In this document: positions 1 to 28,066 of the stretch, piece after piece
Position numbering within the stretch: the first letter of the stretch is position 1
Layout of the letters: each line of letters opens with the position of its first letter
IMG/VR virus record: IMGVR_UViG_3300046011_010856
Coordinates: 1 to 28,066 of that record
DNA: 28,066 bases
DNA from: a virus
Reading direction: 5' to 3' (one strand)
Notes under the pieces: generated by a model
Told to the model about the DNA's origin: nothing
The model's database searches: none
What the model saw: only the letters and a program-made list of their open reading frames with translations
Translations under genes and position numbers: made by a program

Positions 1-1366
1 CTCCTTGAACTTCAGATAATGAAAGACCTAATTTAGTAGCAGCAGCGGCTGCTTTAATTAGTTTATCATTACTGAAGCCTAAATTAGCTTGTAAACCCAT
101 AGAAGCACCTGCTGCTTCTTTTAATACTTTATTAACATTTAAAGCAGTTTTGTTTTGTTTATTAAATTCACCAACTATTTTTATGTTATTTTCTAATACT
201 TTTTCAGTATCTTTACTTTGTAATCTAGCATTAGTTACTAATGTAGCTGATTCTTTAGCACTAAAACCTAATTTTTGTTCTAAGTTTGTTGCTGATATTA
301 AAGCATCATTTCCTAAAACTTGGGCAGACATTCCTAATTCATTAGTTAGAGATGCTGCTGCTTTCATTAGTTTTTCAGTAGTAACAAAAGCATCTCCTGA
401 TGCTAGAGCTACTCCTGACATTTCTTGTTTTAACAAGTATGCATTTGTATATGACATACCTGTTTCTTTTCTTAATTCTGCTGTTTGTTTAGAAGCTTCA
501 ATAGCTGATTTTAAAGCAAAAGCTGCTATAGCTTCAAAAGATGTTATATTTTTTACAAAACCTTTACCTAATTCACTAAGAGATGCTTGTAATACTTTTA
601 TTCTTCCAGCTGTATTAAGAGGTTTTTCACCATTTGCTGTTAATTCTGCTGCTAATTTTTTTCCTGCTGCTGCTGCTTTATCAAAATTAAATGCTGAGGC
701 TAGGGAACTTAAACCAAGTTCTTTCATTGCCTCATTTGCGCTTTTTAAAACATCTCCTGTAAGTCCAGTAGCATCTTTTATATTTTTAGTTCTTTCTAGT
801 AATTTACCTTCTACTTCTGCCTGTTGTTTGTATTCTAAAGTTTGTTGACCTAAAAGCTTTAATATATCTTTTTCATTTTCACTAATTTTTAAATCCCTTT
901 TTTCAATTAAATCTAAAATTTCTAACTCACCATTTTTAGCTTTTACTATAGCATCAACAATTTCAGCATTGTTTTGGTTATTAGCTAGTACTTTTGACAA
1001 TAATTGATCTTGTTCATTAAGAAGATTTGATTGTAATTTTCTTCCTTTTTCAATTTTTTCTTCAAGATCAGCTAAATCAGATGTTCCATCAAGAAGATCA
1101 TCTATTGAATTATTGATATCTTTAACATAATCAGCTTGTTTTTTAAAAGCATTAAGTAATTCTCTGCTTTGAATCTTATCAATAGCTGTATATGTTTTTA
1201 AAGATCTTTCAAGCTCATAAGCAAGATCTCTATAAATAAATAAATTATCTGAGGCTGCATCCTTTAGTTTTTGTTGATTTTTTGCTGCTTTTTCAGTAGC
1301 ATTAGCTATTCTCTCAGTATTTTGAGCATTTTGAGCATTTATGTTAGGATCTTGGTTATTAGCCAT
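1..1366 (-). CDS. tail tape measure protein, N-terminal part (3' end outside window)
   Basis: An open frame runs leftward from ATG at 1366 to the window edge without a stop, giving about 455 residues. The protein starts MANNQDPNINAQNAQNTERI, is almost wholly predicted alpha-helical and polar, and contains recurring amphipathic segments around an L-G-[FLM]-S core (for example KELGLSS, NELGMSA, QKLGFSA, TKLGLSL), a pattern common in phage tape measure proteins, which set tail length and pass through the tube. No membrane segment is visible in this part. It follows the sheath, tube and frameshifted chaperone genes, the usual place for a tape measure gene. A late-type motif lies 15 bases before the ATG, and the start context is A/T-rich without a Shine-Dalgarno sequence. 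A baseplate-hub or other long coiled protein is the alternative; the C-terminal part needed to decide is missing. Confidence 0.8.
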   Translation of the reverse strand, partial: MANNQDPNINAQNAQNTERIANATEKAAKNQQKLKDAASDNLFIYRDLAYELERSLKTYTAIDKIQSRELLNAFKKQADYVKDINNSIDDLLDGTSDLADLEEKIEKGRKLQSNLLNEQDQLLSKVLANNQNNAEIVDAIVKAKNGELEILDLIEKRDLKISENEKDILKLLGQQTLEYKQQAEVEGKLLERTKNIKDATGLTGDVLKSANEAMKELGLSSLASAFNFDKAAAAGKKLAAELTANGEKPLNTAGRIKVLQASLSELGKGFVKNITSFEAIAAFALKSAIEASKQTAELRKETGMSYTNAYLLKQEMSGVALASGDAFVTTEKLMKAAASLTNELGMSAQVLGNDALISATNLEQKLGFSAKESATLVTNARLQSKDTEKVLENNIKIVGEFNKQNKTALNVNKVLKEAAGASMGLQANLGFSNDKLIKAAAAATKLGLSLSEVQG

Positions 1367-1380
1367 TATAAATTAGTTTA

Positions 1381-1390
1381 TTATAAATAT
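1381..1390 (-). promoter_or_regulatory. late-type promoter motif for the tape measure gene
   Basis: The coding strand reads ATATTTATAATAAA, 15 bases from the TATTTATA core to the ATG at 1366. It is one of twelve copies placed immediately upstream of genes in this window. It follows directly after a terminator hairpin, so it can restart transcription for the tape measure gene. Confidence 0.6.
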
Positions 1391-1394
1391 TAAA

Positions 1395-1427
1395 AAACAA
1401 AAAGTGGGCATCATTTATATGATGCCC
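1395..1427 (-). terminator. rho-independent terminator after tail chaperone gene
   Basis: Arms GGGCATCA (1406-1413) and TGATGCCC (1420-1427) form a perfect 8-bp stem with a 6-base loop. On the coding strand the stem is followed by AC and then T-rich DNA (TTTTTGTTTTTT). The TGA stop codon of the chaperone extension (1411-1413) lies inside the stem, so a ribosome finishing the frameshifted product would occupy the hairpin. Confidence 0.75.
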
Positions 1428-1674
1428 TTTTTCCTGTTGGAGCCACAGGTGATTTAGGTATACCATTTTTATTAGTCCAAGATGCTTCTGCTTTTTTCTG
1501 TTCTTGGTTTTGGTTTTCATAGTATTCCTTAATTTTATTAAAAGTAAAATTTCTTAACCATATAGGCATATTATATATGGTGTAATAATCGTATCCTCCT
1601 TGTCCATGAAATACCATTTCATGAATTTGAGTGAATAAAGTTAACCTATATTCCTGCGTCAGGCCAAAAAAAGT
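1411..1674 (-). CDS. frameshift-dependent C-terminal part of tail assembly chaperone
   Basis: This second frame is open from just after a stop at 1675-1677 to TGA at 1411-1413. Entered by a shift at the T7 run, it adds GLTQEYRLTLFTQIHE and then the 68 residues that start at the ATG at 1617. The peptide reads as one continuous protein across that ATG (YRLTLFTQIHEMVFHGQGGY), followed by an IYNMPIWLRNFTFNKIKEYY segment of the kind I associate with small T4-like gp26/gp51-type tail or hub assembly proteins. The fusion would be 325 residues (+1) or 326 (-2), against 247 unshifted. Two-product chaperone genes made by frameshifting just before the tape measure gene are a well-known feature of tailed phages. 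The alternative is a separate 68-residue protein from ATG 1617; the upstream coding look argues against that. Confidence 0.72.
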   Translation of the reverse strand, partial: TFFGLTQEYRLTLFTQIHEMVFHGQGGYDYYTIYNMPIWLRNFTFNKIKEYYENQNQEQKKAEASWTNKNGIPKSPVAPTGKRASYK

Positions 1675-2389
1675 TTAGATTAATAGGAACATTAGCGCCC
1701 TCCTCGACACCATTTGGTCCATCATAATCAAATTTTATTTCAATTTCAGGAGTTACTGAACGAATATATTCTCTTAATGATCTGGCATCTCTGGCTAATA
1801 ACATATTATCAACAAATTGTCTTATTGTTTTGCTTTCTGTATTACCATCAATAGAAGTAATAATATGTTTTAAACGAGTTGTTAATTCTGGGTTTGAATC
1901 TTTGTTTATTTTTTGTAGACCTTTAATTTCATCATTTATTTTTTTATCATCACCATGAGATAATAATTTAAATGTTAATATATGACCTGTAGTAGGTAAA
2001 GTATAAGAGAATTCATTTTTACCTTTAGCCCATAATGATTCATCTACTTTATTTGGTTCTAGTATACTTAAATCAACAACACATTTGTCTCCTTTATACA
2101 TGAACTCATAATCTTTACCGTAACCTAAAACACGAGCAGCAATCATAATTGCGTTTTTATCTACTAAAAGTAAATCATTATAATCAAATTTAGTTACAAT
2201 CAAAGATTGTAATAATTTATCAATAACAATTCCTTTTTCAATGTAAGCTCTATTAGTTAAAATGTCTTCTTCTTTAGCAGTCATATATTTCATTTCTATT
2301 TTACCTGAAGCTAAGGGATGATTTTCGGGATAAAGTAAACCTTTTGAAGGTAACTCAACCATTTCTGTTGGAAACTTTAATTCACTCAT
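1646..2389 (-). CDS. tail assembly chaperone, short form (T4 gp26-like baseplate/hub assembly family)
   Basis: A 247-residue protein starting MSELKFPTEMVELPSKGLLY. The V-E-L-P-S-K-G-x-x-Y opening and the following K-M-K-Y-M-T-A-K-E-E-D-I-L-type segment (IEMKYMTAKEEDILTNRAYI) are typical of the T4-type baseplate/gp26 family in marine and T4-like phages. The position between tail tube and tape measure genes is that of lambda G/GT-type chaperones, which bind the tape measure protein during tail polymerisation. The natural stop is TAG at 1646-1648. Residues 240-241 are two Phe codons inside a T7 run where the frame probably changes. A late-type motif lies 12 bases before the ATG. Family recognition is from memory of the motif; the chaperone role rests on position and the frameshift. 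Confidence 0.75.
   Translation of the reverse strand: MSELKFPTEMVELPSKGLLYPENHPLASGKIEMKYMTAKEEDILTNRAYIEKGIVIDKLLQSLIVTKFDYNDLLLVDKNAIMIAARVLGYGKDYEFMYKGDKCVVDLSILEPNKVDESLWAKGKNEFSYTLPTTGHILTFKLLSHGDDKKINDEIKGLQKINKDSNPELTTRLKHIITSIDGNTESKTIRQFVDNMLLARDARSLREYIRSVTPEIEIKFDYDGPNGVEEGANVPINLNFFWPDAGI
1664..1675 (-). other. probable programmed +1 / -2 frameshift site
   Basis: The coding strand reads AAC TTT TTT TGG CC in the upstream frame. Seven T lie at 1672-1666. Skipping one T, or slipping back two, puts the ribosome at GGC CTG ACG CAG in the downstream open frame. The downstream frame is closed by TAA at 1675-1677 and the upstream frame by TAG at 1646-1648, so the shift must happen within about 26 bases, and the T run sits at its start. 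Confidence 0.7.
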
Positions 2390-2400
2390 AAACTATTTTA

Positions 2401-2410
2401 TTATAAATAT
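2401..2410 (-). promoter_or_regulatory. late-type promoter motif for tail chaperone gene
   Basis: The coding strand reads ATATTTATAATAAA, 12 bases from the core to the ATG at 2389. It lies directly after the terminator that follows the tail tube gene. Confidence 0.6.
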
Positions 2411-2423
2411 TGGTAGAAGAAAG

Positions 2424-2447
2424 AAGCTCGCGATTTCTCGCGAGCTT
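2424..2447 (-). terminator. rho-independent terminator after tail tube gene
   Basis: A perfect 10-bp stem, AAGCTCGCGA (2424-2433) with TCGCGAGCTT (2438-2447), closes a tetraloop that reads GAAA on the coding strand. A T-rich tract (CTTTCTTC) follows. It lies 23 bases after the tube stop codon and just before the next promoter motif. Confidence 0.85.
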
Positions 2448-2470
2448 TCTTTGATTTGTTTTAATTTTAA

Positions 2471-2959
2471 TTAGAAGTTCAACACACAGTAATCCATACC
2501 AAGTGTTAACTGTAAGTTAATAGCTTGGTTTTCAGTGTCCCAGTTATATTCACCAAAGTTTCCACCTTTAATAAAGGCACCTTTAATTACCCATTCAGAA
2601 ACAATGTCACCTACAGGACCTAATACATCGATGGTTAAATCTTTCTTATAGAAATCTGAATAACCATCACGTCCTGTTACTGATTCATGATGTAAACGTA
2701 CCCATTCCATTACTGCTTGAGCACCTGAAGGTGTGATAGGATCAAATAGAGTCATTGTTAAATCATTCCATTTGGTTTTGCCTTTAACTTTAGTATAAAC
2801 GTTTATATGGTTTAATACTACTTCACCCTGTTCGAACGTTACAGCTGATATTCCTTTGATTACATACGATGGTATACCATCTATATACATAATGAATCTG
2901 TTTGCCTGTTTTGGTTCAAAGGCTGTGAAAAATATTTCGTTTGGATCTAAGATTGCCAT
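2471..2959 (-). CDS. 19: tail tube protein (T4 gp19-like)
   Basis: A 162-residue protein, essentially the length of T4 gp19 (163). It begins MAILDPNEIFFTAFEPKQAN and has the FxMYIDGIPSYxIKG segment (about residues 23-37), the T-L-F-D-P-I-x-P-S-G-x-Q-A segment (about 70-82) and the closing LGMDYCVL (residues 153-160), all as expected for gp19 tube subunits that stack as hexamers inside the contractile sheath. It lies directly downstream of the sheath gene, as in T4. A late-type motif lies 22 bases before the ATG and a strong terminator follows, suggesting high, separately controlled expression. Confidence 0.93.
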   Translation of the reverse strand: MAILDPNEIFFTAFEPKQANRFIMYIDGIPSYVIKGISAVTFEQGEVVLNHINVYTKVKGKTKWNDLTMTLFDPITPSGAQAVMEWVRLHHESVTGRDGYSDFYKKDLTIDVLGPVGDIVSEWVIKGAFIKGGNFGEYNWDTENQAINLQLTLGMDYCVLNF

Positions 2960-2980
2960 TTTGTTATTTATTTAGTTTTG

Positions 2981-2990
2981 TTATAAATAT
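2981..2990 (-). promoter_or_regulatory. late-type promoter motif for tail tube gene
   Basis: The coding strand reads ATATTTATAACAAAA, with 22 bases from the core to the ATG at 2959, in the 46-base gap after the sheath gene. Confidence 0.55.
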
Positions 2991-3005
2991 TTAATTTTTA
3001 AAAAA

Positions 3006-4736
3006 TTACACAGGGAAAGAAACTCCAGTTGGTAAAATGCTAAAGTTCAAGTAAACAAATTCAGCAGTTTTAGTTGGTTGTAAGTAAATTTGACCTACTA
3101 ATTGGTTTCTATCAATTACATCAGGAGTGTTATTTGATTCATCCATTACTACTTTGAAAGCATACAAACCTTGTCTTTGTTGTACTGATTCCAAATAAGG
3201 GTTAACTTGAGCTAAGAATTGGTTTCTTGTAGCAATTGTGTTTTGTTCAAATACCAAGTTATTAGCAACTTGTGAAATGTAAGATTTAAGAGCAATTAAC
3301 AATCTACGTACATTTACTCTATCAAGAGCAGATGCTTTAGTTTGTAATGTTTTCTGACCATATACTACAGTTCCAGTTCCTGGGAATGTTGCTATTGGGT
3401 TAACTTTGTTTTGGTATAAAGTATCACGGTTAGTTTGAGTTAATTTCTTTTCAGCTCTTACTACTGTGCTTAATCCACCTCTGTTAATACCAGCTGGAGC
3501 AAACCAAGGCTCACTTACTGAATCATTGTAAGCATAAACACCAGCTACCATAGTTGAAGCAGGTACCCATACTAATTGAGCAGAATCAGGATCAATTGTT
3601 TGAACCCAAGGCCAATAAGCAGCAGCATATGAAGTATTTTTAGCATTTGCTTGAGTTGTTACTGTTGTAATACTTGAGCTAAATGGTACTAAATCATTTA
3701 CAAAAATATTATCACCTCTGTTTTCAGTATTAGAAATAATTGAAGTTACTTGAGAAGAACCAATTGGTGCTTCAGAAGCAAACAAACCAGGAGCAATTAA
3801 AGCATTGAATCTGTAATCATCTTGATTTGATAACAAAGCAATCATATTATTATAATCACTTCCTGTTAAACCTTGAGTATTTGTTACACCAGAAATAATA
3901 TTGTTATAATATTTAGCATTTCCTCCAAATAAATTACCTGTTGCTCCACCAAATGAACCACTAGCTGCTACTGGAATTGAACCTGTAAAAGAAGATTTTG
4001 CTGTACCATTATTATCAAAATAGAATGGGGTTGGAGTTAATACTGAAGATACATAAACATATCTTGAAGCATTTGGATAAGTTCCATTAACTACAATTTG
4101 ATTATCTGTAGAATCGTACTGTCTATATTGATCACCAATTACTTTAGCTACATAATTTGGAGCTGTTGGATCCATTGATAAGTTAGTCCAAGCTTCTAAT
4201 ACAGTTGGAGTAGTAGTGGTATCATCACCTTGTCTAATTAATAATGAGAATGTACCAGATGCTGTATCTGCATTAGTAATTTGCCATCTAATGTTATCAG
4301 ATGAACCTGATGCTAAAGTTCCATTAGTTCCTAAACTGCTTGTACTATTCATAATGGCACCTTGTGAAATAGTGGCAAATCTAACTGATTCTGAAGTGTT
4401 AGAATTTAGAATAGGAGTACCTTGAGAACCAGAGGTAGTAGCTGATGTGAATGAACCACTTTTAACTCTTGCTACTAATAATGTTTCACCTCCATTAGCA
4501 AAATAGTTATAAGCTGCTATTGAAGTAAAATAAGTGTAAACATTACTTGCACTTAAAAAGGTAGTACCGAATTTATTTTGATAGTCACTGTATGAAGTAA
4601 CAACGGTAGGAATTTCTACTGGACCTTTAACAGTAGGACCAATAATAGCAGCTCCTACTACTACTGGTTGTTGAGTAATAAACGATTGATCATTTTCAAT
4701 CGCTAATACGCCAGGGGATATTAATGTTTCTGCCAT
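3006..4736 (-). CDS. 18: contractile tail sheath protein (T4 gp18-like)
   Basis: A 576-residue protein (T4 gp18 is 659). The N terminus, MAETLISPGVLAIENDQSFI followed by Q-P-V-V-V-G-A-A-I-I-G-P-T-x-K-G-P, is the classic sheath start. The C-terminal part has the conserved V-N-V-R-R-L-L-I-A-L-K (about 475-485), a Y-L-x-x-V-Q-x-R-x-G-L-Y-A-F-K-V-V-M-D block (about 512-530), and an ending in which sheath subunits exchange strands (AEFVYLNFSILPTG). The middle (about 100-270) is Ser/Thr/Asn-rich and unlike T4, probably surface domains. The start at 4736 is set by the conserved N terminus; upstream is TTTTAAAAC with no Shine-Dalgarno sequence. The next gene on the transcript is the tube gene, as in T4. 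Confidence 0.96.
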   Translation of the reverse strand: MAETLISPGVLAIENDQSFITQQPVVVGAAIIGPTVKGPVEIPTVVTSYSDYQNKFGTTFLSASNVYTYFTSIAAYNYFANGGETLLVARVKSGSFTSATTSGSQGTPILNSNTSESVRFATISQGAIMNSTSSLGTNGTLASGSSDNIRWQITNADTASGTFSLLIRQGDDTTTTPTVLEAWTNLSMDPTAPNYVAKVIGDQYRQYDSTDNQIVVNGTYPNASRYVYVSSVLTPTPFYFDNNGTAKSSFTGSIPVAASGSFGGATGNLFGGNAKYYNNIISGVTNTQGLTGSDYNNMIALLSNQDDYRFNALIAPGLFASEAPIGSSQVTSIISNTENRGDNIFVNDLVPFSSSITTVTTQANAKNTSYAAAYWPWVQTIDPDSAQLVWVPASTMVAGVYAYNDSVSEPWFAPAGINRGGLSTVVRAEKKLTQTNRDTLYQNKVNPIATFPGTGTVVYGQKTLQTKASALDRVNVRRLLIALKSYISQVANNLVFEQNTIATRNQFLAQVNPYLESVQQRQGLYAFKVVMDESNNTPDVIDRNQLVGQIYLQPTKTAEFVYLNFSILPTGVSFPV

Positions 4737-4766
4737 GTTTTAAAATTTATAATTAGTTATATTCTA

Positions 4767-4776
4767 TGATAAATAT
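4767..4776 (-). promoter_or_regulatory. variant late-type promoter motif for sheath gene
   Basis: The coding strand reads ATATTTATCATAG, one base different from the common core (TATTTATC), 31 bases before the ATG at 4736. It is the most distant and most divergent copy, hence the lower confidence. Confidence 0.4.
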
Positions 4777-4794
4777 GGCAAGGTCTTTTAAAAA

Positions 4795-5046
4795 TTATTC
4801 TAAAACAGTAAACTCTCCACTGTTTAGATCAACAGATCCTTTTCCGTACTTACCTGAAATTTCTTGACTAATTTGTTCTTCTTCTTTTTTTAATTGAGTT
4901 AAAAATTCAATTAACATTTCTTTTTGTAACTCTAATTCTTGAATTTGTACTTCTATGTAACCAAAATCAATTGTTAGTTTGTCTCTTTTTTGTTGAATGT
5001 TTTTTAATGATTGTAACTCTTCGGTTGTAACTGTTTGTTTTTCCAT
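4795..5046 (-). CDS. small coiled-coil protein, unknown function
   Basis: An 83-residue, charged protein. Residues 5-60 are rich in Glu, Gln, Lys and Leu with heptad-like spacing (for example IQELELQKEMLIEFLTQLKK), so a two-helix coiled coil is likely. The last 20 residues (KYGKGSVDLNSGEFTVLE) look extended. There is no signal peptide. It is encoded between the fibre block and the sheath gene and shares no overlap with either. The start at 5046 has an AAAAC upstream context as at the sheath gene. A tail chaperone or virion cofactor is possible; I do not recognise a named family. Confidence 0.75.
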   Translation of the reverse strand: MEKQTVTTEELQSLKNIQQKRDKLTIDFGYIEVQIQELELQKEMLIEFLTQLKKEEEQISQEISGKYGKGSVDLNSGEFTVLE

Positions 5047-5061
5047 GTTTTATATTTGTTT

Positions 5062-5742
5062 TTAAATGTATATTATGTGATAATAAAAATCTGTATCAGG
5101 AACTGTTGATTCAAAAGTTAATGAAGTACCTACTAAACTATTAACTACCATATTGTTTGAAGCACCATTGCTTCCAGAAGGAGTAGCTGTTACAAAACAA
5201 TTCTGTCCTAATGTTTTTCCTGAAATTTCACTTATATTAATTATAACGGTATTAGTGGCTGTTTTACTAGCCCCTGCTATAAATTTTAAAGAGGCACTCG
5301 GTTGTGAAGCTGATCCACTTGGATAATAAGTATTTTGAACTGAAGTTGCTGGTCCAGTTGATGAAGCATATGAAGCTGTTCCAAACAAACTACCTGTTAT
5401 GGTAGTTACAGTCAATGTGTTTGTAGATGGATTATATTTTAAACTATCATCATCAAATCTTAAAGCTGAATTGTTTGATTGGGTTGTATTAAATAAAGCT
5501 ACAGCTAAAAATTCTGGAGAAACAGATGAAGTTATTGTTGATGTATCTGCTTGTGAAGCCACACCCAATAAACTTCCAGTATAACCATTCAAAGACATTA
5601 CTGAACCAGTAAATGTTGTTGAACCAGATATTTTTATATCATAGGCTACAGTACCTGTTAAAGCATCAATACTTTGAGATACATCAGATGCCTGTATAGT
5701 ATTTCCTGTTAGGATATTACTTTTTGAGAGAACTAAAGCCAT
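5062..5742 (-). CDS. fibre-like structural protein
   Basis: A 226-residue Ser/Thr/Gly-rich protein. It starts MALVLSKSNILTGNTIQASD, a fibre-like N terminus, and carries phage-fibre repeat motifs GYTGSLLGVASQA (about residue 53) and TGSLFGTASYASS (about residue 116). The last about 80 residues (SASLKFIAGASKTATNTVII onward) look like a beta-rich tip domain. It is smaller than the other fibres in this block, so a short fibre or an adaptor for a larger fibre is likely. It is the last adhesin gene before the tail sheath module. Confidence 0.75.
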   Translation of the reverse strand: MALVLSKSNILTGNTIQASDVSQSIDALTGTVAYDIKISGSTTFTGSVMSLNGYTGSLLGVASQADTSTITSSVSPEFLAVALFNTTQSNNSALRFDDDSLKYNPSTNTLTVTTITGSLFGTASYASSTGPATSVQNTYYPSGSASQPSASLKFIAGASKTATNTVIINISEISGKTLGQNCFVTATPSGSNGASNNMVVNSLVGTSLTFESTVPDTDFYYHIIYI

Positions 5743-5761
5743 TTTTTATTATATTAATTTT

Positions 5762-6103
5762 TTAAATCATTTCCCACCCATCAGTGTTAGCTGGGATACC
5801 ATAAATATCATTGGTATTGAACCAATCTAATAACATTATTTCTACACCTGTTTGGATTTGTTCTGTAAATGGTAGGTTTTCAATTTGTGGTTTTAAAGCA
5901 TCATACATGTCATTTATTTGTTGATTAGAATATAAATCAATACCTGTATGAATTAACATATTACGTCCATCTTGCTCATAATAGTGAGAAGTGGTAGAAA
6001 CATATTCATTATTTCTAATTTCTAAAACACTATTTATAAAAATGTATTTTAATACATCTGGTTGTAATGGATTTACACTAACTGTTGTTTTTGACTTTAT
6101 CAT
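5762..6103 (-). CDS. conserved-looking small structural protein, unknown function
   Basis: A 113-residue protein with no low-complexity sequence, unlike its neighbours: it mixes beta-type N-terminal residues (VLKYIFINSVLEIRNNEYVS) with a helical C-terminal half ending in WFNTNDIYGIPANTDGWEMI. There is no signal peptide or membrane segment. Two late-type motifs stand in tandem upstream. Its place between two fibre genes suggests a fibre chaperone, connector or small baseplate part; this is inference from position only. Confidence 0.7.
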   Translation of the reverse strand: MIKSKTTVSVNPLQPDVLKYIFINSVLEIRNNEYVSTTSHYYEQDGRNMLIHTGIDLYSNQQINDMYDALKPQIENLPFTEQIQTGVEIMLLDWFNTNDIYGIPANTDGWEMI

Positions 6104-6117
6104 GTTTAATTTGTTTT

Positions 6118-6149
6118 ATTATAAATATGTGATATTTTGTTATAAATAT
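6118..6149 (-). promoter_or_regulatory. two tandem late-type promoter motifs
   Basis: Two copies of the core (coding-strand TATTTATA, at 6120-6127 and 6141-6148) lie 21 bases apart, 16 and 37 bases before the ATG at 6103. Both are exact, followed by ATAAAA and ACAAAA. This is the only doubled site seen in the window. Confidence 0.6.
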
Positions 6150-6157
6150 GTAGTTTT

Positions 6158-9064
6158 TTAAGCTATTTCATAAGAACCGTTCCAAGATATTTCATCTAAG
6201 TTTCCCCAAGTAAAAGGAACTGTTGATTCTAATCCAACAGCTACTGAGCTTGTGTTTTGCCATTGTATTTCTGATCTTGTAGAACTTCCAAGCCTTCCTC
6301 CATTCATTAATCCTGAATACCAGTTAATACCATTATCTAAGAATGAAGATGGTATTTGGATTCCGTAAGCAGAAGATGCTGTAAATGGTAATTGGAAATA
6401 CCAAGCACCTGTTCCATAAGTAGTTGTAGTTCCCATTACTAATCTTCCTCTTACAAAGCATGTTTTACCAATTACTTTATATTGACCTGTTATTGTTCCA
6501 TCTCCAATTACAGGATCTGATGATGCAGCTGTCCAAACAGGAGTATACGAAGTCCAAGCTGTTGATAATTCTGAACCGTTAAAGTTAAGAGAACCAGTGG
6601 CTTGTATTGAACCAGTAAACGAAGGAGCATTTACAGAACCAAAGAAATCTACTCTTTTGGTTGAAAAACTTCCTGTTATTAACAGGTTTGTAGAAGAGTT
6701 AGCTAGTATGAAAGTATTAGAAGCAGCTGTTATTGTTGATCCTGCTGCATAACCTATGAATACATTATAATTTCCTAAAGTTAATCTACCAGCTGTATAT
6801 CCTAGATAAACTGAACCGTCATTAGATCCTGTTCCAGTAGCTGTAGCATTTTGATAACCTGCTTCATAACCTACTGCTACCATGTAACGAGAAGAAGATG
6901 CTAATTGCATAGCTCCATGTCCAACAGCTACGTTTGAAGTAGTTGATCCTAAACTGTTAAACCATCCCATGGCTGCAGATCCTATGATTGTATCACTAAT
7001 TGAAGTTCTTAATCCATATCCTGCTGAAGGTCCTATAGCTACAGTAAAATCAGAACCAGCACCTGACATATCTCTACCAGCTAAATAACCTATTAAAACA
7101 TGTCTTCCATTTGATACGTTTCTTCCAGCAGTATAGCCAATAGCTATACCATCATTACCTACAAAGTTATTTCCAAATGCATCAAAACCAATAGCTATAG
7201 CACCAAATCTTGTATAATTTAATAGTGAGTTATATCCGATAGCTACGTTATTAGACCCACTTTGATTGGCGTTTAAACTAAATACACCTATTCCAATATT
7301 AGCTTCTCCTACTGAATTATTTTTCAGAGAAGCTCTTCCTAAAGCTATGTTGTTAAATCCTGTTGTTAAATTTCGTAAAGGTTCACTATTACTATTATCA
7401 AAACCAATAGCTATATTATTATTTCCAGATGTTAATCCTAAAGCTATAGCATCATTTCCTGCAAAGAAATTATTAAATCCTGTTGTTATTGAAGGGTAAG
7501 TAGTAAGCCTACTCCCAAACATAAAGTTGTTTCTACTAGTGTCATATCTTACTACCCAGTTTGAACCTATCTTATAACCCATTGTAGAACCGGTTAAAGG
7601 AGTTACATCAATAAATGAAGAAGCAGATGTTAAACTCATGTTTCCAAAGAAACCTGATGAGCCTGTTACAATTAGGCTTCCAGTAATAGCTGCTGAACCT
7701 GTAAATGGGAAAACAGCAGCGTATGAAGCAGTAGTTGCAAATGAAGCACTTAATGCTTGTGAAGCATATGAAGCTGTTCCTAATAATGAACCTGTGAATG
7801 AGGGAGCATTAACTGAACCAAAGAAATCTACTCTCTTGGTTGTAAAGCTTCCTGTAATTAAGAAATCTGTTGATGAGTTAGCTAGTATAAAAGTGTTTGA
7901 GGCTGCTGTAATAGTTGCACCAGCATCATAACCTAAAAATACATTATAATTTCCTAATGTCAATCTACCAGCTCTGTAACCAACATAAACTGAACCATCG
8001 TTAGATCCTAACCCAGTTGCTGTTCTATTTTGATAGCCGGCTTCATAACCTATAGCTACCATGTAACGAGAAGAAGAAGCATATTCCATAGCTCCATAAC
8101 CTATAGCTACGTTATCTCTTGTTGTTCCTAAACCATTAAAATCCCACATAGCTAAGGCACCAACAACAGTATCATTATTTGAAGTTCTTAAACCGTAACC
8201 AGCTGAAGGCCCTATAGCAGTTGCATTATTAGAAGTAGTTGCTGTCATATCTGCAGCAGTAAATGCTCCTATTAAAACATGACTTCCAGTTACTACGTTA
8301 ATACCAGCATTATATCCAATAGCTACATTATAGTCATCTGAGGCTGCATTTCCGGCATGTCTGTTTAAAGCTGCATGTCCTATAGCTATTGAACCTACTC
8401 TTGTATAAACATTTAGAGCTGTATATCCCATAGCTATATTGTGAGAACTACTTTGATTAGTATATAAAGCAAGTTCTCCTATACTTATATTGTGGTTTCC
8501 TACAGAAAGACTTCTTAAACCTCCCCTTCCTAAAGCTATATTGGATTGACCAGTTGTTAAACTTCGTAAAGGTTCATTATTAGTAGTATCAGAACCAATA
8601 GCTATATTATTAAACCCTGTTGTTAAACCGTTTGCTATAGAAGGACCACCTGCGAAGAAATTATTACCGCCTGAACCTGTTACAGAAGCATATGTAGCTG
8701 TACTACTTCCTATAATTAAGTTATTTCTACTAGAGTCATATCTTGTAACCCAGTTTGAACCTATTTTGTATCCAAAATTTGAACCAGTTAAAGGAGTTAT
8801 GTCTATGAAAGATGAGCCAGATGTTAGACTCATGTTTCCGAAAAGTCCTGATGAACCTGTTACAAATAAACTCCCAGTAATATCTGCTGAACCTGTGTAA
8901 GGGAATGCATTACCACTACCTCCTGCATTTAAAGCAAAAGATGCAGTTGTGGCAAAAGATGAACTAGTTGCAAATGAAGCTGTTCCTATAACCGTTCCAC
9001 CAGTTACTGTTAAGCTTCCTGATAGGGATGAATCTCCTAATATTTGAGCGTTATCTATTCTCAT
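6158..9064 (-). CDS. large tail fibre with duplicated YadA-head-like repeat modules
   Basis: A 968-residue protein with fibre architecture. Residues 1-53 form an N-terminal region with TASFA-type repeats. Residues 54-451 and about 452-845 are two copies of one module, each starting F-P-[YF]-T-G-S-A-x-I-T-G-S and filled with N-x-x-I-A-[IL]-G repeats (for example NNIAIGFDN, NNVAIGYNSL), the signature of the left-handed beta-roll of YadA/Hep_Hag trimeric adhesins. The C-terminal about 130 residues begin TAWTSYTPVWTAASSDPVIG, a tip-domain type shared by many phage fibres. A trimer is likely by analogy. The start at 9064 is supported by a late-type motif exactly four bases upstream. It probably contacts the host surface. 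Confidence 0.9.
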   Translation of the reverse strand: MRIDNAQILGDSSLSGSLTVTGGTVIGTASFATSSSFATTASFALNAGGSGNAFPYTGSADITGSLFVTGSSGLFGNMSLTSGSSFIDITPLTGSNFGYKIGSNWVTRYDSSRNNLIIGSSTATYASVTGSGGNNFFAGGPSIANGLTTGFNNIAIGSDTTNNEPLRSLTTGQSNIALGRGGLRSLSVGNHNISIGELALYTNQSSSHNIAMGYTALNVYTRVGSIAIGHAALNRHAGNAASDDYNVAIGYNAGINVVTGSHVLIGAFTAADMTATTSNNATAIGPSAGYGLRTSNNDTVVGALAMWDFNGLGTTRDNVAIGYGAMEYASSSRYMVAIGYEAGYQNRTATGLGSNDGSVYVGYRAGRLTLGNYNVFLGYDAGATITAASNTFILANSSTDFLITGSFTTKRVDFFGSVNAPSFTGSLLGTASYASQALSASFATTASYAAVFPFTGSAAITGSLIVTGSSGFFGNMSLTSASSFIDVTPLTGSTMGYKIGSNWVVRYDTSRNNFMFGSRLTTYPSITTGFNNFFAGNDAIALGLTSGNNNIAIGFDNSNSEPLRNLTTGFNNIALGRASLKNNSVGEANIGIGVFSLNANQSGSNNVAIGYNSLLNYTRFGAIAIGFDAFGNNFVGNDGIAIGYTAGRNVSNGRHVLIGYLAGRDMSGAGSDFTVAIGPSAGYGLRTSISDTIIGSAAMGWFNSLGSTTSNVAVGHGAMQLASSSRYMVAVGYEAGYQNATATGTGSNDGSVYLGYTAGRLTLGNYNVFIGYAAGSTITAASNTFILANSSTNLLITGSFSTKRVDFFGSVNAPSFTGSIQATGSLNFNGSELSTAWTSYTPVWTAASSDPVIGDGTITGQYKVIGKTCFVRGRLVMGTTTTYGTGAWYFQLPFTASSAYGIQIPSSFLDNGINWYSGLMNGGRLGSSTRSEIQWQNTSSVAVGLESTVPFTWGNLDEISWNGSYEIA
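6600..8905 (-). repeat. duplicated module of about 1.19 kb within the fibre gene
   Basis: The segment coding residues 54-451 (8905-7712) is followed by a second copy starting at 7711, offset 398 residues. The copies stay aligned without large gaps over most of their length: both have the SSGxFGNMSLTS, TPLTGS, GYKIGSNWV, AIGPSAGYGLRTS and VDFFGSVNAPSFTGS landmarks in the same order. Divergence is moderate, so the duplication is not recent. Confidence 0.85.
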
Positions 9065-9067
9065 TGA

Positions 9068-9077
9068 TTATAAATAT
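9068..9077 (-). promoter_or_regulatory. late-type promoter motif for large fibre gene
   Basis: The coding strand reads ATATTTATAATCAATG, with the core exactly four bases before the ATG at 9064. Confidence 0.65.
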
Positions 9078-9085
9078 TTGAGTTT

Positions 9086-9280
9086 TTACCTCCAAACCCC
9101 TGATATTTTAATTTTAGGTTCAGTTTGCTTCCATACTCCAGCTACTTTTATCCATGTTATTGCTTGTTTCCACACACCTGCTATTTTAATCCACATTATG
9201 TTTCCTGTAGATGCGGGAGCAACAATAGGGACTTGTCCTATTTCAATGGTCGCACCGTCGAATAATCTTCTTGTTGCCAT
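9086..9280 (-). CDS. mini protein with three I-K-x-x-G-V-W repeats
   Basis: A 64-residue protein. After a short start (MATRRLFDGATIEIGQVPIV) it carries three near-copies of the unit W-I-K-[IV]-A-G-V-W-K (IKIAGVWK, IKVAGVWK, IKISGVWR). Repeats of this type are common in phage tail tip and fibre proteins. The ATG is one base after the stop of the preceding adhesin gene, so the two are probably translated together. It may be a tip or accessory part of that adhesin, or the remainder of a larger fibre end. No signal peptide is present. Confidence 0.75.
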   Translation of the reverse strand: MATRRLFDGATIEIGQVPIVAPASTGNIMWIKIAGVWKQAITWIKVAGVWKQTEPKIKISGVWR

Positions 9281-9281
9281 C

Positions 9282-10085
9282 TTATGCTTCTGTTAATATT
9301 ACTGCACCCATAATTGAAAAGTTTACTACCGTAACAGCACTAACGGTTAAACAAGCATCGGGATGAATTTCTGCCAAAGACCCAATAATACAACCTGTAC
9401 TAACTGAATCTAAAGGCATTGCACCTGTTGCACTCTCTAATGAAATCATTGCTAATGGCTTAAATAAACAAACCCCAAAATTACCTGCAGTTCCTGTTGT
9501 GGCAGCAAGAGTTACCGACTCAATACTTCTTATTCCCGTATCTCCTGCTTGTAATGGTATTGGAATTAACAATCCTACTTCTCTATAAGAACCTGCACCA
9601 ATTGTTGTGGCAGTAGATGTTCTACCACTCACACCCGCTGAATTTGTGTAGCTTATTGTTACCGTTGTAGCTGTGTTTCCTACTTGTGTATAAACTACAA
9701 TTCCTGCCATAACACCTTCACCAGATGTATATCTTGTTAATGCTGCGGTTGGAAGATTAGTTGTTTGAGGTGTTGTTAAAGTAGCGTTCAATCCACCATT
9801 AACATTTAACAAATCAACAACCATCATTGATGCTGCACTATAAGTTGAAGTGCTTATCCTCGCCCCTAACATTGTCAATCTACCTGTTGATACAGCAGGT
9901 ATAGGACCCATTGATTGTAGAGAATTTTTGTCTAATGCAACGCTTGTAGTTGGTGTAGCAGGAGCAGGATTAAAAGATTGCCAACTTGCATTCGGTCTTA
10001 ATATTCTTATTGTGGTTGTGCTAAAATCAGATGCCCTGTTTTCGCTAAGTCTTTCTACGTATTCGTTAAAATCAGTTAGTGCCAT
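9282..10085 (-). CDS. adhesin-like structural protein, paralogue of its upstream neighbour
   Basis: A 267-residue protein rich in Ala, Thr, Gly and Ser, probably all beta. Residues about 115-215 align with the neighbour at 10087-10935: both share P-x-x-A-L-T-R, a T-x-S-Y-T-N-x-A-G-x-x-x-R-T-S-T core, [FY]-R-E-V, I-P-L-x-A-G-D-[ST]-G-I-R-[SA]-I-E and T-A-G-N-F-G, and both end with N/H-P-D-A-C-L. It starts MALTDFNEYVERLSENRASD. It is separated by one base from both flanking genes. G+C is clearly higher than in the fibre genes around it. Function is unknown; the fibre-block context suggests a virion surface or receptor-binding protein. Confidence 0.85.
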   Translation of the reverse strand: MALTDFNEYVERLSENRASDFSTTTIRILRPNASWQSFNPAPATPTTSVALDKNSLQSMGPIPAVSTGRLTMLGARISTSTYSAASMMVVDLLNVNGGLNATLTTPQTTNLPTAALTRYTSGEGVMAGIVVYTQVGNTATTVTISYTNSAGVSGRTSTATTIGAGSYREVGLLIPIPLQAGDTGIRSIESVTLAATTGTAGNFGVCLFKPLAMISLESATGAMPLDSVSTGCIIGSLAEIHPDACLTVSAVTVVNFSIMGAVILTEA

Positions 10086-10086
10086 A

Positions 10087-10935
10087 TTATTTTTCTACTG
10101 TTGCTAATGAACCGAATAATTCAGGTGCAGTTGCACTACCTGCAATAAACATTAAAGACAAACAAGCATCTGGATTGATTACTGGTATACCTGGAAGTCC
10201 TGTTGTGTAATCTCTCCACCCCATTGTACCACCTGCACCAACAGGTATCCATGCTAAAGGTTGAGCAATGGTTATACCAAAGTTACCTGCCGTTAATGTT
10301 GATGCACTTAATTGTATTTGCTCAATAGCTCGAATACCTGAATCACCCGCTGCTAAAGGTATGCGTTGCATTCTTGATACTTCACGGAAACCTGTTGCAC
10401 CTATATTAATAGTTGAAGTTCTTGAACCCGTACCTGCTTGATTTGTGTAGGTCATTGTGAGAGTGGTAGATGTTGTGCCTATTATTGTATAAATCTCATA
10501 AAATGCTATGTTACCTGCACCTCCCGTATTACGAGTTAAAGCAGGTGAAGCAGGTGACCCTTGTATTGTTTGTGCTCCAGTTGAAGTTCCTGACAATCCC
10601 CCCTCGTGAAATAACCTATCGTACAATAAATACACGCCTGCGGTTAGTGGCGCAATAGATGCCCCAATTAAGTGTTTATCTCTACCGCCAGTTGCTGGTG
10701 TGAAAGGTATTGCTCCTTGAGTTGTACGGTCAGGTATTGCTCCTATTGTTGGTACTACACCGCCCGCAGGCATGCCATCGTATTGCCACAGCGAACAACC
10801 TCTACCTGACACTAGCGAAGTTGCTGCAACACCTAAAACTCTTGGCACTTTGTGAAAAAAGATATTTTCAGGATTTCCATTATTGCCTCCTGATTGTAAG
10901 TTAATTAATTCTGATAAATCTGCTATTGCTGCCAT
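10087..10935 (-). CDS. adhesin-like structural protein, paralogue of its downstream neighbour
   Basis: A 282-residue beta-type protein starting MAAIADLSELINLQSGGNNG. It shares the central module of the next gene (ALTRN, MTYTNQAGTGSRTST, GFREV, RIPLAAGDSGIRAIEQIQLS, TAGNFGI) and the NPDACLSL segment near the C terminus, but the first 100 residues differ, so the pair arose by duplication followed by change of the N-terminal part. The start overlaps the end of the small gene upstream by 13 bases. Base composition is richer in G+C than the neighbourhood, which suggests arrival from another source. I cannot name the family. Confidence 0.85.
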   Translation of the reverse strand: MAAIADLSELINLQSGGNNGNPENIFFHKVPRVLGVAATSLVSGRGCSLWQYDGMPAGGVVPTIGAIPDRTTQGAIPFTPATGGRDKHLIGASIAPLTAGVYLLYDRLFHEGGLSGTSTGAQTIQGSPASPALTRNTGGAGNIAFYEIYTIIGTTSTTLTMTYTNQAGTGSRTSTINIGATGFREVSRMQRIPLAAGDSGIRAIEQIQLSASTLTAGNFGITIAQPLAWIPVGAGGTMGWRDYTTGLPGIPVINPDACLSLMFIAGSATAPELFGSLATVEK

Positions 10936-11129
10936 ATTATTTCATTTTGTATTGCGTGTTCTTTTGCCTCTATGATTAGGTTAGCTAAATTATCAAGGTT
11001 AACTCCTGATTGATATATTAAGCCACCAGTTTGTGGTAAAATTTCAAATTCGTCATTACTAACTCGTAATGCCCAATCTCCCCCATCTGATAGATATAGA
11101 AATGATTCTGTTTTAATAATTGTTTTCAT
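10923..11129 (-). CDS. small protein of unknown function, coupled to adhesin gene
   Basis: A 68-residue acidic protein: MKTIIKTESFLYLSDGGDWA, then a mixed alpha/beta part ending in a helix (NLANLIIEAKEHAIQNEIIW). Its last 13 bases overlap the start of the next gene, which points to translational coupling. It has no low-complexity fibre repeats. A chaperone for the adhesin encoded next is a reasonable guess from size and position, but nothing in the sequence proves it. Confidence 0.65.
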   Translation of the reverse strand: MKTIIKTESFLYLSDGGDWALRVSNDEFEILPQTGGLIYQSGVNLDNLANLIIEAKEHAIQNEIIWQQ

Positions 11130-11146
11130 TATTTTCTTAAATTATT

Positions 11147-12400
11147 TTATGTATATTGTAAATAAATATCTCCATCAGAACCGCCTGAAGGTGCTGCTGT
11201 TCCTGATGTTATAACCTTATTAGCACCAAGTGTATTATATGATATTGTCCTTGATGTTGAACCGTTAAAAGAAGTTCCTGGAGCGTCACCACTTCCTGAG
11301 TCATTAAATGTAATAGGATTTGTAGTTACACCACCATTTAAAGCAAATGAAGCTGTTAATGAGTAAGAAGAACTTAAGGCATAAGATGCACTTACTACAC
11401 TTCCTAATAATAATGATGCTGTCGCCGCATATGAAGAGCTTGTTGCGATAGAAGCAGTAGCAGCATATGAAGCACTTACTACACTTCCTAATAATACAGA
11501 GGCTGTAGCAGCGTATGAAGAACTTAGGGCTTGATTAGTGTAACTTGATGTTCCTAAAACACTACCAGTAAATGATCCTGTAAACGAACCTGTTCTAAAT
11601 GATCCAGTGAAACTATTAAACGCTGTTAAAGTTGTATAAGCAGGAGCAAATGATGCTGTAGCGGCAAATGAAGAACTTAAAGCATTATTAGCATAAGATG
11701 CTGTTCCTAATAATGATCCTGTAAAACTTCCTGTAAATGATCCTGTAGTGTATGAACTTGTGAAAGTATTAAAACTTGAAGTTGTTACAAATGAGCCTGT
11801 GTTTATATTTCCTCCTCCACCATTAAGAGCGAATGAGGCTGTTAAGGCAAAAGACGAACTTAAGGCATAAGATGCACTTACTACACTTCCTAATAATACA
11901 GAGGCTGTAGCAGCGTATGAAGAACTTAAAGCATTTGTAGCATAAGAAGCTGTACCTAATAAACTACCTGTAAATGAACCTGTGAATGAACCACTTCTAT
12001 AAGAACTAGTAAAACTATTAAAGCTTGTAAGAGTAGTATAATTAGGAGCTAATGATGCTGTTGAGGCAAATGATGAACTTAAAGCATTTGTAGCATAACT
12101 TGCTGTTCCTAAAAATGAACCAGTAAAACTACCTGTGAATGAACCTGTAGTGTTTGTTGGAGCAAATGATGCACTTAAAGTATAAGAAGCACTTGTTGCA
12201 ATAGAAGCAGTTGCAGCATAACTTGAACTAACTACACTTCCTAATAATAAAGAAGCTGTAGCAGCGTATGATGAGCTTAAAGCATTTGTAGCATAAGATG
12301 CTGTACCTGTTAGATTTCCCATAATAGAACCGGAAATTCTTAAACTCCCTGTTATACTTAAATCATCTATACTCGCTGAGTCTGTGAAAAATATTGCCAT
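11147..12400 (-). CDS. repetitive tail fibre protein
   Basis: A 417-residue fibre. Most of it is built from alternating blocks: T-G-S-F-T-G-S-F-T-G-S-[LFV]-L-G-T-[AS]-S-Y, then hexapeptide-like runs (SSSYAATAS, SASYALSSSF), then LLLGSVVSASYA. Residues about 355-417 form a different C-terminal domain that starts TTNPITFNDSGSGDAPGTSF and ends SGGSDGDIYLQYT, a type seen at the ends of other phage fibres and collar proteins. DNA blocks are shared almost unchanged with the larger fibre gene just upstream. A late-type motif lies four bases before the ATG. Likely a trimeric, rod-like adhesin part. Confidence 0.88.
   Translation of the reverse strand: MAIFFTDSASIDDLSITGSLRISGSIMGNLTGTASYATNALSSSYAATASLLLGSVVSSSYAATASIATSASYTLSASFAPTNTTGSFTGSFTGSFLGTASYATNALSSSFASTASLAPNYTTLTSFNSFTSSYRSGSFTGSFTGSLLGTASYATNALSSSYAATASVLLGSVVSASYALSSSFALTASFALNGGGGNINTGSFVTTSSFNTFTSSYTTGSFTGSFTGSLLGTASYANNALSSSFAATASFAPAYTTLTAFNSFTGSFRTGSFTGSFTGSVLGTSSYTNQALSSSYAATASVLLGSVVSASYAATASIATSSSYAATASLLLGSVVSASYALSSSYSLTASFALNGGVTTNPITFNDSGSGDAPGTSFNGSTSRTISYNTLGANKVITSGTAAPSGGSDGDIYLQYT
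12228..12298 (-). repeat. 71-base direct repeat shared with the larger fibre gene
   Basis: This segment is identical over 71 bases to 14015-14085 in the neighbouring fibre gene (both begin ctaactacacttcctaataa on the plus strand). The flanks differ. Confidence 0.85.
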
Positions 12401-12403
12401 TTG

Positions 12404-12413
12404 TTATAAATAT
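12404..12413 (-). promoter_or_regulatory. late-type promoter motif for fibre gene
   Basis: The coding strand reads ATATTTATAACAAATG. The core ends exactly four bases before the ATG at 12400. Confidence 0.65.
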
Positions 12414-12420
12414 TATTTTA

Positions 12421-15400
12421 TTAACTTTCCCCATAAGCTGTTGCTATCCAATATGTAGTTCCTGCTAGAGCTGTATTACTGTTAGCGCTAACTATAAAAC
12501 TTCCAGACACTTTACTTTCTATTGTCCATGTTCTAGCATCTTCTCCTGTAACAACTACTGAATAATTAGCATCAACAAATGCTGTTGAAAAAGTAACTGT
12601 TGCTGTTTTTGGATTTCCTGTAAAAGAACTATTAAGAATTCTTCCAGATTTAGTTGTTAAAACATTTGAAGCATATGAGGCAGTTAAGGCTTGTGTAGCA
12701 TAAGATGCTGTACCAAATAAACTACCTGTTAATGAACCTGATGCTCTTAGAGCTAGTGAAGCTGTTGAAGCAAATGAAGCACTTATAGCATTTAAAACAT
12801 ATGAAGCAGTTGTAGCAAAAGAAGCAGTAGTTGCAAATGAGGAACTTACAGCATTTAAAACGTAAGAAGCAGTTGTGGCAAAAGATGCACTTAAAGCTTG
12901 TGAAGCATAAGATGCTGTTGTTGCAAAAGATGATGATGTTGCAAAAGAAGAGCTAACAGCGTTTAAAACGTATGAAGCAGTTGTAGCAAAAGATGCACTT
13001 ACAGCATTTAAAACATAAGATGCTGTTGTAGCAAAAGATGCTGTATTAACAAGCAATGATGCTGTAGGTATTATAGTTGGTATACTATTACTATCACCTA
13101 CCCATACAGAACCTGATGTTATATTTGGTAAATTTGCTGGACCTGGGTTAAGTACTACTCCTTGGCCTCCTGAGCCTTCTTTGGTTACTACTCCTAGAAC
13201 TTGTATGATTGCAGAACCTGATGGTCTTGATGGTGTCCATCCTCCACCAACTGCTGTATATATTTCTGTACCTCCTGGGTATCCTGTGGTGTCTACTCCT
13301 GTAATTAAACCTAATGCTATACCTCTTCCTATATCTCCAGGATCAATATTATCAGCTGTTATATAGATTACAGGCATTCTTGCTGGGTCTCCAGCATCAG
13401 CTGCGTAAACTATAGAATTAGCACCTACAGAACCAGATACAAAAACAGGAGTTCCTTTTTGTAAAGTAAAAGATTCTCCATTGTAAATATTTTCATATAA
13501 TGTGTTTACATATTGTAAACTTAAATTACCATTTCCATCTGTTTGTATAAAAGAAAATTCACCATTGTCAGCTGAAGGATAATTTAATCCGCTTGCTGTT
13601 AAAGAATTTCTTACTATAAAAGTATCAGCTGAGGAAGCAGTTGCTGCATAAGAGGCACTTGTTACAAATCCTTCTAAGTAAGAAGCCGTAGCTGCATAAC
13701 TAGCACTTGTTACTGTACCTTCTATGAATACTGCTTGTCCTAAAATAGTTGCATATCCAGAAGATGAAACTGCAAAGTAAATTTCTATACTATTAGCATC
13801 TATAGATCTTATTTGTGAAGGTATAAGAGCATAACTACTTGAATATACATTTACTAATGGATATGTTTCATTTAAGTTATGAGTTATACTCCAAGTTGTT
13901 GCCGCTACTGATTGAGTAAATACAAATAATGAAGCTGATACAGCTGTTGATGCACCTGCATTTAAAGCATAAGAAGCTGTTAAGGCAAATGATGAACTTA
14001 AAGCATAAGATGCACTAACTACACTTCCTAATAATAAAGAAGCTGTAGCAGCGTATGATGAGCTTAAAGCATTTGTAGCATAAGAGGCTGTACCTAAAAC
14101 TGAGCCTGTAAAACTTCCAGTAAATGAACCAGTAGTATTTGTAGGGGCAAATGACGCACTTAATGCATATGAACTACTTAAGGCATATGATGAACTAGTT
14201 GATATTGAAGCAGTTGATGCAAATGATGAACTAATTGCTTGTAAAGCGTTTGATGCCCAACTTGAAGTACCTAATAATGAACCAGTAAAACTACCAGTAA
14301 AAGATCCTGTTGTGTTTGTTGGAGCAAATGAAGCAGATATTGCAAATGAAGAATTTATACTAAAAGATGAGGTGGTTGCAAATGATGAACTTAAAGTATT
14401 TGTAGCATAAGAAGCAGTACCTAATAAACTACCAGTAAATCCTTGGGTTGAAATTATTGAACCAGTTACAGTGAGAGAGCCTGTTATTACCGCGCTACCA
14501 GTGTATGGAAATGAGGAAGCATTAGCAACATATGAGGCTGTTAAGGCATAAGAAGCACTTGTAGAAGCCGAAGCATATGATGAACTTGTTGAGATTGATG
14601 ATGTAGAAGAAAATGAAGCACTTACTGCTTGTAATACGTAAGAAGCTGTTTGAGCATTAGATGCACTTGTTGAACTTAAAGCATATGAAGAGGAAGTTGC
14701 TATAGATGATGTGGCAGCATATGATGAACTTATTACGTTATTAGCCCATGATGCTGTTCCTAATAAACTGCCTGTAAATGATCCTGTATAAGATCCAGTT
14801 CTAAAAGAACTAGTAAAATTGTTAAATGTTGTTATTAAAGTATAACTTGGAGCAAATGAAGCAGTTGAAGCAAATGAAGAACTTAAAGCGTTTGTAGCAA
14901 AAGATGAAGTTCCTAAAATACTACCTGTAAATGAACCTGTGAATGAACCGGTGTTATAAGAGCTTGTAAAAGCATTAAAACTAGAAGTTGTTACAAATGA
15001 GCTAGTATTTATAGTTGTTCCTGCATTAAGAGCAAAAGATGCAGTTAAAGCATATGATGAACTTAAAGCATTATTAGCATAAGATGCTGTTCCTAATAAA
15101 CTGCCTGTAAATGAACCTGTGAATGAACCTGTTCTATTTGTAGGAGCAAATGAAGCACTAAGAGCATATGAACTACTTAAGGCAAATGATGAACTTAAAG
15201 CATAAGATGAACTTACTACTGTTCCTATAAAATAAGAAGCGGTTGCAGAATATGAAGATGATCTTGCCTGTTCAGCAAACAAAGCGTAAGAAGCGGTTGC
15301 TATTGAACCTGATTGGGATACAGTTACATCAAATGTTGTTCCATTACCTTTTGTAAAAGTAATTGTTGTATTTACAGCTGAAGCTGTTATTATACCTAAT

Positions 15401-15591
15401 AAAGGTAATGATGATGTTGATGCGTATGATGCAGATAATGTTGGTGTAGTAAATTCTTTAACCTCATTCCCTGAACCACTTCCATAAAATAATCTACCAT
15501 TGGTAACATTGATAGCCATTTCCCCTTGTATAAGGGTTGAAGGAACGCTTCCGGATGTGGCGCTATTTTTTATTATGATGGTACTACTCAT
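12421..15591 (-). CDS. long repetitive tail fibre protein with several tip-type domains
   Basis: A 1056-residue fibre. It starts MSSTIIIKNSATSGSVPSTL, followed by Q-G-E-M-A-I-N-V-T-N-G-R-L-F-Y-G, an attachment-end motif common to phage fibres. Residues about 50-580 are GSFTGSFTGSLLGTASYA blocks and SYALSS/SFALTA hexads. About 585-645 is a HNLNETYPLVNVYSSSYALI domain; about 700-860 is a globular domain with LQKGTPVFVSGSVGANSIVY and YAADAGDPARMPVI; about 870-980 is again hexad repeat. The last about 70 residues (KSGRILNSSFTGNPKTATVT onward, ending ATAYGES) look like a compact beta tip. It probably binds the host surface. A late-type motif lies four bases before the start. Confidence 0.9.
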   Translation of the reverse strand: MSSTIIIKNSATSGSVPSTLIQGEMAINVTNGRLFYGSGSGNEVKEFTTPTLSASYASTSSLPLLGIITASAVNTTITFTKGNGTTFDVTVSQSGSIATASYALFAEQARSSSYSATASYFIGTVVSSSYALSSSFALSSSYALSASFAPTNRTGSFTGSFTGSLLGTASYANNALSSSYALTASFALNAGTTINTSSFVTTSSFNAFTSSYNTGSFTGSFTGSILGTSSFATNALSSSFASTASFAPSYTLITTFNNFTSSFRTGSYTGSFTGSLLGTASWANNVISSSYAATSSIATSSSYALSSTSASNAQTASYVLQAVSASFSSTSSISTSSSYASASTSASYALTASYVANASSFPYTGSAVITGSLTVTGSIISTQGFTGSLLGTASYATNTLSSSFATTSSFSINSSFAISASFAPTNTTGSFTGSFTGSLLGTSSWASNALQAISSSFASTASISTSSSYALSSSYALSASFAPTNTTGSFTGSFTGSVLGTASYATNALSSSYAATASLLLGSVVSASYALSSSFALTASYALNAGASTAVSASLFVFTQSVAATTWSITHNLNETYPLVNVYSSSYALIPSQIRSIDANSIEIYFAVSSSGYATILGQAVFIEGTVTSASYAATASYLEGFVTSASYAATASSADTFIVRNSLTASGLNYPSADNGEFSFIQTDGNGNLSLQYVNTLYENIYNGESFTLQKGTPVFVSGSVGANSIVYAADAGDPARMPVIYITADNIDPGDIGRGIALGLITGVDTTGYPGGTEIYTAVGGGWTPSRPSGSAIIQVLGVVTKEGSGGQGVVLNPGPANLPNITSGSVWVGDSNSIPTIIPTASLLVNTASFATTASYVLNAVSASFATTASYVLNAVSSSFATSSSFATTASYASQALSASFATTASYVLNAVSSSFATTASFATTASYVLNAISASFASTASLALRASGSLTGSLFGTASYATQALTASYASNVLTTKSGRILNSSFTGNPKTATVTFSTAFVDANYSVVVTGEDARTWTIESKVSGSFIVSANSNTALAGTTYWIATAYGES
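14015..14085 (-). repeat. 71-base direct repeat shared with the smaller fibre gene
   Basis: Identical to 12228-12298. It is the partner copy, allowing recombination between the two fibre genes with loss or swap of the 1.8 kb between them. Confidence 0.85.
15092..15129 (-). repeat. 38-base direct repeat (copy 1)
   Basis: Identical over 38 bases to 15683-15720 in the small fibre-like gene upstream. It codes the TGSFTGSLLG block. Confidence 0.8.
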
Positions 15592-15594
15592 TTA

Positions 15595-15604
15595 TTATAA
15601 ATAT
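15595..15604 (-). promoter_or_regulatory. late-type promoter motif for the long fibre gene
   Basis: The coding strand reads TAATATTTATAATAAATG: the stop codon of the gene before, the core, then the ATG at 15591 four bases after the core. ATTTAT-A-ATAAAT is a perfect inverted repeat here. Confidence 0.65.
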
Positions 15605-15852
15605 TAAAAAGTTCCTCCATCTATTATTGGAACATAAGATGCTGTTAAAGCATAAGATGCACTTAACGCATAAGAGGCAGTCCCTAATAAACTGCCTGTA
15701 AATGAACCTGTGAATGAACCAGTTGTTGTTGATGATGAACCTGAAAAGTTAAAAAGAGAACCAGTCCCATCGTATACGTTAACTCCATCTGTTTGAAGGA
15801 GTCTTTGGTAGGTGTTGCTTATTGCTGACCCTGATAAGTTATAAGATGACAT
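15604..15852 (-). CDS. mini fibre protein ending in DGGTF
   Basis: An 82-residue protein: N-terminal MSSYNLSGSAISNTYQRLLQ with a TDGVNVYDGTGSLFNFSG segment, then one GSFTGSFTGSLLGTASYA block, one hexad run (LSASYALTASY), and a short tail IIDGGTF. It looks like one N-terminal module and one shaft repeat of the big fibres, without a tip. The same C-terminal signature (SYxDGGSF) occurs in the gene at 16883-17221. It may be a short fibre or a connector onto which the next fibre assembles. The repeat DNA is shared with the long fibre gene (38 identical bases). Confidence 0.78.
   Translation of the reverse strand: MSSYNLSGSAISNTYQRLLQTDGVNVYDGTGSLFNFSGSSSTTTGSFTGSFTGSLLGTASYALSASYALTASYVPIIDGGTF
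15683..15720 (-). repeat. 38-base direct repeat (copy 2)
   Basis: Identical to 15092-15129 in the adjacent long fibre gene. Confidence 0.8.
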
Positions 15853-15868
15853 TATGGTTCAACTTTAT

Positions 15869-16447
15869 TTAAAATTTATCTACAAGATATTTTAAAGTTG
15901 ATTCCAATGTTTCTCCAGAGATTTTATTTTCATTAATATAAGATCTAACAATAATTTTTGCTTTTCTATTTTCTTTAAACATTGATGCTAAAGAAGAATA
16001 TTTGTTAAAATTAATATTTTCACTTATAAGCCTTTCGTATATTCTTTCTCCATTAACATTAGAACTAACTTTTTTAGTATCATTATCTTCATCATGATAA
16101 TGAATTCCTGTTACTTCTACAAGGGGTTTTGAAGGAGTTTTTTCTTCTATTATTTCTATAACTACATTTTTAGATTGTTCTATCTTATATTCTGATTTCC
16201 ATGGAGTAAAATATACATCATCTGCTATAACTTCTAGTCTAACATATCCTTTACTTTTAAAATTATCAAAGTTTTTGAATTTACCAATGTTAACTTCGCA
16301 AATACCATCTTTGATTTTACCATCAAACATCAAATTATGATTTTCACCTTCAACTATTAAACGAGCTATAGATGTAGACTCAGTTGCTCCTTCTAAAGTT
16401 ACATTACATTTAAATGTGTTTATTTTATCTGTGTATAATTTGAACAT
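15869..16447 (-). CDS. conserved T4-like phage structural protein, unknown role
   Basis: A 192-residue protein. Residues 1-95 look like a beta domain (MFKLYTDKINTFKCNVTLEG, followed by A-R-L-I-V-E-G-x-x-x-x-L-M-F-D-G-K-I and V-R-L-E-V-I-A-D-D-V-Y-F-T-P-W), a pattern I associate with proteins annotated as structural in T4-like marine phages. Residues about 108-192 are more polar, ending in a helix (KISGETLESTLKYLVDKF). No fibre repeats occur. It overlaps the upstream gene by 23 bases, suggesting coupling. The role in the virion is unknown; the family link is from memory and is not strong. Confidence 0.7.
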   Translation of the reverse strand: MFKLYTDKINTFKCNVTLEGATESTSIARLIVEGENHNLMFDGKIKDGICEVNIGKFKNFDNFKSKGYVRLEVIADDVYFTPWKSEYKIEQSKNVVIEIIEEKTPSKPLVEVTGIHYHDEDNDTKKVSSNVNGERIYERLISENINFNKYSSLASMFKENRKAKIIVRSYINENKISGETLESTLKYLVDKF

Positions 16448-16856
16448 TTTCTAATATTATTTTTTGGCCTATTTTTTCAGTTAATATATTTTCGACTTTG
16501 TCTTTGAATTCGGTTTTAACTTGATTGTTTTTTTCCTTTTCAATGACCTTAGTTAAATCATCTATCATAAATATTATCTTTATCTTTTTCTTATGCTTTT
16601 TACGTTCTCCTTGTTGGGTTTGGTAATCATAATCCGAAGGAAAAGCAACAGTTAGAATTACAGCATGATTCCAAAGTACAGCAAATGGAGGAGGTATTTC
16701 TAAATTAAACGCCTCATAAAGATAAGAAGCATAAGCATTATCACCATAGAATGAATCCCAATTAACATCGGCTTGTTCCCAGTTAATTAGTTCTACCTGC
16801 GTTATAACACCAAGAGGATTATTTATGTTGATATTTGTTGGAGTAATTTCTCCCAT
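16425..16856 (-). CDS. hypothetical structural protein with lysine-rich centre
   Basis: A 143-residue protein starting MGEITPTNININNPLGVITQ. Residues 25-80 are aromatic and compact (WEQADVNWDSFYGDNAYASY), then a strongly basic patch (GERKKHKKKIKII) at about 84-96, then a helical tail (EKNNQVKTEFKDKVENILTE). No membrane segment or signal peptide. It overlaps the next gene by 23 bases. A late-type motif sits four bases before the ATG. The function is not recognised; tail or fibre connector is a guess from the position between neck/tail-completion genes and the fibre block. Confidence 0.72.
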   Translation of the reverse strand: MGEITPTNININNPLGVITQVELINWEQADVNWDSFYGDNAYASYLYEAFNLEIPPPFAVLWNHAVILTVAFPSDYDYQTQQGERKKHKKKIKIIFMIDDLTKVIEKEKNNQVKTEFKDKVENILTEKIGQKIILENVQIIHR

Positions 16857-16859
16857 TTA

Positions 16860-16869
16860 TTATAAATAA
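16860..16869 (-). promoter_or_regulatory. late-type promoter motif
   Basis: The coding strand reads TTATTTATAATAAATG. The core is 16861-16868, four bases before the ATG at 16856. Confidence 0.6.
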
Positions 16870-16882
16870 TATAATATCTTAT

Positions 16883-17221
16883 TTAAAAACTACCTCCATC
16901 AATGTAGGAAGAAGTTAGAGAATAAGAGGCACTTATTATGGTTAATGTTGATAAATTCACATTAAAAGTACTACCATTTCCTTTTGTAAATGTTAAATTA
17001 GGATTTGAAAAAGAAGCAGTTGTTAATAAAGAACCAGTATCTACAGAACCACTTCCTCCTCCTGTACTTGATATTGTTAATGTTAAGTTATTAAAGTCTC
17101 CAATTTGAGCTGTTACCGCAGAACCTGTTATTACTATCTCATTTAAATAAGAAGTTAATAGAGTACTCCCACTATAAATTTTTAAAAACGTTAAACCATT
17201 AGAATTATTTATTAAAGCCAT
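16883..17221 (-). CDS. mini fibre-like protein ending in DGGSF
   Basis: A 112-residue Ser/Thr-rich protein: MALINNSNGLTFLKIYSGST, then beta-type sequence with a GGGSGSVDTGS linker, a NLTFTKGNGSTFNVNL segment that also occurs (TITFTKGNGTTFDVTV) in the N-terminal part of the long fibre, then SASYSLTSSYIDGGSF. It is thus a small version of the fibre N-terminal region with one shaft turn and the same C-terminal signature as the gene at 15604-15852. It probably sits at a fibre attachment point. The start is one of the ATGs with no Shine-Dalgarno sequence. Confidence 0.75.
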   Translation of the reverse strand: MALINNSNGLTFLKIYSGSTLLTSYLNEIVITGSAVTAQIGDFNNLTLTISSTGGGSGSVDTGSLLTTASFSNPNLTFTKGNGSTFNVNLSTLTIISASYSLTSSYIDGGSF

Positions 17222-17229
17222 TAACTATT

Positions 17230-18165
17230 TTATGTAGGAGTTTCTGTTACATTAGGATCAATAAAATTAGATCTATTTCTATTGTCCGTATCAATACTTC
17301 TTATATTTGTTGGAGGATCTAAACTAGAGGCTTCCATATTAAATATTGTTTTTACTTTATTAGAGAATTTATTAATAGCGGTAACATCTTTTTGAAGTAT
17401 ATCTGGAATAATATAACCATTGATTTTAATACTAAATGTGCTTCTAACTATTCTTTCATCATCTTGGGCTAATTCTGTTTGAAAACCAAATGAATCAATC
17501 ATAGCCTTAAATTGAAAACGTTGTGGATTACCCCAATAAGCATCTGAGGCATATTCCATTGCTTCAACTATTTTATTTAATTGTTCTACATAATAAGTAA
17601 ACACTGCTACCTCATATGTTACAGTTAAATAATCAGGCATTACAACTGCATAATATTCTTTTTGTGGTATTCTATTATTTAATACTTTAAAATTATCGTA
17701 AGCATTTTTTGGAGTATATGTTTTAGTAAAAACTTGAAACAAATTAGGGTTATTAGCATCCAATTTATTTGCAATTTGTCTATTTTTAGTTATGTCCGTT
17801 CTTTTAAACATAATTAAAGGAGCCATAATTTTACCTTTTTGATCTCTGTAATAACCATCCTTTTGATATGATTTCCATTTTTCAGGAGAACCATAAATTA
17901 TAGGAACGGGCAAACGTTGTCCATTTTGTGTTACAGTAGGTTTAATTATGTTTTCAAAGTAATAAAAAATAGATTCATCAATATCCTGAATTCCAACTGA
18001 AAATGGTTTTGTATTGTCTCCTTTAAAGGATGTATTTAATCCTCTATTATTTGTAGGATTTTCTATAAAATCATTAGGATTACCTGCCTGAGGGTAAGTA
18101 GAAACATGTTGTTCTTTGGACAACTGTTGTTGGGTTTTTGGTATTGGTTTTCTATTATTAGGCAT
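17230..18165 (-). CDS. tail sheath stabiliser / tail completion protein (T4 gp15-like)
   Basis: A 311-residue protein (T4 gp15 is 272). The central part has P-D-Y-L-T-V-T-Y-E-V-A-V-F-T-Y-Y-V-E-Q-L-N-K-I-V-E (about residues 175-200), then Y-A-S-D-A-Y-W-G and R-F-Q-F-K-A-M-I-D-S-F, the kind of block found in gp15 family proteins that cap the sheath and tube. An Asn/Gln-rich N terminus (MPNNRKPIPKTQQQLSKEQH) and a variable C terminus flank it. It overlaps the preceding gene by one base. Order after gp13- and gp14-like genes matches T4 (13-14-15). The family call is from motif memory and gene order. Confidence 0.62.
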   Translation of the reverse strand: MPNNRKPIPKTQQQLSKEQHVSTYPQAGNPNDFIENPTNNRGLNTSFKGDNTKPFSVGIQDIDESIFYYFENIIKPTVTQNGQRLPVPIIYGSPEKWKSYQKDGYYRDQKGKIMAPLIMFKRTDITKNRQIANKLDANNPNLFQVFTKTYTPKNAYDNFKVLNNRIPQKEYYAVVMPDYLTVTYEVAVFTYYVEQLNKIVEAMEYASDAYWGNPQRFQFKAMIDSFGFQTELAQDDERIVRSTFSIKINGYIIPDILQKDVTAINKFSNKVKTIFNMEASSLDPPTNIRSIDTDNRNRSNFIDPNVTETPT

Positions 18166-18686
18166 TATAATCTTGATAATTCTATATTAACTTTATCAGA
18201 TGGAGTGTAATGAGCATTACATATTACTGAAACACTATAACCGAATTGTCCTAAATCAGTTTCATAGGGGTTATTTCCAGCATCATCCAAGTAAGGATAT
18301 TCAGGATCTTTACCCATAAAAAATTGTGCTGTACTAATATTATCTATTTCCCAATAGCCATTTTGGAACATAATTATATCTCCTACTTCAGGATAAATAT
18401 TATCTGCAACTAAATCATCTCTTAAAAATTTATAAGTTACCTGCCATTTAAAATCAGGACCAAAATCACTTACAGGGAATTCAAATTGGCTTGTTTCGAT
18501 TAAAGCAAATAAAATAACAGGATCTGCAAAGTTTCTACCTTTAGAGGCTTCACCATACATGTTAACTTTAGTAGTAGTACTATTGTATTTATAAAATACT
18601 ACTTGTTGAGAAATAATTTTTTGCATCAATTCGCGATTCACGAATCGAAACATTGAAATATCTCTCATTTGTCCATATAGTGCCAT
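18165..18686 (-). CDS. neck protein (T4 gp14-like), tentative
   Basis: A 173-residue protein: MALYGQMRDISMFRFVNREL, then a beta-rich part with KVNMYGEASKGRNFADPVIL (about 40-60) and GDIIMFQNGYWEIDNI (about 123-138). Y-G-E-A followed by a P-V segment is a feature I associate with gp14-type neck proteins, which connect head and tail. It is shorter than T4 gp14 (256). It sits between the gp13- and gp15-like genes, with two bases before it and a one-base overlap after it. The call rests mostly on order. Confidence 0.5.
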   Translation of the reverse strand: MALYGQMRDISMFRFVNRELMQKIISQQVVFYKYNSTTTKVNMYGEASKGRNFADPVILFALIETSQFEFPVSDFGPDFKWQVTYKFLRDDLVADNIYPEVGDIIMFQNGYWEIDNISTAQFFMGKDPEYPYLDDAGNNPYETDLGQFGYSVSVICNAHYTPSDKVNIELSRL

Positions 18687-18688
18687 AA

Positions 18689-19927
18689 TTATCCTATAAA
18701 AATTGTCATTGGAACTTGTTTAATTTCTTCAACTCTTGCAAGAGTTTCAGCTGATCTTCTTTCAAGTAAAGCTTGACGTGAAGTTTGATCAAAATATTCT
18801 CTTAATCTTGTTATTAGAGCTTCTTTTTCAGTAGCAGCTGATGCTACTAAATTATCACCATTTAAGGTAACTGCATCTCCAGGTATTGGAATTTGTGAGT
18901 ATTTATTTCTTACTAATCCTAATACTTCTTTAGCTTTAGCTAATGTGTATTCAAAAATCCAACTTCTTCCTATTGAGTTAATATTTGCATAAATTGGATT
19001 TCCATAAGGTACGTTAGATGTATTTGTAATCTTGTTAGTACCATTTGCATATCCAGCATCTATTCTATCTTGTATTTTGATAAAGTCAAATATTAAATAT
19101 TGACCGTACCCTAAATCACCAGCACCATCTAACCCTTCACCACTAAATCCTGTACCAGGTACTGGAAATACTGTTAAAACATTATTGATAATGTTGAAAG
19201 TATAATTAGATAAAGTTACAGTGTTTTGCATTTCAATTGCTTGAATGTTTTGTATAGTGTAACTTGTAGGCATCATTAAGTAATTAGCATATCCATAACC
19301 AAAACCATAAACACCTGCTGCAGGAACACCTCCTAAACCAGCACCACCTGCATTTCCTAACATGTATGGAGAATACAATTGGTTAATTGCTGGAGGTGGT
19401 TGATACCAAACATTTTTAATCTCAATTCCACCAACAATTCCATTTTCTTCAGCCCAAGCTGCCAAATCATATCTTTGTTGACCAGGTACTAAAGCTAATT
19501 GTCCTTTAAACCAAGTTACATTACCACCCACACCTGCTTCTTCACCATATTGTTGAGATAATCTAACAATACCATCCATTGAAGGAGTGAACACAGAATT
19601 ATTAACATCTATTCTGTCTGAGGCTCCTTCTAAAGATAAGTAATTGTCTCTGGTTTGATAAGCATATAATTCATTTCCGTAAACTGTTACTGCTTCTTCA
19701 AATCCAGCCCAAAAGTTAATATCTTGTAATTCTACGTTTTCAATAGGATAACCTAAACGTAAAGCACAAAAGTTAGCTACTTTATTAGCATCTGTTTTAA
19801 ATTCAGAATCATTATCATAAAAACCAAATGGGGTTGGTGGAGGCCAAGAACCTGTTACATAATAAGAAGATGACACTTGAGCAAATGATGCTGAGCCGGG
19901 CCATATTGGAATTACTGTAGATGCCAT
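18689..19927 (-). CDS. virion structural protein, probable neck protein (T4 gp13-like position)
   Basis: A 412-residue protein. After a fibre-like start (SASFAQVSSSYYVTGSWPPP) it has a helical part (ANFCALRLGYPIENVELQDI, then NFWAGFEEAVTVYGNELYAY), a Gly/Ala/Tyr-rich insertion at about 190-225 (GNAGGAGLGGVPAAGVYGFG), a DFIKIQDRI segment and a helical C-terminal third (WIFEYTLAKAKEVLGLVRNK; LREYFDQTSRQALLERRSAE). Proteins with this layout stand ahead of gp14/gp15-like genes in T4-like marine phages. It is longer than T4 gp13 (309). A baseplate wedge part is the alternative. Seven bases separate it from the gene before. Confidence 0.6.
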   Translation of the reverse strand: MASTVIPIWPGSASFAQVSSSYYVTGSWPPPTPFGFYDNDSEFKTDANKVANFCALRLGYPIENVELQDINFWAGFEEAVTVYGNELYAYQTRDNYLSLEGASDRIDVNNSVFTPSMDGIVRLSQQYGEEAGVGGNVTWFKGQLALVPGQQRYDLAAWAEENGIVGGIEIKNVWYQPPPAINQLYSPYMLGNAGGAGLGGVPAAGVYGFGYGYANYLMMPTSYTIQNIQAIEMQNTVTLSNYTFNIINNVLTVFPVPGTGFSGEGLDGAGDLGYGQYLIFDFIKIQDRIDAGYANGTNKITNTSNVPYGNPIYANINSIGRSWIFEYTLAKAKEVLGLVRNKYSQIPIPGDAVTLNGDNLVASAATEKEALITRLREYFDQTSRQALLERRSAETLARVEEIKQVPMTIFIG

Positions 19928-19934
19928 AATTTAA

Positions 19935-20357
19935 TTAATTTGTTACAATGTAATACTCTATACTAGCAGAACTTCCTGATGGTTCAACTTTAACTGATTT
20001 GATGTTATCAAAAGATAAACCACTTACACTTCCAGTCATTTTGGTTGATGATATCATATATGAACTTCCACCAGAAATTAAATAACTCATAGCCTCAGTT
20101 GAAGAGGAAACTATCAATTTAACAGGTACAGTAGAAGAATTATTTGTGACTCTAACATATTGTACACTGCTTGTTACAAATGTTCCTGCACCTGGTAATC
20201 CATCAAATGAAAATAATGTAGTTACTGCATTCGCAGGTACATTTAATATTCTGTTGTCTACATAATTAACATTGTTAATAGTGTTTACAACTGAAGATCC
20301 TACATCGTCTCCATTTAGATTTAAAATTTCATATATTTGAGAAGTAAATGTTGCCAT
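19935..20357 (-). CDS. small beta-rich virion protein, unknown function
   Basis: A 140-residue Ser/Val/Asn-rich protein: MATFTSQIYEILNLNGDDVG, then alternating beta-type strands (YVRVTNNSSTVPVKLIVSSS) to the C terminus (ASIEYYIVTN). No signal peptide, no Cys. The composition fits a small jelly-roll or Ig-like decoration or head-completion protein. It is the first gene of the neck group and has its own late-type motif nine bases before the ATG. Confidence 0.7.
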   Translation of the reverse strand: MATFTSQIYEILNLNGDDVGSSVVNTINNVNYVDNRILNVPANAVTTLFSFDGLPGAGTFVTSSVQYVRVTNNSSTVPVKLIVSSSTEAMSYLISGGSSYMISSTKMTGSVSGLSFDNIKSVKVEPSGSSASIEYYIVTN

Positions 20358-20359
20358 GC

Positions 20360-20384
20360 TTTTTCATATAAATATTGAAAAGCT
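20360..20384 (-). promoter_or_regulatory. late-type promoter motif within an imperfect inverted repeat
   Basis: The core TATTTATA (20367-20374) is nine bases before the ATG at 20357. It lies between near-complementary arms: coding-strand AGCTTTTCA on one side and TGAAAAAGC on the other (one-base bulge). No other copy of the motif has such arms. It may be a weak terminator for the PhoH gene overlapped with the promoter. Confidence 0.5.
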
Positions 20385-20395
20385 ATGGTTTCGTT

Positions 20396-21133
20396 CTATT
20401 TTTTAGAATTTCCGTTTGTATTAGAACTACCTAAACTAAATCCTTGTTCATAAGCATCATTGTACAGATTAATTAAATCTTCTACAATAGGATCTCTATG
20501 GTTTTGTTTTAAAGAAATAGCACATAGGTTTTTTATTTTTTTAGCTGCAGCATATAAAAATTTAAATCCAGAATCTCGTTTTTGTTTTAAATCTACTTGA
20601 GCATCATCTCCGCAAATAATCATTTTAGATCCTTTACCAATACGAGTAACAATCATTTCCATTTGTTCATGTGTTACATTTTGGGCTTCATCTACAATTA
20701 CTACAGAATTTACAAATGTTCTACCTCTCATAAATGATACAGGAACAATCTCTATTTGACCATCATTTATACATTTTTCTACTTTTTCTTTATCATAAAG
20801 TAAATACATGTTTTGATAAATAGGTTGAACCCAAGGATCCATTTTTTCCCTTAAATCACCTGGTAGAAATCCAATTTCCTCTTTTGATACAGTTGGGCGA
20901 GTAATGATTACTTTTTCAACCTCTCTCATAAACAAACGTTCTAAACCAATTTGACAAGCCAATAATGTTTTACCAGAACCTGCCGCACCTGATAATAATG
21001 TAATTGTATTATCTAGTATTTTTGATTTAGCCTCTTTTTGTTCCTCATTTAATTGGATTTTAAATTTAATAGGATTTTTTGGCTTACGCTTTTCTTTGAA
21101 GACTTCGTCTTCATGATTTAGTTGAATATTCAT
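20396..21133 (-). CDS. phoH: PhoH-like ATPase
   Basis: A 245-residue P-loop protein of the PhoH family. Walker A is GAAGSGKT (49-56), followed by the PhoH hallmark T-R-P-x-V (78-82) and G-F-L-P-G-D-L-x-E-K (88-97); Walker B is VVIVDEAQN (144-152); further family features are M-I-I-C-G-D-D-A-Q-V-D and the Q-N-H-R-D (sensor-like) near 215-219. It lacks extra nuclease (PIN) or RNA-binding domains, like most phage copies. PhoH proteins are common in marine phages; the role in infection is unclear (RNA metabolism or phosphate stress have been proposed). It overlaps the preceding gene by 23 bases, so the two are probably coupled. The start at 21133 needs this overlap. Confidence 0.95.
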   Translation of the reverse strand: MNIQLNHEDEVFKEKRKPKNPIKFKIQLNEEQKEAKSKILDNTITLLSGAAGSGKTLLACQIGLERLFMREVEKVIITRPTVSKEEIGFLPGDLREKMDPWVQPIYQNMYLLYDKEKVEKCINDGQIEIVPVSFMRGRTFVNSVVIVDEAQNVTHEQMEMIVTRIGKGSKMIICGDDAQVDLKQKRDSGFKFLYAAAKKIKNLCAISLKQNHRDPIVEDLINLYNDAYEQGFSLGSSNTNGNSKK

Positions 21134-21848
21134 TAAAATTAATTTTTACTAACGCATCAATACCAGCATTTACATGCATGGCATCTTCTAAACATAACTC
21201 GAAATCATATCTATTATCTAATGGTAACACTAAATCTACTTGTGAACCCCATCTAATTAAAGAAAATCTTTCATTTTGAGCAAAAATATCGTTTTGGTCC
21301 ATAGTAAATGGAGCAATTACATTTACATCTTCATCTGCAATTTGGATTAAATAATAAGTATAATCTAAAGATGGTGAATAAATTTTATTCCACATACGTT
21401 CATTATACTTTAAATATTCCATATTTGCAGGATTAATTTTTTTATTTAAAATATCTTTTTCAACCGCCAACATGGGTTTATTTGTCGATTGAATCGCGTC
21501 TAACGGTTTATATGATAACATACCTCCATAGGGTATGCGATTGATGTGAACATCATAAAATGACATAAATATACCAATAACTAACGATGGTTTATTATAG
21601 TCCTCATCACCCATAACATCCTGGAGAGTGTAATTTATACCTTTAATTTCAACTACTGGTTCAGTAGGATCTTTAATAAATTTTTGGTATAAAATAGTTC
21701 CATCAGCTGGTGAATAAAAATGTTCATGATCAATATAATTTGGACGAATTGGATCTCTAAAGAAAAATACATTAGATAATTCGCCTACAGGCATTTTCTG
21801 AAGTTGTTTTACTTCAGTTCCTAACCATTCTTGTAATGTTTGTGCCAT
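21111..21848 (-). CDS. phosphatidylserine decarboxylase-like pyruvoyl enzyme
   Basis: A 245-residue protein with the phosphatidylserine decarboxylase (PSD) signatures in order: S-P-A-D-G (46-50), M-S-F-Y-D-V-H-I-N-R-I-P (95-106), a central beta region and W-G-S-Q-V-D-L-V-L-P (200-209). In E. coli PSD the triad is Asp, His and the Ser of LGST, where self-cleavage makes the pyruvoyl group; D49, H101 and S202 (Gly201-Ser202) fit those places. PSD turns phosphatidylserine into phosphatidylethanolamine. The usual T after GS is Q here. It is shorter than E. coli PSD (322), with no membrane-binding N-terminal helix evident. Its ATG shares one base with the previous stop (TAATG). A related decarboxylase with another substrate is possible. 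Confidence 0.85.
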   Translation of the reverse strand: MAQTLQEWLGTEVKQLQKMPVGELSNVFFFRDPIRPNYIDHEHFYSPADGTILYQKFIKDPTEPVVEIKGINYTLQDVMGDEDYNKPSLVIGIFMSFYDVHINRIPYGGMLSYKPLDAIQSTNKPMLAVEKDILNKKINPANMEYLKYNERMWNKIYSPSLDYTYYLIQIADEDVNVIAPFTMDQNDIFAQNERFSLIRWGSQVDLVLPLDNRYDFELCLEDAMHVNAGIDALVKINFNEYSTKS

Positions 21849-22762
21849 TATAGTAATGTTTTATTATGATCAACTCTGTTCAAATGCATCATCATACAAG
21901 ACAGCATAGCACCTGATTTCATATACTCAGATAAATTAAATATAACCGGTTCCATACCTGCATCGCCACAAATTTTTTCTAGTGTTTTAAGTTTGTTTAC
22001 TTCACCTTCATAGTATTCATGACTTTTCTTTAATTCAGAAATGTTAGAGGCACATAAAACCATGTTACCCATTCTTACAGAATTGGTTAATCCACATAAA
22101 GCATTTTCAACATCAATATCAATGATTTCTGTTTCTTTTTCAATCATTTGTAATTCTTCTTCATCAAATAATTCAGTACAAATTAATGTTTGTTCTGTAT
22201 TTAAAGCAAATATTGAACAATCTAAATGGTAAAGATATTCATCAACCATAGCTACTTTAATAATATCCATGTTGTATTGTTCTTCCATCCATTCATAAGC
22301 TTTGATGTTTGAACGAATACCATAACCACCAATGTATTTGTTACCGTAAAGATATTTCAAATCAGCCTCACCTTCCCATTTATATGGAGAAATAGCTGTT
22401 TTATAACCCATTTGATTAAAATATTTTTCACCAACCAATTCTTCACCTTTACGAGGATCAGAAGTAAAATTAGATAAAATAATGTGATTTTCGTTTTTGA
22501 TATGAGGTAAATAAATACCTAAATTAGCCACATAAACCTGATCTTGAAAATTACCTTCAGAAGGTAATAGATTAACTAAAGCACCTCCAGCAACAAAATT
22601 ATACAAATCCATAAATTGTTTGTATGCTTTGGGTTTATTAATTGATAATTCTTCATCGGTTAATTCTTGCATCCAAATATTATTTGGATCTTCTGTAGAT
22701 AAAGTAAATGGGAAATTCATTACATAACTTTGAACAGGCAACTGACTTGGTGTTTGTTTCAT
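21848..22762 (-). CDS. guanidine-modifying enzyme, DDAH / arginine deiminase-like
   Basis: A 304-residue protein with the layout of the dimethylargininase/amidinotransferase fold. Visible motifs: F-Q-D-Q-V-Y-V-A-N-L-G (72-82; family form xxDxVFxANxG), W-E-G-E-A-D (129-134; family FEGxGD), Y-H-L-D (178-181) and S-G-A-M-L-S-C (283-289). In the superfamily an acidic residue binds the guanidine group, His activates, and the near-terminal Cys forms the covalent intermediate; D134, H179/D181 and C289 fit. Known members hydrolyse methylarginines, arginine or agmatine, or transfer amidino groups; which applies here cannot be read from the sequence. It is first of three overlapping genes after the capsid terminator. 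A sigma-70-like candidate promoter is upstream, unlike the late motif of neighbours. Confidence 0.85.
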   Translation of the reverse strand: MKQTPSQLPVQSYVMNFPFTLSTEDPNNIWMQELTDEELSINKPKAYKQFMDLYNFVAGGALVNLLPSEGNFQDQVYVANLGIYLPHIKNENHIILSNFTSDPRKGEELVGEKYFNQMGYKTAISPYKWEGEADLKYLYGNKYIGGYGIRSNIKAYEWMEEQYNMDIIKVAMVDEYLYHLDCSIFALNTEQTLICTELFDEEELQMIEKETEIIDIDVENALCGLTNSVRMGNMVLCASNISELKKSHEYYEGEVNKLKTLEKICGDAGMEPVIFNLSEYMKSGAMLSCMMMHLNRVDHNKTLL

Positions 22763-22786
22763 AAATAATTTAGTTTACAATGTTTG

Positions 22787-22824
22787 TGTATACATATTAT
22801 ATAGGTCTATACTAGTAACAAAAA
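22787..22824 (-). promoter_or_regulatory. candidate promoter for the enzyme operon, with TGTATACA palindrome
   Basis: The coding strand has TATAAT (22801-22796) and, 17 bases upstream, TTTTTG (22824-22819), a weak -35 inside the capsid terminator's T tract. Just downstream is ATATGTATACA (22797-22787), which also occurs before the scaffold gene. The late-type core is not present here, so this unit may follow a different time course. Confidence 0.45.
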
Positions 22825-22843
22825 GCCCCGATTTCTCGGGGCT
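22820..22843 (-). terminator. strong rho-independent terminator after major capsid gene
   Basis: An 8-bp stem, AGCCCCGA (22824-22831) with TCGGGGCT (22836-22843), closes a loop reading GAAA on the coding strand, followed by TTTTTG. It is 26 bases after the capsid stop codon. Confidence 0.92.
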
Positions 22844-22868
22844 CTTTATTAAGTGTTTATCCTAAAGA

Positions 22869-24629
22869 TTAGATAGTATTTAAACCACTTACATAAATTT
22901 TTCCATAAAACTCTGGACGCAACATCTTCTTAGCGTAACGAGTCAACAGACCTTTTCTTGGAGTAAAGGTTTCAGGATCGTACACTAGAGGAGTCATAAT
23001 CAATGGAATGTATGGAGAGAATACAGCACCTGTTTCCAAGAACTGAGAACCTCTGTAACCCATTAAGATTAAGTTTTCGGTCATGTATGGATTTTTGTAA
23101 ACTTTGTAACGACCGTTTACTGAACCAATTTTCTGTACACCGAAAGCGTATTCCATTTGATCAGCTTCGCCATTGCTAGTAGAAGCAAATCCTGGGATTG
23201 ATTCTAAGATAGTAGCGATTGTTGGAGAAGTTACTAAGAAGTTAGCACCACCTCTTAAAGTCAACTGATGGATCTTGTTAGATACTTTTTGGATTTTAGT
23301 ACCTAAGGTTTGGAACCATTGACCTTGAGTGTTGTAGAAAGCTGAAGAGTTAGTAACTAAAGTAGATCCGTTATAAACTTGGTTGTTAATAGCTGACCAA
23401 TATTCAGTAGCTGCAGCAGCATCTTCAATCAACATATCCAAGATTTCCAAATCAATTTCCATTGAAATGTACTCACTCATGATGTTAGTCAATTCAGCTT
23501 CAGCATCAATGTTTTGGTAAGCAGCTAAGTCTTGAGCAAATTCAGGAGTCCATACTGCTTTCAATTTCTTGGTTTTAGCAGTGATAGGTTGTGATTGCAT
23601 TCTAACGTTGATCTCAGGGATAACGATTTGAGTAGAACTCGCAGCGTTAGGTACTGAGAACGCACCATCAGCTTCAAAATCACCACGACCTGATTGGTTA
23701 CCACCTATAGCAGAAGCTTGGTTGTTACCTGAAGTTACGTTGATACCATCTTGAGAAGTTGATTTTTGGTAGAATACAGTAACGTTAGCTGCTGGAGCAC
23801 CTGAGAATGCTGTAGTTGAACCTGTATAGAAGAAAGCAATAGTACCTGCTGTGTAGTTGTAAGTAGTAAATTGTGATAATAAGTTAGCAGGAGCAAATCC
23901 ACTACCACTCAATACAAATCCACGAACTGCATCTTGATCAAATGAAGGTAAGAATGAAGCAGTAGCAACTGTTACTTTGTAAATACCATTAGCTAATACA
24001 GAAGCAGAATAATCAGAATCAAAATCTAATTCAGCCCAAGAAGCTGTAACTACTGAACCTGTACCTGCTGCTAGTACTGGAGTAGTTCCACCAGCACTTG
24101 AACCTGATACCCAAACAGAAGCTGAGAATTGGTTAGTAGCGTAAGTGAAACGACCTGAAGGACCACCATATAAACCACCTTCAGCAGCTGGAGTAGAGAA
24201 TGGGAACTGAGAAGCAGTGTTTCTGTTACCATATAAAGATGAACCATCCCTGAAAGGGGTCTTAGAGTTACCATATTGGAAATCCAAGAAGAACACTAGA
24301 CCTGAAGGCATGTTCATTGGTTGAACTGAAACGAATTCTTTAGCTACGATAGTTCCGAATACTTTACGAACTAAAGGCAAAGCAATACCAGCCCAGTTTT
24401 CACCTTGACCGCCTGATGTGAAAGAAGAGTTAGAGGCAATAGTATTAGTTTCAGTTACCAACTGTTTAGCTTGGTTTTCTAATAAGATAGACATGTTGTT
24501 TTTGTCAACTTCTACTAATCCTTCTAACAATCCTGTTTTTGTCCATTTACTGGACAATTTAGCAGCATCGCTCTGAAGTGACTTCCAAGAGCCAGCTGCG
24601 CTTTCTAATAATTGTTGTACGTGTGACAT
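22869..24629 (-). CDS. 23: major capsid protein (T4 gp23-like)
   Basis: A 586-residue protein (T4 gp23 precursor 521). The start MSHVQQLLESAAGSWKSLQS and the block P-L-V-R-K-V-F-G (85-92), Q-P-M-N-M-P-S-G (103-110), L-V-F-F-L-D-F (111-117) are diagnostic of gp23-type HK97-fold capsid proteins. The C-terminal half keeps the family's order (W-T-P-E-F-A-Q-D-L-A-A-Y, L-E-I-L-D-M-L, G-A-N-F-L-V-T-S-P, near-terminal P-R-K-G-L-L-T-R-Y-A-K-K). An insertion of Gly/Ser/Ala/Thr-rich sequence at about 125-330 makes it longer than T4. The prohead protease cleaves after (I/L)-x-E; candidate sites end at E36, E40 and E51. It is preceded by its scaffold and followed by a strong terminator. Confidence 0.97.
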   Translation of the reverse strand: MSHVQQLLESAAGSWKSLQSDAAKLSSKWTKTGLLEGLVEVDKNNMSILLENQAKQLVTETNTIASNSSFTSGGQGENWAGIALPLVRKVFGTIVAKEFVSVQPMNMPSGLVFFLDFQYGNSKTPFRDGSSLYGNRNTASQFPFSTPAAEGGLYGGPSGRFTYATNQFSASVWVSGSSAGGTTPVLAAGTGSVVTASWAELDFDSDYSASVLANGIYKVTVATASFLPSFDQDAVRGFVLSGSGFAPANLLSQFTTYNYTAGTIAFFYTGSTTAFSGAPAANVTVFYQKSTSQDGINVTSGNNQASAIGGNQSGRGDFEADGAFSVPNAASSTQIVIPEINVRMQSQPITAKTKKLKAVWTPEFAQDLAAYQNIDAEAELTNIMSEYISMEIDLEILDMLIEDAAAATEYWSAINNQVYNGSTLVTNSSAFYNTQGQWFQTLGTKIQKVSNKIHQLTLRGGANFLVTSPTIATILESIPGFASTSNGEADQMEYAFGVQKIGSVNGRYKVYKNPYMTENLILMGYRGSQFLETGAVFSPYIPLIMTPLVYDPETFTPRKGLLTRYAKKMLRPEFYGKIYVSGLNTI

Positions 24630-24649
24630 TGTTTTTTAAATTTTTGTTT

Positions 24650-25744
24650 TTATTTGTTTTTGTTTGTGTTAATTCCAGCAAGTTGTTGCCATCTTGCAAA
24701 TTGGTTGTTTACTTCAAGAATTGGCTTCTTTTCAACAACACCTAAAGATTTTGAAGCACTTCCTCTTAACAATGATTCATTAACAGGTTTTTTAGTTTCT
24801 TTGAATCCTTCAGATAAGGTTTCAAATACCAATTTTGCTTCTTTAATACTAGTAGCTTTATCAAAAGCAGCTAATATTTTTACTTTTTGACTTTCAGTCA
24901 AATTTTTAGTTTTGAAGATCTTGTTGGTGTAAAGTAATTTAGCGTTGAATAAGTTAACTTCATTCAATTCAGTTTTGATGGTGTTTAATGCAGAATAAGC
25001 TTCGTCCAACTCTTTCTTCATTTCATCCATTTTCTTCTTCATTTCACTCATTTTTTTAGCATCTTCAGCTTTTTTCTTAGCTTCAGCTACTACTTCTTCT
25101 TCACTCGCTTCCATTTCTTCACCTTCTTCTTCTTCACCTTCTTCTTCTTCGCCTTCTTCAGCACCTTCACCAGCTTCTAATTCACCAGCAGCTACCATGT
25201 CAGCGATTACATCTTCGATGAAAGATTTAAGATCATCTTCGTCCATGTTTTCGATGTCGATTTCTTCTTCTTCTGCTTCTTCCGCTTCAGTAACGTTTTG
25301 GCCAGCTACGTTTCCGTGTTCGCCTGGTTCATCTGGGAAGTCAGTTAAGTTGATGTTTTCATCCATTTCATCTAGCTCTCTTAAAAGTTCTTCAAGATCA
25401 ACCTCTTCTTCAGCTTCTTTTTTCAAAGCATCTTTAGTAGATACGGGATGTTCATCACCATACTCTTCTAATTCAGCTTCTTTTTTCAAAGTTTTTCTAG
25501 CAGATAAAGCATCTTTGGTAGAAATGGGGTGTTCATCACCGTATTCTTCTAATTCTGCTTCATCCACATTGTAGGCTTCCTCAAGTTCTTCATCTTCTTC
25601 CATTTGTGCTAATTTAGCAGCAAATTTTTCTTTTAATAATGGAGTGAAAGATTCTTCAAGAGCAGCTTTTGCATTAGCGATGGCTGTTTCCTTAACAGCT
25701 TTAGCATCGGCAATGGCTTCTTTTAGTAAGTCTCTGTTTTTCAT
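24650..25744 (-). CDS. 22: prohead scaffold / core protein (T4 gp22-like)
   Basis: A protein of about 364 residues, highly acidic. The start is placed at ATG 25744 (MKNRDLLKEAIADAKAVKET, with AAAAACAAACAA before it); a TTG seven codons upstream is less likely. It has helical ends, an acidic middle (E/D tracts around 120-230) and a coiled coil (DAKKMSEMKKKMDEMKKELD). The C-terminal LLYTNKIFKTKNLTESQKVK then ILAAFDKATSIKEAKLVFETL is a recognisable T4-like core protein ending. Scaffold cores direct capsid assembly and are then degraded by the prohead protease. A 27-residue unit is present twice. It lies between protease and capsid genes, as in T4 (21-22-23). Confidence 0.9.
   Translation of the reverse strand: MKNRDLLKEAIADAKAVKETAIANAKAALEESFTPLLKEKFAAKLAQMEEDEELEEAYNVDEAELEEYGDEHPISTKDALSARKTLKKEAELEEYGDEHPVSTKDALKKEAEEEVDLEELLRELDEMDENINLTDFPDEPGEHGNVAGQNVTEAEEAEEEEIDIENMDEDDLKSFIEDVIADMVAAGELEAGEGAEEGEEEEGEEEEGEEMEASEEEVVAEAKKKAEDAKKMSEMKKKMDEMKKELDEAYSALNTIKTELNEVNLFNAKLLYTNKIFKTKNLTESQKVKILAAFDKATSIKEAKLVFETLSEGFKETKKPVNESLLRGSASKSLGVVEKKPILEVNNQFARWQQLAGINTNKNK
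25425..25561 (-). repeat. tandem duplication inside scaffold gene
   Basis: Two 56-base copies (25425-25480 and 25506-25561, offset 81 bases) each code E-L-E-E-Y-G-D-E-H-P-[IV]-S-T-K-D-A-L. They differ at only a few bases, so the duplication is fairly recent. The frame is kept. Confidence 0.9.
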
Positions 25745-25835
25745 TTGTTTGTTTTTTATCCTCAAATAATTTTTGTTGGAAATACGCTTATTATTGATCG
25801 ACGATTATCGAAGCGTAATAATATATAGAAAATTG

Positions 25836-25855
25836 ATGTGATATAGAGATCACAT
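25836..25855. repeat. perfect 7-bp inverted repeat, operator-like
   Basis: ATGTGAT (25836-25842) and ATCACAT (25849-25855) flank a 6-base spacer. The size suits a dimeric DNA-binding protein or a short RNA hairpin in the leader. The latter would lie in the scaffold mRNA if transcription begins upstream. Confidence 0.5.
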
Positions 25856-25892
25856 ATTCCTGTATACATATGTCAAGATTTTTAAAAGTCGA

Positions 25893-25923
25893 GAAAAATA
25901 AACCCTCCTTTTTAGGGGAGGGT
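25893..25923 (-). terminator. rho-independent terminator after prohead protease gene
   Basis: A stem of ACCCTCC (coding strand, 25923-25917) with GGAGGGT (25908-25902) and an A-rich 8-base loop is followed by TTATTTTTC. It separates the protease unit from the scaffold-capsid unit. Confidence 0.85.
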
Positions 25924-25951
25924 CGGTCCAAAGATACTATCTAAGGAGGGG

Positions 25952-26560
25952 TTAAAATATTGGGCATGTACCGTTAGCACATAGTATTTCTGTTAATAAA
26001 GAATTAACTTTAGCAAATTTATTTTCTGGTAAATATTCTTTACCTTCTTTAACTAATTGCATGTATGAGCCTGGATTTGATGGGGTTGAAACAAAGTCCC
26101 AACATAATAATTCAAAATCATCTTGTACTTCTAAAGTACCTTCATTGATTTCTTTTAATGAACCCATTCCACGAGATGAAACACCTACTTGAACATTGTT
26201 GTCAATAAGTGCTTTTAAGATATTGCCTGATACAGTTGGTAAAATTTCTATTTTACCCATTACTTTATCTCCATTCCACCATACTTCTCTAATAATGTGA
26301 GATACATTTTTAAGGTTAATGATTGAAGAATCAGGATGGTCTAATTCACCTGTTGCTCTGTTTTCTTTAACAGTTTGTTGATATCTATCAATTTCTCTTT
26401 CCCATAACTCTTTTGGATAATATCTACCATTACCATTTTTTACTTCGGCTGTAGCTAAAATACCTTCAACTAAAGGATTACCAGAAGGTGCTCTTAATCC
26501 CTCATGTAATTGTATGGGGGAAACAGAAAATGGAATAGTTTCAATTAATACCTGTTTCAT
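25952..26560 (-). CDS. 21: prohead core protein protease (T4 gp21-like)
   Basis: A 202-residue serine protease of the T4 gp21 type (T4 212 residues). Family landmarks: N-G-N-G-R-Y-Y-P (42-49), G-E-L-D-H-P (71-76) with the catalytic His at 75, and V-G-V-S-S-R-G-M-G-S (125-134) with the catalytic Ser at 128 or 129, followed by W-D-F-V-S-T-P-S (about 154-161). It cleaves scaffold, capsid and other prohead proteins after (I/L)-x-E. The ATG lies one base after the stop of the preceding gene. The following terminator isolates it from the strongly needed scaffold and capsid genes, so a lower level of protease is likely. Confidence 0.94.
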   Translation of the reverse strand: MKQVLIETIPFSVSPIQLHEGLRAPSGNPLVEGILATAEVKNGNGRYYPKELWEREIDRYQQTVKENRATGELDHPDSSIINLKNVSHIIREVWWNGDKVMGKIEILPTVSGNILKALIDNNVQVGVSSRGMGSLKEINEGTLEVQDDFELLCWDFVSTPSNPGSYMQLVKEGKEYLPENKFAKVNSLLTEILCANGTCPIF

Positions 26561-26561
26561 A

Positions 26562-27179
26562 TTATTTTTTCTTGTCTAAGTCTCCGTATCCACTTGATTT
26601 ATATTTGCCTTTAGGTGCTTTAGGTTCACCCATACCAACAGAATCTTTAGTATAACCAATACCTTTGACACCAAAAGAGGCATTTGTATGATAATAGTTG
26701 ATATCTTTAGCCATGTTTTTAGCAACAATAGCTTTTAATTCACCTACAGTTTTACCTTCATTTTTCTCATCCCACATTTCAGTTAAATAACCTAATAAGA
26801 ATGACTGGCTATAAAGGTTATCAATATTTTTAGGATCATTGTTGTTAAAATTGTTTTCTAAATCTTTAGCTACATCTTTATCAATTTTTTCAAACTCGTT
26901 TTGGTCACCATATTCTTTTTTATTCTTAACACCTACGGCTTCTTTTAAGTTAGTGTCAAAAATTTTAAACCAATCTGGTTTGTTTGAGTTTTGTGTAATT
27001 ACACCTCCTACACCTTCGTTTAGGATGCTTTTACCTTTTAAGATAGTAACAGCTGATTTATAGTCTGTTAAAGGAGATATAAATTCAGGAAATACACGAC
27101 GAGCATTTTTCAAAAAGTCATCTTTGTTTCCTTTACCTTCTTTAATAAGGTTGTATTGTTGTTGTAAGGTCTTTTCCAT
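26562..27179 (-). CDS. probable head or prohead-core protein, unknown function
   Basis: A 205-residue, mostly helical protein. N terminus MEKTLQQQYNLIKEGKGNKD leads to F-L-K-N-A-R-R-V-F-P-E-F-I, a pattern that I have seen in proteins near prohead genes of T4-like marine phages. Then a polar linker and a basic, Gly-rich C terminus (GEPKAPKGKYKSSGYGDLDK). ILNEG (about residue 50) would be a possible prohead-protease site. It lies in the place of T4 genes 67/68, small prohead core proteins, just before the protease. The late-type motif is four bases before its ATG. Function is inferred from position only. Confidence 0.72.
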   Translation of the reverse strand: MEKTLQQQYNLIKEGKGNKDDFLKNARRVFPEFISPLTDYKSAVTILKGKSILNEGVGGVITQNSNKPDWFKIFDTNLKEAVGVKNKKEYGDQNEFEKIDKDVAKDLENNFNNNDPKNIDNLYSQSFLLGYLTEMWDEKNEGKTVGELKAIVAKNMAKDINYYHTNASFGVKGIGYTKDSVGMGEPKAPKGKYKSSGYGDLDKKK

Positions 27180-27182
27180 TTG

Positions 27183-27192
27183 TTATAAATAT
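27183..27192 (-). promoter_or_regulatory. late-type promoter motif
   Basis: The coding strand reads TAATATTTATAACAAATG: the stop codon of the gene before, the core, and ATG at 27179 four bases later. The arrangement is the same as at 15595-15604. Confidence 0.65.
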
Positions 27193-27413
27193 TAAGGATA
27201 GAAAATTGCTGGACCTCCTGTAAAAGAAGCACTTGTTACATATAAAGGTACAGTCGCACCTGCTGGGAATGTAATTGCACCTAAATCCCCTCCAGAAGCA
27301 TCTTTTAATGCTGAAAAAGTAATTGCTGTGCTTGATACAGTGAAACCAGCATAAGAACCGGTGATACTAGCTGTAGCTTTAACGGCGGTTGCATTAACGG
27401 GTATATTTGCCAT
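27192..27413 (-). CDS. small beta-type structural protein, unknown function
   Basis: A 73-residue protein rich in Ala, Thr, Ser and Val (MANIPVNATAVKATASITGS; later PAGATVPLYVTSASFTGGPA). It has no charged helix, no signal peptide. It looks like a small beta-barrel or capsid decoration protein; the SASFTGG segment resembles the fibre repeats of this phage. It starts one base after the stop of the gene upstream. Function unknown. Confidence 0.7.
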   Translation of the reverse strand: MANIPVNATAVKATASITGSYAGFTVSSTAITFSALKDASGGDLGAITFPAGATVPLYVTSASFTGGPAIFYP

Positions 27414-27414
27414 A

Positions 27415-28066
27415 TTATTCTTGTTTAAATAGTTTTATTAAATCGTTTAAATATTCTTGAGCCAAATCAGTACCATAAACAATAGTATAAGATTCTGGTT
27501 GGCTTCTATAAAAATCAATTGTTTTATTTTTTGCCTTTTGCATTAATGGAATCAATTGATTTAGTTTATCTTCTATAGCATCGAAAGCTCTAATTCGGCT
27601 TCCTATAAATTCTCTTCTAGAAGGATCGTTAATTTGCATATCGTCGAGAAATTTGTCGACATCTTCTGCTTCCCATAACCTTTTAACTTCAATTCCTTTA
27701 GCTTTTTTATTTAATGTTTTTTGGTTAACTAATTTATATTTAAAATCAGTTACGTATTTGTTTTTTGTTACACCTTCTTTACCTGCTGGTGCTCCAGGAC
27801 CCATAGTTGCTCCTGGACCTTCGGCTACTTTTTTATATCCGGCTTGTGTATAAGCTCCATAAGTTGATTTACGTGAAGAGGGACCTGTATGATTTTCACC
27901 TTCACCACCGGAAACAAATCCTGAATCTGAAGCTATTGCTGACATTTCGTCTAATTGACCTTTAACTGCTTCATATTGGTCAGGATAATATTTACGAAGA
28001 TAAGATCTATAATTGTTAAAAAGATCTCTTAATTTAACTAAAGTATCATTTACTATTTTATCATTT
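27415..28066 (-). CDS. head-region structural protein, 5' end outside window
   Basis: An open frame that enters from the right edge without a start: before the ATG at 27945 it continues upstream in frame for about 40 residues of normal coding sequence (VKLRDLFNNYRSYLRKYYPD, then QYEAVKGQLDE), so 27945 is an internal Met. The visible part (about 216 residues) has a Gly/Pro/Ser-rich middle (GATMGPGAPAGKEGVTKNKY) between helical segments and ends with YLNDLIKLFKQE. LWE near residue 130 of the visible part could be a prohead-protease site. It lies upstream of the protease gene, where portal and core genes lie in T4. Function unknown. Confidence 0.72.
   Translation of the reverse strand, partial: NDKIVNDTLVKLRDLFNNYRSYLRKYYPDQYEAVKGQLDEMSAIASDSGFVSGGEGENHTGPSSRKSTYGAYTQAGYKKVAEGPGATMGPGAPAGKEGVTKNKYVTDFKYKLVNQKTLNKKAKGIEVKRLWEAEDVDKFLDDMQINDPSRREFIGSRIRAFDAIEDKLNQLIPLMQKAKNKTIDFYRSQPESYTIVYGTDLAQEYLNDLIKLFKQE

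Follow-up and report, generated by a model that had tools for sequence, protein, structure and literature searches.

The window, that is the whole 28,066-nucleotide stretch of DNA analysed here (IMG/VR record IMGVR_UViG_3300046011_010856, positions 1 to 28,066), carries two overlapping genes for a guanidino-modifying enzyme (GME) and a pyruvoyl decarboxylase of the PSD family, and this pair is cargo in a T4-like phage, lodged after the capsid terminator and ahead of the resident phoH gene (Table 1). The best overall explanation, which we hold with slightly better than even confidence, is a two-gene cassette that is transcribed late and whose products would convert arginine to putrescine. As judged from sequence comparison, the GME and PSD-like genes make up a conserved set of metabolic genes within the head-tail cluster and are under purifying selection, with dN/dS of ~0.04-0.19 against relatives and invariant catalytic residues. 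To this extent an earlier sequence-only reading, which had proposed an auxiliary metabolic set, is borne out; its extension of the set to phoH, as a trio acting as a unit, is not.

Table 1. Features of the cargo slot and its surroundings (positions are those of the window)
Feature	Position	Strand	Remarks
GME, guanidino-modifying enzyme, arginine-dihydrolase-like	21848..22762	-	304 aa; PF19420, phrog_12759
PSD-family pyruvoyl decarboxylase, distinct GME-linked subfamily	21111..21848	-	245 aa; GSQ cleavage motif; PF02666, phrog_12670
PhoH-like ATPase	20396..21133	-	245 aa; PF02562; resident of capsid-PhoH-neck order
Late-like promoter motif variant ATATGTATA	22789..22797	-	upstream of GME gene
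Terminator-like GC hairpin and T run	22820..22842	-	capsid gene end; left edge of cargo slot
Major capsid gene	22869-24629		upstream of the three genes; phrog_138, E 1e-69
Gene with late-like motif ATATTTATA upstream	19935-20357		downstream of the three genes, followed by head-tail adaptor
Late-like motif ATATTTATA, examples	20367-20375, 27184-27192	-	2 of 10 sites; sites mostly just 5' of structural genes

The three open reading frames, their families and their overlaps were confirmed as originally described, the GME and PSD genes sharing 1 base (TAATG) and the PSD and PhoH genes 23 bases. All three proteins score above their Pfam cut-offs: GME in PF19420 DDAH_eukar (31.9 bits against a cut-off of 23, E 1e-7), the PSD-like protein in PF02666 PS_Dcarbxylase (85.1 bits against 22, E 6.5e-24) and PhoH in PF02562 PhoH (218 bits against 27, E 1e-64). 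GME also matches phrog_12759 (E 3e-63) and the PSD-like protein phrog_12670, both of which are PHROG families of unknown function. The flanks too are as claimed, with the hairpin at the end of the capsid gene on one side, read directly in the sequence, and the late-motif gene on the other.

A gene-neighbourhood search showed that the trio recurs in relatives, the order major capsid protein (MCP)-GME-PSD-PhoH being found in 116 of the 131 IMG/VR loci that were fetched with the GME or the PSD protein. It is this recurrent order that would favor a single functional unit of three genes, in which PhoH contributes an ATPase or remodels RNA for the pathway. However, when relatives were fetched instead with the capsid or the PhoH protein, 96 loci proved to have PhoH at the same place after MCP and no pair, and in 78 of these the two genes are separated by fewer than 300 bases (the slot locus counts are best matches of larger sets, with several loci from one contig, and are illustrative rather than frequencies). 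Some of these pair-less relatives have a PhoH 88% identical to that of the window, and in three (L312-L314), whose capsid and PhoH proteins are 84-88% identical to those of the window, the slot is empty, ~100 bases long, and retains equivalents of the hairpin. In other relatives the slot is occupied by fibre-like genes or by genes that appear by eye to be GIY-YIG- or HNH-like (L258, L282, L214, L234). Moreover, PhoH is absent from two phages that carry the pair, Bacteroides phage DAC16 and Campylobacter phage NCTC12673, and was not seen beside the pairs in cells, among the 33 GME loci of the genome search described below. The pair-less MCP-PhoH relatives and the PhoH-less pair carriers together largely rule out the trio as a unit, and with it the three-gene co-expressed unit of the sequence-only reading; a contribution of PhoH to the pathway is extremely improbable. 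PhoH is a neighbour only and not part of the enzyme pair, and the MCP-GME-PSD-PhoH order arises because the pair is inserted at the capsid-PhoH site.

In nearly all of the 131 IMG/VR loci the GME and PSD genes themselves are adjacent, and in 113 loci their spacing is fixed. In the tree of each protein, the phage copies of the window type group together as one clade. Among annotated phages, homologues of both are found in Campylobacter Fletchervirus and in six Bacteroides phages, and GME alone also matches one Xanthomonas phage. The two genes are adjacent in DAC16. The NCTC12673 proteins gp044, annotated 'amidinotransferase', and gp085, annotated 'phosphatidylserine decarboxylase', are homologues of the window proteins with 40% and 38% identity, but unlike the genes in the window theirs lie 43 kb apart, with no PhoH. 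Apart from the pair, all that NCTC12673 and DAC16 have in common at E 1e-8 is homing endonucleases, a dUTPase and a GTP-binding protein. No paper that treats the GME and PSD genes as a pair, the NCTC12673 copies included, was found in the open-licence literature. DAC16 also encodes a Cpn60 chaperonin, to which the phage-encoded Cpn60 of another locus (L143:5230-6834) is 49% identical.

The pair is not confined to phages. When genomes were scanned with an alignment of GME, 33 GME loci came up in scattered bacteria. They are 31-53% identical except for one (L152, 74% identical), whose contig is probably of phage origin and was binned into a Flavobacteriales MAG, and a PSD-like gene adjoins GME in 20 of the 33, L152 included. 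The gene order is PSD-GME in cells as against GME-PSD in phages, and the linkage therefore survives rearrangement. To avoid ascertainment by GME, the PSD subfamily alone was used to search 1,391 genomes in five groups, and a GME gene was adjacent in all 12 of the loci found, some of these being in genomes that had served as search centres and several being new (G129, G258, G745, G775). In four cyanobacteria a PLP-dependent decarboxylase of the Orn/Arg type adjoins GME in place of the PSD-like gene, and some GME genes, in alphaproteobacteria and Myxococcales, have no decarboxylase partner nearby. GME and the PSD-like protein are very probably an obligate functional pair.

Several peculiarities of the cell loci may be recorded here. 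In three alphaproteobacterial loci (L173, L174, L176) the partnerless GME precedes an unknown gene ~110-124 aa in length. In Photorhabdus tasmaniensis (L167:610-2435) the PSD-like gene is split by a transposase-like insertion and GME is intact. Two PSD-GME copies are present in each of two bacteria, one MAG (L160 and L175) and Streptoalloteichus hindustanus (L183 and L207); a natural-product cluster was sought by eye among the neighbours of the second S. hindustanus copy, and none of these was informative.

GME is related to arginine dihydrolase and probably acts in the same way. Its structure model, of moderate quality (pLDDT 67), agrees with the alpha/beta-propeller fold of guanidino-modifying enzymes and has as its best solved fold match the cyanobacterial enzyme ArgZ (6juy, Foldseek E 1.2e-12), and ArgZ/AgrE, of the cyanobacterial ornithine-ammonia cycle (PDB 6juy, 6lrf), is also its best profile match (hmmsearch E 7e-23). 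Residues D74, N80, R104, E130, R150, H179, D181 and C289 of GME are conserved across phages, the catalytic C289, H179 and E130 together with N80 being invariant. All of the mapped catalytic and substrate residues of AgrE (N22, D65, N71, R90, E118, R139, H168, D170 and C264) are matched in GME, the correspondence of C289 to C264 being read from a conserved C-terminal motif. Among those kept, and equivalent to N80, is N71, which on the strength of PDB titles we take to be the dihydrolase residue of AgrE. GME differs from ArgZ/AgrE in being only ~22% identical, in having no ornithine cyclodeaminase domain and in being partnered with a decarboxylase; it scores 79.9 against the NCBIfam arginine dihydrolase equivalog, below the cut-off of 450, and is also below the NCBIfam cut-off for dimethylargininase.

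The PSD-like protein belongs to a distinct subfamily. As in the PF02666 pyruvoyl enzymes, the site of G-S self-cleavage (G201-S202) and the catalytic D49 and H101 are kept, and these are invariant; the residues E130, D172, N103 and Q203 are those of the subfamily. All 25 paired members examined have a GSQ motif, versus LGST or FGSR in canonical PSDs; E130 lies in an insert (NxPML..E) that canonical PSDs are missing, and D172 is invariant where canonical enzymes carry A or G. The structure model (pLDDT 59) is too poor for a fold search. Phage copies have no hydrophobic stretch before the core, a feature on which some canonical PSDs score only a little higher.

The sequence-only reading had included membrane lipid head groups in the proposed chemistry of the unit, and membership in PF02666 with a preserved self-cleavage motif is indeed what would be expected of a protein that, during infection, makes phosphatidylethanolamine from phosphatidylserine; one survey of auxiliary metabolic genes (AMGs) in the ocean likewise interprets phage psd as a gene of lipid metabolism (PMC11360552). 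However, the protein falls far under all of the NCBIfam PSD equivalog cut-offs (72.6 bits, as against 183 for the best). Furthermore, 10 of the 11 GME-bearing cell genomes that have PF02666 genes contain a second, non-paired PSD copy, to which the GME-linked gene is thus additional, and a lipid role offers no reason why the gene should always be linked to one for an arginine-type enzyme. A distinct PSD subfamily tied to such an enzyme, with canonical PSD elsewhere in the genomes, argues against the membrane role as the likeliest one, and we regard that role as very unlikely.

A basic amino acid is favored over a phospholipid as substrate of the PSD-like protein because of the partner swap in cyanobacteria and the fixed acidic residues of the subfamily. 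In the proposed route GME would hydrolyse L-arginine to L-ornithine, CO2 and ammonia, as does ArgZ/AgrE; the PSD-like protein would cleave itself between G201 and S202, forming its pyruvoyl cofactor, and would then decarboxylate ornithine to putrescine. For this specific sequence of arginine, ornithine and putrescine the chances appear evenly balanced. That arginine is turned into putrescine by two enzymes in a route so far unrecognised, common to several phage lineages and scattered bacteria, with a PSD-family enzyme turned pyruvoyl-dependent ornithine (or arginine) decarboxylase, is a tentative proposal to which we give a little less than an even chance.

The net reaction would be identical if the steps were reversed, the PSD-like protein making agmatine from arginine and GME hydrolysing agmatine to putrescine, and phage pyruvoyl arginine decarboxylases do exist (PMC9992855). 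A PAD_porph gene, of a family that includes agmatine deiminase, is also present in three of the four cyanobacterial clusters of the ODC type. However, GME keeps both of the arginines that align with R90 and R139 of AgrE, and in DDAH and ArgZ structures these arginines bind the substrate carboxylate, which agmatine does not have. The reverse order appears quite unlikely on this account.

A second alternative is that the pair makes some other amine or guanidino product that is used by the phage, such as a small metabolite for export, a product of amidino transfer or a nucleotide that is hypermodified. Genes for MATE or ABC exporters are frequent neighbours of the pairs in cells, and a product that is exported and is not putrescine could account for this; the Campylobacter phage copies have been annotated as amidinotransferases. 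A FAD/NAD oxidoreductase (phrog_12409) that is common to one relative of the window (L148:15071-16420) and to NCTC12673 (gp008) is a possible further pathway gene. Nevertheless, the match of GME to arginine dihydrolase is clearly better than that to amidinotransferase, and Pfam scans of the genes flanking the pair in DAC16 gave no hint of DNA hypermodification. In a search for a third pathway gene common to all pair-carrying phages, the FAD oxidoreductase was not detected in DAC16 at E 1e-5. A product of this other kind seems unlikely, and conversion of arginine to putrescine is the reading retained here.

With respect to timing, the GME and PSD-like cassette would be transcribed from a late-type promoter along with the structural genes. 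The window has 10 copies of the late-like motif ATATTTATA versus 1.75 expected, all of them on the coding strand and most of them immediately 5' of structural genes. The element upstream of the GME gene, ATATGTATA, had been taken for a different promoter type, but it differs from ATATTTATA by one base. The combined motif ATAT[T/G]TATA occurs 12 times in the window versus 2.7 expected. Of 68 distinct relatives, 60 have it upstream of the GME gene, mostly 31-38 bases ahead of the start. Since the T form is found in 27 of these relatives and the G form in 33, a late promoter type in common with the structural genes is most likely for the pair. In 21 of the 68 distinct relatives a near-palindromic TAGGCCTA-type element (~22797-22815 in the window) overlaps this promoter region upstream of the GME gene and is a possible operator. 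The transcriptome paper on NCTC12673 (PMC6024767), consulted for expression timing, names neither the GME nor the PSD gene in its main text.

Phage polyamine genes as such are already known, and it is apparently the combination of a GME and a PSD-family enzyme that is undescribed. Phages encode pyruvoyl ornithine and arginine decarboxylases (ODCs and ADCs) that evolved from S-adenosylmethionine decarboxylase (AdoMetDC, SpeD) (PMC9992855), and such AdoMetDC-derived enzymes are widely spread in bacteria (PMC10407285). The predicted role of the PSD-like protein is the same as that of these phage enzymes, a pyruvoyl decarboxylase feeding putrescine, but it is of the PSD rather than the SpeD family and comes with its own enzyme for converting arginine to ornithine. 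Phage JG004 depends on host speD, which has been explained by DNA charge balance (PMC3120641), and in Bacteroides thetaiotaomicron spermidine is the sole polyamine, made through agmatine and a carboxyspermidine route (PMC10135574). Putrescine produced late in infection might help to neutralise DNA for packaging or feed spermidine synthesis by the host. AdoMetDC, spermidine synthase (SpeE) and PLP-dependent ODC were not found in the eight phage records searched, and therefore either the host would use the putrescine or putrescine would act as such.

If the proposed route is correct, phages of several lineages (those of Campylobacter and of Bacteroides, and uncultured T4-like ones) have an arginine-to-putrescine pathway of their own under late control, which bypasses the longer arginine-agmatine-carbamoylputrescine route of the host. 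B. thetaiotaomicron uses the latter route (PMC10135574), and there a direct source of putrescine would save three host steps. It would also correct phage and ocean AMG annotations of these proteins as membrane-lipid enzymes and amidinotransferases, and would make the PSD family a further fold among those known for ornithine and arginine decarboxylases. With two genes one could then test directly whether a phage provides counter-ions for its own DNA, which is an old question.

Elsewhere in the window, several fibre-like proteins (5062-5742, 6158-9064, 11147-12400, 12421-15591 and 15604-15852) have repeats in common, such as SFTGSFTGSLLGTASYA...SSSYAATAS.

Follow-up and report, generated by a model that had tools for sequence, protein, structure and literature searches.

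In Escherichia coli phosphatidylserine decarboxylase (PSD), the Asp, His and Ser residues of interest here are D90, H144 and S254 (PMC7952604). The cleavage motif of this enzyme is LGST, with a Thr after the Ser, which is not the state found in short PSDs. PsiD has been described as related to the PSDs (PMC12099186). In phages, ornithine decarboxylase (ODC) and arginine decarboxylase (ADC) activities have been reported for relatives of AdoMetDC; in those parts of the study consulted here, phages yielded neither an arginase nor a likely AR-fold ODC, and phosphatidylserine, dihydrolases and Campylobacter go unmentioned (PMC9992855). Viral psd genes have been read in an ocean-virus survey as belonging to phosphatidylethanolamine/phosphatidylserine metabolism (PMC11360552). 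As for the hydrolysis of arginine, the ArgZ mutants N71S, which traps a reaction intermediate, and C264S are named in PDB titles, and the partner domain of AgrE is, judging from PDB titles and its NCBIfam name, an ornithine-using enzyme.

The window analysed here, a stretch of 28,066 bases, is an IMG/VR virus record. It carries T4-like genes for gp23, prohead protease, PhoH and tail sheath, along with a weakly matched tail tube gene, so the original prediction of a phage-borne PSD-like protein holds as far as its carrier is concerned. The gene in question, called PSD2 below, lies in the following context:

22869..24629, minus strand: gp23 major capsid protein gene, upstream neighbour of the pair (Pfam Gp23, 1.4e-75)
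22820..22843, minus strand: terminator-like hairpin and T run, AGCCCCGA...TCGGGGCTTTTT, separating the gp23 gene from the pair (sequence read by eye)
21848..22762, minus strand: ArgZ-type guanidino-group hydrolase, 304 aa, PHROG 12759, proposed arginine dihydrolase (phmmer, profile and model)
21846..21850, minus strand: TAATG stop/start overlap, ArgZ-type gene stop and PSD2 start (sequence read)
21111..21848, minus strand: PSD2, PSD-family protein, 245 aa, PHROG 12670 (Pfam, PHROG, invariant residues and model)
21704-21702, minus strand: D49 codon of PSD2 (SPADG)
21548-21546, minus strand: H101 codon of PSD2 (DVHINR)
21245-21243, minus strand: codon of the predicted cleavage Ser202 of PSD2 (WGSQ)
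20396..21133, minus strand: PhoH-like ATPase gene (Pfam PhoH, 1.2e-64)
9069-9076, 12405-12412, 15596-15603, 16861-16868 and 27184-27191: TATTTATA sites 4 bases before starts

The reading frames of the ArgZ-type gene and PSD2 share base 21848, where the TAA stop of the former and the ATG of the latter make up TAATG, and the two genes could possibly be translationally coupled. The start of the PhoH-like gene overlaps the 3' end of PSD2 by 23 bases, and this gene also adjoins in related contigs. The location of the pair, amid genes for capsid and tail, suggests that it is expressed late. The five listed TATTTATA sites (TATAAATA on the plus strand) stand exactly 4 bases before the start codons of minus-strand genes; the same string is found 9-22 bases ahead of four further minus-strand genes, and TATAAATA matches the window 15 times versus 6.1 expected. 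It may represent a late-promoter-like element or a start-site signal giving leaderless messages. Between 11147 and 15852 the window encodes fibre-like proteins, with a repeated SFTGSFTGSLLGTASYA-type unit common to at least three ORFs. A close phage relative (L137) was found on a contig binned as Flavobacteriales, which hints at a host among the Bacteroidota.

PSD2 begins with an ATG and ends with a stop codon. The sole Pfam family that it matches is PF02666 (PS_Dcarbxylase; E 6.5e-24, 85.1 bits for a cut-off of 22), the Pfam search giving no match to AdoMetDC (PF02675), and its PHROG match (12670, 5e-44) is to a group of unknown function. Its assignment to the PSD family was therefore correct, as was the placing of D49, H101 and S202 in the triad: all three are invariant in a 60-row alignment, along with the remainder of P47-A48-D49-G50 and with N103, R104 and G201. 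The best Foldseek match of the structure model (pLDDT 81, pTM 0.83) is E. coli PSD; the part modelled with the lowest confidence (pLDDT about 45) is the N123-E130 loop and its flank. The top VIA-align rows are EIIA-Glc-like domains (Z 12.0 and 11.8), which we read as a probable sharing of the core fold, and the model aligns with PSD at Z 11.6, with PsiD at 10.0 and with an arginine decarboxylase of Aspergillus oryzae (9jer) at 9.3.

Within this family, PSD2 belongs to a subfamily of its own. It misses the cut-offs of all NCBIfam PSD and archaetidylserine decarboxylase models (best score 72.5 bits, cut-off 183), and in a tree of 49 rows, built from a 76-row set with phage rows thinned to 19 and L262 left out, the subfamily falls into a single clade (99/99) whose branch measures 2.47 changes per column. 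Rows from T4-like phages group together (88/90) next to bacterial rows, with ordinary PSDs outside the clade. Because of long branches, it is uncertain where exactly the rows of the Campylobacter and Bacteroides phages belong.

The subfamily also has a residue signature, seen when 59 of its rows are compared with 43 canonical rows matching the short-PSD profile, two of which were set aside as 'other'; at least one gene (L257 = L296) enters the comparison twice. Asp172 occurs in 59/59 subfamily rows versus 5/41 short PSD-family rows, which otherwise have Gly; Asp174 (57/59) and Asp231 (58/59) stand where short PSDs mostly have Val and Thr, respectively; Gln203, directly after the cleavage Ser, is found in 58/59 versus 5/41; and the loop with Asn123, Met126 and Glu130 is present in 59/59 and corresponds to a gap in 39/41 short PSDs. 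The loss of a positive charge beside the pyruvoyl Ser and the gain of acidic residues are what one would expect if the substrate had changed from an anionic head group, phosphoserine, to an amino acid with a positive charge, and we infer that the acidic gains and Gln203 contact the substrate. The original prediction had remarked on two oddities. The Gln in place of Thr is less odd than it seemed, as this position holds Arg in 34, Gln in five and Cys in two of the 41 short bacterial rows. The missing membrane-anchor-like N-terminus does stand as unusual: a hydrophobic N-terminal stretch (KD >= 1.6) is present in 0/59 subfamily rows versus 22/32 short PSDs (32 of the 43 canonical rows could be scored, 11 being without the motif or too short), in keeping with the soluble form that had been proposed.

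Three candidate marks were dropped. 'GSQ' is not unique to the subfamily, as five PSD relatives outside the clade (L298, L299, L305, L323 and L324) have GSQ along with an Asp at the 172 position, and the changes Tyr137-to-Phe and His147-to-Arg, considered as marks of a new substrate, are both common to short PSDs. The GSQ/Asp172 relatives probably form another branch of the PSD family; the two whose neighbourhoods were read (L326, L327) start with an N-terminal hydrophobic stretch.

An ordinary PSD is generally present besides PSD2: 12 of 13 module genomes contain a further PF02666 gene that scores far better, the thirteenth being an incomplete 1.8-Mb bin (the L140 genome was left out of this count). 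These features argue against PSD2 being the housekeeping PSD of the cell. The suggestion that it changes phosphatidylethanolamine supply accordingly fares poorly, given the missed NCBIfam cut-offs, the lack of a hydrophobic N-terminus and the second PSD in 12/13 genomes. Ordinary PSDs were detected in one of 50,697 phage records with a short-PSD query and in seven with a long-PSD query, and several of these records look like host contigs or fragments.

The original prediction missed the partner gene, which lies directly upstream of PSD2 and points to arginine or polyamine metabolism. Its product matches DDAH_eukar weakly in Pfam, and among solved structures gives significant E-values for ArgZ and AgrE only (phmmer 3.9e-14, profile 2.4e-26). 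The AlphaFold model (pLDDT 94.3) aligns with ArgZ (6jv0) at a VIA-align Z of 34.9, with an rmsd of 1.8 over 264 residues; below it come AstB, also a dihydrolase (27.7), followed by DDAH (26.8), then arginine deiminase (about 25) and, last, agmatine deiminases (20-21). Eight residues are invariant in 44/44 ArgZ-type rows (D74, N80, R104, E130, R150, H179, D181 and C289), among which C289 and H179 occupy the catalytic Cys and His positions and N80 that of the dihydrolase Asn (Asn71 in ArgZ, the residue changed in N71S). R104 and R150 are the Arg pair (Arg90 and Arg139 in ArgZ), which we take to bind the substrate carboxylate. The invariance of the Asn and of this carboxylate-type pair favours arginine over agmatine as substrate. 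Since the score against the NCBIfam arginine dihydrolase model NF052232 (80 bits) is far below the cut-off of 450, we label the protein 'ArgZ-type' rather than ArgZ; it scores alike against the dimethylargininase model.

The two genes are almost always found together. Among 50,697 phage records, PSD2-positive records carry the ArgZ-type gene in 45/45 cases and ArgZ-type-positive records carry PSD2 in 45/47, the paired records being Campylobacter Fletchervirus (counts that represent one lineage) and Bacteroides phages. The Campylobacter phage genes are annotated as 'phosphatidylserine decarboxylase' (PSD2) and 'amidinotransferase' (ArgZ-type). They are about 42 kb apart in Fletchervirus NCTC12673, so physical linkage alone does not explain the pairing. 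A first viral scan found both genes in 77/80 contigs, the three misses starting at most 61 bases from a locus end. Three viral scans pooled, whose contigs overlap, gave 200 loci with both genes (ArgZ-PSD order), five with PSD only and one with ArgZ only, all six single-gene loci being cut by an end. Of the 23 loci returned by a genome scan, 14 are bacterial (44-56% identity), eight hold ordinary PSDs (25-33%) and one belongs to a phage (L137). The ArgZ-type gene is present in 14/14 of the bacterial loci (two of them truncated at the end of a contig, another fragmented), in reversed order with PSD2 first. On a Bacteroides-type viral contig (L248), the genes lie on opposite strands. The pair has thus been kept through at least four arrangements.

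In cells the clade is rare, as indicated by wider genome surveys (2/288, 2/396 and 1/200 genomes, index genomes included). In the Verrucomicrobiota, both genes occur in the same 2/288 genomes (at 1e-30), one of them the index genome and the other represented by a contig whose endolysin and dUTPase genes look phage-like. A search of plasmids with the Sulfurimonas PSD2 protein gave no match at 1e-20. On one phage-like contig (L261), an ORF named by eye as glyceraldehyde-3-phosphate-dehydrogenase-like (3305-4306) lies near endolysin, dUTPase and the ArgZ-PSD pair.

The bacterial neighbourhoods have a polyamine-like character. A MATE exporter gene adjoins the pair in 9/14 bacterial loci, and two more loci stop where the pair does. 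The exporter gene shares the strand of the pair in Sulfurimonas and in two Thermoleophilia and is convergent with it in six Verrucomicrobiales (L141, L142, L143, L145, L146 and L149). In the Verrucomicrobiales, the next gene beyond it codes for a solute-binding protein, whose best NCBIfam match, in the one locus scored, is the PotD spermidine/putrescine model (2e-53, under the cut-off). The NCBIfam matches include MATE proteins from natural-product clusters, and no other recurring biosynthetic genes were seen beside the pair in the bacterial loci. Six of seven Verrucomicrobiales genomes were scanned for PF02784 (Orn_Arg_deC_N) and OKR_DC_1. Every PF02784 protein proved to be LysA, which leaves the scan without any AR-fold ODC or ADC, and OKR_DC_1 gave weak matches only, one of them marginally above the cut-off. 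A SpeA-like arginine decarboxylase is encoded in the Sulfurimonas genome as well, and in that organism the module is therefore not just a substitute for a missing enzyme. In 11 module phage records, which may be fragments, we found neither AdoMetDC (PF02675) nor spermidine synthase, AR-fold decarboxylases or OKR_DC_1.

The reading that we favour, with a confidence somewhat above the even mark, is that of a two-gene module, both genes phage-encoded, which takes arginine to ornithine and ornithine to putrescine. It builds on the homology, the soluble form, the subfamily signature, the persistent ArgZ-type pairing and the polyamine-like bacterial neighbours. The ArgZ-type protein (21848-22762) would hydrolyse L-arginine to L-ornithine, as cyanobacterial ArgZ does. 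PSD2 would cleave itself before Ser202 to form a pyruvoyl group, which would make a Schiff base with a free amino acid before decarboxylation. The substrate is most likely ornithine, giving putrescine; its dihydrolase-type fold match makes ornithine the likely product of the ArgZ-type protein, and the ornithine-using partner domain of AgrE fits this choice. The original prediction had allowed for a different substrate, and the separate signature and the arginine-enzyme partner lend support to that part of it. Polyamines are DNA counter-ions in phage heads. Host arginine may thus be turned into putrescine late in infection, as heads fill with DNA in need of counter-ions, the product presumably serving packaging or translation. 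PsiD and the A. oryzae arginine decarboxylase offer precedents, by analogy, for PSD-family enzymes acting on free amino acids, within limits: their fold match is no stronger than that of PSD itself. The MATE and PotD-like neighbours do not tell which amine is involved. More broadly, the chances seem to us evenly balanced that this is a putrescine pathway not described before, in which an arginine dihydrolase works with a PSD-fold pyruvoyl ODC, and that it exists in bacteria from four or more phyla and was acquired by several lineages of phages, namely T4-like phages (hosts probably Bacteroidota), Campylobacter Fletchervirus and Bacteroides phages.

The same two-gene logic and end product would be preserved if arginine were decarboxylated first, with PSD2 making agmatine and the ArgZ-type protein, as dihydrolase or deiminase, converting it to putrescine or N-carbamoylputrescine. 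The solved PSD-fold arginine decarboxylase of A. oryzae (9jer, Z 9.3) speaks for this order. However, agmatine has no carboxylate, and the Arg pair presumed to bind one is invariant in 44/44 ArgZ-type rows, which makes the order less likely; agmatine deiminases are also the weaker fold matches (Z 20-21 versus 34.9 for ArgZ). We regard it as quite unlikely. An unlikely reading, too, is that the pair makes some other arginine-derived molecule, such as a MATE-exported guanidino compound or diamine, or that PSD2 acts on another amino acid, a modified residue or a base. The adjoining MATE genes (9/14 bacterial loci), the natural-product-cluster MATE proteins among the NCBIfam matches and the equal scores of the ArgZ-type protein on the dimethylargininase and arginine dihydrolase models would be compatible with it, but the PotD-like protein next door in the Verrucomicrobiales, the dihydrolase-type fold, which makes ornithine a likely intermediate, and the lack of further recurring biosynthetic genes beside the pair count against it.

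The Campylobacter phage annotation implies yet another role, that of a phospholipid decarboxylase altering host membrane lipids through phosphatidylserine or a related substrate. PF02666 homology, intact D/H/S residues and a best Foldseek match to E. coli PSD are what such an enzyme would have. Yet no subfamily row (0/59) has a hydrophobic N-terminus, all NCBIfam PSD cut-offs are missed, the clade stands apart (99/99, 2.47 changes per column), an ordinary PSD is at hand in 12/13 genomes, and the constant pairing with an arginine enzyme is left unexplained, all of which makes a lipid role very improbable.

Should the route through ornithine prove true, it would add to the folds known for ornithine decarboxylase, be the first phage route making its own ornithine, and give the PSD family a basic-amino-acid decarboxylase branch. 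Campylobacter phages would then be a tractable test of phage-made polyamines. If the module reading holds, PSD2 and ArgZ-type genes, now misnamed or in nameless PHROGs, are polyamine genes rather than lipid genes. The viral psd genes of the ocean survey (PMC11360552) may then need the same check. Among open-licence full texts, we found no paper linking PSD with ornithine decarboxylase, phage or arginine decarboxylase, nor one on the gene pair.

Set beside PSD (PF02666; E. coli 7cnw/6l06; PMC7952604), PSD2 shares homology, fold and the D-H-S residues, and by inference the pyruvoyl mechanism. It differs in its soluble N-terminus, the N123/M126/E130 loop, Asp172/Asp174 and the Gln after the cleavage Ser, and in having a constant arginine-enzyme partner and an ordinary PSD present besides. 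PsiD (L-tryptophan; 8zia, 8x4q) and the A. oryzae arginine decarboxylase (9jer) have in common with the proposed enzyme a PSD-like fold and, according to PDB titles, the use of free amino acids; they are fungal, with chains of 348-381 aa in the PDB, and only 12-13% identical to PSD2 in structural alignment. We know of no dihydrolase partner for either. ArgZ (Sll1336) and AgrE (Alr4995) share with the ArgZ-type protein of the window their fold (Z 34.9) and residues of the Asn71/Arg90/Arg139/His/Cys264 type, whereas the latter stands alone and is about 23% identical to them; its partner is a PSD-family protein rather than the ornithine cyclodeaminase domain of AgrE. As is the case for the AdoMetDC-derived pyruvoyl ODC/ADC of phages (PMC9992855), PSD2 would be a phage pyruvoyl decarboxylase for putrescine or agmatine, but one from an unrelated family, and accompanied here by an enzyme that would form the ornithine.
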